Shown here: positions 1 through 64,000 of the stretch, in pieces
Layout: every line of letters starts with the position of its first letter
How positions within the stretch are numbered: the first letter of the stretch is position 1
Assembly: GCF_014197915.1 (NCBI RefSeq)
Contig: NZ_JACIGK010000010.1
Location: 1 to 64,000 of the forward strand
Reading direction: 5' to 3'
DNA: 64,000 nt
Source: Roseospira visakhapatnamensis
Lineage (GTDB): Bacteria > Pseudomonadota > Alphaproteobacteria > Rhodospirillales > Rhodospirillaceae
Notes under the pieces: model-generated
The model's database searches: none
Seen by the model: only the letters and a program-made list of their open reading frames with translations
Told to the model about the DNA's origin: nothing
Translations under genes and position numbers: made by a program

Positions 1-213
1 GCCCCAGCCACCCTGAGCCCGCCCCTCCTCACCTGTCCCTTCAATCACCAGACCCGGTTGCGACACACTCCAACCCCATCCTGAGAACTGCTGCCCCCGC
101 CGAGCGTGGGTTGCCAACCCGGGGTGCGGCTGTAGGATGGGCGGCGCGCGGCAACCACGGCGGCGGCGGTGCCGGTCGGAGGACGCGCGCACCGTCAAGC
201 ACGAGGCCCGGAC

Positions 214-735
214 ATGTCGCACACCCTGCTCGCCACCGTTTTCTGCCCCGATCGGACCGGCCTGGTGGCCGGCCTGGCCGCCACCCTGTTCGACCTGGGC
301 GCCAATCTGGGCGATACGCGCTTCGCCGTCCTGGGCCAGGGAGCCGAGTTCTCGGCGGTGCTGACGGTGGACGACGACCTGACCCCGGCTCAGGTGGAGG
401 CCGCGCTGGCCGGCGTGCCCGAGGCCGAGGGCGCGGAGATCAGCGTGCGGCCGTATGATACCTGGGCCGAGTCGCGGGACGCGGCCACGATCACCCACCT
501 GGTATATGTTTCAGGCGGCAACCGCCCCGGACTGGTGGCCCGCCTGGCCGAGGTGTTCGGCGACTTCAACGCCAACATCGTGACCATGAACGCGCAGCCC
601 CTGCCCGACGACATCGAGCACTACGCCGTGCGCTTCGCCGTGGCCATTCCGGCCGGACGCGTGGAAGCCTGCCTGGCGACGGTCTCCAACACCGCCGAAT
701 CCCTGGGGCTGCATGCCCGCATGGAAACGCCGTGA
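214..735 (+). CDS. GcvR-like double ACT-domain protein
   Basis: A 173-residue protein made of two ACT domains (about residues 4-80 and 91-170). The first opens with a CPDRTGLVAGLA segment and the second with GGNRPGLVARLAEVF, the ligand-binding loop pattern of ACT domains. This resembles the glycine-cleavage regulator GcvR and related amino-acid-sensing proteins; the ligand cannot be read from sequence. ATG 214 was chosen because the first ACT strand begins directly after it. An in-frame upstream start at 169 would add non-conserved residues. The 213 bases before the gene show no coding sequence. Confidence 0.8.
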   Translation: MSHTLLATVFCPDRTGLVAGLAATLFDLGANLGDTRFAVLGQGAEFSAVLTVDDDLTPAQVEAALAGVPEAEGAEISVRPYDTWAESRDAATITHLVYVSGGNRPGLVARLAEVFGDFNANIVTMNAQPLPDDIEHYAVRFAVAIPAGRVEACLATVSNTAESLGLHARMETP

Positions 736-770
736 TCGCCGCCCCGATGGTCCCCAAACCCTAACCAAAC

Positions 771-1478
771 CTAATCCATGCCGGCCAGACGCAGCAGCGC
801 GTCCACGTCGCAGTCGTAGCGGTTGGGTCCCAACTCGGTGAGCACCCGATCGCGCCGGAACTCGGCGACGATGCGGCTGGTGGTCTCGGTCGTGACACCC
901 AGCATGGCGCCCATGTCCTCGCGCCCGAACAGATCGCACTGGCGCGAGGCATTCTGATCCAGCAGCAGCAGCAGCAGTCGCGCCACCCGCGCCTTGGCGC
1001 TGCCGGTGGACAGGCTGGTGAGCCACGCGTCGGCCTGCTGCACCTGACGCTGCCAGCGGCTCATGAGCTGGGCATGCATGCGCGGGGTGTTCTCGGCCAG
1101 GCGCGTGACCACCTCGCGCGGGATGCGACAGGTGAGCGCCGGCCGCAGGGCAATGGCCGTGTGCTCGTAGTCCTGGCCCAGCACCGATTCCATGCCGGCG
1201 GTATCGCCGGGGCGCAGCAGGCGCACGATCCGCTGGCTGCCGTCCGCCAGATAGCGGACCAGTTTCACCAGTCCGGTCCGAATCGTGAACACCGCCTGTC
1301 CCGGATCGCCCACGTGATACAGGGCCAGGCCCGGCTCGAACTGGATTTCATCGATGGGCAGATGAACGAGAGCGAAATCCTGCTGCAGCAAATCCGCGAA
1401 CAGGGCTGACTCCCGAATCCCGCAACCCTGGCATTCCGCCTGTCCGCGCCAGGCGGCCTCGATGGATTTCCCGCGCAC
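771..1478 (-). CDS. Crp/Fnr-family transcriptional regulator
   Basis: A 235-residue regulator with an N-terminal cyclic-nucleotide-binding-like beta-roll (about 25-140, including the RLLRPGDTAGMESVLG segment) and a C-terminal winged helix-turn-helix (FGREDMGAMLGVTTETTSRI). Near the N-terminus it has a C-x2-C pair (CQGC, residues 16-19), but Phe stands where FNR has its next cysteine (ALFADL), so an FNR-type 4Fe-4S cluster looks unlikely. GTG 1478 was chosen because a GGGAGAAG box lies upstream and the conserved region starts soon after. The frame stays open to 1673, so a longer protein is possible. The effector is unknown. Confidence 0.82.
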   Translation of the reverse strand: MRGKSIEAAWRGQAECQGCGIRESALFADLLQQDFALVHLPIDEIQFEPGLALYHVGDPGQAVFTIRTGLVKLVRYLADGSQRIVRLLRPGDTAGMESVLGQDYEHTAIALRPALTCRIPREVVTRLAENTPRMHAQLMSRWQRQVQQADAWLTSLSTGSAKARVARLLLLLLDQNASRQCDLFGREDMGAMLGVTTETTSRIVAEFRRDRVLTELGPNRYDCDVDALLRLAGMD

Positions 1479-1771
1479 GACCCCGCTTCTCCCGCTCGAC
1501 CCTGGATCCGCTCGGGCCGGTGTCCCGGCGCCCGCCGCCTGCGTCGGCGTGGCATCGAAGGAAAACCACCGGCCATCCCCCCGACCAGGGGGCATCGAAC
1601 CCATCATCGAAAATCCTACCGGAACCCGGGGCGCGCGTCCACGTGTCGCCAAAAACGCCGCTCGTGCACGCAACGGGCCGAAGGCGACAGGGAGGCACGG
1701 GGCCGTCAGCCGGGCGGTCCCGCCAGCCCGCCATGCGTTTCAGTCCTTGCGCGGTGGTATAGGCCACCCCA

Positions 1772-2185
1772 CTAATCGTGCAAGACGAGCCCCTTGACCG
1801 TTTTCTCCACGTCCTTCCGGGGACCGTGCACGGCGAGTCCCACCAGATCAAGGCATTCGGCCGGCACCGCCGCCACGGCCGCCCGGTTGTCGGCATCATG
1901 GCCCGTGCCGAACAGGTCGGCGGTGTAGATCGACGGCGTCAGGCCCCGGCGGAGGGCCCGATCCAGGGTCATGGCAAGGGTTGCGGCGTCCGGCGCGGCG
2001 AAGATCAGCACCGGCTGCCGGATCAACGGCCCGTAGGCGCGGCCCGAGCCGTCCACGTAGCGGCTTCCCACCAACTCCGGGTATGATCCCACCAGGCCGC
2101 CGGCGACAAAGCCGACGACATTGAGCTTCTGCCAGGTCAGAAGGGTGTCGCGGACGACGATCGCGATCTTGGTGCCGTCATGCAT
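1772..2185 (-). CDS. DUF2000 family protein
   Basis: A 137-residue protein whose sequence (start KIAIVVRDTLLTWQKLNVVGF, interior VLIFAAPDAATLAM) fits the DUF2000 family, small cytoplasmic proteins of unknown function. It is transcribed divergently from an AraC-type regulator only about 40 bp away. That pairing suggests the AraC protein controls this gene. No catalytic residues can be assigned. Confidence 0.75.
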   Translation of the reverse strand: MHDGTKIAIVVRDTLLTWQKLNVVGFVAGGLVGSYPELVGSRYVDGSGRAYGPLIRQPVLIFAAPDAATLAMTLDRALRRGLTPSIYTADLFGTGHDADNRAAVAAVPAECLDLVGLAVHGPRKDVEKTVKGLVLHD

Positions 2186-2223
2186 GGGAGAACCTGTCTG
2201 TTGTGGGAAACCAGGACGTCAGC

Positions 2224-3255
2224 ATGAACCGTGCATTCGACGGCGGTCTTGAACGATCGTGCCGCGCGAGGCCGGGGGCGGTTCGTCCCGGCGGCGGTGA
2301 CTGGGTGCGCCAGACGGCGGATGGAGACGGGCTGTTGCGCCTTGAGGCGTTTTTCGCCGGTCACGCCTATGATCCGCACCGCCACGACACCTATGCCATC
2401 GGCCTGACGGATGGCGGGGTGCAGTGCTTCACCTATCGGGGCGCCCATCGGACCAGCGCGCCCGGCACCCTCATGGTGTTGCATCCCGACGAACGCCACG
2501 ACGGCGAGGCGGGCGCGGCGGCGGGCTTCCGCTACCGGATGATCTATGTCCCGCCCCATCGCATCGCCGTGGCGCTGGCCGGACGCGCGCGAGCGCTGCC
2601 CTTCGCGCGCGCGGCCCTGACGCGCGACCGTCGCCTGCGGCGGGCGGTCGCGCCCGCCCTGGCCGACATGGCGCGGCCGCTGGAAGAGTTGGAGGCCGAT
2701 CAGGTGACCCAGGAGGTGGCCGAGGCATTGCTGTCCCTGGATCCCTCCGCCGCGACGGGGCGGACCCGGGGGGCGTCGTGCCCGGCTTCGGTGGAGCGCG
2801 CGCGGCAGATCCTGGACGCCCATTGCGATCGCGTGGTGACGTCCGCCGAGTTGGAAGCGGCGACCGGGCTGGACCGCTATACCCTGGCCCGCCAGTTCCG
2901 GGCGATGCTCGGCACCAGTCCCTACCGCTACCTTACCCTGCGCCGGCTGGACCGGGCCAGGACCGCCCTGCTGGGTGGGGAAAGCCTGGCCGGGGCGGCC
3001 TGCGCGGCCGGGTTCGCCGACCAGAGCCACATGACCCGGCACTTCACCCGGACCGTCGGCATATCCCCCGGCCGATGGCTGGCCCTGACCAACGCGACCC
3101 GTCACGACCCCAGCCTAGACGACCCCAGCCTGGACGACCCTGTCGTCGCCACCCCCTCACCCCACCAGCGCGTGCCCGAGCACGGACCACAGACCGAGAA
3201 CCAGGAACAGCGACGCCAGGGCCAACCCCTCGCGCACCAGATCGGCGATGGATAA
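2224..3255 (+). CDS. AraC-family transcriptional regulator
   Basis: About 343 residues. An N-terminal cupin-like sensing domain (HRHDTYAIGLTDGGVQCFTYRG) is followed by two helix-turn-helix motifs (AGFADQSHMTRHFTRTVGIS is the characteristic second one). ATG 2224 is preferred because AGGA lies 7 bases upstream; GTG 2203 is the alternative. After the usual end of the AraC fold there is a tail of about 60 residues that starts with a DPSLDDPSLDDP duplication and is rich in Gln, Glu and Pro. That tail lies antisense to a likely small gene on the other strand, so it may be read-through rather than selected protein. The divergent DUF2000 gene is the obvious candidate target. Confidence 0.85.
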   Translation: MNRAFDGGLERSCRARPGAVRPGGGDWVRQTADGDGLLRLEAFFAGHAYDPHRHDTYAIGLTDGGVQCFTYRGAHRTSAPGTLMVLHPDERHDGEAGAAAGFRYRMIYVPPHRIAVALAGRARALPFARAALTRDRRLRRAVAPALADMARPLEELEADQVTQEVAEALLSLDPSAATGRTRGASCPASVERARQILDAHCDRVVTSAELEAATGLDRYTLARQFRAMLGTSPYRYLTLRRLDRARTALLGGESLAGAACAAGFADQSHMTRHFTRTVGISPGRWLALTNATRHDPSLDDPSLDDPVVATPSPHQRVPEHGPQTENQEQRRQGQPLAHQIGDG

Positions 3256-3267
3256 GGTCGGGGACAT
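3157..3267 (-). CDS. 36-residue single-pass membrane peptide under LexA boxes
   Basis: A 36-residue peptide starting MSPTLSIADLVREGL, followed by one hydrophobic helix (residues 15-34, ALASLFLVLGLWSVLGHALV). A strong Shine-Dalgarno (GAGGAG) lies 8 bases before the ATG. Two LexA boxes lie about 50-90 bases upstream. The size, topology and SOS-type control resemble the Caulobacter peptide SidA, an inner-membrane SOS-induced division inhibitor of 29 residues; this is analogy, not demonstrated homology. The gene overlaps the 3' tail of the convergent AraC gene. The reading rests on the ribosome-binding site, the membrane helix and the LexA boxes, because the peptide is too short for codon statistics. 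Confidence 0.6.
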   Translation of the reverse strand: MSPTLSIADLVREGLALASLFLVLGLWSVLGHALVG

Positions 3268-3315
3268 GATCTGATCTCCTCTGCGGGGCGGTTCCTCAAC
3301 CACCGGACCACACAT

Positions 3316-3356
3316 GTTCTTTTTTTGTTCCACACAAAAAAGAACACAAAGAGAAC
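3316..3356. promoter_or_regulatory. Pair of oppositely oriented LexA (SOS) boxes
   Basis: GTTC-N7-GTTC at 3316-3330 and GAAC-N7-GAAC at 3342-3356 match exactly the direct-repeat LexA operator known from alphaproteobacteria, once in each orientation and 11 bases apart. A TTGACC sequence reading leftward (3366-3361) could be the -35 of a promoter for the 36-residue peptide, with the boxes covering the spacer and start region. The rightward MFS gene starts about 200 bases away and could also be affected. Confidence 0.72.
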
Positions 3357-3552
3357 ATCAGGTCAAGCCCCGACCAGAACGCCCGACGGCACCGGGGTCA
3401 CGTCTCCAGGGGCCTCGCGCACGGTTCAGCGGAGCCCGGCGGCGTGCGGGACGCGATCGGCGCCGCGCGCCACCGGCCGTCGTGCTAGCCTGACGCGGAC
3501 GCCTCCGGCACGGTCCGGATGACCGGAGGCGGCAACCGGAGGACAGCCCACC

Positions 3553-4830
3553 ATGACACGGGAGGCACCGACCCAGCAGGCCCCCGCACGAGGGGCCCCG
3601 GCCGGTGATCGCTGGGCCACCGCCCGGTTGATGCTGGTCGCCGGGTCGCTGATCCTGGCCATCTCGCTCGGCGTTCGCCACAGCTTCGGCCTGTTCCTCA
3701 CCCCGATGAGCCTGGACAGCGGATGGGGACGCGAGACCTTCGCCTTCGCCATGGCCGTGCAAAATCTGGTCTGGGGCGTGGCGCAACCGGTCGCGGGCCT
3801 GCTGTCCGACCGTCACGGCGCGGGCCGGGTGATCCTGGGCGGGGGCGTCCTGTACGCGGCGGGGCTGGCGGTGATGGCCCTCCCGCAGGAGGCGACGCTG
3901 TTCACCCTCAGCGCCGGGGTCCTCATCGGCCTCGGTCTCAGCGGGTGCTCCTTTCCGATCATCTTCGGCGCCATCAGTCGCGCCGTGCCCGCCGACCGGC
4001 GCAGCCTGGCCATGGGCATCTCCATGTCGGTCGGGTCCTTCGGCCAGTTCGCCATGCTGCCCCTGGTGCTGCCGTTGATCGGCGGCATCGGCTGGTCGTC
4101 GACGCTGCTGGTGCTCGCCACGCTGGCCGCGCTCATCCTGCCCCTGAGCCTCGCGCTGGCGGAGGGCCGCGACGCGGCGGCGCGGCCCGTCGGCGCCCCC
4201 GAGCCGACCGGTCCGACCGCCCGCCAGGCGATCGGCGAGGCCCTGGGCAGCCGCGACTTCTGGCTTCTATCCCTGGGCTTTTTCGTCTGCGGCTTCCAGG
4301 TGGTGTTCATCGCCGTGCACCTGCCGGCATACCTCCAGGACCAGGGGCTTCCGCCAACGGTCGCGACCACGGTACTGGCCTTGATCGGCCTGCTGAACAT
4401 CGCCGGGACGTATCTCGCGGGCGTCTGGGGCGGGCGGCACCGCAAGCCGATGCTGCTGGTGGGGATCTACCTGGCCCGGGCCGCCGCGATCGCCGCCTTC
4501 GTGATGCTGCCGGCCACCCCATGGTCCGCCTACGCGTTCGGCGTGACCATGGGGCTGTTCTGGCTGAGCACGGTGCCGCTGACCAACGAGATCGTGGCGG
4601 CGGTCTTCGGGGTGCGGAACATGGCCATGCTCGGCGGCGTGGTCTTCCTGGCGCACCAGATCGGATCATTCCTCGGCGGCTGGCTGGGGGGCATCGCCCA
4701 TGACCGCACGGGCTCCTATGACGCGGTCTGGTGGATCGCCATCGCCCTGAGCGTGGCCGCCGCCGCGCTGAACGCGCCGATTCGCGAGACGCCGCTTGCC
4801 CGGCGCCAGGCGGCGGGGGCGGCGGCATGA
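3553..4830 (+). CDS. Major facilitator superfamily transporter
   Basis: A 425-residue protein with 12 predicted membrane helices in two halves, joined by a cytoplasmic loop around residue 205-225. The loop after helix 2 carries the MFS signature in the form GLLSDRHGAGRVILGG. The overall pattern is that of the monocarboxylate/oxalate-formate antiporter type, but the substrate is not determinable. ATG 3553 follows a GGAGGA box. The stop codon overlaps the ATG of a 42-residue membrane peptide, so the two are probably translationally coupled. LexA boxes lie about 200 bp upstream but more plausibly serve the divergent small gene. Confidence 0.88.
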   Translation: MTREAPTQQAPARGAPAGDRWATARLMLVAGSLILAISLGVRHSFGLFLTPMSLDSGWGRETFAFAMAVQNLVWGVAQPVAGLLSDRHGAGRVILGGGVLYAAGLAVMALPQEATLFTLSAGVLIGLGLSGCSFPIIFGAISRAVPADRRSLAMGISMSVGSFGQFAMLPLVLPLIGGIGWSSTLLVLATLAALILPLSLALAEGRDAAARPVGAPEPTGPTARQAIGEALGSRDFWLLSLGFFVCGFQVVFIAVHLPAYLQDQGLPPTVATTVLALIGLLNIAGTYLAGVWGGRHRKPMLLVGIYLARAAAIAAFVMLPATPWSAYAFGVTMGLFWLSTVPLTNEIVAAVFGVRNMAMLGGVVFLAHQIGSFLGGWLGGIAHDRTGSYDAVWWIAIALSVAAAALNAPIRETPLARRQAAGAAA

Positions 4831-4955
4831 CGGGCCGCGTCGTGGGCGCGATCGCCCTGGGCCTGCTGGCGAGCCTGATGCTCGTCAGCCTCTTTCTGGG
4901 CTATACCAACCCGGTGATGACGCTGTCCCTCGATCGCCTGAGCGTCTGCTTCTAG
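4827..4955 (+). CDS. Small membrane peptide coupled to the MFS transporter
   Basis: A 42-residue peptide whose first 26 residues form one hydrophobic helix (AIALGLLASLMLVSLFLGY), followed by a short polar tail ending SVCF. Its ATG overlaps the stop of the transporter gene (ATGA at 4827-4830), the classic arrangement for translational coupling. It may be a small accessory subunit of the transporter; nothing identifies a family. It ends about 50 bp before dusA. Confidence 0.55.
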   Translation: MTGRVVGAIALGLLASLMLVSLFLGYTNPVMTLSLDRLSVCF

Positions 4956-5004
4956 CCGGCCCGGGTTATGGGGACCACCACGAACACCGACACCGACGAC
5001 GGCC

Positions 5005-6003
5005 ATGCACGACAAGCACCCGCATCGACTCTCGGTCGCCCCGATGATGGACTGGACCGACCGGCACGAGCGGTACTTCCTGCGCCTGATCAGCCGGCAT
5101 GTCCGGCTCTACACCGAGATGGTGACCACCGGCGCGCTGCTGCGGGGAGACGCGGCGCGCCACCTGGATTTCGACCCGGCCGAGCATCCCGTGGCGCTGC
5201 AACTGGGGGGCAGCGATCCCCGGGCGCTGGCCGCCGCCGCGCGCATGGGCGCCGCCTGGGGCTACGACGAGATCAACCTCAACGTCGGCTGCCCGTCGGA
5301 CCGGGTGTCCAGCGGCCGGTTCGGCGCCTGCCTGATGGCCGAGCCCGCCCTGGTGGCCGACGGGGTCGCCGCCATGATCGCGGCGGTGCCGGCGGACCTG
5401 CCGGTTACCGTCAAGCACCGCATCGGCATCGACGACCTGGACGGCGACGATCACCTGTCCCGTTTCGTCGAGACGGTGGCCGCCGCCGGCTGCCGGGTGT
5501 TCATCGTGCATGCCCGCAAGGCCTGGCTGTCGGGCCTGAGTCCCCGGGAGAACCGGGAGATCCCGCCGCTGCGCCCCGAGGTGGCGCGGCGCCTGAAGGC
5601 CGATTTCCCGGCCCTGACGATCGTCTACAACGGCGGGGTGCGGGATCTGGCCACGGCGGCCGACCACCTGCGCCACCTGGACGGGGTGATGATCGGGCGC
5701 GGCGCCTACGAGACGCCGTGGATGCTGGCAGAGGCCGACCGGACGATCTTCGGGGATCACGCCGCCAGACCGCCCGACCCGACGGCGGTGGCCCGCGCCA
5801 TGGCGGCCTATGCCGCGCGACGCATGGACGAGGGGGTGCCGCTGCACGCCATCACCCGCCACATCCTGCCCTTGTTCCACGGCATACCGGGGGCGCGCGC
5901 CTGGCGGCGTCACCTGAGCGAGCGGGCCTGCCGCCCCGGCGCCGGTCCGGAGGTCATCCTGGAGGCGCTGGCCCACGTCGCGCCGACGGCGGCGGTGTCC
6001 TGA
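5005..6003 (+). CDS. dusA: tRNA-dihydrouridine(20/20a) synthase DusA
   Basis: A 332-residue flavoenzyme that reduces uridines 20/20a in the D-loop of tRNA. It begins with the Dus hallmark SVAPMMDWTDRHERYF. It carries the active-site segment NLNVGCPSDRVSSG-x-FGACLM with the catalytic Cys, the KHRIGIDD phosphate/FMN region and the C-terminal GRGAYETPWML segment. The GCPSDRV...FGACLM form is characteristic of DusA rather than DusB or DusC. Length is normal for the family. It is convergent with ndk, with a shared hairpin between them. Confidence 0.93.
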   Translation: MHDKHPHRLSVAPMMDWTDRHERYFLRLISRHVRLYTEMVTTGALLRGDAARHLDFDPAEHPVALQLGGSDPRALAAAARMGAAWGYDEINLNVGCPSDRVSSGRFGACLMAEPALVADGVAAMIAAVPADLPVTVKHRIGIDDLDGDDHLSRFVETVAAAGCRVFIVHARKAWLSGLSPRENREIPPLRPEVARRLKADFPALTIVYNGGVRDLATAADHLRHLDGVMIGRGAYETPWMLAEADRTIFGDHAARPPDPTAVARAMAAYAARRMDEGVPLHAITRHILPLFHGIPGARAWRRHLSERACRPGAGPEVILEALAHVAPTAAVS

Positions 6004-6005
6004 GG

Positions 6006-6044
6006 GACCCGCGCGGGGCGGCGAGTCCCCGGGCGGCGCGGGTC
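6006..6044. terminator. Bidirectional hairpin between dusA and ndk
   Basis: GACCCGCGC (6006-6014) pairs perfectly with GCGCGGGTC (6036-6044) across the short gap between two convergent genes. There is no T-run, so termination would rely on the stem alone or on Rho. The right arm overlaps the ndk stop codon. Confidence 0.5.
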
Positions 6045-6465
6045 AGCCGACGATGTCGACCTCGGCGAAGAAGAAGGCGATTTCCTTGGCCGCGTTCTCC
6101 GGCGAATCGGAACCGTGCACCGAGTTGGCCTCGATGGACTCGGCGAAGTCCTTGCGGATGGTGCCGGCCTCGGCGTTGGCCGGGTTGGTGGCGCCCATGA
6201 CCTCGCGGTTCAGGGTGACGGCATCCTCGCCCTCCAGCACCTGCACCACCACGGGGCCCGAGCACATGAACTCGACCAGCGAGCCGAAGAACGAGCGTTC
6301 CTTGTGCACGGCATAGAAGGCTTCCGCCTGGGCCGTCGTCAGGTGAACGCGGCGCTGGCCGACAATGCGCAGGCCGCGCTCCTCGAAGCGGGCGTTGATG
6401 GCGCCGGTCAGGTTGCGGCGGGTGGCATCGGGCTTGATGATCGAAAGCGTGCGTTCGATGGCCAT
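6043..6465 (-). CDS. ndk: Nucleoside diphosphate kinase
   Basis: A 140-residue enzyme that transfers the gamma-phosphate of ATP to other NDPs, balancing nucleotide pools. It starts [18 protein letters not shown] (the substrate-loop Lys and Thr region). The phosphohistidine motif is at [16 protein letters not shown], where the His is the catalytic residue. Length is typical. Start 6465 has AGGA about 8 bases upstream. It is divergent from the EamA-type exporter. Confidence 0.96.
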
Positions 6466-6692
6466 CGGGACGTCCTGTCATGTCTGAGGGAAGGGAACGA
6501 GAGGCGGCGGCGGCGCGGCCGGAAACGGCGTGCCCTCAGGCGATCGGGCGGCGGGCGCCCTCGCCCCACGGAAAACGGCGCAGGCCACAACGACTCGCTC
6601 CCGAAAAGGACGGTGGTGGCGCAGGCGGGCGCCTTATAATCCCTCGCTCCGGCGATGGCAACCGGTGGCGTGGAAGGGAGGAAAGTCGGGCC

Positions 6693-7613
6693 ATGGGCGT
6701 TGCCGTCCTGCTGCTGGTATCCCTGCTTTGGGGATCGTCGTTCGTGGCCATCAAGGTGACGGCGGGATCCTTCGACGCCTTGGACATCGCCAGCGGGCGC
6801 CTGGTGATCGCCGCCGCCTGTCTGACCCTGGCCGCCTGGGCGGTACGGGCGCGCGTGCCGAGGGACCCCGGTGTGTGGGGGCGCCTGCTCGCGTTGTCCC
6901 TGGTCGGCCAGATGGCGCCGTTTTTTCTCCTGGGCGTCAGCGGTCAGCTCACCGCCAGCAGCAGTTCCGCGATGATGATGGCCGCCGTGCCCCTGATCAC
7001 TTTCCTGGCGGGCCGCCTGTTCCGGGGCGGCGACCGCTGGACCGCGCGCGTCTGGCTCGGTCTTGGCATCGGGTTCGTGGGTGTGCTGGTGACCCTGGGA
7101 TGGCCCACGCCGAGCAACGCGGGGGCGGCCTCGGACTGGTTGGGCAAGGGCGCCGCGATCCTGGCGGCGGGCGGCTACGCCCTGGGCACCCTAATCTCGC
7201 GCAGCCTGGCCGGCCGCGTGGGGCTGACGGCGACGGTGGCGACGACCATGACGCTCTCGGCGGTGCTGATGGGCGGGGCCTGGCTGGCGCTCCATGGACC
7301 GGACTTGCTGGCCGGCGGCCTTCCCCCGACCGGACCTTGGCCCGACCCGACGGCCACCCTGGCCCTCGTGCTGCTCGGCCTGGTCAACACCGCCGGCGCC
7401 TACTTCGTATACTTCTGGCTGATCCGGCGCGAGGGACCCACCTTCGCCTCCCTCAACAACTATCTGGTGCCGGTCTTCGGCGTCTTCCTGGGCGCGGCGA
7501 TCCTCGGCGAGCCGGTCCAGGCGCAAGCCCTGGCGGGGCTCGCCCTGGTGCTGCTGGGCATCATCGTGGTGCGCACGCCGATCCCCGTCCGATCCCGCGC
7601 CCGACAGCCCTGA
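6693..7613 (+). CDS. EamA/DMT-family transporter
   Basis: A 306-residue membrane protein with ten predicted helices arranged as two EamA repeats. It starts VAVLLLVSLLWGSSFVAIKV, typical of the drug/metabolite transporter superfamily, and the second repeat contains NTAGAYFVYFWLI and NNYLVPVFGVFLGAAILGE. Probably an exporter of amino acids or metabolites; the substrate is not readable. ATG 6693 was chosen because GGAGGAAAG precedes it and it starts helix 1 directly. The same frame is open upstream to 6480 but encodes non-conserved basic sequence. Confidence 0.88.
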   Translation: MGVAVLLLVSLLWGSSFVAIKVTAGSFDALDIASGRLVIAAACLTLAAWAVRARVPRDPGVWGRLLALSLVGQMAPFFLLGVSGQLTASSSSAMMMAAVPLITFLAGRLFRGGDRWTARVWLGLGIGFVGVLVTLGWPTPSNAGAASDWLGKGAAILAAGGYALGTLISRSLAGRVGLTATVATTMTLSAVLMGGAWLALHGPDLLAGGLPPTGPWPDPTATLALVLLGLVNTAGAYFVYFWLIRREGPTFASLNNYLVPVFGVFLGAAILGEPVQAQALAGLALVLLGIIVVRTPIPVRSRARQP

Positions 7614-7655
7614 CACCCTGTCGCGCCGGCCCTGGGTCGTGCTATCACCCCGGTT

Positions 7656-9569
7656 ATGCTGCAGATCCGCGACATGACCTATCGCATCGCCGGGCGCGTC
7701 CTGTTCGACGGCGCGAGCGCTCACCTGCCCGCCGGCAGCCGCACCGGCCTGGTGGGCCGCAACGGCACGGGTAAGAGTACCCTGCTGCGCCTGATCCTGG
7801 GCGAGGCGGCGCCGGACAGCGGCGACCTGCTCACCCGCCCGCGCGCCCGCGTCGGCCGTCTGGCCCAGGAGGCCCCGGACGGCGACGTCCCCCTGATCGA
7901 CTGCGTGCTGGCCGCCGACACCGAACGGGCCGCCCTGCTGACCGAGGAGCAGGCGGCCACCGACGGCCCCACCGTGGACGCGCATCGCCTCGCCGAGATC
8001 CACGAGCGCCTGCTGGCCATCGAAGCCCACACCGCCCCCGCCCGCGCGGCCCGCATCCTGGCCGGCCTGGGTTTCCCGGCCGAGCACCAGTCCCGCCCCG
8101 TGGGTGACTACTCCGGCGGCTGGCGGATGCGCGTGGCGCTGGCCGCCGTGCTGTTCGCCCGGCCCGACCTCTTGCTGCTCGATGAACCCACCAACCACCT
8201 GGACCTGGAGGCCACGGTCTGGCTGGAAACCCACCTGGCGTCCTACCCGGGAACCCTGCTGGTCATCAGCCATGACCGCACCCTGTTGAACCGCGCGGTC
8301 AACCGCATCTGGCACCTGGACCAGGGTAAGCTGGTGGCCTATGGCGGCGCCTACGACACCTTCGAGAAGACCCGCCGCGAACAGCGGGACGTACAGGCGC
8401 GGGCCTATGAAAAGCAACAGGCCCAGCGCCAGCATATCCAGAGCTTCGTGGACCGCTTCCGCGCCAAGGCCACCAAGGCCCGCCAGGCGCAAAGCCGCCT
8501 GAAGATGCTTGAGAAGATGGACGTGCTGGTCCCGGTGGTCGAGGACCGGGCCATCGGCTTCGACTTCCCCGAGCCCCAGCCGCTCGCACCGCCGCTGGTG
8601 ACCATCGCCGGCGGCGTGGCGGGCTACGGCGACAGGCCCATCCTGCGCGGGCTCGACCTGCGCCTGGACATGGACGACCGCGTCGCGCTGTTGGGTGCCA
8701 ACGGCAACGGCAAGTCCACCCTGGCCAAGGTGATCGCCGGCCGCCTGCCCCTCATGGCCGGCCGGATGCAGGCGTCGCCCAAGCTGACCGTGGGCTACTT
8801 CGCCCAGCATCAATTGGACGAACTGGTGCCCGGCCAGACGCCGCTGTGGCACATGCGCCGCGCCCTGCCCGAGACCAACGACACGCGCTTGCGGGCGCAC
8901 CTGGGGCGCTTCGACTTCACGGTGCGTCATGCCGACACGCCGGTCGCCAACCTGTCGGGCGGCGAGAAGGCGCGGCTGCTCATCGCCCTCATGAGCACGG
9001 CCGAGCCGCACCTGATGATCCTGGACGAGCCCACCAACCACCTGGACATTGACACCCGCGAGGCCCTGGTGGCCGCCCTGAACGCCTATGCCGGCGCGGT
9101 GATCCTGATCACCCACGACCCGCATCTGGTGGAGCTGGCCGCGGACCGCCTGTGGCTGGTGGACGGCGGCACGGTGGCGCCCTTCGACGGCGACATGGAC
9201 GACTATCGCAAACTGCTTCTGGAGCGCGCCCGGGAGGACCGGCGCGAGGCGGCCGGGGCGGGCGCATCCGCCACGGCCGCCTCGCCGTCGCGCAAGGATG
9301 AACGCCGCGCCGCCGCCGATCTGCGCGCCCGCACCGCGCCCCTGCGCAAGGCCATCCGGGCGGCGGAGACCGACCTGGAAAAACTGGCCGCCGAGAAGGC
9401 GCGCCTTGAGGCCGCCCTGGCCGATCCGAAACTTTACGAAGGTCCGGCGGACCGCGTCACCCGGCTTCAGATCGACCTGGGCGACATCGGCAAGAAGACC
9501 GACGCCGCCGAGGCCCGCTGGCTGGAGGCCCAGGAGGCGCTGGAGACGGCCGAGGCGGCGGCGGGGTAG
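7656..9569 (+). CDS. ABC-F family ATPase (YheS/Uup type)
   Basis: A 637-residue protein with two ATP-binding cassettes and no membrane domain, as in the ribosome-associated ABC-F proteins. Cassette 1: Walker A GRNGTGKST at 34-42, signature SGGWRMR near 152, Walker B LLLLDEPTNHLD near 172. Cassette 2: Walker A GANGNGKST near 347, signature SGGEKARL near 433, Walker B LMILDEPTNHLD near 451. A charged linker of about 80 residues (around 235-310, rich in QAQRQ and KATKARQAQ) separates them. A C-terminal coiled coil (about 535-637) follows. The family remodels stalled or initiating ribosomes; the specific role here is inferred. Confidence 0.92.
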   Translation: MLQIRDMTYRIAGRVLFDGASAHLPAGSRTGLVGRNGTGKSTLLRLILGEAAPDSGDLLTRPRARVGRLAQEAPDGDVPLIDCVLAADTERAALLTEEQAATDGPTVDAHRLAEIHERLLAIEAHTAPARAARILAGLGFPAEHQSRPVGDYSGGWRMRVALAAVLFARPDLLLLDEPTNHLDLEATVWLETHLASYPGTLLVISHDRTLLNRAVNRIWHLDQGKLVAYGGAYDTFEKTRREQRDVQARAYEKQQAQRQHIQSFVDRFRAKATKARQAQSRLKMLEKMDVLVPVVEDRAIGFDFPEPQPLAPPLVTIAGGVAGYGDRPILRGLDLRLDMDDRVALLGANGNGKSTLAKVIAGRLPLMAGRMQASPKLTVGYFAQHQLDELVPGQTPLWHMRRALPETNDTRLRAHLGRFDFTVRHADTPVANLSGGEKARLLIALMSTAEPHLMILDEPTNHLDIDTREALVAALNAYAGAVILITHDPHLVELAADRLWLVDGGTVAPFDGDMDDYRKLLLERAREDRREAAGAGASATAASPSRKDERRAAADLRARTAPLRKAIRAAETDLEKLAAEKARLEAALADPKLYEGPADRVTRLQIDLGDIGKKTDAAEARWLEAQEALETAEAAAG

Positions 9570-9591
9570 CCCAGCCCCCCGGCCCCGGCGC

Positions 9592-9798
9592 TCACGTGGT
9601 GTGGCACGGCGCGCAACAGTGGCGGCAGCCGTTGGATTGCGGATAGTGCATCTTGGCCCGCATCATCGCGCTGTGGCAGTCGGTGTGGTACCCCAGGTCC
9701 ATCACCTGCTTCTTCTCCGGCCAGAACAAGCAGTCCTCCTTGTGGACCTCGTGGTCGCCATTGGCCTGAGGAGTCTTGTTGACGCAGTACTTGTCCAT
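9592..9798 (-). CDS. Small cysteine-rich conserved protein
   Basis: A 68-residue protein starting MDKYCVNKTPQANGDHEVH and ending in a cluster of Cys and His (NGCRHCCAPCHTT), with two more cysteines between. The pattern (NGDHEVH-x3-C, then LGYHTDCHSAM and a terminal C-rich motif) resembles a small bacterial family of unknown function. The cysteines suggest metal binding. ATG 9798 is preferred over TTG 9813 because GGAG lies 7 bases upstream. It is convergent with the ABC-F gene and divergent from the lipoprotein gene. Confidence 0.7.
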   Translation of the reverse strand: MDKYCVNKTPQANGDHEVHKEDCLFWPEKKQVMDLGYHTDCHSAMMRAKMHYPQSNGCRHCCAPCHTT

Positions 9799-9998
9799 GG
9801 TGTGCTCCGGCAAGGGAAGGCGAATCCGGCGCGCATCGTGTCATGGCCCCACCGGCGGAGGCAATGCGCGTCGGGACGGGACCGGCGCTCCGGGGTCGGG
9901 GGACCATGGCGCGGCGGCATCGCCGGTGGCCCGTGACCCGGGTCCGGCCGCGTGGTATGGGATCCGCTCCTCGTCGGAACCGCCGGAGCCCCTTGCCC

Positions 9999-10277
9999 AT
10001 GCCGCGTCGCCGTTCGCCCCTGGTCCCGCCCGCGTCCCTGCTCCTCCTCGCCGGTCTGGCCCTGGCCGCCTGTTCCTCGGACGGCGTCGTGGACACCGAC
10101 GGCCGGCGCCTCACCCGGCTGGAGCACCTGCAGCTTTACTGCCAGACCCAGCCCTGCGAATGCGCGGACGCCGAAGCGGTGCTGTTCGCCGAGCGCGATC
10201 CCATCGAGCCCACCTGGCGGGTCACCGGCGAGCCCGAGTGCCCCGCCGGGTTCGTGCTGGAGCCGGCGTCGGACTGA
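9999..10277 (+). CDS. Small putative lipoprotein
   Basis: A 92-residue protein with a basic N-terminus, a hydrophobic stretch and the lipobox LAAC (Cys25), so the mature part of 67 residues is predicted to be lipid-anchored outside the inner membrane. The mature part has cysteines in LYCQTQPCECADAE and EPECPAG that could form disulfides. GGAG 10 bases upstream supports ATG 9999. No family recognised. It is convergent with tgt, whose stop codon lies 6 bp away. Confidence 0.65.
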   Translation: MPRRRSPLVPPASLLLLAGLALAACSSDGVVDTDGRRLTRLEHLQLYCQTQPCECADAEAVLFAERDPIEPTWRVTGEPECPAGFVLEPASD

Positions 10278-10283
10278 GGCCCG

Positions 10284-11429
10284 TCACAGGGGCTCGACAT
10301 CCCCGGCCTCGTACCCCGCCAGAACCGCCGTCGCGAAGGCGTCCAGGCGCCCCTCGGCGATGGCCGCGCGGATCCCGGCCATCAGGTCCTGGTAGTACTG
10401 AAGATTATGCCAGGTCAGCAGCATCGGCCCGAGGATCTCGCCGGCGCGGATCAGGTGATGCAGGTAGGCCCGCGTGTGCCCCTGGCAGCAGGGGCAGGAA
10501 CACCCCTCGTCCAGCGGCCGGGGATCCTCGGCATGGCGGGCGTTGCGCAAGTTGACCGTCCCCCGGCGCGTGAACGCCTGCGCCGTCCGGCCGGAGCGGG
10601 TGGGCATGACGCAGTCGAACATGTCCACGCCGCGCCGCACAGCCGCGAGAATGTCCTGGGGCCGCCCGACCCCCATCAGGTAGCGCGGCCGGTCGTCGGG
10701 CAGCAGCGGCGCGGTGTGCTCCAGCATCCGCAGCATCGCGTCGTGGGGCTCGCCCACCGCCAGCCCGCCGATGGCGTAGCCGTCGAAGCCGATGCCCGTC
10801 AGCGCCGCCGCCGACTCGGTGCGCAGGTGCGGATACACGCCCCCCTGGACGATGCCGAACAGGGCATGGCCCGGCCGCTCCACAAAGGCCGCGCGGCACC
10901 GCCCGGCCCAGCGCATGGACAGCCGCATGGAGGCCGCCGCCTGCTCCTCGGTGGCCGGATAGGGCGTGCACTCGTCGAAGGCCATGGTGATGGTGGCGCC
11001 CAACAGGTGCTGGATCTCGACGGAGCGCTCCGGCGTCAGGCGATGGCGCGAGCCGTCGACGTGCGACTGGAAGGTCACGCCGTCGTCGTCCAGGCGCCTC
11101 AGCTTGGCCAGGCTCATGACCTGGAAGCCGCCGGAATCGGTCAGCACCGGCCCGGGCCAGGCCATGAAGGCGCGCAGGCCGCCCAGGCGCGCCACCCGCT
11201 CCGCCCCCGGGCGCAGCATCAGGTGATAGGTATTGCCGAGCACGATTTGCGCGCCGGTCTCGGCGACGCTCTCGGGGCGCATGGCCTTCACGGTGGCGGC
11301 GGTGCCCACCGGCATGAAGGCGGGCGTGTCGATGGCGCCGTGGGCGGTCTCGACGCGGCCCAGGCGGGCGGCGCCGTCGGTGGCCAGGCGGGTATAGCGG
11401 AAGGCGGGCACGATCGGATCGGTCATCAC
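10284..11429 (-). CDS. tgt: tRNA-guanine transglycosylase (queuine tRNA-ribosyltransferase)
   Basis: A 381-residue enzyme that exchanges guanine 34 of GUN-anticodon tRNAs for the queuosine precursor preQ1. It contains [13 protein letters not shown] (the first catalytic Asp region), [16 protein letters not shown] (the second catalytic Asp and substrate loop) and the zinc site [17 protein letters not shown] near residue 308-325. Length matches the family. The first two codons are both ATG. No other queuosine gene is in the window. Confidence 0.96.
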
Positions 11430-11523
11430 CGGGTGATAGCCGGGCGCCCGCGCCGGCTCAAGGGAAAGCGCGACCCGGCGGGCCGGGCCGCGTTTCCATG
11501 CCGCGCCCTGACGGGCGCGTCGG

Positions 11524-12948
11524 TTACTTGGCGTCCGACCAGGCCGCCCGGTCGATGTTCAGATCGGCATAGGCGTCCACGTCGAGGACCGGATCGTCGA
11601 TGCCCGCGCGCAGTTGCTGCCGGTAGTCCTTCAGAAGACGCATGCCGATGGGGAACAGCATGGTCAGCGCGACCAGGTTGACCAGGGCCAGGATGCCCAT
11701 CAGCGGGTCGGAGAAGAAGAACACGGCCGTCGCGGCCGGCGCCGTCGCGCCCAGGAACACCACACCCACGACCGCGACCCGGATCCCGTGAAGCACGGCG
11801 CGACTTTCGGTGAACACCGTCAACGCGGTCTCGCCGAGGTAGTAGTTGTAGATGATCGAGCTGAAGGAGAACAGCAGCACCGCGAACGTCAGGAAGTACT
11901 GTGCCCAGTCGCCGATATGACTGACCAGAGACTGCTGGGTCAGGGCGACGCCGTTGATGTCCTGCGCCCCCGGGACGTAGACGTCACCCAGCAGGATCAC
12001 GAACGCCGTGCACGAACAAATGATCATGGTGTCGATGAACACGGACAGCGACTGCACGATCCCCTGGCTGATCGGATGCTTGACATGGGCGACCGCCGCC
12101 ACGTTCGGGGCCGAGCCCAGGCCCGCCTCGTTGGAGAACAGGCCGCGCCGCAGGCCCTGGGCGATGGCCGCGCCAATACCGCCGCTGACGGCGGTCTCGA
12201 TGCCGAAGGCGTTGGCGACGATCGAGTACAGCACGCCCGGCAGTTCGGGCAGATTGATCAGCGTGACGAACAGCGCCATGCCGATGTAGGTGACGGCCAT
12301 CACGGGAATGATGATGTCCGCCGCCTTGGCGATGCGTCGGATGCCCCCGTAGACGATGAAGGCGGTCAGCGCCGCCAGGAACAGGCCCGTGTAAAGGCGC
12401 TCGACCCCCAGGCTGTCGTTGGCCGCGCCGGCCACGGTGTTGCCCTGGAAGGCATTGAACCCGAAGGCGAAGGCGGCGATCAGGCAGACGGCGTACAGGA
12501 CCGCCAGCCAACGGAACTGCTCGCCCAGGCCGAAGATGATGTAGCGCGCCGGACCGCCGCGATAGGTGCCGTCCGGCTCGGCGCGTTTATAGAGCTGCGC
12601 CAGCGAGCATTCGAACAGGCTGGTCGCCATGCCCACCAGGGCGATGGCCCACATCCAGAACACGGCCCCCGGGCCGCCCAGCGTGATGGCGACGGCCACG
12701 CCGGCGATGTTGCCGCCGCCGACGCGCCCGCCGACGCTGACCAGCAGGGCCTCGCGCGAGCTGATGCGGCGGCCGTCGGTGCCCTCCCGTGGGCTGTACA
12801 GCACCCGGAACATGCGTCCGAAGAACTCGAACTGCACCAGCTTCGAGATCAACGTAAAGAAGATGCCAAGCACAACAAGGAACGGGATCAACGACCACCC
12901 CCAGGTCAGATCCCCGATCAGTGCGAAAATACCCTCAACGACGTCCAT
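11524..12948 (-). CDS. Alanine/glycine:cation symporter (AGCS) family protein
   Basis: A 474-residue sodium- or proton-coupled amino acid symporter with about 10-11 predicted membrane helices. Family segments visible include [23 protein letters not shown] in the N-terminal third (binding-site region) and [20 protein letters not shown] in the middle. ATG 12948 follows a GGGGGA box; an open frame runs upstream to 13056 but encodes non-conserved sequence. It is divergent from the DUF3576 lipoprotein gene. Confidence 0.92.
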
Positions 12949-13306
12949 CGTATCCCCCTTCAGACCAAGCGGTGTCCATCCACGACACGCCGGGCGGTCC
13001 CGGCGTTGTGCGGTGACCAGAGCACCACCACGGTCGAAGGGCAAGAAAAGTGTCATCCGGTGGACGAGGACGCGGATCGGCCCGGCGGATCCGCGCCAGG
13101 ATCACGAAACTGATGCCAGTGGCCCCCGCACGGCGCCCGCGAAGACGCCCGGATCCCGTGCGCCGGCCCGGCCAGCCGGTGCCGGGGCCGCGCCGGCCGG
13201 CTCCCTGGGAGGGGGACGGCCCTGTTGCCCCGACGCCGCCCCTATTATAAGGATGGAGCGGCCGCTCCGGGATGGCCCCGGACCGGCGGGCAAGGGAACA
13301 ACCATC

Positions 13307-13846
13307 ATGCGTCTGCTCTGGGTGTCCATGGCGATGGTCCTTTTGGCCGGAGGGTGCGAGTACGCCAAGCCCATCTATCCGGACAAGCCGCCCGGCGAGA
13401 GCCGGACCGTGCGCCGCGACCTGAGCAAGCCGTACGAGCGCGACACCATCTTCGGCCCGGGCGGCATGGACCTGTTCGGCAGCGGCGAGGACGATGGCCC
13501 GGCGGGCACCGCCGGCATCGGCGTGAACAGCTTTCTCTGGCGCGCGTCGCTGGACACCATCGCCTTCATGCCGCTGTCCTCGGCCGATCCCTTCGGCGGC
13601 GTGATCATCACCGACTGGTACACGCCCAGCGACACCCCCGCCGAGCGGTTCAAGGTGAATGTCTACATCCTGGCCAAGGCGCTGCGGGCCGACGGCATCG
13701 AGGTCTCGGTGTTCAAGCAGCAGCGCGTCGAGGGGATGCCCGACTGGACCGACATCCCCGTGGACGAGGGCATCGCCACCAAGCTGGAAGACGCCATCCT
13801 GACCCGCGCCCGCCAACTCCGCATGGCGTCCTTGCGCGAGCAATAG
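13307..13846 (+). CDS. DUF3576-type lipoprotein
   Basis: A 179-residue protein with a short signal peptide and lipobox LAGGC (Cys17). The mature part (NSFLWRASLDTIAFMPLSSADPFGGVIITDWY) is typical of DUF3576, an alphaproteobacterial family of envelope lipoproteins found just upstream of leuS. Function unknown; an outer-membrane location is inferred from the lipobox and the neighbouring lptE. ATG 13307 follows AAGGGAA. The frame is open far upstream, but only this start gives a signal peptide. Confidence 0.86.
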   Translation: MRLLWVSMAMVLLAGGCEYAKPIYPDKPPGESRTVRRDLSKPYERDTIFGPGGMDLFGSGEDDGPAGTAGIGVNSFLWRASLDTIAFMPLSSADPFGGVIITDWYTPSDTPAERFKVNVYILAKALRADGIEVSVFKQQRVEGMPDWTDIPVDEGIATKLEDAILTRARQLRMASLREQ

Positions 13847-13972
13847 GGCCGGCCACGGCCCGTCCCCACCGCCCCTCGGCCCGGCCAGCGCCGGGCCTCC
13901 GTTTCCAAGCGCCCCGGGCGCGACCGATGCGGTCGGCGCCCCACGATCAGGATCCGAAGGACCGTTTCCCTC

Positions 13973-16567
13973 ATGGCCGTCGCCGAGCGTTATGCCGTCA
14001 AGGAGTCCGAGGCCCACTGGCAGCAGGTGTGGGCCGAGCGTGCCTGCTTCCGCGCCACCGAGGACCCCGAACGCCCCAAGTACTACGTGCTGGAGATGTT
14101 CCCCTATCCGTCGGGACGCATCCACATGGGTCACCTGCGCAACTACACCATGGGCGACCTGGTGGCCCGATACCGGCGCGCGCGCGGCCACATGGTCCTG
14201 CATCCCATGGGTTGGGACGCCTTCGGCCTGCCGGCGGAGAACGCGGCCATCCAGCGCGGCGTGCACCCGGCCACATGGACGCGCGAGAACATCGCCGCCA
14301 TGCGCGACCAGTTCAAGCCCATGGGCCTGTCCATCGACTGGACGCGCGAGATCGCCACCTGCGAGCCCGAATACTACCGCCATGAACAAAAGATGTTCCT
14401 GGACTTCCTCAAGGCCGGGCTCGCCTATCGCACCGAGACCTGGGTGAACTGGGACCCGGTGGAGCACACCGTGCTCGCCAACGAACAGGTGATCGACGGC
14501 AAGGGCTGGCGCTCCGGCGCCCCCGTCGAGCGGCGCAAACTGGCCCAGTGGTCGTTCCGCATCACCCGCTATGCCGAGGACCTGTTGCAGGCCATCCAGG
14601 ACCTGGACCGCTGGCCCGACAAGGTCCGCGCCATGCAGACCAACTGGATCGGCCGGTCGGAGGGCGCGCGGGTACGCTGGGATCTGGCGGACCGCGACGA
14701 CGCGCTGGAGGTCTTCACGACCCGGCCGGACACGCTCTACGGCGCCTCGTTCTGCGCCATCTCGCCGAACCATCCGCTGGCCGCCGAACTGGCCCGGGAC
14801 AATCCGGACCTGGCCGCCTTCATCGCCGAGTGCGCCCGCCTGGGCACCAGCGAGGAGGCCATCGAAACCGCCGAGAAGCGCGGCTTCGACACCGGGCTGC
14901 GGGCGGTCCATCCGCTCGACCCCTCCTGGACCGTGCCGGTGCACGTGGCCAACTTCGTACTCATGGAATACGGCACCGGCGCCATCTTCGGCTGCCCGGC
15001 CCATGACCAGCGCGACTTCGATTTCGCCAGGAAGTACGACCTGCCCATTCTCGCCGTGGTCGCCCCCCGGGACACCGACCCGGTGGCCTTCGCCGCCGAC
15101 CTGACCGCCGGCACCGAAGCCTTCGTGGGCGACGGCGTGGCCATCAACTCCCGGTTCCTCGACGGCCTGGGCGTGGCCGACGCCAAGCGCGCGGTGATCG
15201 AACGCCTGGAAAGCCTGGGCAAGGGCGAGGGCACGGTGCAGTACCGCCTGCGCGACTGGGGCGTGTCGCGGCAACGCTACTGGGGCTGCCCGATCCCGGT
15301 GATCCACTGCCCATCCTGCGGCATCGTCCCAGTGCCCGAGGACCAGTTGCCGGTCACCCTGCCCGAGGACGTGACCTTCGACGCGCCCGGAAACCCGCTG
15401 GACCGCCATCCCACCTGGGCGCACGTGGACTGTCCCACCTGCGGGACCGCCGCCCGGCGCGAGACCGACACCTTCGACACCTTCGTCGAGTCCTCCTGGT
15501 ACTTCGCCCGCTTCTGCGCCCCGCACAGCGACACCGTGGCCTTCGACCGCGCCGCCGTGGACTACTGGCTGCCGGTGGACCAGTACATCGGCGGGGTCGA
15601 GCACGCGGTGCTGCACCTGCTCTATTCGCGCTTCTTCATGCGGGCCCTGCGCGACTGCGGCTATCTGGCGGGGGCCGAGCCCTTCGCCGGCCTGTTCACC
15701 CAGGGCATGGTCACCCACGAGACCTATCAGGCGGCCGACGGGTCCTGGCTGGAACCGGCCGAGGTGGAGAGGACCGACGACGGCGGCGCCCGCCGCCTGT
15801 CCGACGGCGCGCCGGTCACCGTCGGCCGCTCCGAGAAAATGTCCAAGTCCCGGCGCAACACCGTGGACCCCGAACGGATCCTGGACACCTACGGCGCCGA
15901 CGCCGCGCGGCTGTTCATTGTCTCCGACAACCCGCCGGACGGCGACATGGAGTGGTCCGACGCCGGCCTGGAGGGCGCCTGGCGCTACGTCAACCGCATC
16001 TGGCGCCTGGTGGCCGCGCCGCCCGTGCCGCTGCCGCCGGCCGGAACCCCGGTGCCGGTGGCCGACCTGGACGCGCCCACCCTGGGGCTGTACCGGCGGG
16101 CGCACAAGACCATCGCCGGCGTGACCGAGGATCTGGAGCGCTTCCGCTTCAACACCGCCGTCGCCCGCATCCGCGAGTTGACCAACGCCCTGGGCGACCT
16201 CAAGGCCGACGCGCCGGGCGCCGCCGCCGTCGCTCGGTTCTGCGTGGAAACGGCGGTACGGTTGCTCAATCCCATGGTGCCGCACCTGACGGAAAGCTGC
16301 TGGCAGGCGCTGGGCGGATCGACCATCCTGGCGGAGTCCGACTGGCCCCAGGCCGACCCGGCCCACCTGGTGGACGACACCGTCACCTTGGCCGTGCAGG
16401 TCAACGGCAAGCTGCGCGGCAACGTCTCCCTTCCCAGGGACTGCCCCAAGGCGGAAGCCGAGGCCGCCGCCCTGGCGGTGGACAACGTGCGCGCCCATAC
16501 CGAGGGCAAGACCATCCGCAAGGTGGTGGTGGTGCCCAACCGCATCGTCAACATCGTGGTGGGCTGA
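13973..16567 (+). CDS. leuS: Leucyl-tRNA synthetase
   Basis: An 864-residue class Ia synthetase charging tRNA-Leu. The HIGH motif appears as HMGH (residues 51-54, in [20 protein letters not shown]). The CP1 editing domain (about 220-420) includes [20 protein letters not shown] and the conserved Asp region [17 protein letters not shown] is at about 622-626. The C-terminal anticodon-binding domain ends with [13 protein letters not shown] and [14 protein letters not shown]. Full length, with no break. It is followed by lptE in the order common in alphaproteobacteria. Confidence 0.98.
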
Positions 16568-16628
16568 GGACCACGGTGGTGTCCGGACCTCCCGGGCGCC
16601 AGATGGGGTCTCAACAGGGGTGACTCCG

Positions 16629-17300
16629 ATGCGCAATGACAGCGGGCCGAGGCCCCCCACCCCCTCCCTCTCCATTCCGGGACGGGAATCCGGGGGACGC
16701 CGGTCGCCACCGACGGCCTCCGCCCGTCATGGGGGAGATGGGGACGGCCCCCCCGAACGGCGTATCGATCGCCTCGGGCGCCGCGTCGTGTTGACCATGG
16801 CCCTGGGCGGTGTTGTCGCCGGCTGCGGCTTCCGGCCCGTGCACGGCCGCCGGGGCCGGGGCGGCGCGGCACTCACCAGCGTGGACGTGGCGCCGATCGC
16901 GGACCGCAGCGGGCAACTGTTGCGCAACGCGCTGCTGGACCGGTTGCGGCCGGTGGACGACGCCCCCCATGAACTGGTCGTGACCCTCTCCCTGGTGGAC
17001 CAGGACCTCGGCATCAGCGAGGACGACAAGCCGAGCCTCGCCACGCTCCACGGCCGCGCCGCCTGGCGTCTGCTGACCCGCATGGGTGACGGTCGCCAGC
17101 GTCTGGATCGGGAAGGCCAGTCGCGCGCGGCCGTCACGTACAACATCCTGGACAACCAGTATGCCACGGAACGCAACCGCCGCGCCGGCCAGGAGAGCAT
17201 CGCCGAGCAGATCGCCGCCGACATCGAGGCCCGGCTGATCGCCCACTTCGGATCCGGCGGGACCGGGTCCGGCGGGCCGGTGGCCTACCCGGGCTTCTGA
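16629..17300 (+). CDS. lptE: LPS-assembly lipoprotein LptE
   Basis: About 223 residues. LptE is the outer-membrane lipoprotein plug of the LptD translocon that inserts LPS. The segment RLGRRVVLTMALGGVVAGCGFRPVHG contains the basic/hydrophobic export signal, the lipobox (VAGC) and the GFRPV motif typical of alphaproteobacterial LptE. The mature domain has AVTYNILDNQYATERNRRAG. Position after leuS agrees. The start is uncertain: ATG 16629 follows AGGGG by 8 bases, but it gives an unusually long stretch (about 50 residues) before the hydrophobic core. The true start may be internal. Confidence 0.85.
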   Translation: MRNDSGPRPPTPSLSIPGRESGGRRSPPTASARHGGDGDGPPERRIDRLGRRVVLTMALGGVVAGCGFRPVHGRRGRGGAALTSVDVAPIADRSGQLLRNALLDRLRPVDDAPHELVVTLSLVDQDLGISEDDKPSLATLHGRAAWRLLTRMGDGRQRLDREGQSRAAVTYNILDNQYATERNRRAGQESIAEQIAADIEARLIAHFGSGGTGSGGPVAYPGF

Positions 17301-17323
17301 GCACGACGGTCTTGGGACCCGAC

Positions 17324-17350
17324 GATACCAGCCTATGGATGGCCGGTATC
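17324..17350. terminator. Hairpin downstream of lptE
   Basis: GATACC-A-GCC pairs with GGC-C-GGTATC across a 7-base loop, with one mismatch. It sits 24 bases after the lptE stop. The GATACCAGC arm resembles the ends of the small repeat at 35654-35735, so it may be a repeat remnant rather than a dedicated terminator. Confidence 0.35.
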
Positions 17351-17484
17351 AGAGTCGGCCGCAGCCCCCCCAGCGGAACCAGGGGAGAGAATGCCGGCCC
17401 ATTGCCATGAGAACGTTAGCCAAAAAATCCCCACATTTTTAGGGTCTTTTAGTTTGTTGCCGTGACTTAAGGAGGAAGCGAACC

Positions 17485-17808
17485 ATGAAAAGTACATCAA
17501 GAAGCCTTGCCCTACCTTTGATTGTTTTTGTGGTGCTCTCCACTTCAACAGTGTCGAACCAAGCGTGGGCGCAAGCGACCAAGGATATGTGGTGCGCTTG
17601 GTACAGGCTATCCCATGCGTCGGCGGCCACGCTCGATGTCTTGCCTGCCCACTATCCGACATGCGGTGGAGGAGCAGCCCATATTCCTAATGGTTATACT
17701 CTTTGGGTTTGGTGCGCTCAGGCCGGATGTGGGTCGGCGAAGCAAGCCCTGCACGATCACTACATCCGTACCAAAACTGTTCCAGACTGGCGCACGCAAG
17801 TCCGCTAA
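17485..17808 (+). CDS. Small secreted Cys-containing protein in AT-richer DNA
   Basis: A 107-residue protein with a clear signal peptide (basic start, hydrophobic core ALPLIVFVVLST, probable cleavage after AWA near residue 29). The mature part of about 77 residues has four cysteines (37, 60, 77, 82) and several Trp, so two disulfides are possible. AAGGAGG lies 10 bases before the ATG. No family recognised. Base composition and codon choice (many A/T third positions) differ from the neighbours, and the gene sits between lptE and holA, which are usually adjacent. Recent acquisition is the simplest reading. Confidence 0.6.
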   Translation: MKSTSRSLALPLIVFVVLSTSTVSNQAWAQATKDMWCAWYRLSHASAATLDVLPAHYPTCGGGAAHIPNGYTLWVWCAQAGCGSAKQALHDHYIRTKTVPDWRTQVR

Positions 17809-18170
17809 TGTGTTGGATGGGACGTCCTTTAAGCGGTCTTCAGGCTCTTTCCAAGGCGCTTCAAGTCGATAGCCCCCGTTAGAACGTAAACTCACGAGTA
17901 CCCCAATTGAATCCGAAGTTCGTTGAGAGGTCAAAGCGAGAAACAACGAACTTCGGATTGGGACCACTTGGGCAGTGACTAGATTGGTCGGTCGTGGGAG
18001 CACTCAGAAAAACTCTAGATACTGCCGACTCTATGCCCGCAATTTATAAGAGAAGGAATGGAGTATTCTTGAGGGGTGCGGGGTTTTTCGAGATCCCCCG
18101 TGACTCTCCTGACTGCACCGCAGCCCGCCCCCCCTGCCCGGCTTGTCCCCATGCCCAGAACGCCATCCCG
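17809..18170. other. AT-richer gap before holA
   Basis: No gene could be supported here. The stretch continues the lower-GC composition of the preceding small gene and contains a long hairpin (see 17910-17959). GC content returns to the window norm around 18110. It may be the remainder of an acquired segment. Confidence 0.4.
17910..17959. repeat. Long perfect hairpin in the AT-richer insert
   Basis: A 16-base arm (AATCCGAAGTTCGTTG, 17910-17925) is perfectly complementary to 17944-17959 across an 18-base loop. There is no T-run after it, so it is not a standard intrinsic terminator. It could be a structured RNA, an end of a small mobile element or a protein-binding site. Confidence 0.6.
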
Positions 18171-19220
18171 ATGAAAATCACCGCCGCCCGCGCCGCCGCC
18201 TTCGTCAAGGCGCCCGACCCCAAGGTCCGGGCGGTGCTGGTCTATGGTCCCGACCGGGGTCTGGCCCGCGAGCGCCTGGACGCCCTGACCCGGACCGTGG
18301 TGGACGACATCGGCGATCCCTTCCGGGTCGCCGACCTGACGCCGGCCAGCCTGAAGGACGACCCGGCGCGCCTGGCCGACGAGACCGCCGCCCAGTCGTT
18401 GATGGGCGGGCGCCGGGTGGTGCGCCTGCTGGATGCCGGGGACGGCCAGGCGCCGGCGATCCAGGCGGTGCTGGACGACTCGCCCGGGGAGGCGCTGGTG
18501 TTGGCCCTGGCCGGGGAACTGCGGCCCAGTTCCGCCCTGCGCAAGCTGTTCGAGGGATCGCCGGCCGCCGCCGCGCTGGCCTGCTACGCCGACGAGGGGA
18601 TGACCCTGGAACAGGTGGTTCGCGACACCTTGCGCGCCCACGGCATGACGGTCGGCCACGACGCGCTGGCCTACCTGCTGGAGCACCTGGGCGGGGATCG
18701 CCTGCTGACGCGGGCGGAGCTGATCAAGCTGGCCACCTACAAGGGCGATCCCGGCGAGATCACGCTGGCGGACGCCGCCGCCTGTGTCGGCGACACGGCG
18801 GCCCTGGGCCTGGACGACCTGTCCCTGGCGGTGGCCGATGGCGACGACACCCGCACGCAACGGGTCCTCGACCGCCTGCTGCGCGAGGGCACCGGACCGA
18901 TCCCCGTGCTACGCGCGGTGGTGCGGCATTTCACCCGGCTGCATCAGGCCGCCGGCGCCGTCGCCCGTGGCGCGTCCCCCGATCAGGCCGTGGGCGCCTT
19001 GCGCCCCCCGGTCATCTTCAAGCACGCCGACCGCCTCAAGGCGCAGGTGCGCCGCTGGGACTCCGCGCGCGTGGGCCAGGCGCTGACGCTGCTTCTTGAG
19101 GCCGAGGGCGACTGCAAGAGCAGCGGCCCCCCGCCGGAGGTGGTGTGCTCGCGGACCCTCATGCGGCTGGCGCGCGCCGCCCGGGACGGGGCGCCCCGGG
19201 CGCCCGGCCGTGCCCGATAG
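18171..19220 (+). CDS. holA: DNA polymerase III subunit delta
   Basis: A 349-residue clamp-loader subunit that opens the beta clamp. The N-terminal domain has VRAVLVYGPDRGLARERLDAL, the degenerate nucleotide-binding region of HolA, and the middle contains RRVVRLLDAGDGQ. The C-terminal helical domain includes LAYLLEHLGGDRLLTRAELIKLATY and the end region VFKHADRL-like (VIFKHADRLKAQVRRW). ATG 18171 gives the usual length; the frame is open upstream into AT-richer DNA without conservation. It is convergent with the radical SAM gene. Confidence 0.93.
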   Translation: MKITAARAAAFVKAPDPKVRAVLVYGPDRGLARERLDALTRTVVDDIGDPFRVADLTPASLKDDPARLADETAAQSLMGGRRVVRLLDAGDGQAPAIQAVLDDSPGEALVLALAGELRPSSALRKLFEGSPAAAALACYADEGMTLEQVVRDTLRAHGMTVGHDALAYLLEHLGGDRLLTRAELIKLATYKGDPGEITLADAAACVGDTAALGLDDLSLAVADGDDTRTQRVLDRLLREGTGPIPVLRAVVRHFTRLHQAAGAVARGASPDQAVGALRPPVIFKHADRLKAQVRRWDSARVGQALTLLLEAEGDCKSSGPPPEVVCSRTLMRLARAARDGAPRAPGRAR

Positions 19221-19239
19221 GTGTCGTCCCGACGGCGGT

Positions 19240-20349
19240 TCAGCGTTGCAGGAACAGCTTCGCCTTGTTGAGGATCGAGGTTCGCCGGGTACACGACAGC
19301 TCGCAGTCCACCTTGCAGGCGGCAATCTGCTCGCGCCGCTCCTGGGCCGCCTTGCCGGTCCACATCTGCCGCAGCGTCTGGCCGTCGCCGATGCGACCCA
19401 CCGGCTCCATGTAGGGGCACAGCCGAACCTGGGCATCCTGGGTGACGAAGATGCTGGTGAAGCCGATCTGGCAGCGGGGCGCGTCCAGCGTTTCCTCTCC
19501 GGACCGGTTGGGGGCGTTGTCCACCCGCTCCATCCCGGCCTCGAAGTAGGTCACGAAGTCCCGCAGGTTCTTGTCGGACGCGTTGATCTTGTGGCCCTGG
19601 GTCCGCAGCGTGATCAGGTGCTCGATCACCTCGGCGAACCGCTTGGTGTCATGGATCCACATGCGGTCGTCGGTGCCCCGGAAGGGCTGCGGCGTCCACA
19701 TCACGCCGGGGCGGGCCGCGAATCGCTCGACGATCTCGTGCACATACTCATAGTTCACGCCGGACAGCACGGTCTTGATGTTCAGGCTCATGTCGGCGCC
19801 GGCCTGATCCCGGGCGGCCAGCAGGTTCTCGATGCAGTCGATGGTCTTCTGGGTGCCCTTGCCGTCCAGCGGGCGCATGATCTCGTTGATCTCGCCGCGC
19901 AGCGATTCCAGCGACACCCCCACGTTGAAGGGGTTGATGGACGCCACGCGCGCCGCCTGGGCCTCCTTCATGGTGTAGCCGTTGGTCGTGAAGCTGATGG
20001 CGAAGCCCAGGTCGCGGCCGCGCTCCAGCATGTCCCACAAGGGCTTCCAGACCGTCGGCTCGCCGTCGGCGAAGGAGACGACCACCCCCTTGCCCGACAG
20101 GTCCTTGATGCCGTCGAACAGCTCGCTGACCTGACCGGCCGTGAGTTCCACGGGATCGGGTTTCTCGCCCTTCAGGTTGGCCTCGCCGATCGGGCACATG
20201 GGGCAGAAGGCGTTGCAGCGCTTGGACGGCAGGATGTTGACCGACCGGGGCCGGGCGATCATGAACGGGGTGCGGTCGGACACCGCGACCCGTACCTCCT
20301 TGGCGAAGAAGGGAACCCCCGCCGCCACCTTTTGCACGAAGTTTGCCAT
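19240..20349 (-). CDS. Radical SAM protein with SPASM-like C-terminus
   Basis: A 369-residue protein with the radical SAM cluster motif CNAFCPMC (Cys45, 49, 52), the SAM-contact segment FADGEPTVW and a C-terminal Cys set (CQIGF, CPYMEP, CKVDCELSC) that fits a SPASM-type auxiliary Fe-S cluster domain. Such proteins modify peptides or small molecules. No candidate precursor peptide or partner lies beside it, so the substrate is unknown. Start 20349 is followed directly by conserved-looking sequence. Confidence 0.85.
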   Translation of the reverse strand: MANFVQKVAAGVPFFAKEVRVAVSDRTPFMIARPRSVNILPSKRCNAFCPMCPIGEANLKGEKPDPVELTAGQVSELFDGIKDLSGKGVVVSFADGEPTVWKPLWDMLERGRDLGFAISFTTNGYTMKEAQAARVASINPFNVGVSLESLRGEINEIMRPLDGKGTQKTIDCIENLLAARDQAGADMSLNIKTVLSGVNYEYVHEIVERFAARPGVMWTPQPFRGTDDRMWIHDTKRFAEVIEHLITLRTQGHKINASDKNLRDFVTYFEAGMERVDNAPNRSGEETLDAPRCQIGFTSIFVTQDAQVRLCPYMEPVGRIGDGQTLRQMWTGKAAQERREQIAACKVDCELSCTRRTSILNKAKLFLQR

Positions 20350-21109
20350 GGTCTCTCACCGACGTTGGCAGGCCGGCCGTCTCGCCGATCGAGGGCCGGT
20401 CTGAATCGGAGGCTCATACCCCGGGCGGACGTGCATCCCTCGTCCACCCCGCGACATCGACTCCCGGGCGTCACGACGCCTCATGGCCGGCCCCCGGACG
20501 AGCGGGGCCGGATCACCGCGGACGGATTCCCGAACGTGTCCTGGCGCGGGTCGGGGTCCGGCCGGGACCATGCGCTCCGGCGCGCCACTCAGCCACGGAC
20601 CCCACAGTACGCTAGGCCGCACGCGCCATCACCTTCAACCCCGCTTTTCCGCCGGGACTCCCGCCCGTCCCGCGCAAGACCCCGGCCATGGTGACCCGAT
20701 CCCGCGCGACACGACAATCGGCAGTATTTCACGTTTTTTCCCCTGGGTCGCCATCCGATACACCGATCCCGGCGCCGTCCTGTGAGGGGATCTTCACCTT
20801 GAACCGCGACACGGCGACCAGAACGGGCAAGCCGGCCACGGGTTTCAACGGTCACGGTCTTCAACGGACCATCTCCATGGCCTTCGGCGCGCCCGGCGGA
20901 GCCGCCCCCCGGTCTCAGGCCATGGCCCCGCGCTGTCTTCGGCGAAGCCTCCGGCCGTCGCCATCCCGCCCCGCCGGACGCACAGGCGCGCGCACCTGTG
21001 CTATCGTCCCGCGAACCACCGGCGACGCCTCGCCCGGGAACGCCCGGGCCGCGTCCCGCATCTCACCATCATCAAGCGTCAAGATCACCAACCGTCAAGG
21101 ACCTCCGCC
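20350..21109. other. 760-bp gap without a supportable gene
   Basis: It lies between the divergently transcribed radical SAM gene and the 101-residue gene. All frames here are short, arginine/proline-rich and without recognisable motifs. It presumably holds both promoters, but no convincing -35/-10 pair, operator or RNA structure was identified. Confidence 0.45.
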
Positions 21110-21415
21110 ATGGAAACTCCCTACCCCGGCATCGACAAGGACGACATGGGCGGCATGACCGACCGGGGCCGAATCCTGCGCGACGCCTGGGTGTTCGGCC
21201 TGGCACCGGAAAGCGAGACCGGAGCCGGCTGGACCCGCAAGCGGTTCGAGGATCTCTGGATCCGAGTCGAGGACGAATGGCGGCGCCACGACTTCCGCGT
21301 CGCGAACCTGCCCGAGGATCTGCGCGCCCGCTTCGACCGCATCCAGGCGGAGGCGGTCACCGCGGCCCGGGCCGCCGGCTGGGATCCGCACGACGGCCTG
21401 GACGAGTCCGGCTAG
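21110..21415 (+). CDS. Hypothetical acidic 101-residue protein
   Basis: A soluble protein rich in Trp, Asp, Glu and Arg (WTRKRFEDLWIRVEDEWRRHDFRV). No family is recognised; it is probably helical. The composition is balanced and unlike random high-GC open frames, which supports a real gene. Its stop codon TAG lies inside a short sequence (CCGGCTAGTGCAGCGACGC) that also forms the end of the DUF1289 gene near 44890. It is convergent with the coiled-coil gene. Confidence 0.6.
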   Translation: METPYPGIDKDDMGGMTDRGRILRDAWVFGLAPESETGAGWTRKRFEDLWIRVEDEWRRHDFRVANLPEDLRARFDRIQAEAVTAARAAGWDPHDGLDESG

Positions 21416-21468
21416 TGCAGCGACGCCGCCAAGGGGTTCGCCCCCTTGAGGGCATTGGCCGCCGCGTC
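21408..21468. repeat. Palindromic element at gene end (copy 1)
   Basis: It begins with CCGGCTAGTGCAGCGACGC, identical over 19 bases to the element at 44884-44902. A hairpin CAAGGGG-TTCG-C-CCCCTTG (21430-21448) sits inside an outer GACGC/GCGTC pair (21422-21426 with 21464-21468). The position between convergent genes and the UUCG-type loop suggest it also works as a terminator. Confidence 0.6.
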
Positions 21469-24400
21469 AGCCGTCCAGGCGCCCCAGGGCCTTGGCCAGC
21501 ACCAGGTAGACCTTGCCCAGGTCGGACCCGACGAACAGGGCGGTGAGAATGTCCGCCCGCGCCGTCTGCTGGGTCTGGTCCAGCAGGCTTTCGTAATCGG
21601 TGATGAAGCTGGTGACGTAGCCCCGGAACTCGCGGTCGGTCTCGAACGCCTCGCGCACCGCGCCGTGCTGCTTGACCGTCATCACCCGCGCGAGGTGGCG
21701 CAGGAAGACCCCGTGGTCGCCCTTCTGATAGCGGCGCCACAGCTCCTCGTCGCGCACCGGGTTGAAGATGCGGGCGATGTCCACCGCCGCGCTTTCCAGG
21801 CGCTCGATCATGAAGCTGGCCTGGTGCAGGAAGGTGGCCACCTCGGCCCGCTCCATCTCCAGGCGCAGGGCCTTGGCGCGCTCCTCGGCGCTGTCGGCGG
21901 CCGTGACCAGCCCCTGTGCCTGACGGGAGAACTCGCTGCCGGCGCGATGCGTGACCTCGGTGATCTTCTCGCCGGTGAGGCCCAGGGTGTTGACCTCCTG
22001 GCGGATGGAGGCAACGGCGCTTTCCACCACCGGCACCAGGGCATGGGCGCGCTCGTCGGCTTCCTCCAGCGCCCCGCCGAGGATGCTGGCCGCGCCGCGC
22101 ACGGTCTCCGCCGCCTTGTCGGCCGCCGCCTGGATGCCCTCGGTGGACTGGCGCAGGCGGTTGCCGGCGACGGTCGCCTGGGACAGGCCCCGCCCGGTGA
22201 CCTCCTCGAACATGCGCGCCTGCTGCTCCAGGGCATCGCCCATCTCGCGGATGCGCCCGGTCGAACGGCCGGTGACCGACTCCACCATGACCACGTGATC
22301 GTCCAGGGATCCGGCCACGCTTTGCAGGTGTCCGGTGGCGCGCTCGCTGGTCTCGCCCAGATCCTTGACCTTGGAGTCCAGCAGCCGGGCCACGTCGCCG
22401 AACTGCTTGTCGGCGGTCTCGGTGGCCAGGGTGATGGCCATGTTGCGCGCCGCCAGGGTCTGTTCCAGGCCCTCCAGGGCCTCGTGCACCTTGGCGACCA
22501 CCTCTTGCAGGTGCCCGGTCTCGCCCTGCACCGCCTCCGAGGCGGCCCGGGTGTAGTCCAGGCTGCGCTGGCCGGCTTCCTCCAGGGTTTCCGCGTGCTT
22601 CATGAGGCCGGCGCCAACGCTCTCCAGGTCGGCGTTGACCTGACGCGACACGCCCGACAACTCGCCCAGGCGGGCCCGCAGGGACTCCACGGTATCCTGG
22701 ATGCGCGCCGCCGCCGTGTTGGCGGCATCGCCCAGGTGCCGGGCCTGCTGGGTCAGGGCGCTCTGCACCAGTTCCACCTGAGTACCGATCAGGGTGGCGC
22801 CGTCGTGCAGTTCCTGGGTCTGCGCCTCGATCGCCTCGCGGATGAAACCGGCCTGACGGTTGGCCTCGGTGGTGTTGGACTCCAGGCTTTCCACCTGTTC
22901 CTTGACGGCGCCGGCGGCGTCGCGGGCGCGCTGCTCGGCCCGCTGCACGGCGGTGGACAGCGCCCGCAGGGTCTCGTCCAGGGTGCCGGAGGCCCGCTCC
23001 AGGGTGTCGGTGGCCGAACTGGTGGCCACCGCCGCCTCCTGGCCGCGCTGGGCGACCACCAGGGATGCGTCCGACAGCTTGCCCGTGGCCTCGTCCACAG
23101 AGGTGTTCATGGCCAGGACGCGGCGCGTGAACACGCCCTCCATCTCCTTCAGGCGCGCCATGGACTGGTCCGACGCCCCCATCAGGGCGTCGCTCTGACG
23201 ACCGATGGTGTCCTCGATCACCTGGGCGCGGCTCATCATGCGCTCGACCAGTTGGTCGACCGTCTTGCTCTGCTGGCCCATGTCGTCGAGCACCTGGCGG
23301 CTGGTCTTCTCCCAGCGGCCACGCAGGCCCTCCAGGTCGTTCTGCTGGCCCCGCAGGTGCTCATCCAGGTCACGCAGCAGGCCGGACACCTCCTCGCCGA
23401 CCGACCGCCCCTCGCGCACCGACCGGGCGATGGCGTCGTTGACGGAGGTGAGGCTGTTGCCGTGCTCGCGCGCCTGCTGCCCGGCCAGGGTCAGTTCCTG
23501 GACGTGCTTGCGCAAATTCTCGTCGAGCACCCGCGTCTGGGAAACCAGCTTCTCGGCGGCGTCCGACAGCGTCGCGCCCTGCTTCTCCAGGGTATGGCCG
23601 GCGTCGCGTCCGCGCGTCACGGCCCGTTCGGTGGCCTCCTCCAGGCCGTAGACCTGGCTCTCCGCGTCGCGAATCACCTGGGCGACATCCTCGCGGAACT
23701 TTTCCGAAAGCGCGTTGAGGGCCACGACCTCGGTGCTCAGGCCGTCGCGCACCTGCCGCGCCTCGGCCAGCGCCTGACGCGAGGCGTCGGTGAGCATGCG
23801 CGCCTGCTCGGTGAGCGAGCGCGCCACCTCGTTCATCTGCGTGCGCGCCGAGTCGGTGGGATAGGACAGCTTGCGCAGTTGGTCCCGCAACACCAGCGCC
23901 TCGCGGCCGTAGCGGCCGTCGCGGGTCAGCACCGCCGCCAGCGCCAGCGCCAGCGCCACCGGGAAGAACGCACCGGCCGCGAAGCCCCCGAACTCGTGGG
24001 GCAGCAGCATGAAAAGATTGCTCCAGCCGACGCTCTGCTGGAAGTACAGCGAAAAGAAGGCCAGCCAGAACAGCGACACCCCGCCGCCGACCCACCACGG
24101 CCACTCGATGGCCCGGGGCATGGCCATCGGCGGATCCGGCGGCAGCGGCGGCAAGGGGGGCGGCAGCGGCGGCGGCGGATAGACGTCGCCGGCCTCGGCC
24201 GGCCAGGGTCCGGGACGCACCCCGTCCTCGGTCGCGGCCTCGGCGGGCCGGACCCGCGACGACACCCCGGCATCCGCGCGCGACGGAGCGTCCTCGGTGG
24301 TCGTGGTGGCCTTGGAGACGGCAGCGCCGCCGCCCTCGTGCGCCGGCGGTGTCGACGTGGCGCGGTCGTTGGCGGCGAGGTCCAGGCGCGTGACCGGCGC

Positions 24401-24694
24401 GCCGGTGTCCGGCGCGGGTGACGCGGCCGCGACACCGGCATCGGACGTCGCGCCGCCGGGACTCCCGGTCCCGTTGACCTCGCCGGCCTCCAGGCCGTCG
24501 GTCTGGCTCCCCTCGGCGCGCAGCCGCGACAGCCAACTGGAGGTCGACTCGCGTGTCGACGTCGAGGCCGACCGCGACCGTGGCGACTCCACGGCGGTTC
24601 CCTTGACGCGGGTCCGCCCCGTCTTGTCGCCCCACTGTCGAAACGCCGCGCCGGTCGGAGTCTCGTCCTCTGGATCGATTTCTCGGGTGGCCAT
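21467..24694 (-). CDS. Large membrane-anchored coiled-coil protein (TipN-like architecture)
   Basis: A 1075-residue protein. Residues 1-190 are polar low-complexity sequence ending in a proline-rich run. Two membrane helices follow (about 195-215, LFWLAFFSLYFQQ, and 231-255, GAFFPVALALALAAVLT). More than 750 residues of near-continuous heptad-type coiled coil come next (for example LTEQARMLTDASRQALAEAR), then a compact C-terminal domain (about 990-1075, FIERL-like MIERLESAAVDIARIFNP). This layout resembles the Caulobacter polarity factor TipN. Orthology is an inference from architecture. ATG 24694 was chosen over GTG 24718 for its upstream GGGACGAG. Five GANTC sites lie in the upstream region. 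Confidence 0.78.
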   Translation of the reverse strand: MATREIDPEDETPTGAAFRQWGDKTGRTRVKGTAVESPRSRSASTSTRESTSSWLSRLRAEGSQTDGLEAGEVNGTGSPGGATSDAGVAAASPAPDTGAPVTRLDLAANDRATSTPPAHEGGGAAVSKATTTTEDAPSRADAGVSSRVRPAEAATEDGVRPGPWPAEAGDVYPPPPLPPPLPPLPPDPPMAMPRAIEWPWWVGGGVSLFWLAFFSLYFQQSVGWSNLFMLLPHEFGGFAAGAFFPVALALALAAVLTRDGRYGREALVLRDQLRKLSYPTDSARTQMNEVARSLTEQARMLTDASRQALAEARQVRDGLSTEVVALNALSEKFREDVAQVIRDAESQVYGLEEATERAVTRGRDAGHTLEKQGATLSDAAEKLVSQTRVLDENLRKHVQELTLAGQQAREHGNSLTSVNDAIARSVREGRSVGEEVSGLLRDLDEHLRGQQNDLEGLRGRWEKTSRQVLDDMGQQSKTVDQLVERMMSRAQVIEDTIGRQSDALMGASDQSMARLKEMEGVFTRRVLAMNTSVDEATGKLSDASLVVAQRGQEAAVATSSATDTLERASGTLDETLRALSTAVQRAEQRARDAAGAVKEQVESLESNTTEANRQAGFIREAIEAQTQELHDGATLIGTQVELVQSALTQQARHLGDAANTAAARIQDTVESLRARLGELSGVSRQVNADLESVGAGLMKHAETLEEAGQRSLDYTRAASEAVQGETGHLQEVVAKVHEALEGLEQTLAARNMAITLATETADKQFGDVARLLDSKVKDLGETSERATGHLQSVAGSLDDHVVMVESVTGRSTGRIREMGDALEQQARMFEEVTGRGLSQATVAGNRLRQSTEGIQAAADKAAETVRGAASILGGALEEADERAHALVPVVESAVASIRQEVNTLGLTGEKITEVTHRAGSEFSRQAQGLVTAADSAEERAKALRLEMERAEVATFLHQASFMIERLESAAVDIARIFNPVRDEELWRRYQKGDHGVFLRHLARVMTVKQHGAVREAFETDREFRGYVTSFITDYESLLDQTQQTARADILTALFVGSDLGKVYLVLAKALGRLDG

Positions 24695-24746
24695 CGCGAC
24701 TCGTCCCTGCTGACACACCGAATTTTGTCAACAGGCTACTTCGATT

Positions 24747-24792
24747 GAGTCAGGATTCCAATACTTTATTAACGAGTCCTGAGTCTCGAGTC
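24747..24792. promoter_or_regulatory. Cluster of five GANTC (CcrM-type) methylation sites
   Basis: GANTC occurs at 24747, 24754, 24774, 24781 and 24788, five sites in 46 bases, spaced 7, 20, 7 and 7. They lie 53-98 bases upstream of the coiled-coil gene start. In alphaproteobacteria GANTC is methylated by CcrM and read by GcrA at cell-cycle promoters. The rest of the 342-bp gap (24695-25036) shows two TTGACA-like sequences reading leftward (24731-24726 and 24821-24816) but no good -10 partner. Confidence 0.62.
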
Positions 24793-25036
24793 GAAAAATA
24801 TCGCTCAGTCGGCGTTGTCAAGCACCTGAGGCGCGCCCGACAACCCTGGATCGCACCCGATTTTGGACGCTGGCAACGGATCCGACGACCGCTGCCGTCC
24901 TCCCCAAGCACGACCACGGACCGGGGCCGTTCCCGGTCCCTGCCGGACAGGCTCCGCCCCACGCCCCACACGGCGTATGCCGTAGGCGCGCCCCTCTTCA
25001 GAGTATCCTATGAAACGAGACGATCCGGGCAGACGC

Positions 25037-25804
25037 TCACGGGCGCCGTTCGGCCACCACCTTCTGGTACAGACCGCCGAAATAGGTCTCCTTGCGCCAG
25101 GTAAAGGCGTCGGCGAGGTCCTTGGAGGCGTAGGAGCGGATCTCGTTCTTGCTGAGCGCGATGGCGTAGGGCTCCAGCAGGCGCCAGACGACGATCATGA
25201 TGGGACGCAAGGGGTGCGCCCAGTGCGGCCCGTGGTAGTCCACGAACACGGTCTTGCCGCCCGGCCGGGTGGCGGCCAGCAGGCTGTCGACGATGCGCCG
25301 CTTGTAGTCCTCCGGCACCTCGTGCAGCAGGAAGAAGCAGCACACGCCGTCATAGTCCCGATCGCGCGGGTGGGCGGCGTCGGCGAACCCGACTAGGGAG
25401 TTGGGATAGTCTGTCAGCTTGGCGCGGCATGCCTCCACCTGGTTGGCGGCCACGTCGGTGACGTGCAGGTGACCGCCCGGCTGCAGGCGCGCCGCCAGGT
25501 GGGCCGAGAACGATCCGTAGACGCAGGCCGGCTGCAACACGCTCTGGCCGGGCTCGAACTCCGAGAACCCGGCGCGCATGAGGCGGTTCATGTTGCCCCA
25601 AAGGATCGCCGACACCACCAGGGAGGTATCCAGATAGCGACTGTACGCGGGAGTCAGATAGGCCCAGGTGTAGACCTTGCGCAGATACTCCGGAATCTCG
25701 GGGACGCTCTGGACCGATACGGGACGGGAGGCCGGAAGGTCCGGATCGTCCTTGTCCAACGACTCAAGGGCAACGTCGGGCACGACCGCATGGGGTTTGT
25801 TCAT
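25037..25804 (-). CDS. rquA: Rhodoquinone biosynthesis protein RquA
   Basis: A 255-residue member of the RquA branch of SAM-methyltransferase-like proteins, which converts ubiquinone to rhodoquinone, a low-potential quinone for anaerobic fumarate-type respiration. Family segments visible: PEYLRKVYTWAYLTP, SAILWGNMNRLMR, LQPACVYGSFSAHLAARL (in place of the usual methyltransferase glycine motif), CCFFLLHEVPEDYKRR, VDYHGPHWAHPLRP and the C-terminal RKETYFGGLYQKVV. The modified SAM motif and the terminal GGLYQKVV are what separate RquA from UbiE/UbiG. A COQ10-like gene lies upstream on the same strand, 153 bp away. Confidence 0.88.
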   Translation of the reverse strand: MNKPHAVVPDVALESLDKDDPDLPASRPVSVQSVPEIPEYLRKVYTWAYLTPAYSRYLDTSLVVSAILWGNMNRLMRAGFSEFEPGQSVLQPACVYGSFSAHLAARLQPGGHLHVTDVAANQVEACRAKLTDYPNSLVGFADAAHPRDRDYDGVCCFFLLHEVPEDYKRRIVDSLLAATRPGGKTVFVDYHGPHWAHPLRPIMIVVWRLLEPYAIALSKNEIRSYASKDLADAFTWRKETYFGGLYQKVVAERRP

Positions 25805-25957
25805 GAACCTATCCTAAAGAAGTTGGCACGACACGGTCGCGCTCCAAACGCGAAAAGACGACGGCTCCGGATCCGCCACGGGGGATCTCAGGCCCACGCA
25901 CAAGACCGACCGCTCCCGGTCTCCAGACAGGGGAGTGGCACAAGGGACGGCCTGAAG

Positions 25958-26506
25958 TCACCGCAGCCCACCTCGTGCCGGTTCGACGGAGGATGGCAGG
26001 GATCCGTCACCGACCGGGACAGTGGCCCGCACCGTCTCCAGCCGGGTCGGATCGGACCGCGAGGGGTCGGACGACCGGGACATGGCGCGCGCGCGCGCCT
26101 CGAAGGAAGACATCAGGCGCGGCACCAGATCGCCGGACATCGCCTGGATGAGCTTCTGAAGCATTCGCGATTGGACTTCAACAACCATGTTCAGGGCGAC
26201 CTGACACCGGTTCGGCCCCATGTCGGTGAAGGTCCAGTCCAGGCGCAGCCGGCGCACCGGGGCATGGTCGGCGACCACGACGATGCGCTCCGGGCGTTCC
26301 AGAAAGGTCTCGGACACGAACTCAAGTCGCGCCGGACCGATACCCAGGGCCTGTTCAGTCCGGTAGTGCTCCGCCCCGCCCGACAGCACGCGGGCCTGCT
26401 GCCACATGGGCAGGAACTCGGGATAGCGTTCCACGTCGGCCACCAGGTCGAAGATGCGCTCGCGCGAGTGGGGCACGATGCGCCGCACGGACTGCCTCAT
26501 GATCAT
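25958..26506 (-). CDS. COQ10/RatA-type START-domain protein (quinone-binding)
   Basis: A 182-residue protein. Residues 1-145 form a SRPBCC/START-like fold of the COQ10 type (SRERIFDLVADVERYPEFLPMW, then RLRLDWTFTDMGPNRCQVALN and MVVEVQSRMLQKLI). The last 40 residues are low-complexity Ser/Arg/Pro. Mitochondrial and bacterial COQ10 proteins bind ubiquinone and help it reach respiratory complexes. Lying directly upstream of rquA, it may bind ubiquinone or rhodoquinone. The start is 26506 or the second ATG at 26500. Confidence 0.82.
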   Translation of the reverse strand: MIMRQSVRRIVPHSRERIFDLVADVERYPEFLPMWQQARVLSGGAEHYRTEQALGIGPARLEFVSETFLERPERIVVVADHAPVRRLRLDWTFTDMGPNRCQVALNMVVEVQSRMLQKLIQAMSGDLVPRLMSSFEARARAMSRSSDPSRSDPTRLETVRATVPVGDGSLPSSVEPARGGLR

Positions 26507-26869
26507 CTCCCTGGATCTCGACGGCCGGCCGGACTCCGCCCGGACGCGACGGCATGATGCCTGTTCGCGATCGCACCGTAAACCGTTCGGTCACGGTTTC
26601 TTCAGCTTAGACCACGCCGCCATGCGTGGATCGCAAGAAAATCAAGCGTGAGCCATGCGTCGGTCGCAGGTGAACGGACTCGCGCCTCACCCGGATGATA
26701 CGATTCCTTAAGGGTGATGGATTTCAAATGAGAGAGCGATTGTTTTGGCCGACACGGACTTGGGCCTGTTGTTTCGCTTGTCCAGCGAGTCCCGGCACGA
26801 TGTCGGGATGCCGGCCGGCCCGCCGCTTGCCCTTGTCAACGCCACGGGCCTTGGGAACGGACGTCGGGC
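26507..26869. other. Divergent intergenic region with a 20-bp palindrome
   Basis: No gene supported. AAACCGT (26580-26586) and ACGGTTT (26593-26599) form a perfect inverted repeat with a 6-base centre, about 75 bp upstream of the COQ10-like start, the size and spacing of a dimeric repressor site. The rest shows a few poor reading frames and no clear promoter. Confidence 0.4.
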
Positions 26870-28504
26870 ATGGACCGAATCAGGGGACCGCGAGACAGAG
26901 CAGACGCGGACGCGACCGCCCTCACGCCGGGCCGCGATGGCGGCCGGCCGCCGGCACGCCCGCGCCTGTGGGACCAGGCCGCGCCGCCGGTGTCGGTGCT
27001 GGTCTGTCCCCTGGACGGCGTCAACGGCGCCGACGGCGGCGAGGGCGCCGAGGCCGTCCTGGCCACGCTGCGCCAGTGCCCCGGACTCCGGGTCCAGACC
27101 CTGCGCGGCAGTCCCTCGGCCGGCCCGCGTCCCGGCGCCGGCCTGGTGGCCCTGCTGCATCACGCCACCCGGCAGGGGCGGGCATGGCTCGCCGACGCGG
27201 AGGCGGACGTCCTGATCTGGGGTCAGCGGGCCGGAAGCCTGATGCGGCTGTCCGTCCTGGGACGCCGGCCCCCGCTTGACCTGGATATCGGACACCCGCG
27301 TCCGTGGTCGGTGGTGGCGCTGCCCGTGGATGCGCCGGCGATCGCCCGGCACCTGCTGCACGCCACCGTGCTGGCCGCCGCGCCCGGCCCCGCCGAACCC
27401 GGGCGGCACGCCCTGCCCGCCCGCCTGCGGACCGCCCTGGCGGCCGCCGCCGCGCTGGTCCCGTCCGCATCGGAGCGCCTGTTCGCCGGCGAGGTTCCGG
27501 CCGGCTACCGGCTGGCGCTGGGCCGCCTCCGCGCCCTGGACGCCCATCGGCGCCACGAGTCCGCGGGCCTGCGCACCGCCGCCGAGACCATGGGGGAGGC
27601 CCTGGAGACCCTCGCGGGACGCTGGCCGGCGGACCTGATCACCCTGGCCCGCGTGGACTGGGCCGATGCCCACGTCTGGGCGACGGCGCTGGCCAACCGG
27701 GCCTCGCGGGAAACCCTGGCGGAGGGCGCGGCGGCCTATCAGGCGGCCCTGGCGCGGCTGGACCCCGACCACCTGCCGGGAGACGCCGCCGCCCTGCGGG
27801 TCCGTCTGGCCGCCACCCTGCACCGGCTGACCCGGACCACGGCCGACGCCGGGGATCAGGTAACCGCCATCCAGGCGCTGGAGGCCGCCGCCCGGGCGTG
27901 GACGCGGGCCGGCGCGCCCCGGCGAGCGCGCGCGCTGCTGGCCACCGTGGCGGCGATGCGCCTGTCTCACGCCATCACCGCCGGGGAGTCCCGTGAGTTC
28001 GCGGCGGTGGCCGCCCTGGTCGATCCCCTGATCGCCGACGCCCTCGCCGCCGACGACACCGCCACGCTGGCGCGGCTGTATCACGCCCGCGCCACCGCCC
28101 TGGCCGGCCTCGCCTGGCACGAACCGGCGCCGGGGCACCGCGACCAGGCCGCCGACTGCCTGGGAAAGGCCCTGACCTTGTACCGCCGCCTGGGCATGGG
28201 CGAGGATCTGGCGCGGGCCCGGCGCCTGCTGGCGCGGTTGCGGCCGACGCCCCGTGACCCGGACCGGACCATCCCTCCGTCGCCGGCCGACGCCCCGGCC
28301 ACACGAGCGGCCCAGACCCCGGCCCCGGCGCCCACCCTGGTGCCGCTCCCCACCCGCGACTCGCCCCCCGACGACACGCCCGCGCGGCCCGACGGACCCG
28401 GCGACGACTCGTGGCCCCCCGCGACGCCGACCCCCCGCCGCAGCACCGCGGCGCGAGGCCGGCATCGGCGCGCGCGCTCCCGGCCGAGTGACAACCGCGC
28501 TTGA
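26870..28504 (+). CDS. Hypothetical helical-repeat (TPR-like) protein
   Basis: A 544-residue protein. Residues 40-150 form an alpha/beta-like domain (SVLVCPLDGVNGADGGEGAE, then ADVLIWGQRAGSLMRLSVLG). Residues 230-440 are Ala/Leu/Arg-rich helices with TPR-like spacing (for example AAYQAALARLDPDHLPGDAA and CLGKALTLYRRLGMGEDLA). The last 100 residues are Pro/Thr-rich and end in a basic tail. No enzyme motif or signal peptide. The start is not backed by a strong ribosome-binding site. The stop codon overlaps the start of the bchE promoter region. Function unknown. Confidence 0.65.
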   Translation: MDRIRGPRDRADADATALTPGRDGGRPPARPRLWDQAAPPVSVLVCPLDGVNGADGGEGAEAVLATLRQCPGLRVQTLRGSPSAGPRPGAGLVALLHHATRQGRAWLADAEADVLIWGQRAGSLMRLSVLGRRPPLDLDIGHPRPWSVVALPVDAPAIARHLLHATVLAAAPGPAEPGRHALPARLRTALAAAAALVPSASERLFAGEVPAGYRLALGRLRALDAHRRHESAGLRTAAETMGEALETLAGRWPADLITLARVDWADAHVWATALANRASRETLAEGAAAYQAALARLDPDHLPGDAAALRVRLAATLHRLTRTTADAGDQVTAIQALEAAARAWTRAGAPRRARALLATVAAMRLSHAITAGESREFAAVAALVDPLIADALAADDTATLARLYHARATALAGLAWHEPAPGHRDQAADCLGKALTLYRRLGMGEDLARARRLLARLRPTPRDPDRTIPPSPADAPATRAAQTPAPAPTLVPLPTRDSPPDDTPARPDGPGDDSWPPATPTPRRSTAARGRHRRARSRPSDNRA

Positions 28505-28541
28505 CAATCGTGGTTGACAGTCGGTCGGATGCGGGTCTAAG
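28502..28541 (+). promoter_or_regulatory. Candidate bchE promoter with PpsR/CrtJ-like site
   Basis: TTGACA (28514-28519) with TCTAAG (28536-28541) at 16 bases spacing gives a good -35 and a moderate -10. Overlapping the -35 is TGACAA-N6-TTGACA (28502-28519), a near-palindrome one base away from the TGTCA-N8-TGACA pattern (TGT-N12-ACA) bound by the photosynthesis repressor PpsR/CrtJ. Control of bch genes by that repressor is known in purple bacteria; binding here is inference. Confidence 0.45.
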
Positions 28542-28651
28542 GTTCGCGATCTATTTCGCCTATTCTCAAAGACTTACCGCTATTTGCCTCGGGCCTGCGT
28601 CGGGGTTGGAGGTCTTGGGAGGCAGGCTCTCAGATGGCGAGGAGACCCCTC

Positions 28652-30451
28652 ATGCGGATCGTGCTGATCCAGCCGAATTATCATTCCGGTGGCGCCGAGG
28701 TGGCCGGCAACTGGTCGCCGGCGTGGGTCGCCTACCTGGCCGGTTACCTGAAGGCGAAGGGCGGCTACACCGATATCCGCTTCATCGACGCCATGACCGA
28801 CGACATGTCGGACGATCAACTGCGCGCCGCCCTGGCCAAGGAAAAGCCCGACGTCGTCGGCACCACGGCCAACACCCCCGCCATCTACAAGGCGGAAGAG
28901 GTGCTGAAGATCGCCCGCGAGATGTTCCCCGACGCGGTCACCATACTCGGCGGCATCCACGGCACCTTCATGTATCAGCAGGTGCTGCGCGAGGCGCCGT
29001 GGATCGACGCCATCGTGCGCGGCGAGGGCGAACAGGTGATGCTCAACCTCGTGCGCGCGGTGGACGAGGGCCAGTGGCCCGGCGCCCGTGGCCAGGTCAA
29101 GGGCATCGCCTATGGCGAGGGCGAGAAGGTCATCGCCACCCAGGCCGAGCCGCCGATCCGCGACGTCGACGACATCGTCGCCGACTGGAGCGTGCTCGAC
29201 TGGGAAAAGTACATCTACATCCCCACCGGCACCCGCGTGGCCACTCCCAACATGGCGCGGGGCTGCCCGTTCACCTGTAGCTTCTGTTCCCAGTGGAAGT
29301 TCTGGCGCGACTATCGGGTGCGCGATCCCAAGGCGGTGGTGGACGAGATCGAGGTGCTCGTCAAGGAGCACAAGGTGGGCTTCTTCATCCTCGCCGACGA
29401 GGAACCGACCATCAACAAGAAGGCCTTCGTCGCCTTCTGCGAGGAGTTGAAGGCCCGCGACCTGGGCGTCCTGTGGGGCATCAACACCCGCGTCACCGAC
29501 GTCCTGCGCGACGAAGACCTGCTGCCCTTCTATCGCTCGGCCGGGCTGGTCCATATCTCGCTGGGCACCGAGGCGGCGGCGCAGTTGAACCTGGACCTGT
29601 TCCACAAGGAAACCACGGTCGCCCAGAACAAGCGGGCCATCGACCTGCTGCGCGAGAACGGCATCGTCACCGAGGCCCAGTTCATCGTCGGCCTGGAGAA
29701 CGAGACCCGCGAGACCCTGGAAGAAACCTTCAAGCTGTGTATGGACTGGAACCCGGACATGGCCAACTGGTCCATGTTCACGCCCTGGCCGTTTTCGGAC
29801 CTGTATCGCGAGATGGGCGACAAGGTGGAGGTCCATGACTTCTCGCAGTACAACTTCGTCACGCCGATCATGCGGCCCAAGTCCATGGATCGCGGCGAGT
29901 TGCTGGACGCGGTCATGTCCTGCTACCGCCGGTTCTACATGAAGAAGGCGTTTCTCAGCTATCCTTGGGTGCCGGGCGACAAGGTGCGCCGCAAGTACCT
30001 GCAAGGCTGCCTGAAGGCGTACCTGCAAAGCGCCATGAAGCGTCAGTTCTACAACCTTGGCAAGGTCGGCTACTGGGGACCGCACACCATCAAGAAGGTC
30101 AGGTTCGCCTTCGACCGCTCGCGCAAGCTGGACGCCGTACCGACGGACAAGGAGAACGAGGACTGGAAGAAGCTGTCCGCCAAGAAGCAGGCCGAGATCG
30201 AGGCCGGCATCCGCGCCTACAACGAGGCCGGCAAGCCGCTCGACAAGACCGACGGCCAGCCCGCCAAGGTCATGACCTGCGGCGGCGGCGACCAGCAGAT
30301 GTCCGACCACGCCATGACGGCCTCCATGACCGCCTGCGGCGGCAACAAGGGTCAGCTCTCCGAGCACGAGATGGCGGCGGCCATGAAGCCCTGCAAGACC
30401 GGCGAGGAACCGGCCGAGGAGATGCTGGAACACGCCGGGTCCCGTCGCTGA
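28652..30451 (+). CDS. bchE: Anaerobic Mg-protoporphyrin IX monomethyl ester cyclase BchE
   Basis: A 599-residue B12-dependent radical SAM enzyme that forms the fifth (isocyclic) ring of (bacterio)chlorophyll without oxygen. The N-terminal cobalamin-binding domain opens with [15 protein letters not shown], near-diagnostic for BchE. The radical SAM cluster motif is CPFTCSFC (Cys205, 209, 212), and the core continues with [15 protein letters not shown] and [17 protein letters not shown] 28652 was chosen because GAGGAG lies 7 bases upstream. The last 90 residues are charged and contain two related Cys-Gly motifs ([13 protein letters not shown] and [13 protein letters not shown]), an unusual tail. 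A cobalamin-synthesis gene follows two genes later. Confidence 0.93.
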
Positions 30452-30660
30452 GGCCGACCGTCAGGTCACCCGCGATGCCGCGCCGCCATGGGGTTCGCCC
30501 TCGCGGCGGCGTGGGGGCGGGGTGTGCCGTCCCCGGCCGGGCCAGGGGTTGAGGCACCCCGGACGCGCGACCATCTCTGAAGAGGTCTCAACGGCGACGC
30601 GTCGGGGACAGTGGTTCCGGTGAGTGTTCCCGCCGCGTCCTGACAGGGAAGCAACGGACC

Positions 30661-30987
30661 ATGCAGCCCAAGGATTCGACCAATAACGAGGGTTTCAAGG
30701 GCTTCACCAACCACGATTGCCCGTTCCTGCCCTGCCATGAAGGTGTGCGCGGTGACTTCAACTGTCTGTTTTGTTACTGCCCGCTGATCGCTTACGAGTG
30801 TCCCGGCCCCTACGATGTGTTCACCGACAAGAACGGGATCACCCGCAAGGACTGCTCGGACTGCACCCTGCCCCATAACGGCTATCGTGGCGCCTGGAAC
30901 TTCATCCAGAAGTGGCTTCTGAAGCCGGTGGTCTGGAACGGCCAGCCGCAGACTCGCAAGTACCGCATCAAGCCCGTGAAGGACTGA
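30661..30987 (+). CDS. Cysteine-rich small-domain protein
   Basis: A 108-residue protein with the pattern FTNHDCPFLPCHEG, then CLFCYCPLIAYECPG, then KDCSDCTLPHNGY. These are the spaced Cys and His residues of the cysteine-rich small domain family, predicted to bind metal or an Fe-S cluster. Members often sit with cobalamin genes, as here between bchE and cobQ. It has no signal peptide. GGGAAG precedes ATG 30661. Role unknown; a link to cobalt, corrinoid or BchE maturation is inferred from context only. Confidence 0.8.
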   Translation: MQPKDSTNNEGFKGFTNHDCPFLPCHEGVRGDFNCLFCYCPLIAYECPGPYDVFTDKNGITRKDCSDCTLPHNGYRGAWNFIQKWLLKPVVWNGQPQTRKYRIKPVKD

Positions 30988-31211
30988 CAGGGGTCCCAGG
31001 TCCGTCGGAGGCGCGACGCCCCCTCGCCCCTGGCCATGCCCGCTCCGGGCGGGGAGGGACCGCCGGACGACGAGGACGCGGCGGGACGGCGGAGGCCGAT
31101 CACCCCGGAGCCGGCGCCCCGCCGCGTCGCCATGCGCGCCCGCCCACCGTTGATCCACGCCGGGCGTTGCGGCATCCTCGGCGCCTTCCCCTCCCCTGAT
31201 GCCTGGACACC

Positions 31212-32819
31212 ATGACCCCCGAGTCCCCGACGTCGCCGAAGCCGCTTCCCAAGGCCCCCGAGATCCCCGCCGACCTGACGATCCCCGTCCCGCCGCCCGA
31301 CGCGAGGAAACGCGCGAAAGTCCTGATGATCCAGGGCACCAGCTCCGATGTGGGCAAGAGCCTGCTGGTGGCTGGCCTGTGCCGCGCCTTCACCCGGCGC
31401 GGCCTGGACGTGCGCCCCTTCAAGGCGCAGAACATGAGCAACAACGCCGCCGTGGCGGTGGACAGCGACGCGCCGCCCAACCCAGACGGCACCTTTCCGC
31501 ATGGCGAGATCGGCCGCGCCCAGGCGCTCCAGGCGCGGGCCTGCCGCCAGGCGCCCTCCATCGACATGAACCCGGTGCTCCTGAAGCCGCAAACCGAAAT
31601 CGGCGCCCAGGTGGTGTTGCGCGGCCGGGTGCTGGGCAACTGCCCGGCCCGGATCTATCACCGCATGCGCCATGCGCTGATGCCGGCGGTGCTGGGCAGC
31701 CTGGAAAAGCTGCGCGCCAACGCCGACCTGGTGATCGTCGAGGGCGCGGGCAGCGGCGCCGAGGTCTACTTGCGCGACTCCGACATCACCAACATGCGGC
31801 TGGCGGAGATGGCCGACCTGCCGGTGGTGTTCCTGTCCGACATCGATCGCGGCGGCACCATGGGCGCCCTGGTGGGCACCCAGGCCCTGTTGCGGCCCGA
31901 GGACAACGCCCGCGTCCATGGCTACCTGATCAACAAGTTCCGGGGCGACTTCACCATCTTCGAGCCCGCCTGCGAGACCATCACCGCCCGCACCGGCTGG
32001 CCGTTCCTGGGCGTGGTGCGCTGGTTCGAGGGTGGCGATCGCCTGCCGGCCGAGGATTCCCTGGCCCTGGAACGCCCCGCCGACCCCGGCGCCGGCAACC
32101 TGAAGGTGGCGGTGCCGCGCCTGTCGCGCATCGCCAACTTCGACGACATCGACCCGCTGGCCATGGAGCCCGGCGTCTCCGTCTCCTGGGTACAGCCGGG
32201 CCAGCCCGTCCCGCGCGACACCGACGTGGTGATCCTGCCCGGCTCCAAGGCCACCCGAACCGACCTGGAGGTGATGCGCCGCGAGGGCTGGGACGTCGAC
32301 ATCCTGGCCCATGCCCGGGCAGGCGGCCGGGTGGTGGGCCTGTGCGCCGGCTATCAGATGCTCGGCCGGGTGGTGCGCGACCCCCAGGGGATCGAGGGAC
32401 CACCGGGCGAGACCCCGGGCCTGGGCCTGCTGGACCTGGAGACCGAGATCGGCGGCGACAAGCGGCTGATCGACCTGGACATGACCGACCGGGCCAGCGG
32501 CTGCCGTGTCACGGGCTACGAGATGCACATGGGGCGCACCACCGGCCCGGGGCTGGCGCGGCCCTGGCTGACGCTCGACGACGGCGCGGGTGCCGCGCCC
32601 CGGCCGGAGGGCGCCGTCTCCCCCAACGGCTGTGTGATGGGGGCCTATGTGCATGGGCTGTTCGGCGCCGACGCCTTCCGCGGCCACTGGATCACACAGA
32701 TGGGTGGACAGGCGGCGCGCCTGAACTATGAGGCGCGGGTCGAGGAGGCCCTCGACGACCTGGCCGGGCACCTGGAGACCCACCTGGACCTGGACGCGCT
32801 GCTCGCGCTCGCGCGGTAG
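31212..32819 (+). CDS. cobQ: Cobyric acid synthase
   Basis: A 535-residue glutamine-dependent amidotransferase that amidates four carboxylates of adenosylcobyrinic acid diamide in cobalamin synthesis. It has the P-loop GTSSDVGKS (42-50), FKAQNMSNNAAV, VEGAGSGAEVYLRD and FLSDIDRGG. The glutaminase domain has the nucleophile in GLCAGYQMLGR near residue 378 and GYEMHMGRT near the C-terminal third. The first 35 residues are a Pro-rich extension not needed by the fold. It supports the two B12 enzymes seen in the window, BchE and NrdJ. Confidence 0.95.
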   Translation: MTPESPTSPKPLPKAPEIPADLTIPVPPPDARKRAKVLMIQGTSSDVGKSLLVAGLCRAFTRRGLDVRPFKAQNMSNNAAVAVDSDAPPNPDGTFPHGEIGRAQALQARACRQAPSIDMNPVLLKPQTEIGAQVVLRGRVLGNCPARIYHRMRHALMPAVLGSLEKLRANADLVIVEGAGSGAEVYLRDSDITNMRLAEMADLPVVFLSDIDRGGTMGALVGTQALLRPEDNARVHGYLINKFRGDFTIFEPACETITARTGWPFLGVVRWFEGGDRLPAEDSLALERPADPGAGNLKVAVPRLSRIANFDDIDPLAMEPGVSVSWVQPGQPVPRDTDVVILPGSKATRTDLEVMRREGWDVDILAHARAGGRVVGLCAGYQMLGRVVRDPQGIEGPPGETPGLGLLDLETEIGGDKRLIDLDMTDRASGCRVTGYEMHMGRTTGPGLARPWLTLDDGAGAAPRPEGAVSPNGCVMGAYVHGLFGADAFRGHWITQMGGQAARLNYEARVEEALDDLAGHLETHLDLDALLALAR

Positions 32820-32837
32820 CGGCGCGCGTGGGACCGA

Positions 32838-32872
32838 CGGTCATTGAGAAGGACCGTTGCCGTCCGTGGCCG
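32838..32872. repeat. 35-bp partial copy of a dispersed repeat
   Basis: It matches 35663-35697 at 30 of 35 bases in the same orientation. It contains a CGGTC/GACCG inverted pair around TTGAGA. It lies just after the cobQ stop codon. Confidence 0.6.
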
Positions 32873-32966
32873 GCCCGCTGCCCCACGCGGTCGGCCACAT
32901 TTGCGATTGCCTCTCATCCGAGAAGGCATACAGTGGCGCGGTCGCGGATCACGAGGGAGACTCCCC

Positions 32967-33929
32967 ATGTCGCAGGCGGCGCCGCCCTGCCCCACCATCG
33001 GCCACTTCGATCATCGCTTCGGCGGGGTCGACGCCCGCCCGCAAGAACACCGCGTGCGGCTGGTGACCCTGATCACCCTGGCGGTGATGGCGGTGGAGAT
33101 CGCCGCCGGCCTGCTGACCGGCTCCATGGCGCTGCTGGCCGACGGGGTGCACATGGGCACCCATGCGCTCGCCCTGGGGCTGGCCGCCGCCGCCTATGTG
33201 TTCGCCCGCCGTCATGCCCATGACCCGCGCTTCAGCCTGGGCACGGGAAAGACCGGCGACCTGGCCGGCTTCGCCAGTGCCTTGATGCTGGGGTTCACGG
33301 CGCTGCTGATGATCGGGCATGCCGTCGAACGCCTGCTGAACCCGCAGTCCATCGCCTATGGCGAGGCCCTGCTGATCGCGGTGATCGGCCTGGTGGTGAA
33401 CGTGGTGTCGGCGGTCGCCCTGACCGGCGGGCACGAGCATCACGGTCATGGTCACGACCACGATCATCGTCACGACCACCACCACGGACACGGGCACGAC
33501 AACAACCTGCGCGCCGCCCTGGTGCATGTGATCGCCGATGCCCTGACCTCGGTCGGCGCGATCATCGCCCTGGCGACGGCCTGGGCCTACGGCTGGCGGT
33601 GGCTGGATCCGGCCGTCGCCATGGTGTCGGCGGCGGTCATCCTGGTGTGGGCCTACGGCCTGCTGCGCGACACCGGTCGCGTGCTGCTGGATACCGAGGC
33701 CCCGCAGACCCTGCGCCGCCAGGTTCTGGGCAGCCTGGAGGCGGACGGCGACAGCCGGGTCGAGGATCTGCACATGTGGTCCGTGGGCTCGGGCGCGGTG
33801 ATGCTGGTGGCCTCGGTGGTCACCCATGGCGACCGCCAGCCCGATGACTACAAGGCCGCCCTGCCCGAGGACGCGGGCATCTGCCATCCGATCATCGAGG
33901 TGCGCCACTGCGACGCCTGCGGCCCGTGA
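32967..33929 (+). CDS. Cation diffusion facilitator, DmeF-like (Co/Ni exporter)
   Basis: A 320-residue CDF transporter with six predicted membrane helices. It begins with GHFDHRFGG, the N-terminal motif of the DmeF group. Metal-site motifs are MALLADGVHMGTHAL in helix 2 and HVIADALTSVGA in helix 5. Between helices 4 and 5 is a His-rich loop (about 151-175), and the C-terminus ends CDACGP. DmeF proteins export cobalt and nickel; a cobalt exporter next to cobQ makes biological sense. CGAGGGAG upstream supports ATG 32967. Confidence 0.88.
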   Translation: MSQAAPPCPTIGHFDHRFGGVDARPQEHRVRLVTLITLAVMAVEIAAGLLTGSMALLADGVHMGTHALALGLAAAAYVFARRHAHDPRFSLGTGKTGDLAGFASALMLGFTALLMIGHAVERLLNPQSIAYGEALLIAVIGLVVNVVSAVALTGGHEHHGHGHDHDHRHDHHHGHGHDNNLRAALVHVIADALTSVGAIIALATAWAYGWRWLDPAVAMVSAAVILVWAYGLLRDTGRVLLDTEAPQTLRRQVLGSLEADGDSRVEDLHMWSVGSGAVMLVASVVTHGDRQPDDYKAALPEDAGICHPIIEVRHCDACGP

Positions 33930-33941
33930 CGCATCCCGGCC

Positions 33942-33976
33942 GTCCGGCCCGGCCCCCGCGCGGAGGCCGGGCGGAC
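33942..33976. terminator. Convergent hairpin after the CDF and pepA genes
   Basis: GTCCGGCCCGGCC (33942-33954) pairs with GGCCGGGCGGAC (33965-33976) with one bulged base and a 10-base loop, in the 58-bp gap between two convergent genes. No T-run on either strand. Confidence 0.5.
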
Positions 33977-33987
33977 CGTGCGTGACG

Positions 33988-35598
33988 CTACTTCTTCTTC
34001 TTTTTCTTGTCCTTGTCTCGCTCTTTGTCCTTGCCCTTCTCCTTGCCGGCATCGGCATCCGCGTCACCGGCGCCGCCACCCCCGGGCTCGGAGGCGCCGC
34101 CGCCGCCCTCGATCATGTCGGCCACCAACCGGTCGAGCAGACGCACGCCGAACCCGGTGCCCCCCTTGGGCACCGTGGCCGCGTCCTTCTTCGACCAGGT
34201 CACCCCGGCGATGTCCAGATGCGCCCAGGGGGTCTTGTCGGTGATGAAGCGTTGCAGGAACTGGGCGGCGGTGATGGAGCCGGCCTCGCGGTTGCCGACG
34301 TTCTTCATGTCGGCGATGTCGGACCGGATCATCTTGTCGTAGGCATCGCCCAGGGGCAGGCGCCAGACCTTCTCGCCCACGGCCCGGCCGGCCCCGGTCA
34401 GGGCGTCGGCCAGGGCGTCGTCATTGGCGAACAGGCCGGCATGCTCGCTGCCCAGGCTGATGATGATGGCCCCGGTCAGGGTGGCCAGGTCAATGATGTG
34501 GCTGGGCTTGAAGCGATCCTGTGCATACCAGAGCACGTCGGCCAGCACCAGCCGGCCCTCGGCGTCGGTGTTGATGACCTCGATGGTCTGACCGTCGGCC
34601 GAGGTGACCACGTCGCCGGGACGCTGGGCGGTGCCCGACGGCATGTTCTCCACCAGGCCGCACAGGCCGATCACGTTGGCCTTGGCCTTGCGGCCGGCCA
34701 GCGCCTTGAGGGTACCGGCGACCACGCCCGCGCCGCCCATGTCCCACTTCATGTCCTCCATGCCGGCGGCCGGCTTGATGCTGATGCCGCCGGTGTCGAA
34801 GGTCACGCCCTTGCCCACCAGGGCCAGCGGCGCCGCCTTCCTGTCGTCCGCGCCCCGGTACTCCAGCACCAGCAGGCGCGGCGGCCGCGCCGAGCCCTGG
34901 GCCACGCCCAGCAACGCCCCCATGCCCAGCTTGCGCATCTTGGCTTCGTCCAGGACCTCGACGGACACGCCCAGGTCCTCCAGGTCGCGCACCGCCTCCA
35001 CGAAGCTTTCCGGGTAGAGGATATTGGCCGGCTCGCTGACCAGATCGCGGGTCAGGCACACGCCGGCGGCCACCACGTCCAGCGCCGCGAAGGCGGCCCC
35101 GGCGCCGGCGGGATCGTCACACAGCACGGTCAGGTTCTTGAGCGCCGGCTTCTCCTCCGGCTTTTCCTTGGTGCGGTACTTGTCGAAGCGGTAGGCGCGC
35201 AGCCGCGCGCCCACGGCCGCATGAGCCGCCGCGATGGGGGCCTTGAGGTCCATGCCCTCGGGCCGCTCCACCACCAGGGCGGCGGCCTCGTCGCCCAGCC
35301 CGGCCAGGCAGGCGGTGGCGGCGCCGCCCACGGCCTCCATCACCGCCGCGTCGATCTTGCCGGCCGCGCCGAGTCCCACCAGGACGATGCGGGTCAGGGT
35401 GACGCCGTGCGGGGCCGGCACCACCAGGGTTTCCCCCTTCTCGCCCTTGAACCGGGCATGCTCCATGGCGCGGCGCACCTGGCCTCCCGTCACCTCGTCC
35501 AGTTCGGTGGCGGTCTGGCCGGGGACCTTGCCCTCCAGGACACCCACCACCAGGGCTCCGGACTCCGGAAGGGCAGGCTTGCCGAACGAAATCTTCAT
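33988..35598 (-). CDS. pepA: Leucyl aminopeptidase (M17)
   Basis: A 536-residue dizinc aminopeptidase releasing N-terminal residues from peptides. The C-terminal catalytic half has VGKGVTFDTGGISIKP (metal-binding Lys/Asp region), KWDMGGAGVV and the family signature NTDAEGRLVLAD. The C-terminus is unusual: after a Gly/Ala-rich linker it ends in an alternating Lys/Asp/Glu stretch and a run of six lysines. ATG 35598 begins the conserved N-terminal domain; the frame is open further upstream through repeat sequence. Confidence 0.94.
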   Translation of the reverse strand: MKISFGKPALPESGALVVGVLEGKVPGQTATELDEVTGGQVRRAMEHARFKGEKGETLVVPAPHGVTLTRIVLVGLGAAGKIDAAVMEAVGGAATACLAGLGDEAAALVVERPEGMDLKAPIAAAHAAVGARLRAYRFDKYRTKEKPEEKPALKNLTVLCDDPAGAGAAFAALDVVAAGVCLTRDLVSEPANILYPESFVEAVRDLEDLGVSVEVLDEAKMRKLGMGALLGVAQGSARPPRLLVLEYRGADDRKAAPLALVGKGVTFDTGGISIKPAAGMEDMKWDMGGAGVVAGTLKALAGRKAKANVIGLCGLVENMPSGTAQRPGDVVTSADGQTIEVINTDAEGRLVLADVLWYAQDRFKPSHIIDLATLTGAIIISLGSEHAGLFANDDALADALTGAGRAVGEKVWRLPLGDAYDKMIRSDIADMKNVGNREAGSITAAQFLQRFITDKTPWAHLDIAGVTWSKKDAATVPKGGTGFGVRLLDRLVADMIEGGGGASEPGGGGAGDADADAGKEKGKDKERDKDKKKKKK

Positions 35599-35653
35599 CG
35601 TGCTCTCTCTTGTGTGTCGTTGAGGGCGGACCAGGATGACCAGGGTTCCGGTG

Positions 35654-35735
35654 TCATACCAACGGTCCTTGAGACTGACCGGTGCCGTCCCTGGCCGCTC
35701 GACGGATGAGTCACACTCATCCGCCGCTGGTATCA
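35654..35735. repeat. 82-bp palindromic element with terminal inverted repeats
   Basis: Ends TCATACCAAC and GCTGGTATCA match as inverted repeats at 8 of 10 bases. Inside are two hairpins: CGGTC/GACCG and CGGATGAGT-CAC-ACTCATCCG (35703-35723, perfect). The left part recurs at 32838-32872 and the right part, inverted, at 45039-45078. This is the layout of a small non-autonomous element (MITE- or REP-like). Confidence 0.65.
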
Positions 35736-35887
35736 GACCCCGTCCGGACCGTGACGAAAACCTCTGGGTGTCGGACTCGCCGTCCCGCCCCGCCCGTCGC
35801 TCGCGACCGACGCCAGGACCAGGCGGGACCAAAGCTTACAAGGGCATGAAGGGACGGGGAAGGCCCGGGTCAAGGGGTCCCGGGCGC

Positions 35888-37075
35888 TTACAGCACCGCC
35901 CGGACGCGGCGCAAGGCCGCCTCGGTGGTGGCGCGGTCGTGCACCAGAGCGAACCGCAGGTAGGGCGCGCCGGTGTTCCGCCCCCGGGCATCCGGCCGGC
36001 CCAGATAGGCGCCGGGCACCGCGCGGATCCCGGCCTCGACCCACAAACGCCGGGCCACCGCCTCGCCGTCGCCCACCCGCAGCCACAGGAAGAATCCGGC
36101 CTCGGGCCGCGCGAAGCCGGGATGATCCCCCAGCACGGCCTCCGCGACCTCCATATTGGCGCGATAGTAGGCCCGGTTAACCGCGACGTGGGCATCGTCC
36201 GCCCACAGGCGCGCCGCCACCGCCTGCGCGGGAAGCGGCATGAACACCGCGCCGTACTCGCGCAACCGCAGAAAGGGGCGAATCACCGCCGGATCGCCGG
36301 CGCAGAACCCGGCCCTGAGCCCGGGCACGCTGGAGCGCTTGGACAGGGAATGCACCACCACCACCGCCGTCAGTGTCCCGTCCAGGGCCAGCGCCGCCTG
36401 CAACGCGCTGGGCGGCGGATCACCGAAGTAGAGATCCGCGTAGCACTCGTCGGCGACCACGACGACGTCATGCGCCCGGGCCAGGTTGACCAGCCGCGTC
36501 AGGTAGTCCAGGTCGGCCACCGTGCCGCCGGGATTGGTGGGGGAGCACAGATAAATCAGGCTGGCCCGCGCCCACAGGTCCGGGGAGACCGCGTCCAGGT
36601 CCGGCAGATGGTGGGTGTCGGCGTCGGTGGGCAGGAACACCGGCTCCGCCCCCGCCGCCAGGGCCGCGCCGGCGTAGGTGTGATAGAACGGCGAGGGGAT
36701 CAGCACCGCCGGTGTGTCGCCGGACCGGGCCGCCGTGACCACCTGGGGCAGCAGGAACAGCCCCTCGCGGGTTCCGGCCAGGGGAGCGATGGACTGGCCC
36801 GGCCGGATGGCTCCCTCGGGCAGGCCGAAGCGGCGCATCAGCCAGCCGATCATGGCGGCGTTGAGGGCCTCGGTGCCGCCCATCGGCGCATACCGTCCCC
36901 ACAGGTCCACATGGGCCGCCAGGATCTCGCCCACGAGGGCCGGATAGCCGTTGACCGGCTCGCCGACCGCCATGGACACGGGCTCGACACCGGCGGGCGG
37001 CGCCACGTCGTCCAGCAACGCGCGAAGCGTGACGAAGGGGCTGTCGGGCAGGAGATCAAGGGCGGGATTGCGCAT
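35888..37075 (-). CDS. Class I/II PLP aminotransferase (DapC-like)
   Basis: A 395-residue fold-type I aminotransferase. It has the PLP-binding Lys in VVHSLSKRSSVPGLRAGF, substrate-loop residues in MAVGEPVNGYP, CSPTNPGGTV (Asn contacting PLP) and VVVADECYADLYFG (Asp contacting the PLP nitrogen). The overall sequence resembles succinyldiaminopimelate transaminase, which would place it in lysine/peptidoglycan synthesis, but closely related enzymes act on other amino acids. Start 37075 is an ATG with the conserved region soon after. Confidence 0.85.
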   Translation of the reverse strand: MRNPALDLLPDSPFVTLRALLDDVAPPAGVEPVSMAVGEPVNGYPALVGEILAAHVDLWGRYAPMGGTEALNAAMIGWLMRRFGLPEGAIRPGQSIAPLAGTREGLFLLPQVVTAARSGDTPAVLIPSPFYHTYAGAALAAGAEPVFLPTDADTHHLPDLDAVSPDLWARASLIYLCSPTNPGGTVADLDYLTRLVNLARAHDVVVVADECYADLYFGDPPPSALQAALALDGTLTAVVVVHSLSKRSSVPGLRAGFCAGDPAVIRPFLRLREYGAVFMPLPAQAVAARLWADDAHVAVNRAYYRANMEVAEAVLGDHPGFARPEAGFFLWLRVGDGEAVARRLWVEAGIRAVPGAYLGRPDARGRNTGAPYLRFALVHDRATTEAALRRVRAVL

Positions 37076-37160
37076 CGGGCGGCCGGAGTCGGAGGGTCAC
37101 GGGCCGGCCACTGTCGGCCAGCGGACACGGGATGTCCAGAGCCCCGCCACGGACGAGCCG

Positions 37161-37367
37161 TCAGGTCGACCCGTCCGGCGTCGGGTCGTCGTCCGGCGCG
37201 CGCCGATGGCCGTCCAGATGACGGCGGTCGCGTGCCCTGGAGAAGTCGTCGCGGCTCCGGTCCGCCTTGGTCCGGCCGTGACGCGCGCGGGCCTCGGCGG
37301 CCTCGGCGGCGGCCTCATCCCGGCGCCGCCGCTTGCGCGCCCGCCTGAGGTTGACGATCTCGACCAT
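37161..37367 (-). CDS. DUF4169 family protein
   Basis: A 68-residue basic, highly charged protein starting MVEIVNLRRARKRRRR and containing ARHGRTKADR and LDGHR, the conserved pieces of DUF4169, a small alphaproteobacterial family of unknown function. Probably cytoplasmic and helical; RNA or protein binding is possible from charge alone. ATG 37367 matches the family start. Confidence 0.85.
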   Translation of the reverse strand: MVEIVNLRRARKRRRRDEAAAEAAEARARHGRTKADRSRDDFSRARDRRHLDGHRRAPDDDPTPDGST

Positions 37368-37453
37368 GGCGGCATGTCCTCCGCGCGGACGCAAGCCGGT
37401 CGGGCCACCGGCTTCGGCGACCCGCCTTGACGGCCGTCGATGTCACGCACGGC

Positions 37454-37482
37454 AAAAAAGGGGCAGCCGAAACCGGCCGCCC
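37454..37482 (-). terminator. Intrinsic terminator of rpmB
   Basis: Reading leftward, GGGCGGCC (37482-37475), a 6-base loop and GGCTGCCC (37468-37461) form an 8-bp stem with one G-U pair, followed by C then six T (37459-37454). It lies about 40 bases after the rpmB stop. Confidence 0.8.
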
Positions 37483-37519
37483 ACACCAAACCGTCCGCGG
37501 AGGCAGGCGATCGCGCGCC

Positions 37520-37837
37520 TCAGCCGGCCGCCTGCTCCTGAGTCGCGACGTCCTGACTCGCGACCACGGCCGCCACCTGACGCTTCAGGCGCCGCAGCTC
37601 CGGCGGCAGCTTCGCGGCCGGCGTTTCCAGCAGGAACGCGTCGATACCGCCCTTGTGCTCGATGGTGCGCAGGCCATGCACGGACAGGCGCACGCGCAAC
37701 GTCCGCTTCAGCGCGTCACTCATCAACGAGGTCACCTGAAGGTTGGGAAGGAAGCGGCGCTTTGACTTGATGTTGGAGTGACTGACATTGTGGCCAGTCT
37801 GCACGCCCTTGCCCGTCACGGCGCAACGTCGGGCCAT
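37520..37837 (-). CDS. rpmB: 50S ribosomal protein L28
   Basis: A 105-residue L28 protein of the large ribosomal subunit. It has the typical start ARRCAVTGKGVQTGHNVSHS and the segments KRRFLPNLQ and RVRLSVHGLRTIEHKGGID. The C-terminal extension of about 25 residues is normal for alphaproteobacteria. ATG 37837 is the family start, although the frame is open further upstream. An intrinsic terminator follows. Confidence 0.97.
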   Translation of the reverse strand: MARRCAVTGKGVQTGHNVSHSNIKSKRRFLPNLQVTSLMSDALKRTLRVRLSVHGLRTIEHKGGIDAFLLETPAAKLPPELRRLKRQVAAVVASQDVATQEQAAG

Positions 37838-38086
37838 GGTTGTGTCCTCTTCTTGATCAGGTCGTGGTCGTGGTCGTGGCGCGTGGTCCGCAGAGGGTCG
37901 CGCGGACCTCAAGGGAAGCGGGGTTCTACCCGGATCGCCGCGCCGCGTCAAGGACATCGCGGCCATCCGCGCGGGTCCGGAGCGTCAGGCACCCGCGCCC
38001 CCGCCGCGATCCGGGCAGGGACCGGTCACACCCGATCCCCGCCGGAGGGGGCCGCATGGCCCCGTCCGCCCGCCCGGCGCCAGTCC

Positions 38087-38911
38087 TTATCCGAACAGCT
38101 TGTCGATATCGTCCTGCCCCATGCCGCCGCCGTCCTCGGCATCACCGTCGGAGGCCTTCTTGTCGGTGGCCGGTGGCTTGGCCGCCGTCTTGGATGCCGT
38201 CTTGGATGCCGGCTTCGCGGGTGTGGTCGCGGCCGGCGTCTGATCCGGGTCGGCCGCCGGCGCGGCCGGCGCGGTCGGCGCGGCGGGTGCCGCCGGCCCC
38301 TCGTCGAACAGCGCGTCGATGTCCGTCTGCGAGGCCGTGCCCCCCGCCGGCGACAGGGTCGACGTGGTGGTCCCGCCCAGAAGCGCGTCCACCTCGGTCT
38401 GGGTGACGCCATGCCCCTTCAACTGTGGCCCTTCGAGGAGCTTGTGGTCGGTATCGGGGGGCGGCACGGTGTCCGTCGGCGGCTCCGCCGTCGTCAACCC
38501 CTCCTCGCCCCAGATGGTGATCAGCGCGTTCACGCGACGCTCGATGTACTGCAGCGTCTTGACCACCTTGGTAATGCGCTGGCCGGTGATGTCCTGGAAG
38601 CTGCAGGCTTCAAAGATGCCGCTGATGAGATCGGGGATCTGGTCCAGCCGCGCGCTGACCGTCGCATCCTGGATCTCCGAGCGCACGGCGAGGAAAATCT
38701 CGTCCACGCTCTCGGCATTCTCCATGATGGTGTTGGTGGCCGACTCCGTGTTGTCGACGATCGCATCCAGTTGATCGGACATGGAGACAAAACGATCCTC
38801 GGCCGAACCCGGCTTGCGGATGGCCGCGATCTCCTGACGAATACGCTGAATGTGATCGAAAAGCCCGCGAAGTTCCTTCTTCAGGATCCGGACGTCGTCA
38901 TCGTTCTCCAT
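38087..38911 (-). CDS. cheZ: Protein phosphatase CheZ with three CheY-binding-like motifs
   Basis: A 274-residue chemotaxis phosphatase that dephosphorylates CheY-P. The helical N-terminal domain (1-140) carries the catalytic pair in FQDITGQRI (Asp107, Gln111), matching the Asp/Gln of E. coli CheZ. The C-terminal half is a flexible linker with three related peptides: VTQTEVDALL (169-178), ASQTDIDALF (193-202) and MGQDDIDKLF (264-273). They resemble both the CheZ C-terminal CheY-binding helix and the FliM N-terminal peptide. One such motif is normal; three is unusual. No other che or fli gene is in the window. Confidence 0.9.
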   Translation of the reverse strand: MENDDDVRILKKELRGLFDHIQRIRQEIAAIRKPGSAEDRFVSMSDQLDAIVDNTESATNTIMENAESVDEIFLAVRSEIQDATVSARLDQIPDLISGIFEACSFQDITGQRITKVVKTLQYIERRVNALITIWGEEGLTTAEPPTDTVPPPDTDHKLLEGPQLKGHGVTQTEVDALLGGTTTSTLSPAGGTASQTDIDALFDEGPAAPAAPTAPAAPAADPDQTPAATTPAKPASKTASKTAAKPPATDKKASDGDAEDGGGMGQDDIDKLFG

Positions 38912-39047
38912 GCCCTGAATTGCCTCATGGTCTGGTCATACACGCATCAAGTGACAACAGTACATCCTTAGCCAGCCGCTGTCCCGTCAAGAGACCGCGC
39001 ATTCTCCCCGCCGAGCCCGCTTTTTCGTCCGCATCGGGCCCGATCCG

Positions 39048-39482
39048 TCATGGGCGCGGGTCGCGGGTCCCGGATTCGGCCGCCTTGGGCGCCTGCGTCG
39101 GGGCCGTCGCGTCGGGCCGGCGGGCGCCCGCCCCGGCATCGAGCACGTCCGGCCCGGCCGACGGGAAGAACAGGGCACTGAACGCCAGAGCCTCCAGCAG
39201 GCTCCGGTCCTCGCCGTCCAGCGTATCCAGCAGCCGGCGTTTGGCCCGATGGGTCACCAGGGCATCGCGGATCAGCGCCACGCGGTCCGCCGACAGGGCC
39301 TCCTCGTTCGGCACCCGTACCGGGGGATCCGCGCTCGACGGCACCCTGGCCGACGAGGGTCGGGCGGGCGGCGCGGCCCGGGTCGCCGATGCCGTCCGGC
39401 CCGGCCGCGACGGCGCGCGGGACCGGCCCCGGCGTCGCCGCGCCCCAAACAGCGCCATCACCCAGGACCAGAACCGGCCCAT
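39048..39482 (-). CDS. Small basic/low-complexity hypothetical protein
   Basis: A 144-residue protein. It starts MGRFWSWVMALFGARRRRGR (a short amphipathic, possibly membrane-touching segment). A central helical part follows (RVALIRDALVTHRAKRRLLDTLDGEDRSLLEALAF as two helices), then a Pro/Ala/Thr tail. No family recognised. Same strand and 63 bp downstream of a membrane-protein gene, so probably the last member of the uncharacterised group before cheZ. Confidence 0.55.
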   Translation of the reverse strand: MGRFWSWVMALFGARRRRGRSRAPSRPGRTASATRAAPPARPSSARVPSSADPPVRVPNEEALSADRVALIRDALVTHRAKRRLLDTLDGEDRSLLEALAFSALFFPSAGPDVLDAGAGARRPDATAPTQAPKAAESGTRDPRP

Positions 39483-39545
39483 CGATCACCCCCGCCAATC
39501 CTGTCATGGATCCGTCTCGCGGCACCGGGCCATGGCCCACCGCTC

Positions 39546-40883
39546 TCACATTTCGGGCTCCCGACGGCCCCCGTCGAGCCCCGCGCCCCGCGCCGGATAC
39601 TCGGGCCCACGCGGGTCGGGGGGCCGGTCGTCCACCGCCACGTCCCCGGCCGTCAAGCCGGGACCCCGCGGCGCGTCGGCGCCGGCCTGCGGCCAGGGTC
39701 GCGACGGCGACTCCGGATCCATGGCCGGATACTCGTCGTCCTTCGGCGACCAGCCGCCCGGCGACCGCCGGGCGCCCCGGCCATGGCGCCAGTCGGCCAG
39801 CCGCAACCGCATGTCGTCCGTCAGGCGGCCGATCGGTCCGGCGGGTCCCAGGACCGCCTCCAGTCCGCGCACCACGCGGTCGGCGAAGCCGTCGCGGGGT
39901 TCATGCCCCCGACCGTCCACGCCCGGCCCGATGGGTCCCTCGCCATACCCTGGCGGTGGCCGATCCGGCATGTCAGGCTCGCCGGTCCACCCCCGGGATT
40001 GGGGCGGGCCGTCCCGTTCCTCCAGCACATCGTTCCAGCCCGACCCCGGTTCCGCGACCGCCGTCCAGTCGTCCGGCGGCGGCGCCGTCTCCAGCGCGCT
40101 CCCCTCGGTCCCGGGCGTGATCGCCGCCGGCGGCGGTCCCAGCCGCTGATGCACCACCGCCGCCACCGCCTGGAACAGGGCATGGACGCGGTCGAGCGGA
40201 CTGTCCTCCAGCACCTCGCGCACCAGCTTGTCGGCGTCGTATTCCTTGGCCAGGGCCGACAGCCTGTCGTATCGCCGCAGGAAGCGATAGAGCCCCCCCA
40301 GGGCCACCTCGTCGTTGATGACCCGATCCGCCAGATCGTCGACGAACCTCTCGGCGACGGAGCGTTCCAGGATCGCATGACAGAACGCCCAGGGGTCCCC
40401 GGCGGCGTGCAGCGCCCAGAGGTATTCCGTATCCTCCGCGCCCAGCACGCCCAGGCGACCGATGAGCATGCCCGCCTGGCTGTTGAGGTCCTTCAAGGCG
40501 AGGTCGGCGCCGTTCAGGAAGGACTGCCGGCGCGCCTGTTCCTGCATCTCGATGCTGGTGCGGACCAGGGCCTCGATATCGCCGGCGGTGCGGCCGGCCT
40601 GCCACTGGGCCTGCAACACCGCCTCCTGCAACCGGCGCTGCCCCAGCGCCAGCAGCACGAAGGCGGCAATGAGCCAGACGGCCGCCAGCGGCGCGCCGAT
40701 CGAGGCCAGGAACACCGCGAAGTCCGTGGGATGGGAGGCCATCACCTGCCCCCAGCCGGGGCCATCGGCCACGTACCGGTGAACCAGGCCCAGCCAGACC
40801 AGGGATGCCAAGCCCGCCGCCGCCAGCGTCAGGAGGGACGCCGGCGTCGGACCCGTGGCGCGCGAGACGTTCCGTCGATTCAC
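39546..40883 (-). CDS. Hypothetical two-helix membrane protein with disordered tail
   Basis: 445 residues from GTG 40883, chosen because GGAGG lies 5 bases upstream. Two membrane helices (LLTLAAAGLASLVWLGLVH, and SIGAPLAAVWLIAAFVLLAL) are followed by a helical, coiled-coil-like cytoplasmic part (RRLQEAVLQAQWQAGRTAGD onward, to about residue 245). About 200 residues of Pro/Asp/Gly-rich sequence complete it. No enzymatic motif. The overall layout is similar to the membrane protein encoded upstream. Confidence 0.68.
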   Translation of the reverse strand: MNRRNVSRATGPTPASLLTLAAAGLASLVWLGLVHRYVADGPGWGQVMASHPTDFAVFLASIGAPLAAVWLIAAFVLLALGQRRLQEAVLQAQWQAGRTAGDIEALVRTSIEMQEQARRQSFLNGADLALKDLNSQAGMLIGRLGVLGAEDTEYLWALHAAGDPWAFCHAILERSVAERFVDDLADRVINDEVALGGLYRFLRRYDRLSALAKEYDADKLVREVLEDSPLDRVHALFQAVAAVVHQRLGPPPAAITPGTEGSALETAPPPDDWTAVAEPGSGWNDVLEERDGPPQSRGWTGEPDMPDRPPPGYGEGPIGPGVDGRGHEPRDGFADRVVRGLEAVLGPAGPIGRLTDDMRLRLADWRHGRGARRSPGGWSPKDDEYPAMDPESPSRPWPQAGADAPRGPGLTAGDVAVDDRPPDPRGPEYPARGAGLDGGRREPEM

Positions 40884-41035
40884 ATCGCCTCCGCCTTGGA
40901 CCGGATCGCCGGACACCCGCGCGGACCCATCCGCATCACCGCTCCCGACCACGCGCCACCGCCCGGGGGACGGCCGGCGCCGCGAGGCGGCGCGTGTCCC
41001 TGGGTCCGACAGATCGGATCAGGGGCCGACTGTGG

Positions 41036-41959
41036 TTAGACTAGACCAGAACGCGCGGCGTGGGAACCGTGCGATCGGCGGCCCCGGGACGGTGGCGAGA
41101 GAGAAGACGCGGCCACCGATCCGCCAGGGCGCGAGACCGGACCCGAGGGAGCCGGGATCGGGGGGACCGGGATGGGAGGGGCCTGGGTCCCGGGGTCCGG
41201 CGTCCCCGACCCAGGGGCATCGGGATCCGGCGTCTCGAAAAGGTCGCCGAGCCGGCGCCGAACATGGTCGATCAATTCCCGACCGACGCCATCCGGATCC
41301 AGGATGCGATTGCGCGCGAGATCCCGCCGGATATCCGCCAGACCCTGCCGCACCTCGCGCTCGAACACCTCCGGTCGCCCGCCGATCCTGGCTTGCCAGA
41401 CCACGCCCAGGGCCAGGGACTGCGCCACGTGGGCCGCCGCCGCCCGCCGCGAGGGCTCACTGGTCCGGTCCCCGCCCGCGTCGTCCGCCGCCCCCAGGGC
41501 CACGGCGGCCTCGTCGATCACGGCCACCACCCGGCGGGTCAGGGCCTCCACCCGGTGCCGCCGCCTGCGGGCCTCCAGACGGTCCACCCCAACGGCGGCC
41601 ATCACCGCCGCGACCACGACGCCGACCAGGGTCCAGGCCATCGTCATGTGGCCTTGCTCGAACAGGGTGGTGATGCGCGACAGAGTCAGCGCGGCCCCGG
41701 CGGCCAGGAGCACGACGCCCAGCTTCTGGGTCAGGGACCGCGCGACGGCAATCAGAAGGGGCGCGGCCAGGACGAACATCATCAGGCCCGACAGGGGACC
41801 CAGGCCATCCGGGTGCAGACGGTCTCGCGGCGACGACAACCCCAGGTCCACCAGACGCTGCCCCCGCTCCATGGCATCGAACACGGGCACGGACAGGACC
41901 AGGGCCACGATGACGGTCAGGAACAGGGCCGCGAGATTGTTCCAGGCGTTGCGTGACAT
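41036..41959 (-). CDS. Hypothetical four-helix membrane protein
   Basis: A 307-residue protein with four predicted membrane helices in the first 125 residues (NNLAALFLTVIVALVLSVPV, GLMMFVLAAPLLIAVA, LGVVLLAAGAALTL, TLVGVVVAAVMAAVGV). A charged cytoplasmic domain (about 130-240, with ARRRRHRVEALTRRVVAVID) and a Pro/Ser-rich tail follow. No family recognised. It lies between the NERD-like gene and the two-helix membrane protein gene, all on the same strand. Confidence 0.66.
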   Translation of the reverse strand: MSRNAWNNLAALFLTVIVALVLSVPVFDAMERGQRLVDLGLSSPRDRLHPDGLGPLSGLMMFVLAAPLLIAVARSLTQKLGVVLLAAGAALTLSRITTLFEQGHMTMAWTLVGVVVAAVMAAVGVDRLEARRRRHRVEALTRRVVAVIDEAAVALGAADDAGGDRTSEPSRRAAAAHVAQSLALGVVWQARIGGRPEVFEREVRQGLADIRRDLARNRILDPDGVGRELIDHVRRRLGDLFETPDPDAPGSGTPDPGTQAPPIPVPPIPAPSGPVSRPGGSVAASSLSPPSRGRRSHGSHAARSGLV

Positions 41960-42096
41960 CGGCTGCCCCTCCCCTTCGACCGGGTTCGCACGCCCCGAGG
42001 CGGAGCGCGCGGATCCGGCCTCTCGGACGGCCGCCAGACTCTCCGGCGCCTACCGTTAGGGTAGACGAAGCAACCCGTGGCTCGCAGTGATCACCG

Positions 42097-44361
42097 TCAC
42101 AGGGTCCGTCCGCGCGCCCCGTCGTCCGGATCGGACTCCGGTGGGGCCTCGGGCGGCGGGTCAAGCCCGAGTCGCCGATTGATCGCCGCCCGCCGCGCGG
42201 CGGGATCGACGGCCACGGCATCTTCGGCCGCCCGCCGTCGCAGCAGCATGGAGATCGTGGTCACGAGACCATCGGCGCGCCGGTCCTCCATGGCGCCGGT
42301 GATCGCCGGGGCCGGATCGCTCCGAGTCGCCACGTCGGTCTCGGGTTCCGGCTCGGGTTCGGGCTCGGGCTCCGGCTCGAGTTCGGGCTCAGGCTCCGGC
42401 TCCGGCTCGGGTTCGGGTTCGGGCTCAGGTTCCGGCTCGGGTTCCGGATCAGGTTCGGGTTCCGGTTCAGGCTCGGGCTCCGGTTCCGGATCAGGCTCAG
42501 GTTCGGGCTCAGGCTCAGGTTCCGGATCAGGCTCAGGTTCCGGATCAGGCTCAGGTTCGGGCTCAGGCTCAGGTTCGGGCTCCGGTTCAGGCTCGGGTTC
42601 CGGTTCAGGTTCGGGCTCTACACGCGGCTCTGGCCATCCTGGGTCAGGGTCCGGATCAGAGGGCGGCGCCGTCCCGGCCGGCCGCGTCGACCCGGTGGCC
42701 GGTTCGCGCCCGAATCCGGATGGCATGGGCGGCGAGACCGGCGCCACGGCGGCCGGCGGCGGCATCGGCACGGTCTGTGGCGGCGGGGCCGACGGCTGCC
42801 CCTGAGGGGGCCCCCAGGCCCAGGCCGGCGGCGCGGCGGCGGGGACGGGGGCGGGCGCCGGAGCCGGTGCCGGCGACGGTCCGTAGGGCCAGACCTGGCT
42901 CGCCGGTGGGGCGGGCGGCGTCCAGCCCCAACCGGGGGGAGCCTCCTGTGCCGGCGCGGCGGAGTGTCCCCACCCCCACCCCGGCGGCGGCTGCGGTTGG
43001 GGACCGGCCTGTGGGTGGGAATTGTTGGGGTGTGGCTGCGGATAGGGATAGGCCGGCGGCGGTTGGGGCGGCTGCCGGGCCGCGTCCCAGCCCCATCCCT
43101 GGGGGCCTGGCGCGGCGTACGGTGCCTGGGAACCGGGCGATGGGGAGGACGGCGCCCCGTAAGGCTGCGGCGACGGCGGCTGGCCGTACGGCCCCGGGCC
43201 GAACGGGGGCGCCCCATGGACCCCGGGCTGGCCGTGCGACGGAGTCTGGCTGTAGGGCGCCGGCTGTCCATACGCCGGGGACTGGCCGTAGGACGGCGGT
43301 TGCGAATAGGGCTGCGACGGCTGGCCCTGGTATGGCTGGCCCTGGTACGGCGCCGGCTGCGGAGGATACGGCTGGGGCTGGGGCTGCGACTGCCCGTCCC
43401 AGACCCCAGACGGATGCGGGGCACCAGGGACGATTGCGGCGTTCCAGACGGCGCCATCGCCCCCCGACGGCGGCGGCGGGCTCGGCATGGCGGGCGGACG
43501 CGCCAACGATGGCGGCGGAGACGCGGGGGTCGGGGGCGCCGGTGGTGGTGGTGGCGCCGGCGGCACCGAAAGAGGCTCCGGCCGTGGCGGCGGCGCCGGT
43601 TGGGGGATCGGTTGGGGGCTCGGTTCGGGGGCACGGGGCGGCGCCGGCTCCGGGACGGGCGCCGGTGGTGGTGGTGGTGGCGCCGGGGGTCGCGGTCGCG
43701 GGGGCGGCACCGGGGGAGGCGGCGGCGGAGGCGGTGGTGGAGGCGGCGGCTCGGGCGGCGGCACCGGAACGGTCGACGCGACCGGAGGCCGCGCGGCGGC
43801 GGCCTTCTGGCCTTGCAGGCGCAGCCACACCTTGGCCACGTCCTGCGTCCCGCCGACCCAGCCGCGCATGTCCCGCATCAGGTTGATCACCTCCTGCGGC
43901 GATCCCGCCTCGGGCGGGCGCCGAATGGCGAAGCGGGCCTCGCCCAGGACCACCGTCAGTCCCTCCACCGACAGTCCGCCGGTGTACGCCCGGATCGCCG
44001 CCATCTTGGCCTTCAGCGCCAACACCGGATTGGGCACCGCGACGGCGCCGTCGCGCCCGTTCACATGCCAGTGGGGATCGTCCGCCGGAGCGGTGATGAT
44101 GCCCTCCATGCCGGCCGGCTCCAGCAGGAACACCGCATGCTGCAAGCGCAGCACGGCGGCCGCAACCAGGGGCTCGCCATCGGACCCGGTGTCCGGCAAG
44201 GGCAGGTCGCGGATGATGTCGTAGCCCATCTCCTGAAGATGACGCAGCAAGGTGGTCCACGTGGTCCAGTTCGGATCCGCGTCGTTGGCGCCGGCCGGCC
44301 TGAACAACCGGGTCCAGACGCTGCGCCGCTCGGCTCCGTCCCCGTTCCTGCTCGCCGCCAT
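42097..44361 (-). CDS. NERD-like domain protein with proline-rich and Glu-Pro repeat regions
   Basis: A 754-residue protein. Residues 20-190 ([20 protein letters not shown], then [42 protein letters not shown]) follow the layout of the nuclease-related NERD domain, but the Asp-His and Glu-x-Lys catalytic positions look replaced. Proline runs, then Gln/Pro/Tyr repeats ([19 protein letters not shown]) occupy 195-580. A tract of about 90 residues of alternating Glu-Pro with some Asp-Pro follows. The end is a conserved-looking 70-residue tail ([20 protein letters not shown]). ATG 44361 has GGAGG upstream. Function unknown. Confidence 0.65.
42340..42618. repeat. Hexanucleotide tandem repeat encoding (Glu/Asp-Pro)n
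   Basis: About 46 units of a 6-base repeat of the form GGYTCN (plus strand), with occasional GGATCA units that change Glu to Asp. It stays in frame throughout and encodes the Glu-Pro tract of the minus-strand gene. Synonymous variation between units shows it is not a single recent expansion. It is prone to length change. Confidence 0.85.
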
Positions 44362-44542
44362 CTGATCGTGCCTCCGACTCTGACTGTCTGCCCGAAAAGC
44401 CTCGGACAGCCCGGCCTGGGGGCTGACGTCGATGACACCCCCAGCCCACCGTGTCCATCGAGACGTTTCGGACGGGCTCTGAAGGGTGACACGGATCCCC
44501 TTCCGTGGCTTGAAGAACATTGTGGAAAGTTTCCCGAGTAAA

Positions 44543-44581
44543 GGCAATGCCGGGCCGAGGATCACCGGGGCCGGCATTGCC
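44543..44581. repeat. Inverted repeat in the divergent gap 44362-44694
   Basis: GGCAATGCCGG (44543-44553) is perfectly complementary to CCGGCATTGCC (44571-44581) across 17 bases. It lies in the 333-bp gap between the NERD-like gene and the DUF1289 gene, which otherwise holds nothing recognisable beyond the presumed promoters. Confidence 0.5.
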
Positions 44582-44694
44582 GGCCCGACACCGGTGGACA
44601 TCACGCCGCAACACCCCACATGGTTCGGTCAGGGTCGCAACCACGATCCGACCCGACTTCGACTCCGCGCCTCCGCAGTCCAAGGACCCGTCTC

Positions 44695-44892
44695 ATGGCC
44701 GATCTCGCGTCCACCGACACGAACGACGTCCCCTCTCCTTGCGTGGATATTTGCACGCTGGACGACGCCCGGGTGTATTGCGTGGGCTGCGGTCGGCATA
44801 TCGACGAAATCCGCACCTGGCGCCGCATGACCGCCGATGACAAGCGCGCCGTCTGGGCCCGGTTGCGGCAGGACGCCGCCGAGGCCGGCTAG
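44695..44892 (+). CDS. DUF1289 family protein
   Basis: A 65-residue protein with the DUF1289 pattern SPCVDICTLDDARVYCVGCGRHIDEI followed by a W-x4-T-x3-K-x2-V helix. Four cysteines (C-x3-C and C-x2-C) suggest metal or Fe-S binding. The family is common in proteobacteria and its function is unknown. The stop codon TAG forms the first bases of a large palindrome (44892-44946). ATG 44695 is the family start; the frame is open upstream to 44620. Confidence 0.88.
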   Translation: MADLASTDTNDVPSPCVDICTLDDARVYCVGCGRHIDEIRTWRRMTADDKRAVWARLRQDAAEAG

Positions 44893-44946
44893 TGCAGCGA
44901 CGCTTGCATTCAAGGGATTCCCCCTTGAATGCAAGCGTCGCTGCAC
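44892..44946. repeat. 25-bp perfect palindrome fused to a stop codon
   Basis: Arm 44892-44916 is perfectly complementary to 44922-44946 over 25 bases with a 5-base loop. The first base of the left arm is the last base of the DUF1289 stop codon. The outer part (TAGTGCAGCGACGC) is shared with the element at 21408-21468. It is followed by AAAATATTGTTATT rather than a T-run. Confidence 0.8.
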
Positions 44947-44959
44947 AAAATATTGTTAT

Positions 44960-45022
44960 TAGTGCACTTTCGATCCAGACAATAGAATGCGAACTGCATC
45001 TTTTGTCTGGATCAGTGCACTA
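44960..45022. repeat. Second inverted repeat next to the 25-bp palindrome
   Basis: TAGTGCACT (44960-44968) and GATCCAGACAA (44972-44982) pair with TTGTCTGGATC (45003-45013) and AGTGCACTA (45014-45022), giving a 20-bp stem interrupted by a 3-base bulge. The loop is 20 bases. The sequence is AT-richer than its surroundings. Together with the preceding palindrome it makes a compact 130-bp structure. Confidence 0.7.
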
Positions 45023-45038
45023 GCCGTCAGTCGGACTC

Positions 45039-45078
45039 ATGCCAGCGGCGGATGAGGGTGACTCATCCGCCGCGCGGC
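45039..45078. repeat. 40-bp inverted copy of the dispersed repeat
   Basis: It matches the reverse complement of 35694-35733 at 36 of 40 bases. It contains a perfect 12-bp hairpin GCGGCGGATGAG / CTCATCCGCCGC with a 5-base loop (45045-45073). Confidence 0.65.
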
Positions 45079-45163
45079 ACCGGCCCGGGAATGGCGCCCC
45101 CTCAGGCACCGCCCGGATGACGCACCGCTTGCGGGTCACCCCCGGGCGGCCTACACCCGATCC

Positions 45164-46102
45164 ATGACGGACACGCTCACGGCCATCCTTCCGGTGTTCC
45201 TGGTGATCCTGCTGGGTCATGCCCTGCGGCGGGCGCGGTTCGTGCCGGATGCCTTCTGGGTGGCGGCGGAGAAGCTGACCTACCTCATCACCTTTCCGGC
45301 CTTGCTGACCGCCAATCTGGCGCGCGCCGACATGGGCACGGTGGCCTGGGGACCGTTGATGGCCGTCCAGGGGATCGCCGTCCTGGCGGTGGCCGCCCTG
45401 ACCATGCGGCTGCGCCCCCGGCTGGGCCGAACACTGGGTCTGTCGGATCCCGGGTTCACCAGCGTCTTTCAGGGCGCGATCCGCCCCAACACCTACGTCG
45501 GCCTGGCCGTGGCCGCCGCCCTGTTCGGGCCGGCCGGCGTGACGCTGACGGCCATCTGCATCGCCGCCGTGATCCCCCTGGTCAATGCCCTGGCCGTCGC
45601 CTGCCTGGCGCGATTCGGGGATGGCCAGGGGGGCGGCCCGGGCGCCGTGCTGCGCGGCATCGTCACCAACCCGCTGATCCTGGCCTGCCTGCTGGGCCTT
45701 CTTCTGAACGCCTCCGGCCTGGGCCTGCCGCCGATCCTGGGGCCGTTCCTGGACATCCTCGGCCGCGCCGCCCTGCCCGTGGGCCTGCTGGCGGTGGGTG
45801 CCGGGCTGTCGGCGGGCGCGCTCCGCCAGGGGGCGGGCGCCGTGACCGTGGCCTCGGCCGCCAAGCTTCTCGTGCTGCCGCTGCTGGTGTGGGCGCTGTG
45901 CGCGCTGGCCGGGCTCGGGGCGATGCCGACCACGGTGGCGGTGCTGTACGCCGCCCTGCCCTGCTCGGCCTCGTCCTACGTGCTGGCGCGGCGCATGGGC
46001 GGCGACGCCCCCCTGGTGGCCGGCATCATCACCACCCAGACCATGCTGTCGGCGGCGACGATTCCGCTGCTGGCGGTGGTCCTGGGCATCGCCGCGCGGT
46101 GA
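45164..46102 (+). CDS. AEC-family transporter
   Basis: A 312-residue membrane protein with about ten predicted helices in two halves, matching the auxin efflux carrier (AEC) family. Visible are the helix-1 start ILPVFLVILLGHALRRARF, the half-helix region FQGAIRPNTYVGLA in the first half, and LPCSASSYVLARRMGGDAPL in the second. AEC members export organic acids, auxin-like or malonate-type compounds; the substrate here is not known. No strong ribosome-binding site precedes ATG 45164. Confidence 0.86.
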   Translation: MTDTLTAILPVFLVILLGHALRRARFVPDAFWVAAEKLTYLITFPALLTANLARADMGTVAWGPLMAVQGIAVLAVAALTMRLRPRLGRTLGLSDPGFTSVFQGAIRPNTYVGLAVAAALFGPAGVTLTAICIAAVIPLVNALAVACLARFGDGQGGGPGAVLRGIVTNPLILACLLGLLLNASGLGLPPILGPFLDILGRAALPVGLLAVGAGLSAGALRQGAGAVTVASAAKLLVLPLLVWALCALAGLGAMPTTVAVLYAALPCSASSYVLARRMGGDAPLVAGIITTQTMLSAATIPLLAVVLGIAAR

Positions 46103-46168
46103 CGAGCGGCGCCGGCGCCCGACACCCCCCGGCGGACCGGCCTGTCAAGGTCTTTCTTTCTCGCAACC

Positions 46169-46214
46169 CACTACATATTGTGCCGCGCACCCCCTGGCGG
46201 CACCATAAAACGGT
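46169..46214 (+). promoter_or_regulatory. NrdR box (with a weaker second box) upstream of nrdJ
   Basis: CACTACATATTGTG (46169-46182) is close to the NrdR consensus. CACCATAAAACGGT (46201-46214) is a weak second match starting 32 bases later, the three-helical-turn spacing typical of NrdR box pairs. NrdR represses ribonucleotide reductase genes when dATP is high. No cobalamin riboswitch core was found in the 311-bp gap. Confidence 0.55.
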
Positions 46215-46413
46215 TGCCAGGGTCCGGGGCGAACGCCTATCCTTTGGGCCTGTTTCCGATTGACCTACCATATCCAGTGGGACACGGCGCCTCGGCGACA
46301 TCGTTTCGAGCGCCCCGCCGTGGCCGTGCGCGCGGCACGCCGCGCCCGCCCCACCGAGGCCAATCCAGCCCCGCGACCATCACGGACCAGCGACTCAGGG
46401 AGAGCGGCACGCC

Positions 46414-49400
46414 ATGCGCATCGACCGGCACTACACCACCGAGGGCCAGGACCCCTACGCCGACATTGCCTTCCGCCGCACGGCGAGCGAGATCCGCAAT
46501 CCGGACGGCTCGCTGGTGTTCCGCCAGGAGGACATCGAGGTGCCGGCCGCCTGGTCGCAGGTGGCCTGCGACGTGCTGGCCCAGAAGTATTTCCGCCGGG
46601 CCGGCGTGCCGGTCGCGCTCAAGCCCGTGCGCGAGGACGACGTGCCCGACTGGCTGTGGCGCCACGAGGCCGATCCCGAGGCCCTGGCCGCCCTGCCCGA
46701 GGACGCCCGCATCCTTGGTGAGACCAGCGCGCGGCAGGTGTTCGACCGGCTGGCCGGCACCTGGACCTACTGGGGGTGGAAGGCCGGCACCTTCGACTCC
46801 GATGCCGACGCCCGCGCCTACTACGACGAAATGCGCCACATGCTGTGCACCCAGATGGGCGCCCCCAACAGCCCGCAGTGGTTCAACACCGGCCTGCACT
46901 GGGCCTATGGCATCGACGGACCGTCCCAGGGCCACTACTACGTGGACTACCGCACGGGCGAACTGGTGGCCTCGCAGACCGCCTACGAGCACCCGCAGCC
47001 CCACGCCTGCTTCATCCAGTCGGTGTCCGACGACCTGGTCAACGACGGCGGCATCATGGACCTGTGGACCCGCGAGGCGCGGCTGTTCAAGTACGGGTCG
47101 GGCACCGGCACCAACTTCTCGTCGCTGCGCGGCGAGGGCGAGCCACTCTCCGGCGGCGGCCGCTCCTCGGGCCTGATGAGCTTCCTGAAAATCGGCGACC
47201 GCGCCGCCGGCGCCATCAAGTCGGGCGGCACCACCCGGCGTGCCGCCAAGATGGTGATCTGCGACGTGGACCACCCGGATATCGAGACCTTCATCGACTG
47301 GAAGGTGAAGGAGGAACAGAAGGTGGCCGCGCTGGTCACCGGCTCGAAGACGCTGGCCCTGCATGTCAATGCCGTGCTGACGGCCTGCCGCCAGTGGGAC
47401 GGCGCCGCCGACGGAAACGACACCACGGGGGGGCGCTTCGATCCCAAGGTCAACAAGGGCCTCAAGAAGGCCATCCTGGCCGCCCGCAAGGCCCTGGTGC
47501 CCGAAAACAGCATCCAGCGCGCCCTCCAGGTGGCCCGCCAGGGCTACGCGGCCATCGAGTTCGAGACCTATGACACGGACTGGGATTCGGCCGCCTATCA
47601 CACCGTCTCGGGGCAGAACTCCAACAACACGGTGCGGGTCACCGACACCTTCCTGAAGGCCGTCGAGCAGGACGCCGACTGGGACCTGATCCGGCGCACC
47701 GACGGCAAGCCCGCCCGGACGCTGAAGGCCCGCGCCCTGTGGGAGCGCATCTGCGAGGCCGCCTGGTCCTGCGCCGATCCCGGCCTGCAGTTCGACACCA
47801 CCATCAACGAGTGGCACACCTGCCCGGCGGGGGGCCGCATCAACGCCTCCAACCCGTGCTCCGAATACATGTTCCTGGACGACACGGCCTGCAACCTGGC
47901 GTCCCTGAACCTGATCGCCTTCGCCGATACCACCGGCGTCTTCGATGCCCGGGGCTTCCGGCATGCCGTGCGCCTGTGGACCATCGCGCTGGAAACCGCC
48001 GTGCTGATGGCGCAGTTCCCGTCGCGGAAAATCGCCGAGCGCTCCTTCCAGTACCGCACCCTCGGCCTGGGCTACGCCAACATCGGCGGCCTGCTGATGG
48101 CCTGCGGCCTGTCCTATGACAGCGACCAGGGCCGCGCCCTCTGCGGCGCCATCAGCGCCTTGATGACCGGCGTGGCCTATGCCACCTCCGCCGAGATGGC
48201 CGAGGAGATGGGCCCCTTCCCCAAGCATGCCGAGAACGCCGGGTCCATGCTTCGCGTGATCCGCAACCATCGTCGCGCGGCGCGGGGCGAGACCACCGGC
48301 TACGAGGGCCTGTCCACCGCCCCGGTGCCGCTGGACCATGCCGCCTGTCCGCAACCGGCGCTGATCGACGCCGCCGTGGCCGCCTGGGACCAGGCGCTGT
48401 CGGTGGGCGAGGCGCATGGCTTCCGCAATGCCCAGGTCTCGGTGATCGCGCCGACCGGCACCATCGGCCTGGTCATGGACTGCGACACCACCGGCATCGA
48501 GCCCGACTTCGCCCTGGTCAAGCACAAGAAGCTGGCCGGCGGCGGCTACTTCAAGATCATCAACCGCATGGTGCCGCGCGGCCTGCGGGCGCTGGGCTAT
48601 GACGAGGCCGCCATCGAGCGCATCACCCGGCACGCGGTGGGTCACGGCACCCTGGCCGGCGCGCCCGCCGGCGACGGCGCCCTGACGGTCGAGGCGCTGC
48701 GCGCCAAGGGCTTCACGGACGAGGCCCTGAACCGTGTCGAGACCGCCCTGGGCAGCGCCTTCGACATCCGCTACGTCTTCAACAAGTGGACCCTGGGCGA
48801 GGACATCTGTGTCGGGACCCTGGGGATGGATCCGGCGCGCCTGGACGATCCCGGATTCGACCTGCTGGCCGCGCTGGGCTTCTCCCGGGCCGCCATCGAC
48901 GCCGCCAACGTCCACGTCTGCGGCGCCATGACCGTGGAGGGCGCGCCCGGCCTGAAGCCCGAGCATCTGCCGGTGTTCGACTGCGCCAACGCCTGCGGCC
49001 GCCTGGGCACCCGCGCGCTGTCCATGGACGCGCACATCACGATGATGGCCGCCGCGCAGCCGTTCATCTCCGGCGCCATCTCCAAGACCATCAACATGCC
49101 CAACGAGGCCACGGTGGCCGACTGCGATCGGGCTTACCGCACCTCCTGGGCGCTGGGCCTGAAGGCCAACGCGCTCTACCGGGACGGCTCCAAGCTGTCG
49201 CAGCCGCTCAATGCCCAGGTCCTGGAGGAGGACGACGACCAGGACGCCGTCGAGGAGAGCGTCGCCGAGCGGGTGATCGACTCGCCCCAGGCGCAGCGCG
49301 CCGCCGTGGTGGCCGAACGGGTCATCGAGCGGGTGGTGCACCGCACCCAGCGCCATCGCATGCCCGACCGCCGCAAGGGCTATACCCAGAAGGCGGTGAT

Positions 49401-50160
49401 CGGCGGCCACAAGGTCTACCTGCGCACCGGCGAATACGAGGACGGCAAGCTGGGCGAGATCTTCATCGACATGCACAAGGAGGGCGCCGCCTTCCGCTCG
49501 TTGATGAACAACTTCGCCATCGCCATTTCCATCGGCCTGCAATACGGCGTGCCGCTGGAGGAGTTCGTCGAGGCGTTCACCTTCACCCGCTTCGAGCCCC
49601 AGGGCATCGTCGAGGGCAACGGCGCCATCAAGATGGCCACCTCCATCCTGGACTACATCTTCCGCGAGGTGGCCATCTCCTACCTGGGCCGCAACGACCT
49701 GGCCCACGTGGTGCCCGACGACCTGCGCAGTGACACGCTGGGCAACGGCAACCAGGAAGGCGACTTCGCCGAGGACTGGGAGGACGAGGAACTGCCCCGC
49801 TCCGTCTCCGCCGGCTACGTGCGCTCCAACCTCTACGTCCTGCACGGGCATCGTGGGACGCATCACGGGGTGCACCAGGGCGGGGCGGGCGCCATCGAGG
49901 CGCGCGCCGTGGGCTCGGACCTCGCCGTGACCACGGGCGGCGCGGTGACCGTGAGCACCACCGAAACCACCGCCGTGGCCATGGCCGTGGGCGGCGGGTC
50001 CGGTGGGGACGCGGGGGGCGCCACCATGGCCCGCATCCGCGAGGCGCGCATGAAGGGCTACGAGGGCGATTCCTGCGGCGAGTGCGGCAACTTCACCCTG
50101 GTCCGCAACGGCACCTGCCTCAAGTGCGACACCTGCGGGGCGACCAGCGGCTGTTCGTGA
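46414..50160 (+). CDS. nrdJ: Adenosylcobalamin-dependent ribonucleotide reductase (class II)
   Basis: A 1248-residue enzyme that reduces ribonucleotides using an adenosylcobalamin radical, with or without oxygen. Active-site segments include [21 protein letters not shown]-type sequence near residue 485, [11 protein letters not shown] near 405 and [20 protein letters not shown] near 685. The C-terminal part has the TSCPD-like domain ([20 protein letters not shown]) and a Cys-rich zinc end (CGECGNF, then CLKCDTCG) that delivers electrons. Full length for the alphaproteobacterial form. It needs B12, linking it to cobQ in the window. Confidence 0.96.
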
Positions 50161-50170
50161 GGGCCCGGAA

Positions 50171-50206
50171 CCGGGGCCGAGGCGCGGGATCGCGTCCCGG
50201 CCCCGG
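50171..50206. terminator. Strong convergent hairpin after nrdJ
   Basis: CCGGGGCCG (50171-50179) pairs with CGGCCCCGG (50198-50206). An inner GGCGCG/CGCG-T-CC stem extends it. It fills the 57-bp gap between the convergent nrdJ and oxidoreductase genes. No T-run. Confidence 0.6.
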
Positions 50207-50217
50207 GCGGGGGACCG

Positions 50218-51402
50218 TCACGGACCGGGCGGCAAGGGGCGTGGATCGCTGGTGATCCTGCGCACCTGCGGCCGTCCGGGGGTGTCCTGAAGGGCCAGGG
50301 TGACCTCGGTCACGTGGACGGCCAGATCGCGCATCGGCCCCATGGGCGCGCCGGATCGCAAGGCGTGGGCCAGCGCCGCGACGCCCCGTCCGAAGTCCAT
50401 GCGATGCCCGCTTCCCCGCAGGCGGCCGACGCCCAGGCGGCCGATGGCCGTCACCCGCTGCCCCAGCATGGCACCGGGCGCCCAGCGCGACAGCACCCGT
50501 TGCTCGACCTTGCGGCGCAGGCGCTGACCGAAGGCGGCGCCGGTGCGGGTCAGGCGCACCGGGCTGTCGTACTCCCACACGTCGCTGACGCTCAGCACCC
50601 CGTGTTCGCCCACCACCCGCAGCGACCGGTTCATGGGCGCCAGGATGCTACAGCTCAGGCGGGCCATGATGCCCTCGTCGAACTCCAGCACCCCGAAGGA
50701 CAGATCCGGCCCCTGGGGTTCGCCAGACAGCCCGGGCGTCTTGTCCGGCAGGCGCAGCCCGGCCAGCGCCGTGACCCGGCGCACCGGCCCGAACAGGGTG
50801 ACCAGCGGCGCGATCTGGTAGCCGGCGTGCTCCATGACGCAGCCGCAGGCGAACTCGTCGCGGGCGGGCCAGGGCGCCCCGGAGGCGCTCCGCCAGGTCT
50901 CGTAGCGCAGGCCCGGGATCATGCCGTCGTCCATCTCGGCATGGGCCAGCAGCGGGCGGCCGATGCGCTGGGCGCGGAGCGCGGCGGTCAGGGCATGCAC
51001 GGCCTCGCTCAGGTGATTGCAGGGCGCGGCGGCCAGGCCCAGGCCGGCCTTGCGGGCCTGCTCGGCGAGGGCGCGGGCACCGTCCAGCGATGTGTCAAGG
51101 GGCTTTTCGGAGTAGACGGCCTTGCCGGCCTCCAGCGCGGCGCGGGTCACCTCCGCGTGGCTCGCCGGGTTGGTCAGGTTGACGACGATCTCCACGTCCG
51201 GGTCGGCCAGCAGGGCGGCGCGGTCCGGATAGGCATGGACGCCATGATGAAGCGCGAAGGTCTCCAGCCGCGCCGGATCCCGATCATACACCCCGGTCAG
51301 GCACAGCCCCCGTTGGGCCGGCAGCGTCTGCAGGTACAGGTCGGCGACGAAGCCGCAGCCGATGAAGGCGATGCCCGTGGACTTGGGCTTGGGATGCGTC
51401 AT
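50218..51402 (-). CDS. Gfo/Idh/MocA-family oxidoreductase
   Basis: A 394-residue NAD(P)-dependent oxidoreductase. The N-terminal Rossmann fold begins GIAFIGCGFVADLYLQ, and the catalytic Lys is in the conserved EKPLD segment. The C-terminal domain includes MEHAGYQIAPLVTLFGPVRR. Such enzymes oxidise or reduce sugars, often nucleotide sugars in polysaccharide synthesis. Its ATG overlaps the stop of the upstream glycosyltransferase by 4 bases, so they form an operon with the epimerase. GGAAGGA supports ATG 51402. Confidence 0.88.
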   Translation of the reverse strand: MTHPKPKSTGIAFIGCGFVADLYLQTLPAQRGLCLTGVYDRDPARLETFALHHGVHAYPDRAALLADPDVEIVVNLTNPASHAEVTRAALEAGKAVYSEKPLDTSLDGARALAEQARKAGLGLAAAPCNHLSEAVHALTAALRAQRIGRPLLAHAEMDDGMIPGLRYETWRSASGAPWPARDEFACGCVMEHAGYQIAPLVTLFGPVRRVTALAGLRLPDKTPGLSGEPQGPDLSFGVLEFDEGIMARLSCSILAPMNRSLRVVGEHGVLSVSDVWEYDSPVRLTRTGAAFGQRLRRKVEQRVLSRWAPGAMLGQRVTAIGRLGVGRLRGSGHRMDFGRGVAALAHALRSGAPMGPMRDLAVHVTEVTLALQDTPGRPQVRRITSDPRPLPPGP

Positions 51403-52505
51403 GGCGTGGTCCTTCCGCTGGCCGGAGCGGTGGCGTGCGCGGGGCGGCGCTCCATCTGGTACACGCCGACCTTGCGCCGCCAGGCCAGCTTGCCCAGGCC
51501 CAGCACCAGGCTGACCAGAACCCGACGGCGGCGTGGACGCGACAGGACCGGAGTCAGCGGCAGCAGAAGAGAATACACCATAACCTGCACCACGGCCCGA
51601 CTCGCGATTTTCGCGAACCGCCGGCGTGGGCGCGGGTCGTTCTTGACCGCTGCCGTGGTGAAGCCCTGGGCCCCGGCAAACGCCCGCAGAAGCTGATAGC
51701 GCAGCCCCAGACGCGCAGCTGGGACACGGCCGCGCACCAACGCCTCGGCACACCAGGCGACGCGCCGCCCGCGCCGTTCCAGGCGCATGAGCAGGTCCAG
51801 GTCCTCGCCGCCGCAGCCCCCGAAGGCGGGATCGAAGGGCGCGGGATCGGTGAGCGTGGTGGCCACGCGCCACAGCGTGTTCTCGGTCCCGATGACGATG
51901 CTCTGCGTCCGCGCCGGGCCGTCGATGGTGATCGGCGTGCCGCTGGGCGCCTCCATGTCGCGGCGGCACCACCAGCAGGTCTCGGCATCCGCCCTGGTGA
52001 TCCCCTCGGTCTCGTCCAGCCCGACAAACACCGGGTGCACAGGCCCGGCCACCACGTCCGCGCCACTGGCGGCCAGGGTGTCCACCAGGGCGTCCAGCCA
52101 GCCGGGGTCCGGGTCCAGGTCGTCGTCGAGGAAAGCCACCAGGGGCGCGCGCGCCGCCGCCACGCCGGTGTTGCGGGCGACCGAGATGTTGGGCGGCGCC
52201 GCCGGCACCACCCGCAGCGGCACGCCCCGCGCCCGCGCCCGATCCCTCGTGGTCCCGTCCCTCGTGATCCCAGCGAGCGTCGACCGGGCATAGCCCTCGG
52301 GGCTGTTGTCGGCGACGACGATCTCATACGGCAGGTCGCGCCGGGTGGCGTTCTCCAGGCAGCCCCGCACGGTGACCACCAGCAGGTCCGGCCGGTTGTA
52401 GGTGCACACCACCACCGTCACGGCCGGCGCCGTGGTCACGGCGGCGGTGGTTTCGGGGGTGGTTTCGGGGGTGGTTTCGGGGATGGTCGCGCCCGGGGCG
52501 ATCAT
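51399..52505 (-). CDS. Glycosyltransferase family 2
   Basis: A 368-residue GT-A glycosyltransferase. It has VTVVVCTYNRPDLL (nucleotide-binding start), EIVVADNSPEG, a DDDLDPDPGW metal-binding DxD-type motif and GCGGEDLDLLMRLERRG (acceptor/catalytic region). The N-terminus carries a short PETT tandem repeat of three units encoded by a 12-base repeat. It overlaps both neighbours by 4 bases, so expression is tightly coupled. Probably adds a sugar to a surface glycan. Confidence 0.88.
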   Translation of the reverse strand: MIAPGATIPETTPETTPETTAAVTTAPAVTVVVCTYNRPDLLVVTVRGCLENATRRDLPYEIVVADNSPEGYARSTLAGITRDGTTRDRARARGVPLRVVPAAPPNISVARNTGVAAARAPLVAFLDDDLDPDPGWLDALVDTLAASGADVVAGPVHPVFVGLDETEGITRADAETCWWCRRDMEAPSGTPITIDGPARTQSIVIGTENTLWRVATTLTDPAPFDPAFGGCGGEDLDLLMRLERRGRRVAWCAEALVRGRVPAARLGLRYQLLRAFAGAQGFTTAAVKNDPRPRRRFAKIASRAVVQVMVYSLLLPLTPVLSRPRRRRVLVSLVLGLGKLAWRRKVGVYQMERRPAHATAPASGRTTP

Positions 52506-53503
52506 GGGCGTGTCTCCGGCGGCGTAACGACGACGGCGCGAGCCAGGCCGTCCTCCAGCAAGACCCGGGGCCGCCAGTCCAGGCGGGCCTCGGCCCGGTC
52601 GGTGGGGTAGTCGGCCTTGAGCGCGAACAGGCGGAGTTCGCTGGCGGCGGGCGCGGCATCCAGGATCGGCCGCAGCCAGGGACGCAGCGGCGGCAGCAGC
52701 CGCGCCAACACCTTCGCCGGCAACGCCGCGCGCATGCGGCGGCGCACGGTGGCCGGGTCCAGGGACGGCAGCGGCGGTGCCCCCAGATGCGCCGCCAGCC
52801 GCGTGAAGTAGGCATTCCAGGTCAGGCGCTCCGGCCCATTGACGAACAGCGCCTCGCCATGGGGCCGGCCCGCGTCCAGCGCGGCGGCGGCGGCGGCGGC
52901 CACGTCTTCCACGTGTACGGGATGGCAGGTGCCCTCGCCCAGCGGGCCGAACGTCCCCCAGCGGCCCGAGCGGATGCGCCGGGCCATGCCGTCGATCCAG
53001 AGGGCACTGCCCGGGCCGTAGACGATGGTGGGCCGCAGCAGCGTGACGGCGGGCGCGCCGGCCTCCCGGCCCAGGGCGATGAACACGCGCTCGGCCTCGG
53101 CCTTGGCGCCGGCGTAGTCTCGGCGGCCGGTGACCAGCGGGGCGTCCTCGGTCAGGCGGCCTTCGGCCTCGCCGTGCACGGCGATGGAACTGATGGCGAC
53201 GACGCGGCGCACACCGGCGCGCCGCGCCTGCTCCATGAGGACGCGGGCGCCGCCCACCGTCGTCGTCCAGTCACCGACGGCGCAGTGGACCACGGCGTCG
53301 CAGCCGTCCAGGGCCGCCCGAATCGACGCCGGATCCCGCACATCGGCCCGCGTCACCGCCACGCCGGGCTCGTCGTCCCGGAACGGCGCGTCGTCGGGCC
53401 GCCGCACGCCGGCCCGCACCCGGGTGCCTTGACGCGCCGCCAGGGTTCGCGTGACGTGGCGGCCCAGGAAGCCGGCCGCGCCCGTGACCAGGAAGGTGGG
53501 CAT
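52502..53503 (-). CDS. NAD-dependent epimerase/dehydratase (extended SDR)
   Basis: A 333-residue extended short-chain dehydrogenase. The Gly motif TGAAGFLGRHVTR binds NAD. The active-site Tyr-x3-Lys is in RRDYAGAKAEAERV, and LRPTIVYGPGSALW is the typical following segment. It is the first gene of an overlapping trio with the glycosyltransferase and oxidoreductase. ATG 53503 begins directly at the Rossmann strand. Likely a nucleotide-sugar epimerase or dehydratase; the substrate is unknown. Confidence 0.88.
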   Translation of the reverse strand: MPTFLVTGAAGFLGRHVTRTLAARQGTRVRAGVRRPDDAPFRDDEPGVAVTRADVRDPASIRAALDGCDAVVHCAVGDWTTTVGGARVLMEQARRAGVRRVVAISSIAVHGEAEGRLTEDAPLVTGRRDYAGAKAEAERVFIALGREAGAPAVTLLRPTIVYGPGSALWIDGMARRIRSGRWGTFGPLGEGTCHPVHVEDVAAAAAAALDAGRPHGEALFVNGPERLTWNAYFTRLAAHLGAPPLPSLDPATVRRRMRAALPAKVLARLLPPLRPWLRPILDAAPAASELRLFALKADYPTDRAEARLDWRPRVLLEDGLARAVVVTPPETRP

Positions 53504-53573
53504 CCGTCGTCCTTCGTGTCGCGGCCACGGGGGCCGGGTCGGCGGCGGGCGGGCGCCGGACGGCCGCGCGCGA

Positions 53574-54545
53574 TCAGCGATCGGCGTCGGGCACGCTCCG
53601 CATCCGGCGGACCTTGCGTTCCACCCGATCAAGGATGGCATTGCGGCGCCCCAGCGGCATCCCGGTGCGCGATTGCAGGGTCACCCCCAGGTGGCGGTCG
53701 TCGAGGTCGTCGATGAAGCGGTCGACCTCATCATCCTTCATCAGGTCATAGTCCCAGGTTGTCAAATAAAGGTGGTCGGGCGTCGGCACCTGAGCCTCGG
53801 GGTGGTCGGCCCTGAAGGCCTCCACGAAGACGCCGTACAGGTGGTATTCGCTGATCTGCGGGTAGCGGGCCAGGGCCAGCCACCAGGGCAGGCCCGTGGC
53901 CTCGGTGATGCGCTCCAGCATCGCCAGCGCGAAGGGCCGGTGCCAGGAAATGAAGTCGCCGATGAAGTTGTCGCCATTGTAGGGCTCGGGCGGCAGCCCC
54001 AGAAGCCGCCGCGCGCTTTCGTCCCACGAGCGATGGCTGGGGAAGTGGCCGCAGACGTCACGCTCCGCCATCAGCCGCAGGCGCCCGTCGATCAGGAAGG
54101 TCTCCCGCGTCATGGGCTTGACCAGCATGGTGTCGGAGTCCGCGTAGACCAGGATGTCCGCCCGGGTGTGCAACGCCGCGCCGATCTTGAGAATCTGTTG
54201 AAGGATCCAGCCCCGGATCGGCCAGGTCCGGGCGGACACCCAGATCTCCCGCCGGGACGGCAGCGGGTTGAGCCAGGACGGCACGCGGCGGAACTGATGG
54301 TCCAACGCGTCCTCCGTCAGCACCAGCCGGGCGCGGTCGCTGAGCAAGGGGCGAATCGTTTCCGCGTCGGCCCGGCCGGTGAACACCAAGTGTTCGACGT
54401 CCGGTCCGGCATAGGTCTGCACACTGTCGCTGAGACGCCGGAACAGCTCGCGCTCCGGCCGGTAGGTGGGGGTCACCAGGCATACCTTGGGATCGGCCCC
54501 GCGCGAATCCGCCGGATCGGGACGGTCGTGGTCGTGGCGTGGCAT
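53574..54545 (-). CDS. DUF6492 family (glycosyltransferase-like) protein
   Basis: A 323-residue protein starting KVCLVTPTYRPERELFRRL, with ADILVYADSDTMLVKP (a DSD resembling the metal-binding motif of GT-A enzymes) and EPYNGDNFIGDFISWHRP. These fit DUF6492, a family met in polysaccharide clusters. A glycosyltransferase role is inferred from the fold-like motifs and context. ATG 54545 follows GAGAGGGA. It lies 70 bp upstream of the epimerase trio. Confidence 0.75.
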   Translation of the reverse strand: MPRHDHDRPDPADSRGADPKVCLVTPTYRPERELFRRLSDSVQTYAGPDVEHLVFTGRADAETIRPLLSDRARLVLTEDALDHQFRRVPSWLNPLPSRREIWVSARTWPIRGWILQQILKIGAALHTRADILVYADSDTMLVKPMTRETFLIDGRLRLMAERDVCGHFPSHRSWDESARRLLGLPPEPYNGDNFIGDFISWHRPFALAMLERITEATGLPWWLALARYPQISEYHLYGVFVEAFRADHPEAQVPTPDHLYLTTWDYDLMKDDEVDRFIDDLDDRHLGVTLQSRTGMPLGRRNAILDRVERKVRRMRSVPDADR

Positions 54546-54808
54546 GAAGTCCCTCTCGTGGCGGCATGACCGGCGGGGCACCGGGCGCGACGGCCGCCGG
54601 ATCACCGCGCCGGCCGGGATCCGAGCCAGACCCCGCGCGGACGACCCTCATACTGCCCCGCCGTTCCGGGACGGGAAAGCCCCAAATCCTGGCGATTCAG
54701 GCGGTTCTCACGATCGGACGGCCGCCGACGATCGCAACCCGGTCGCCGGCGGCGCCGAGCAGTCATTGCGAGGTCTTCCAAGGCGAGGCCTTGCGGCCGC
54801 CCATGCGG

Positions 54809-56197
54809 TCATCCGGTCCGCGCGTGTCGCGGCGCCGTCACCGCATGCCCTTGTGGAAAGCGCCATCGCTCGGCCATGACGACCACCAGCACGAAGATCT
54901 GGTTGGCCAGGTGGACGCGGCTCAGAAGCGCCGTTTCCATGAGGTTGTAGATCGCCAGCGTGACCAGCAGTGAAAAGGCGAAGGCCACCGCCGTCCAGGT
55001 CTCCCGATCACCCCGGGTGGCGATCATCAGGGACACCATGCGCGCCAGGCTCCGCCCCACCACGACCAGCAGCCCCACGAGGCCGGGCAGGCCGGCCTGC
55101 AGAAGGATGTCCAGGTAGCCGTTGTGGGCCTGGTTGATCACGCCCAGTTCCACCGAGGCCAGCCAGGACCGGGCCTCACGCAGCGGATCGTTCGCCGCCC
55201 CCACGTCCCAGAACGACCCGTAGCCGCTGCCCAGGATCGGGGCGTGGGTGATGTGGTCCCACACGAACGCCCAGATGTCGGTGCGCGAGGTGAACGTCGG
55301 GTCGCCCACCAGCACCTCCAGCATCTCCGGCGTGCCCCAGCCCAGAAGCCCCGAGACGAACAGGAACAGCGCCACCACCAGCGCGGCCGCCAGCACCAGC
55401 GCCACGCCGAGGATCCGGCCGAAGGACAGGCCGGCCGCCAGCGGCAGGACAAAGACCAGGAAAAGAGCCACCAGCCCCAGCGAGGTCTTGGAGCGGGTCA
55501 GCACCAGGAAGATCAGGAACAGCGCCAGGGTGGCCAGCGCCATCAGGGCGGCGCCCCGTGTCGGCGCCCGCAGCCCGACGAACACGAACAGCACCACGCC
55601 CATCATGCCGATCGCCCCGGCGATGTTCTTCTGCCCGTGCATGCCCGCAGCACCCAGTTCGGTCATGGCCAGATGCGGCACCACGAACACCGACACCAGA
55701 TCCACCAGGATGACGCCCTGAAAGCACAGGCCCATGACCCCCAGCACCTGCCAGGGCGACCGCGCGCCGCTGGCGATGCCCAGCGCGATCAGGTAGCCGA
55801 TGATCAGGAACGCCGTGCGCTTGAGGGTCAGGGCCGGAAACTCGGCCCAGGCGACGGAGGCCAGGAACCACGCGAGCGTCAGCGCCAGCGGCCACGTGCG
55901 GGCCAGCAGGTGCAGGGCCAGGTGGCGCCGCTCGATCAGAACGACCATGGACAGGCCCAGCATCGCCAGCATCAGCAGGGTGTCCAGCGAGCCCCCCTCC
56001 ACCGTCATGTCGCCGCCGATCTGCGCGGGCCAGGGGTCGGTGGGCACGAGCGTCGTCAAGGTAAAGGCCACCACCAGCAGCGCCAGCACCAGGGGCCGGT
56101 AGGGCGTGACCGCCTGGGCCACCGCCAGTTGGCCCAGGCTCCACGGCATGGGCGGTGGCTCCAGGGCCGCGATCGGGCGAGACGGGGGACGGGTCAT
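54809..56197 (-). CDS. O-antigen ligase/polymerase family membrane protein
   Basis: A 462-residue protein with about 11-12 predicted membrane helices. It carries a large periplasmic loop holding RTDIWAFVWDHITHAPILGSGYGSF and INQAHNGYLDILLQAGLPGL, the conserved Arg and His regions of the WaaL/Wzy superfamily. It would ligate or polymerise surface glycan units on the periplasmic side. It is the first gene of the minus-strand polysaccharide block, about 260 bp from the DUF6492 gene. Confidence 0.85.
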   Translation of the reverse strand: MTRPPSRPIAALEPPPMPWSLGQLAVAQAVTPYRPLVLALLVVAFTLTTLVPTDPWPAQIGGDMTVEGGSLDTLLMLAMLGLSMVVLIERRHLALHLLARTWPLALTLAWFLASVAWAEFPALTLKRTAFLIIGYLIALGIASGARSPWQVLGVMGLCFQGVILVDLVSVFVVPHLAMTELGAAGMHGQKNIAGAIGMMGVVLFVFVGLRAPTRGAALMALATLALFLIFLVLTRSKTSLGLVALFLVFVLPLAAGLSFGRILGVALVLAAALVVALFLFVSGLLGWGTPEMLEVLVGDPTFTSRTDIWAFVWDHITHAPILGSGYGSFWDVGAANDPLREARSWLASVELGVINQAHNGYLDILLQAGLPGLVGLLVVVGRSLARMVSLMIATRGDRETWTAVAFAFSLLVTLAIYNLMETALLSRVHLANQIFVLVVVMAERWRFPQGHAVTAPRHARTG

Positions 56198-56304
56198 GAC
56201 CGGTCTCTGATCCGGAGAAGGGGGACGGAGGCCCCGACGCCGTCAGCATGCCGCGTCGCGCGCGCCGGAGCAACGCGAGGACGGCACGTCCGGGTCCACC
56301 CGTT

Positions 56305-56328
56305 ACATTTCGAGAACCATAAAAATGT
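56305..56328. promoter_or_regulatory. Candidate ArsR operator
   Basis: ACATTT-N12-AAATGT, a perfect 6-bp inverted repeat 38 bases upstream of the arsR-arsC start, in an AT-rich spot within GC-rich DNA. The position fits autorepression; no better promoter elements were identified. Confidence 0.35.
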
Positions 56329-56365
56329 CACGCACGGCCGCGCGCGATGCGCATAAGATCGCGCC

Positions 56366-57235
56366 ATGACACCGACGCTGATCGCGACCCTGCTGGCCGC
56401 CCTGGCCGCCGAGCCCCGCGTGCGCGCCGTGCGCGCCATGGCGGCCGCCGGGGCCCGTGGCGTGAGCGCCGGCGATCTGGCGACGCTGTGCCGCGTGGCC
56501 CCGTCTACCATGTCGTTTCACCTGAACCACCTGCGGCTGGCCGGTCTGGTCGAAAACCGGCGCGAGGGCCGCGCGCTCCACTACATCGTCAACCTCGGCG
56601 CCCTGGAGGCGCTGGGAACCAGCCTGATGCGGGGCTTCGCGCCGGACGGCCACCCCGCCCCGTCGATGGAAGGACCGGCCGTGACCACGCCCGACACTCC
56701 CCTGAACGTCTTGTTCCTGTGCACCGGCAACTCGGCCCGCAGCCTGATCGCCGAAGCCGTCCTGGCGCATGCCGGCGCCGGCCGCTTCCGCGCGTTCTCG
56801 GCCGGATCGCATCCTCGCGGCGCGCCGCATCCCGAGGCCCTGGCCACGCTGCGGCGGGCGAGATACCCCACGGACGGCCTGCGCTCCAAGAGCTGGGACG
56901 AGTTCGCGACCGATGACGCGCCGGCCCTCGATTTCGTGTTCACGGTCTGCGACGCCGCCGCCGCCGAGACCTGCCCGGTCTGGCCGGGCCAGCCCGTGAC
57001 CGCGCACTGGGGGGTGCCCGACCCGGCCGCCTTCCAAGGCACCGAGGCGGCCACCGCCGCCGTGTTCAACGATACCCTGCGGATGCTGTCCAACCGCGTC
57101 CTTCTGTTCCTCAGCCTGCCCCTGGCATCGCTGGACCGGCTGAGCCTGCAACGGCGCGTCTCGGCGATCGGCGCCATGGCCCGCGATCCCCAGGCGACAG
57201 ACGCGCCGGCCCCCGCGAAGGCCCCCGGGACATGA
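56366..57235 (+). CDS. ArsR regulator fused to thioredoxin-type arsenate reductase
   Basis: A 289-residue fusion. Residues 1-95 are an ArsR winged helix ([26 protein letters not shown]). Residues 112-250 are a low-molecular-weight phosphatase-type ArsC with [13 protein letters not shown] (P-loop Cys-x5-Arg). [15 protein letters not shown] supplies the two further redox cysteines at the spacing of S. aureus ArsC. The ArsR part has only one Cys, so the usual As(III) sites are not evident. It overlaps the ACR3 gene by 4 bases. The product would both repress and reduce arsenate for export. Confidence 0.88.
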
Positions 57236-58302
57236 GCGGCGACGGCCCCGCCGACGACGGTAGCCTCGGCGTCTTCGGGCGGTTCCTGACGCTGTGGGTG
57301 GCCCTGGCCATGGCCGCCGGCGTGGCCCTGGGCACCGGGGTTCCGGGCCTGTTCGACGCGGTCGCTGCCCTGGAAGTGGCCCGCGTCAACCTGGTCGTGG
57401 GGGTGCTCATCTGGGTGATGATCTTCCCCATGATGGTCAACGTGGATCTGGCCAGCCTGGGGCACATAGGCGACCGGCCCAAGGGGCTGGTGATCACCTT
57501 GGTGGTCAACTGGCTCATCAAACCCTTCACGATGCTGGCCCTGGGCATTCTGTTCCTGGAGATCCTGTTCGCGGACCTGATCCCGGCGGACATGGCGCGC
57601 GCATATGTGGCCGGCCTGATCCTGCTGGGGGCCGCCCCGTGCACGGCCATGGTCTTCGTCTGGAGCCACCTGGCGCGGGGGGACCCCACCTACACCCTGG
57701 TTCAGGTGTCGGTGAACGACCTGATCCTGGTGCTGGCCTTCGCGCCGCTGGTCGCGCTCCTGCTGGGCGTCGCCGACGTGGACGTACCCTGGGAGACGCT
57801 GTTGCTGTCGGTGGGGTTGTACGTGGTCATCCCGCTGGCCGCCGGCCTCCTGGCGCGCCGGGTGCTGCTGGCGCGGGGCGGACCGGCGCGGGTGACCGCC
57901 TTCACCGAGGCGGTCAAGCCGGCCACGGTCCTCGGTCTGCTGGCCACCGTGGTGCTGCTGTTCGGCTTCCAGGGCACCGTGATCCTGACGCAGCCGCTGA
58001 CCATCGCCCTGATCGCCGTGCCGCTCCTGGTACAGGGCTACGGCATCTTCGCCGTGGCCTATGTCTGGGGATGGCTGTGGCGGGTGCCATTCGCGGTGGC
58101 CGCGCCGGCGGCCCTGATCGGCACGTCCAACTTCTTCGAATTGGCGGTGGCGGTGGCCATCGGCCTGTTCGGGCTCCAGTCCGGCGCCGCCCTGGCCACC
58201 GTGGTGGGCGTGCTGGTGGAGGTGCCGGTCATGCTGTCGCTGGTGGCCTTGACCCGGCGCACCCGGCACCTGTTCCCGGCGGGCGCGGCACGTCCGTCAT
58301 GA
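57232..58302 (+). CDS. ACR3-family arsenite efflux transporter
   Basis: A 356-residue permease with ten predicted helices. ACR3 features are visible: [19 protein letters not shown]-like [32 protein letters not shown] with the conserved Cys of helix 4, and [18 protein letters not shown] near the C-terminus with the conserved Glu. It extrudes arsenite produced by the ArsC half of the preceding gene, to which it is translationally coupled (ATGA overlap). It overlaps the convergent DUF3429 gene by 6 bases. Confidence 0.94.
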
Positions 58303-58764
58303 GCCACTCACGACCTGGGCCATGGCCGTCAGCACCAGGCACAGGATCACGCCGCTGGTCAGCGCCAGGCGCAGCCCCAGCCACCAGCCGGGCACCAGGC
58401 GCATGTCGCGCATGCGCTTGTCCAGCACCAGTTGCCCCAGGAAGGCCAGCGCCAGCAGCGAGTACCCGTGCGGGCTGTTCAGGAACAGGGCCGACCAGCC
58501 CACCAGCGGCGGAAGGGCGCTGAGGGCGAACAGTTCGACGGCGTTCTCCTCCGTCAGGCGCTGGCTGACGGACGCCGCCACCCCCCAGACGATGCCGCCC
58601 AGAAACGACAGGATGAGCGCGCCATAGGTCAGCACGGCGAAGGCGGCGGTCTCGGCCAGCGGCGGGTGCCCCGCCCAGGACAGGCCGGCGCCGGCCAGAA
58701 AGGGCAACAGGCCGGCGGCACTCAACCAGACGACGGGGGCGGGAACGGGCGAACCGGAACGCAT
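58297..58764 (-). CDS. DUF3429 family membrane protein
   Basis: A 155-residue protein with four to five predicted membrane helices, including [20 protein letters not shown], the family-defining segment of DUF3429. Function unknown. AAGGAG about 10 bases before ATG 58764 supports the start (a TTG two codons earlier is possible). Its stop codon overlaps the end of the arsenite transporter gene on the opposite strand. Confidence 0.82.
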
Positions 58765-58869
58765 GGGCAAGAGGCTCCTTGACGGGACGGGCCTTGGGAC
58801 ACAACCGACGATCCCGCCGGGCAGCCTAGAAGACTTCCGGCGCCCTGCCCATCCCGGATGGACGATGCC

Positions 58870-60369
58870 TCAGGGTCCGGCGGCGCTGGCCCGGGGGCCC
58901 GTCTCCAGCACCTCGCGGGCCACGCTCAGGGCGCGGCCCAGGCGATCCGGGCTCACCTCGGCGCCCAGGCACAGGCGCACCGCCTCGGGCGGCGCGCCCG
59001 ATCCCACGTGGAACGTGGAGGCCGCCAGGACGACGACACCGCGCGCCGCCACCGCGTCGCGGTAGGTCTCCGCCCGCCAGGGCGGCGGCAAGGGCAACCA
59101 GATGTGAAAGGCCCCCGGACCGCTGATCCAGGGCAGGCCGCGCAAGGCGGTCTCGGCCACCTGGCGGCGCGCGGCCACCGCCGTCCGCTGTGCCTGAATC
59201 AGGCGGTCCGCCTGCCCCCCGGCCATCCAGCGCGCGGCGATCTCCACCATCAGCGGCGGCGCCATCCACAGGCTGGCCCGCACCGACACCGCGAACCGCG
59301 CCCTGAGCGGCGTCGGCACCACCGCGAAACCCGTGCGCAGGCCGGGCGCCAGCACCTTGGAGGTCCCGGCCAGGAACAGCGTGCGTTCGGGGATCAGGGC
59401 GGCGATCGGCGGGGGCCGTTGGGGCGCCAGCAGGCCGTAGATGTCATCCTCGATCACCCACAGGTCGCGCCGCCGGGCAACCTCGGCCAGGGCCTCGCGG
59501 CGGGCCTGGGAAAACGTCAGCCCGAGCGGGTTTTGCAGCGTCGGCACGCAGAACAGCGCCCGCGCCCCGGTGCGTCGCGCCGCCGCGTCCAGCGAGTCGG
59601 GCACCAGGCCGTCGTCGTCCAGGGCCACGGGTTCCAGGGTCAGGCCCAGGCGTTCGGCCATCAGCTTCAGGCCGGGAAAGGTGAGCGACCCGCACAGCAC
59701 CGTCTCGCCCGGGCGGGTCAGGGTCATCAGCGACACCGTCAGGGCGTGCTGGACCCCGGCGGTGACCACCACCGAGCCGGGATCCGCCGGCAAGCCGGAG
59801 CGCGCGGCCCAGCGCGCCCCGGCCTCGCGATGATGGGGCATGCCGAGATCCGGCTGATAGGCCAAGAGCGACGCCAGGTCACGGGGATCGGCGGCCAGTT
59901 CGGTCAGGGTCTGGGCAAGAAGGGCCTCGGCCCCCACCGGCACCGGCAGGTTGGGGCCGAGATCCACCGTGCGCTCCTCGGCATCGGGGGTCGCGCACCA
60001 GGGGGTATCCGGCCGGACGGCGGTGAATCCTGGCCAGGGCATGTCCGCCCCATGGCCGGCCCCGACCAGGGCGGCGGCGTCGCGCCGCGTCGCCGGATCG
60101 GTCACGAAGGTGCCACGCCCCACCGTGCCCGTTACCAGGCCGCGCCGGCGCGCCTCGGCATAGGCCCGGGTGATGGTGGTGACCGTGACTCCCAGCGCCT
60201 CGGCCAGGTCCCGGTGGGTGGGCAGGCGCACTCCGGGGGTCAGCCGGCCGGCGGCGATATCGGTGGCCAGGGCATCGGCGATGGCCTGATAGACCGGTCC
60301 CTCGCCGGACAGGGCCGGCGGGCGCCATGGCGCGGAGAGGGTGCCCTGGGCGGCGGGGGCGTTGGTCAT
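58870..60369 (-). CDS. MocR-family regulator (GntR HTH plus aminotransferase domain)
   Basis: A 499-residue regulator. The GntR-type winged helix is at about 20-90 (RLPTHRDLAEALGVTVTTITRAYAEARRRG). A fold-type I aminotransferase-like domain with PLP-binding Lys in FLAGTSKVLAPGLRTGF follows. MocR proteins sense PLP with an amino acid and control neighbouring genes. It is divergent from phzF, the likely target. ATG 60369 gives a normal length; the frame is open upstream. Confidence 0.9.
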   Translation of the reverse strand: MTNAPAAQGTLSAPWRPPALSGEGPVYQAIADALATDIAAGRLTPGVRLPTHRDLAEALGVTVTTITRAYAEARRRGLVTGTVGRGTFVTDPATRRDAAALVGAGHGADMPWPGFTAVRPDTPWCATPDAEERTVDLGPNLPVPVGAEALLAQTLTELAADPRDLASLLAYQPDLGMPHHREAGARWAARSGLPADPGSVVVTAGVQHALTVSLMTLTRPGETVLCGSLTFPGLKLMAERLGLTLEPVALDDDGLVPDSLDAAARRTGARALFCVPTLQNPLGLTFSQARREALAEVARRRDLWVIEDDIYGLLAPQRPPPIAALIPERTLFLAGTSKVLAPGLRTGFAVVPTPLRARFAVSVRASLWMAPPLMVEIAARWMAGGQADRLIQAQRTAVAARRQVAETALRGLPWISGPGAFHIWLPLPPPWRAETYRDAVAARGVVVLAASTFHVGSGAPPEAVRLCLGAEVSPDRLGRALSVAREVLETGPRASAAGP

Positions 60370-60392
60370 GAGCGGGGCTCCGAGGGTAGTAG

Positions 60393-60436
60393 ATTGTACG
60401 TAGGACAATAAACGCATTGACAGGGTGACAATGTCA
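60393..60436. promoter_or_regulatory. Candidate MocR operator region
   Basis: Two inverted repeats lie between the divergent MocR and phzF genes: ATTGT-N7-ACAAT (60393-60409) and TGACA-N9-TGTCA (60418-60436). TTGACA occurs on both strands here (60417-60422 rightward, 60437-60432 leftward), which fits overlapping divergent promoters, although -10 matches are weak. Confidence 0.4.
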
Positions 60437-60560
60437 AGCACACTGAGACCATGGATCCGCCGTTTCCGGACGCGGACCCGTCCTCCCGGGCCGGCGCGGA
60501 TCCCCGGACCCGCCCGACGGCACACCCGATGCCGGCTCCCGTTCCCTTTCGGAGGCTCTC

Positions 60561-61448
60561 ATGCCCAGCCTGCCCCTGTTCCAGGTTGACGCCTTCGCCG
60601 ATCGTCCCTTCACCGGCAACCCGGCCGCCGTGGTGCCCTTGACGACCTGGCCGGACGACGCGCTGCTTCAGGCCATCGCCGCCGAGAACAACCTGTCGGA
60701 AACGGCCTTCCTGGTGCCCGAGACGGATCCGTCCGCCGACACCGACGACCATTTGCGCTGGTTCACCCCGACGGTGGAGGTGGACCTGTGCGGCCATGCG
60801 ACCCTGGCCGCCGCCTGGGTGGTGATGACCCAAATGCGGCCGGACACGCGCCGCGCGCGGTTCCGCACCCGCTCCGGCACGCTGACGGTGACGCGCGCCG
60901 AGGCCCGCGCCGACGCGGCCCTGTCCTTGGACGTCCCGGCACGACCGCCCCAGGCCGCGACCGCCCCACCGGACGGTCTGGCCGAGGCCCTGGGCGCGCC
61001 GCCGATCGAGGTCCTGGAGGCGCCCGAGGCCCTGCTGGCCGTGGTCGCCGACGCCGACACCGTGCGGGGATTGACGCCGGACATGCGCGCCCTGGCCCGG
61101 TTTCTGGGCGCGCGCTTCGCCATCGTCACGGCCCCGGCCGATCACCCGGGCGCCGACGACCCGGGCATCGACGACCCGGGCGCCGACGACTTCGTCTCCC
61201 GCGTCTTCGCCCCCGGCCATGACATCGACGAGGACCCCGTCACGGGCGCCGCCCATTGTACCCTGGCGCCCTACTGGGCGGCGCGGCTGGGCCGGCGGGA
61301 GGTCACGGGCTTCCAGGCATCGGCGCGCGGCGGCCGGGTCCGCTGCCGCCTGGCAGGCGACCGGGTCATCCTCTCCGGCACCGTGGTCCCCATCCTGTCC
61401 GGCCAGTTCACGCTTCCCGACGCCCCACCTGGAGTGCGCACGCCATGA
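60561..61448 (+). CDS. PhzF-family isomerase
   Basis: A 295-residue PhzF-like protein with the two-domain fold signature. It starts FQVDAFADRPFTGNPAAVV, has the catalytic Glu in NNLSETAFLV (about residue 46) and the second-domain DEDPVTGAAHCTLAPYW. Apart from the phenazine enzyme itself, most family members have unknown substrates. There are no other phenazine genes here, so phenazine synthesis is unlikely. GGAGG is 6 bases upstream of ATG 60561. The stop overlaps the next ATG. Confidence 0.9.
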   Translation: MPSLPLFQVDAFADRPFTGNPAAVVPLTTWPDDALLQAIAAENNLSETAFLVPETDPSADTDDHLRWFTPTVEVDLCGHATLAAAWVVMTQMRPDTRRARFRTRSGTLTVTRAEARADAALSLDVPARPPQAATAPPDGLAEALGAPPIEVLEAPEALLAVVADADTVRGLTPDMRALARFLGARFAIVTAPADHPGADDPGIDDPGADDFVSRVFAPGHDIDEDPVTGAAHCTLAPYWAARLGRREVTGFQASARGGRVRCRLAGDRVILSGTVVPILSGQFTLPDAPPGVRTP

Positions 61449-62458
61449 CGGCCCTCGCCCCCGTTCCCCCCATCGCCCGGCCCGCCGCGCTGGTCACCCG
61501 GACCGGCCTTGAGTCGGCCGCCGACCTGCTGGCCGGCCTGCTGCCGCCGACGCCGCAGATCGCCTGGCCGCTGCTGGCCGAGGCCTGCGGCTGCACGGTC
61601 TGGGTCAAGCACGAGAACCACAACCCCACCGGCGCCTTCAAGGTGCGCGGCGGCCTGGTCTACATGACGCACCTGCGCGCCGAGCGCCCGGGCCTGGCCG
61701 GGGTGGTGTCGGCCACGCGCGGCAACCACGGGCAGTCCGTGGCGCTGGCGGCGCGGCGCGTGGGGCTGACGGCCACCATCGTGGTGCCCCATGGCAACAA
61801 CCCGGAGAAGAACGCCGCCATGCGCGCCTATGGCGCGACCCTGGTGGAGCACGGCGACGACTTCATCGAGGCCGCCGCCCACGCCGAGAGCCTGGCCCGC
61901 GCCGAGGCCCTGCACATGGTGCCCCCGTTCCACCCCTGGCTGGTGGCCGGCGTCGGTACCTATGGCGTCGAGTTCCTGTCCGCCGTCCCCGACCTGGACG
62001 CCGTGTTCGTGCCCGTCGGCATGGGCTCGGGCATCTGCGGCCTGCTGTCGGCGCGCGATGCCCTGGGCCACAAGGCACGGGTCTATGGGGTGGTCAGCGA
62101 GACCGTGGACGCTTATCGTCGGTCGTTCCTGGCGGGCGGGCCGGTGGCCTGCGAGTCCGCCGACACCCTTGCCGACGGCATCGCCGTGCGCGTGCCCCGG
62201 GCCGAGCCCGTGGAGGCCATCTGCCGCGAGGTCGAGGACGTGCTGGTGGTCTCCGACGACGAGATCCTGGAGGCCATGGGGCTGATGTTCACCGCCACCC
62301 ACAACGCCGCCGAGGGCGCCGGGGCGGCGCCGCTGGCCGCCCTGCGGCGGTATGGCGCCGATCTGGGCCTGACCGGCAAGCGGGTGGGCCTGGTGCTGTC
62401 GGGCGGCAACGCCGACCGGGCGCTGTTCACCCGCGCGCTGGCCGCCGCGCCGGGGTGA
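61445..62458 (+). CDS. Threonine/serine dehydratase-like PLP enzyme
   Basis: A 337-residue fold-type II PLP enzyme without an ACT regulatory domain. It has the PLP Lys in KHENHNPTGAFKVRGG, VSATRGNHGQSVALAA (substrate loop), VPVGMGSGICG (phosphate-binding Gly loop) and VLSGGNAD near the C-terminus. It resembles catabolic threonine dehydratase; exact substrate (Thr, Ser or hydroxyaspartate) is not determinable. Translationally coupled to phzF (ATGA) and followed closely by alaX. Confidence 0.88.
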   Translation: MTALAPVPPIARPAALVTRTGLESAADLLAGLLPPTPQIAWPLLAEACGCTVWVKHENHNPTGAFKVRGGLVYMTHLRAERPGLAGVVSATRGNHGQSVALAARRVGLTATIVVPHGNNPEKNAAMRAYGATLVEHGDDFIEAAAHAESLARAEALHMVPPFHPWLVAGVGTYGVEFLSAVPDLDAVFVPVGMGSGICGLLSARDALGHKARVYGVVSETVDAYRRSFLAGGPVACESADTLADGIAVRVPRAEPVEAICREVEDVLVVSDDEILEAMGLMFTATHNAAEGAGAAPLAALRRYGADLGLTGKRVGLVLSGGNADRALFTRALAAAPG

Positions 62459-62480
62459 GGATCAAGACAGGACGAGGATC

Positions 62481-63194
62481 ATGACAGAAGAGCTGTTCCG
62501 CCAGGACGCCTACCTGAGAACCTGCGAGGCCACCGTCACCGCCGCCGGACCGCAGGGCATCCGGCTCGACCGGACGGTGTTCTACCCGCTCGGCGGCGGC
62601 CAGCCGGGCGACACCGGCCGGCTGGTGCTGGCCGGCGGCGACGCGGTGACGATCGTCGACACCCGCAAAGCGCCCGAGGGGGACGGCATCGTTCATGTGC
62701 CCGAGGACGGCGCCGCGCTGCCCGATGTGGGCGCGACGGTGACGGCGGAGATCGACTGGGAGCGCCGCCATCGCCTGATGCGCATGCACACCTGCCTGCA
62801 CCTGCTGTCCTCGCTGGTGGCCGGCGGCGTCACCGGCGGCAACGTGGGCGACGGCAAGGGGCGCCTCGACTTCGACCTGCCCGAGAAGACCGTGGACAAG
62901 GGGAGCCTGACCGAGGCCCTCACGGCCCTCATCGCCCGGGATGCCCCCGTCTCCATGCGCTGGATCACCGACGCGGAGCTGGACGCGCGCCCCGACCTGG
63001 TGCGCACCATGTCCGTCCAGCCGCCCCGGGGCGCCGGCACGGTGCGCCTCTTGGAGATCGACGGGATCGACCTGCAACCCTGCGGCGGCACCCATGTCGC
63101 CCGCACCGGCGAGATCGGCCCCGTCGTGGTCACCAAGATCGAGAAGAAGGGCAAGCACAACCGCCGCATCAACCTCGCGTTCGCCGAGGGGTAG
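62481..63194 (+). CDS. alaX: Alanyl-tRNA editing protein AlaX
   Basis: A 237-residue stand-alone editing protein that hydrolyses Ser- (or Gly-) tRNA-Ala. It has VFYPLGGGQPGDTG, the zinc motif H-x3-H-like RMHTCLHLLSS and the second metal segment CGGTHVARTGEIG, followed by KKGKHNRRINL. Length is typical. Lying 22 bp after a Ser/Thr dehydratase gene it probably shares the operon. Both enzymes deal with serine-type amino acids, which may explain the grouping. Confidence 0.92.
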   Translation: MTEELFRQDAYLRTCEATVTAAGPQGIRLDRTVFYPLGGGQPGDTGRLVLAGGDAVTIVDTRKAPEGDGIVHVPEDGAALPDVGATVTAEIDWERRHRLMRMHTCLHLLSSLVAGGVTGGNVGDGKGRLDFDLPEKTVDKGSLTEALTALIARDAPVSMRWITDAELDARPDLVRTMSVQPPRGAGTVRLLEIDGIDLQPCGGTHVARTGEIGPVVVTKIEKKGKHNRRINLAFAEG

Positions 63195-63218
63195 GGTCCG
63201 TCGACCATCACGGCGCGG

Positions 63219-64000
63219 TCAGGACTCGTCCAGCAGCCGCTCGATCACCGCCGCCGCGTCGGCCGCGCCGGTGGGGCGGGGCGCCGGGCCCGGGACCGGC
63301 TGGTCGAGCAGCGCCGCCAGGTCATCGACGATCGCGCCGGACCCGAGGGACTCGGCGGTGACCGCGCGCAAGGGTGTGTGCCGCGCCAGCCAGTCCCTCA
63401 GGTACGGCTGTTCGGGCCAGCCATCGGTGCGCGGGAGATACAGGGTGGGGCGCTGGCACAGGCCGCACTCCATGGTCATGCCGTACCCCAGCTTGGTGAC
63501 CACGGCGTCGCAGGACGCGAGGATGTCCGGGAACGTCCAGTCCGGAAGGCGGTCCATGTCGTGGGCGTCGGGGTGGTCGGCGGCCACGCCACCCCGCACC
63601 AACCAGCGCCAGCCCGTGCCGCGCGGCCAGGCGGCCAGATCCAGGCCGGAGGCCACGCCGCCGAAGGTGACCAGGGCCAGGCGGACCGCGCCGTCCACGC
63701 CCAGGTCCCGGCGCAGCGCGTCCGGACAGGCGCGGCCCGGCGCCCCCACGGGACCGATGGGCAGCCGATTGGGCCGATCCCGGAGGGGCATCGCGCCCTC
63801 GGCCACCAACACCGCCCGGGCACCGTCGTAGGCCGCGTCCATGGTGGCCAGACTCGCCGCGGCCTCCGGACGATCGGCGAAGTAGTGCCGATAGATCTCC
63901 GTCCAGGTGAACGGCCCCAGCGCCAGCGCCGGGACGCCCAGCCGGTGGGCGGCGGCCAGGGCGATGTATCCCACGTTGCTCAAGACCAGATCCGGCGCCT
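63219..64000 (-). CDS. Glycosyltransferase-like protein, truncated by window edge
   Basis: The C-terminal 260 residues of a longer gene whose start lies beyond the window. The reading frame stays open to the right edge. It contains NVGYIALAAAHRLGVPALALGPF, LALVTFGGVASGL (start of a nucleotide-binding half), CDAVVTKLGYGMTMECGLCQRPTLYLPR and a final helix. This is the layout of GT-B enzymes of the UDP-glycosyltransferase type, in which the second half binds the sugar nucleotide. The exact family is uncertain. Convergent with alaX. Confidence 0.65.
   Translation of the reverse strand, partial: APDLVLSNVGYIALAAAHRLGVPALALGPFTWTEIYRHYFADRPEAAASLATMDAAYDGARAVLVAEGAMPLRDRPNRLPIGPVGAPGRACPDALRRDLGVDGAVRLALVTFGGVASGLDLAAWPRGTGWRWLVRGGVAADHPDAHDMDRLPDWTFPDILASCDAVVTKLGYGMTMECGLCQRPTLYLPRTDGWPEQPYLRDWLARHTPLRAVTAESLGSGAIVDDLAALLDQPVPGPAPRPTGAADAAAVIERLLDES

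What the first reader, a model, noticed from the sequence alone, without database searches (positions are those of the whole stretch)
3157..3356. SOS-type LexA boxes driving a 36-residue single-helix membrane peptide
The sequence shows exact alphaproteobacterial LexA operators in both orientations (GTTC-N7-GTTC, GAAC-N7-GAAC), a strong ribosome-binding site and a tiny gene coding one transmembrane helix. In Caulobacter the SOS regulon includes SidA, a membrane peptide of 29 residues that blocks division. This may be an independent or divergent SOS division-inhibitor peptide in the Rhodospirillales. It is too short for standard annotation.
Basis: partly seen in the sequence, partly recalled or inferred. 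Interest (0 to 1): 0.82.

Follow-up and report, generated by a model that had tools for sequence, protein, structure and literature searches.

The report
SOS-controlled SidA-like membrane peptide, also phage-borne
A 36-residue membrane peptide gene, too small for usual annotation, is conserved together with its DNA-damage switch across a bacterial family, looks like a distant relative of Caulobacter's cell-division brake SidA, and has close relatives inside prophages of the same genus.

Summary
A 36-aa, one-helix peptide (3157-3267, minus) has a ribosome-binding site and two exact alphaproteobacterial LexA operators facing each other (3342-3356, 3316-3330). In the window's family, 52 of 73 genomes carry a confident chromosomal homologue. 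All 52 have an exact operator within 200 nt upstream and 46 have the same opposed pair; among the 29 genomes not used to build the profile it is 29 and 26. The protein is under purifying selection (pN/pS 0.08-0.35). dusA is the usual divergent neighbour (42 of 52), not a constant one. Relatives with operators occur in other families of the class. Caulobacter SidA (29 aa, LexA-controlled) is the closest known thing: profile comparison, a bridging sequence and the same design link them, but NCBI's curated SidA model passes none of the 73 genomes. I read it as a divergent SidA-like SOS division inhibitor acting on FtsW/FtsN; that function is inferred. Five further homologues in three genomes of the genus, without adjacent operators, lie in prophage-like regions, suggesting that phages took over the host's division brake. 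New variant of a known kind.

The parts
3157..3267 (-). 36-aa single-helix membrane peptide gene (SidA-like)
   Evidence: family conservation; pN/pS; one helix; no hit in Pfam or NCBIfam
3276..3280 (-). ribosome-binding site AGGAG, 8 nt before the ATG
   Evidence: read; one search prints the upstream sequence
3316..3330 (-). LexA operator GAACAAAAAAAGAAC, proximal to the peptide
3342..3356 (-). LexA operator GTTCTCTTTGTGTTC, distal, opposed to the first with an 11-nt gap
5005..6003 (+). dusA, the usual divergent neighbour of the peptide in relatives; here 1.7 kb away with an MFS gene in between; not part of the regulated unit
   Evidence: NCBIfam DusA 493.1 bits; divergent dusA in 42 of 52 genomes
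3553..4830 (+). MFS transporter between the operators and dusA in this genome; not part of the conserved unit
   Evidence: PF07690; coordinates
2203..3255 (+). AraC-family regulator ORF whose C-terminal tail overlaps the peptide gene antisense; not part of the unit
   Evidence: PF02311 and PF12833, domains end by residue 293; coordinates

Best explanation
It is a LexA-repressed gene for a SidA-like division inhibitor. LexA sits on one or both operators at the promoter and keeps the gene off. DNA damage activates RecA, LexA cleaves itself, and the 36-aa peptide is made. It inserts as a single inner-membrane helix and delays constriction by binding septal wall-synthesis proteins in the membrane (FtsW and/or FtsN), as SidA does. 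Shown here: gene, operators, their co-conservation, protein-level selection, predicted one-helix fold. Inferred: repression, induction, membrane insertion, target and phenotype.
For: 52 of 52 confident homologues (E <= 1e-5) among 73 family genomes have an exact operator within 200 nt, 46 of 52 as the opposed pair in the same order; in the 29 genomes not used for the profile 29 and 26. Gap 10-16 nt; proximal box ends a median 21.5 nt before the ATG. Exact single boxes number 116 in the 4.49-Mb own genome, about 0.5% per 200 nt. All 21 opposed pairs found in family genomes were read: 20 lead into this peptide, 1 into recA. pN/pS 0.08, 0.24, 0.35 in three genera. recA of the own genome has an exact box in its upstream region. 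SidA records show the same design: 29-30 aa, exact box within 150 nt in 52 of 80 loci, one-mismatch box in 27 of the other 28. Profile-profile score 22.8 over 26 columns; 0 of 300 full column permutations reach it. A 29-aa peptide in f88 bridges: family-only profile E = 5e-4, box upstream, 33 bits and E = 4e-8 on the SidA model. Prophage copies fit a peptide that stops host division, as other phage early products do.
Against: The curated SidA model passes 0 of 73 family genomes and does not hit the window peptide. With permutations that keep the charged pair or the first eight columns, 1 and 2 of 300 reach the score. Against helix decoys the SidA and family medians fall only in about the top 4-5% of the other profile's decoys. 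The bridging E-value is for one genome, and 60 were searched. No dusA near 80 sidA loci, within the fetched flanks of at most 2.5 kb. 21 of 73 family genomes have no confident homologue, among them all 8 of genus g15. The ribosome-binding match is 5-6 of 6 in 25 of 52, weaker in 27. No expression or phenotype data here.
Confidence: 0.7

Rival explanations
1. SOS-induced membrane toxin of the TisB/DinQ kind: the helix depolarises or perturbs the membrane and causes dormancy, controlled by an antisense RNA rather than by binding FtsW.
For: Same size, single helix and LexA operators; DinQ is an SOS-regulated toxic single-TM peptide with antisense RNAs (PMC3567139, abstract start).
Against: Only two sub-threshold Rfam matches in 2600-4000, both far from the peptide, though an undescribed RNA is not excluded. 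Prophage copies sit near primase-, repressor- and anti-repressor-type genes, an odd place for a dormancy toxin. A [KR][ED]xxAL motif shared with SidA suggests a specific partner.
Confidence: 0.17
2. A SOS division inhibitor that arose independently of SidA and only resembles it (a version of the best explanation without the common origin).
For: Curated SidA model fails; no shared gene neighbourhood in the fetched flanks; decoy ranking modest.
Against: Profile comparison, bridging sequence, same length class and operator placement.
Confidence: 0.25
3. The operators belong to the divergent gene (dusA or MFS) and the peptide is incidental.
For: dusA is divergent in 42 of 52 genomes, mostly within 360 nt.
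Against: In 10 of 52 genomes no dusA is in the fetched stretch yet the operators stay with the peptide; the proximal box ends a median 21.5 nt from the peptide ATG; members in other families keep boxes with no dusA hit in the fetched stretches.
Confidence: 0.03
4. A chance open reading frame.
For: Short, and antisense to the tail of an AraC ORF.
Against: pN/pS 0.08-0.35; homologues in 52 of 73 genomes.
Confidence: 0.01

Closest known systems
SidA of Caulobacter (NCBIfam NF033228; PMC4211646, passages)
   Same: One short helix (29 versus 30-36 aa), LexA operators just upstream, shared [KR][ED]xxAL and [YW] positions in one ungapped register
   Different: Below the curated model in all 73 family genomes; opposed pair of operators as the norm, whereas about 97% of Caulobacter SOS promoters carry one box (PMC12700426, passage); YLWS core instead of FVWMMC; usual neighbour dusA
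YneA / SosA / ChiZ of Gram-positives (PMC13396833, passages)
   Same: DNA-damage-induced small membrane proteins acting late in division, modelled on FtsW by AlphaFold 3 at low confidence
   Different: Those carry a LysM domain or an extended helix; this peptide ends with its helix
TisB / DinQ
   Same: Single-helix SOS peptides (DinQ: abstract start; TisB's SOS control recalled)
   Different: No recognised antisense RNA family here
Phage division inhibitors: lambda Kil (PMC3961180, abstract start), phiNM1 Gp11 (PMC11237401, abstract)
   Same: Prophage copies of this peptide lie among replication- and regulation-type genes; Gp11 is a small membrane protein that blocks division and disrupts FtsW recruitment
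   Different: What I saw of those papers does not relate them to a host SOS checkpoint peptide; here phage and host copies are close relatives

Membership tests
SidA (NCBIfam NF033228) | Scores over the curated cut-off of 35 bits | tested here: not met
   No hit for the window peptide; 0 of 73 family genomes over cut-off (its control rings in 7 of 14 named genomes, Caulobacter vibrioides among them, over the cut-off in 1 not named); 1 of 23 A1 members matches at all, best E 0.16
SidA (NCBIfam NF033228) | About 29 residues, one membrane helix | tested here: met
   30-36 aa in 52 genomes, 32 the commonest; predicted helix 7-35; insertion not tested
SidA (NCBIfam NF033228) | LexA operator at the promoter | tested here: met
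   52 of 52; binding itself not tested
SidA (NCBIfam NF033228) | Sequence homology to SidA | tested here: inconclusive
   Favourable. Unfavourable:
SidA (NCBIfam NF033228) | Same gene neighbourhood (not a strict requirement) | tested here: not met
   No dusA hit in 80 sidA loci with flanks of at most 2.5 kb
SidA (NCBIfam NF033228) | Binds FtsW/FtsN and blocks division | not testable with these tools
   Needs experiment
Alphaproteobacterial LexA operator | GTTCN7GTTC, also upstream of recA, in a genome with lexA | tested here: met
   an opposed pair also precedes recA in relative G020
TisB/DinQ type I toxin | Known antisense RNA family at the locus | tested here: inconclusive
   No Rfam family at threshold; an undescribed RNA is not excluded
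YneA/ChiZ | LysM domain outside the membrane | tested here: not met
   36 aa, ends with its helix

The most novel reading that the evidence does not exclude
Temperate phages of this genus captured the host's own SOS division-brake peptide, dropped its adjacent LexA operators and placed it among phage replication and regulatory genes, so that the phage rather than DNA damage decides when the host stops dividing. The host gene itself marks an unrecognised, widespread SidA-like checkpoint in alphaproteobacteria.
Probability: 0.5. Interest if true: 0.75.

Novelty: new variant of a known kind. Interest (0 to 1): 0.64.

Why it matters
SOS division inhibitors are hard to find because they are tiny and diverge fast. 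In a sample of 385 genomes of the class the curated SidA model passes only one, in family f88, which leaves open how other alphaproteobacteria stop dividing after DNA damage. Here the operator layout itself works as a probe: it located three family members (G011, G027, G030) that the first protein search had not reported. The prophage homologues offer a natural test of whether phages reuse the host's checkpoint peptide.

Tried and rejected
Rejected hits: L016, L023, L027, L028, L030 (in larger frames or without the signature) and doubtful L017, L029; none has a box upstream on the coding strand. Three opposed-box sites outside the family (L036-L038) show no such peptide downstream by my filter. 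Of the hits in f76 and f29, L062 and L282 have no box; L271 was misread and read properly (box present). Rows dropped: one f1 sequence and one SidA sequence from the blocks; 129 and 353 of 2,724 decoys received no score, and some decoys were fragments of true members. Conservation along the helix had no clear 100-degree periodicity, and its correlation between the two families is 0.53 in the proposed register but 0.48 one residue off. No match for a prophage copy in annotated phage records, nor for a family-like sequence in plasmid records. A viral-contig scan with SidA confirmed nothing. The nearest exact box to lexA found in the fetched stretch lies about 460 nt upstream, so autoregulation was not shown. 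Papers: passages only of PMC4211646, PMC12700426, PMC13396833, PMC4117421, PMC13384398; abstract and outline of PMC11237401; all others only in search listings. The original SidA paper is not held. Searches for print on such a family outside Caulobacter; no listed title or abstract start was about it, but lists were capped (one search shows 20 of 2,095) and most listed papers were not opened.

Full report
What is there. On the minus strand at 3267-3157 lies a 36-codon gene, MSPTLSIADLVREGLALASLFLVLGLWSVLGHALVG, with AGGAG eight bases before the ATG. Upstream are GTTCTCTTTGTGTTC (3356-3342) and GAACAAAAAAAGAAC (3330-3316), two exact alphaproteobacterial LexA operators facing each other across 11 nt. 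The published Caulobacter operator is GTTCN7GTTC (PMC12700426, passage). AlphaFold2 with 23 family sequences predicts one helix, residues 7-35, mean pLDDT 93.8. Pfam and NCBIfam have no match for the peptide.

Is it conserved? A profile built from 23 members found confident chromosomal copies (E <= 1e-5) in 52 of the 73 genomes of the window's family; 21 have none, including all 8 of genus g15. I examined all 52. Each has at least one exact operator within 200 nt upstream; 46 of 52 have the opposed pair, all in the same order, and 6 have one box. Three of the 23 profile members had been found through their operators, so I also counted the 29 genomes not used for the profile: 29 of 29 have a box and 26 the pair. 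For scale, exact boxes number 116 in the 4.49-Mb own genome, against 41 for the reversed control, about 0.5% per 200 nt. The gap between paired boxes is 10-16 nt and the proximal box ends a median 21.5 nt before the ATG. Peptide lengths are 30-36 aa, 32 the commonest. pN/pS is 0.08, 0.24 and 0.35 in three genera, so selection acts on the protein.

The reverse test. The opposed-operator pattern was searched in 60 relatives: 23 genomes have it, at 24 sites, while the reversed-pattern control gives 0 in all. Of the 21 sites in the window's family, 20 lead straight into the peptide and one, in G020, into recA. Three genomes found this way (G011, G027, G030) had not been reported by the first protein search. 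The three sites outside the family show no such peptide.

Whose operators? In 42 of 52 genomes a divergent dusA is in the fetched stretch. In the window dusA (493.1 bits) begins at 5005, beyond an MFS gene. In the other 10, which include the window's genome, no dusA is in the fetched stretch, yet operators and peptide stay together. So the operators follow the peptide.

Is SOS plausible here? The genome has lexA, and its recA (573.8 bits) has an exact box, GTTCGTTTTATGTTC, in its upstream region. No close exact box was seen at lexA itself.

Wider distribution. In other families listed as 'same class', members with boxes appear in f76 (L265, L266, L267, L284: boxes in the opposite, everted order, three boxes in L266 and L284) and in f29 (L268, L269, L271: one box each). 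L282 in f29 and L062 in f76 have none.

Relation to SidA. Caulobacter SidA is a 29-residue inner-membrane protein that interacts with FtsW and FtsN (PMC4211646, passages). From named genomes I kept 80 loci, the best of 148 confirmed, mostly titled Caulobacter, Phenylobacterium or Caulobacteraceae and including two Caulobacter vibrioides strains; they encode a 29-30 aa peptide. The curated SidA model gives the C. vibrioides OR37 peptide 72.7 bits against a cut-off of 35. Of the 80, 52 have an exact box within 150 nt; 27 of the other 28, C. vibrioides T5M6 among them, have a one-mismatch box, and one lies at a contig edge. Blocks trimmed around the acidic residue (22 family, 50 SidA sequences) were given to hhalign, which chose an ungapped 26-column alignment with probability 83.7 and score 22.8: [KR][ED]xxAL, then [GS][LV], then [YW]. 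Of 300 column permutations none reaches that; with the charged pair fixed 1 of 300 does, with the first eight columns fixed 2 of 300 do; reversed columns give 7.1. A 29-aa sequence in f88 with an upstream box (L093) is found by the family-only profile at E = 5e-4 for its genome, 60 having been searched, and scores 33 bits, just under cut-off, on the SidA model. Among helix decoys only fragments of true members score above it on the family profile, and none on the SidA profile.

Results against that link. The SidA model passes 0 of 73 family genomes and 1 of 385 class genomes, in f88. Of 2,724 helix decoys, 102 score at least the SidA median on the family profile and 116 at least the family median on the SidA profile, so direct sequence similarity is modest. 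No dusA lies in the fetched flanks of the sidA loci. I therefore do not file the peptide as SidA. I hold that it works like SidA and is probably a distant relative.

Prophage copies. Five more homologues occur in three genomes of the genus: G000 contigs C32 and C52, G003 C8 and C22, G001 C18; they are 44-59% identical to the window peptide. None has an exact box in the roughly 320 nt upstream examined, though the C32 prophage has one about 1.5 kb upstream. Their surroundings are prophage-like: on C52 a DNA primase (phrog_1139) and anti-repressor domains, on C32 a PAPS reductase (phrog_12882) and DUF2303, phage integrases at the G003 C22 and G001 C18 copies and an S24 repressor-like protein at G003 C8. 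The G003 C22 and G001 C18 loci show an 872-aa ORF closely resembling that primase. Phages are known to block host division, for example Gp11 of phiNM1 (PMC11237401, abstract). A phage that carries this peptide therefore fits division arrest better than dormancy; this is inference.

Mechanism. Shown: operators, gene, selection, fold prediction. Inferred: LexA repression, RecA-dependent induction, membrane insertion, binding to FtsW/FtsN, delay of constriction. For SidA itself two-hybrid interaction with FtsW and FtsN is reported (PMC4211646), and AlphaFold 3 models place it on FtsW TM7 at low confidence (PMC13396833).

Verdict. A real, conserved SOS-type peptide gene without a family model; a new variant of the SidA kind, with the prophage copies as the most surprising part.

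Noticed in passing
L031 (G000:C52), L033 (G000:C32), L034 and L032 (G003), L035 (G001): Prophage-like regions carry homologues of the host peptide (44-59% identity) without adjacent LexA boxes.
   Followed up: yes
L319 (G020:C13:188393-188436): In relative G020 the same opposed pair of LexA operators precedes recA.
   Followed up: partly
L305 position 1501 (G000:C28:32990): An AT-rich exact LexA box, GTTCTATTTATGTTC, about 240 nt upstream of an mraZ gene. If real, SOS may touch the division and cell-wall cluster.
   Followed up: no
L033 position about 6870 (G000:C32:11870): The prophage on C32 has an exact box, GTTCACCTTGTGTTC, about 1.5 kb upstream of its peptide copy, possibly at the head of the same operon.
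   Followed up: no
window 4827-4955 (+): A 42-aa hydrophobic ORF whose ATG overlaps the MFS stop codon (ATGA), suggesting translational coupling.
   Followed up: no
window 3103-3255 (+): The AraC ORF runs about 50 residues past its last domain; the end of this tail is antisense to the peptide gene.
   Followed up: no
L060/L266, L061/L267, L064/L265, L284: In family f76 the operators are everted (GAAC type first, then GTTC type), and L266 and L284 have a third box: a different operator grammar for the same kind of gene.
   Followed up: partly
G000:C13:22, C16:19, C21:19, C35:30506: The same 15-mer GTTCACTCTTCGTTC recurs, three times starting within 22 bases of a contig start, so a multi-copy element may contain a LexA-like site.
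   Followed up: no
phrog_30165: A phage family of unknown function (profile length 62) matches the window peptide weakly (E 0.0095).
   Followed up: no
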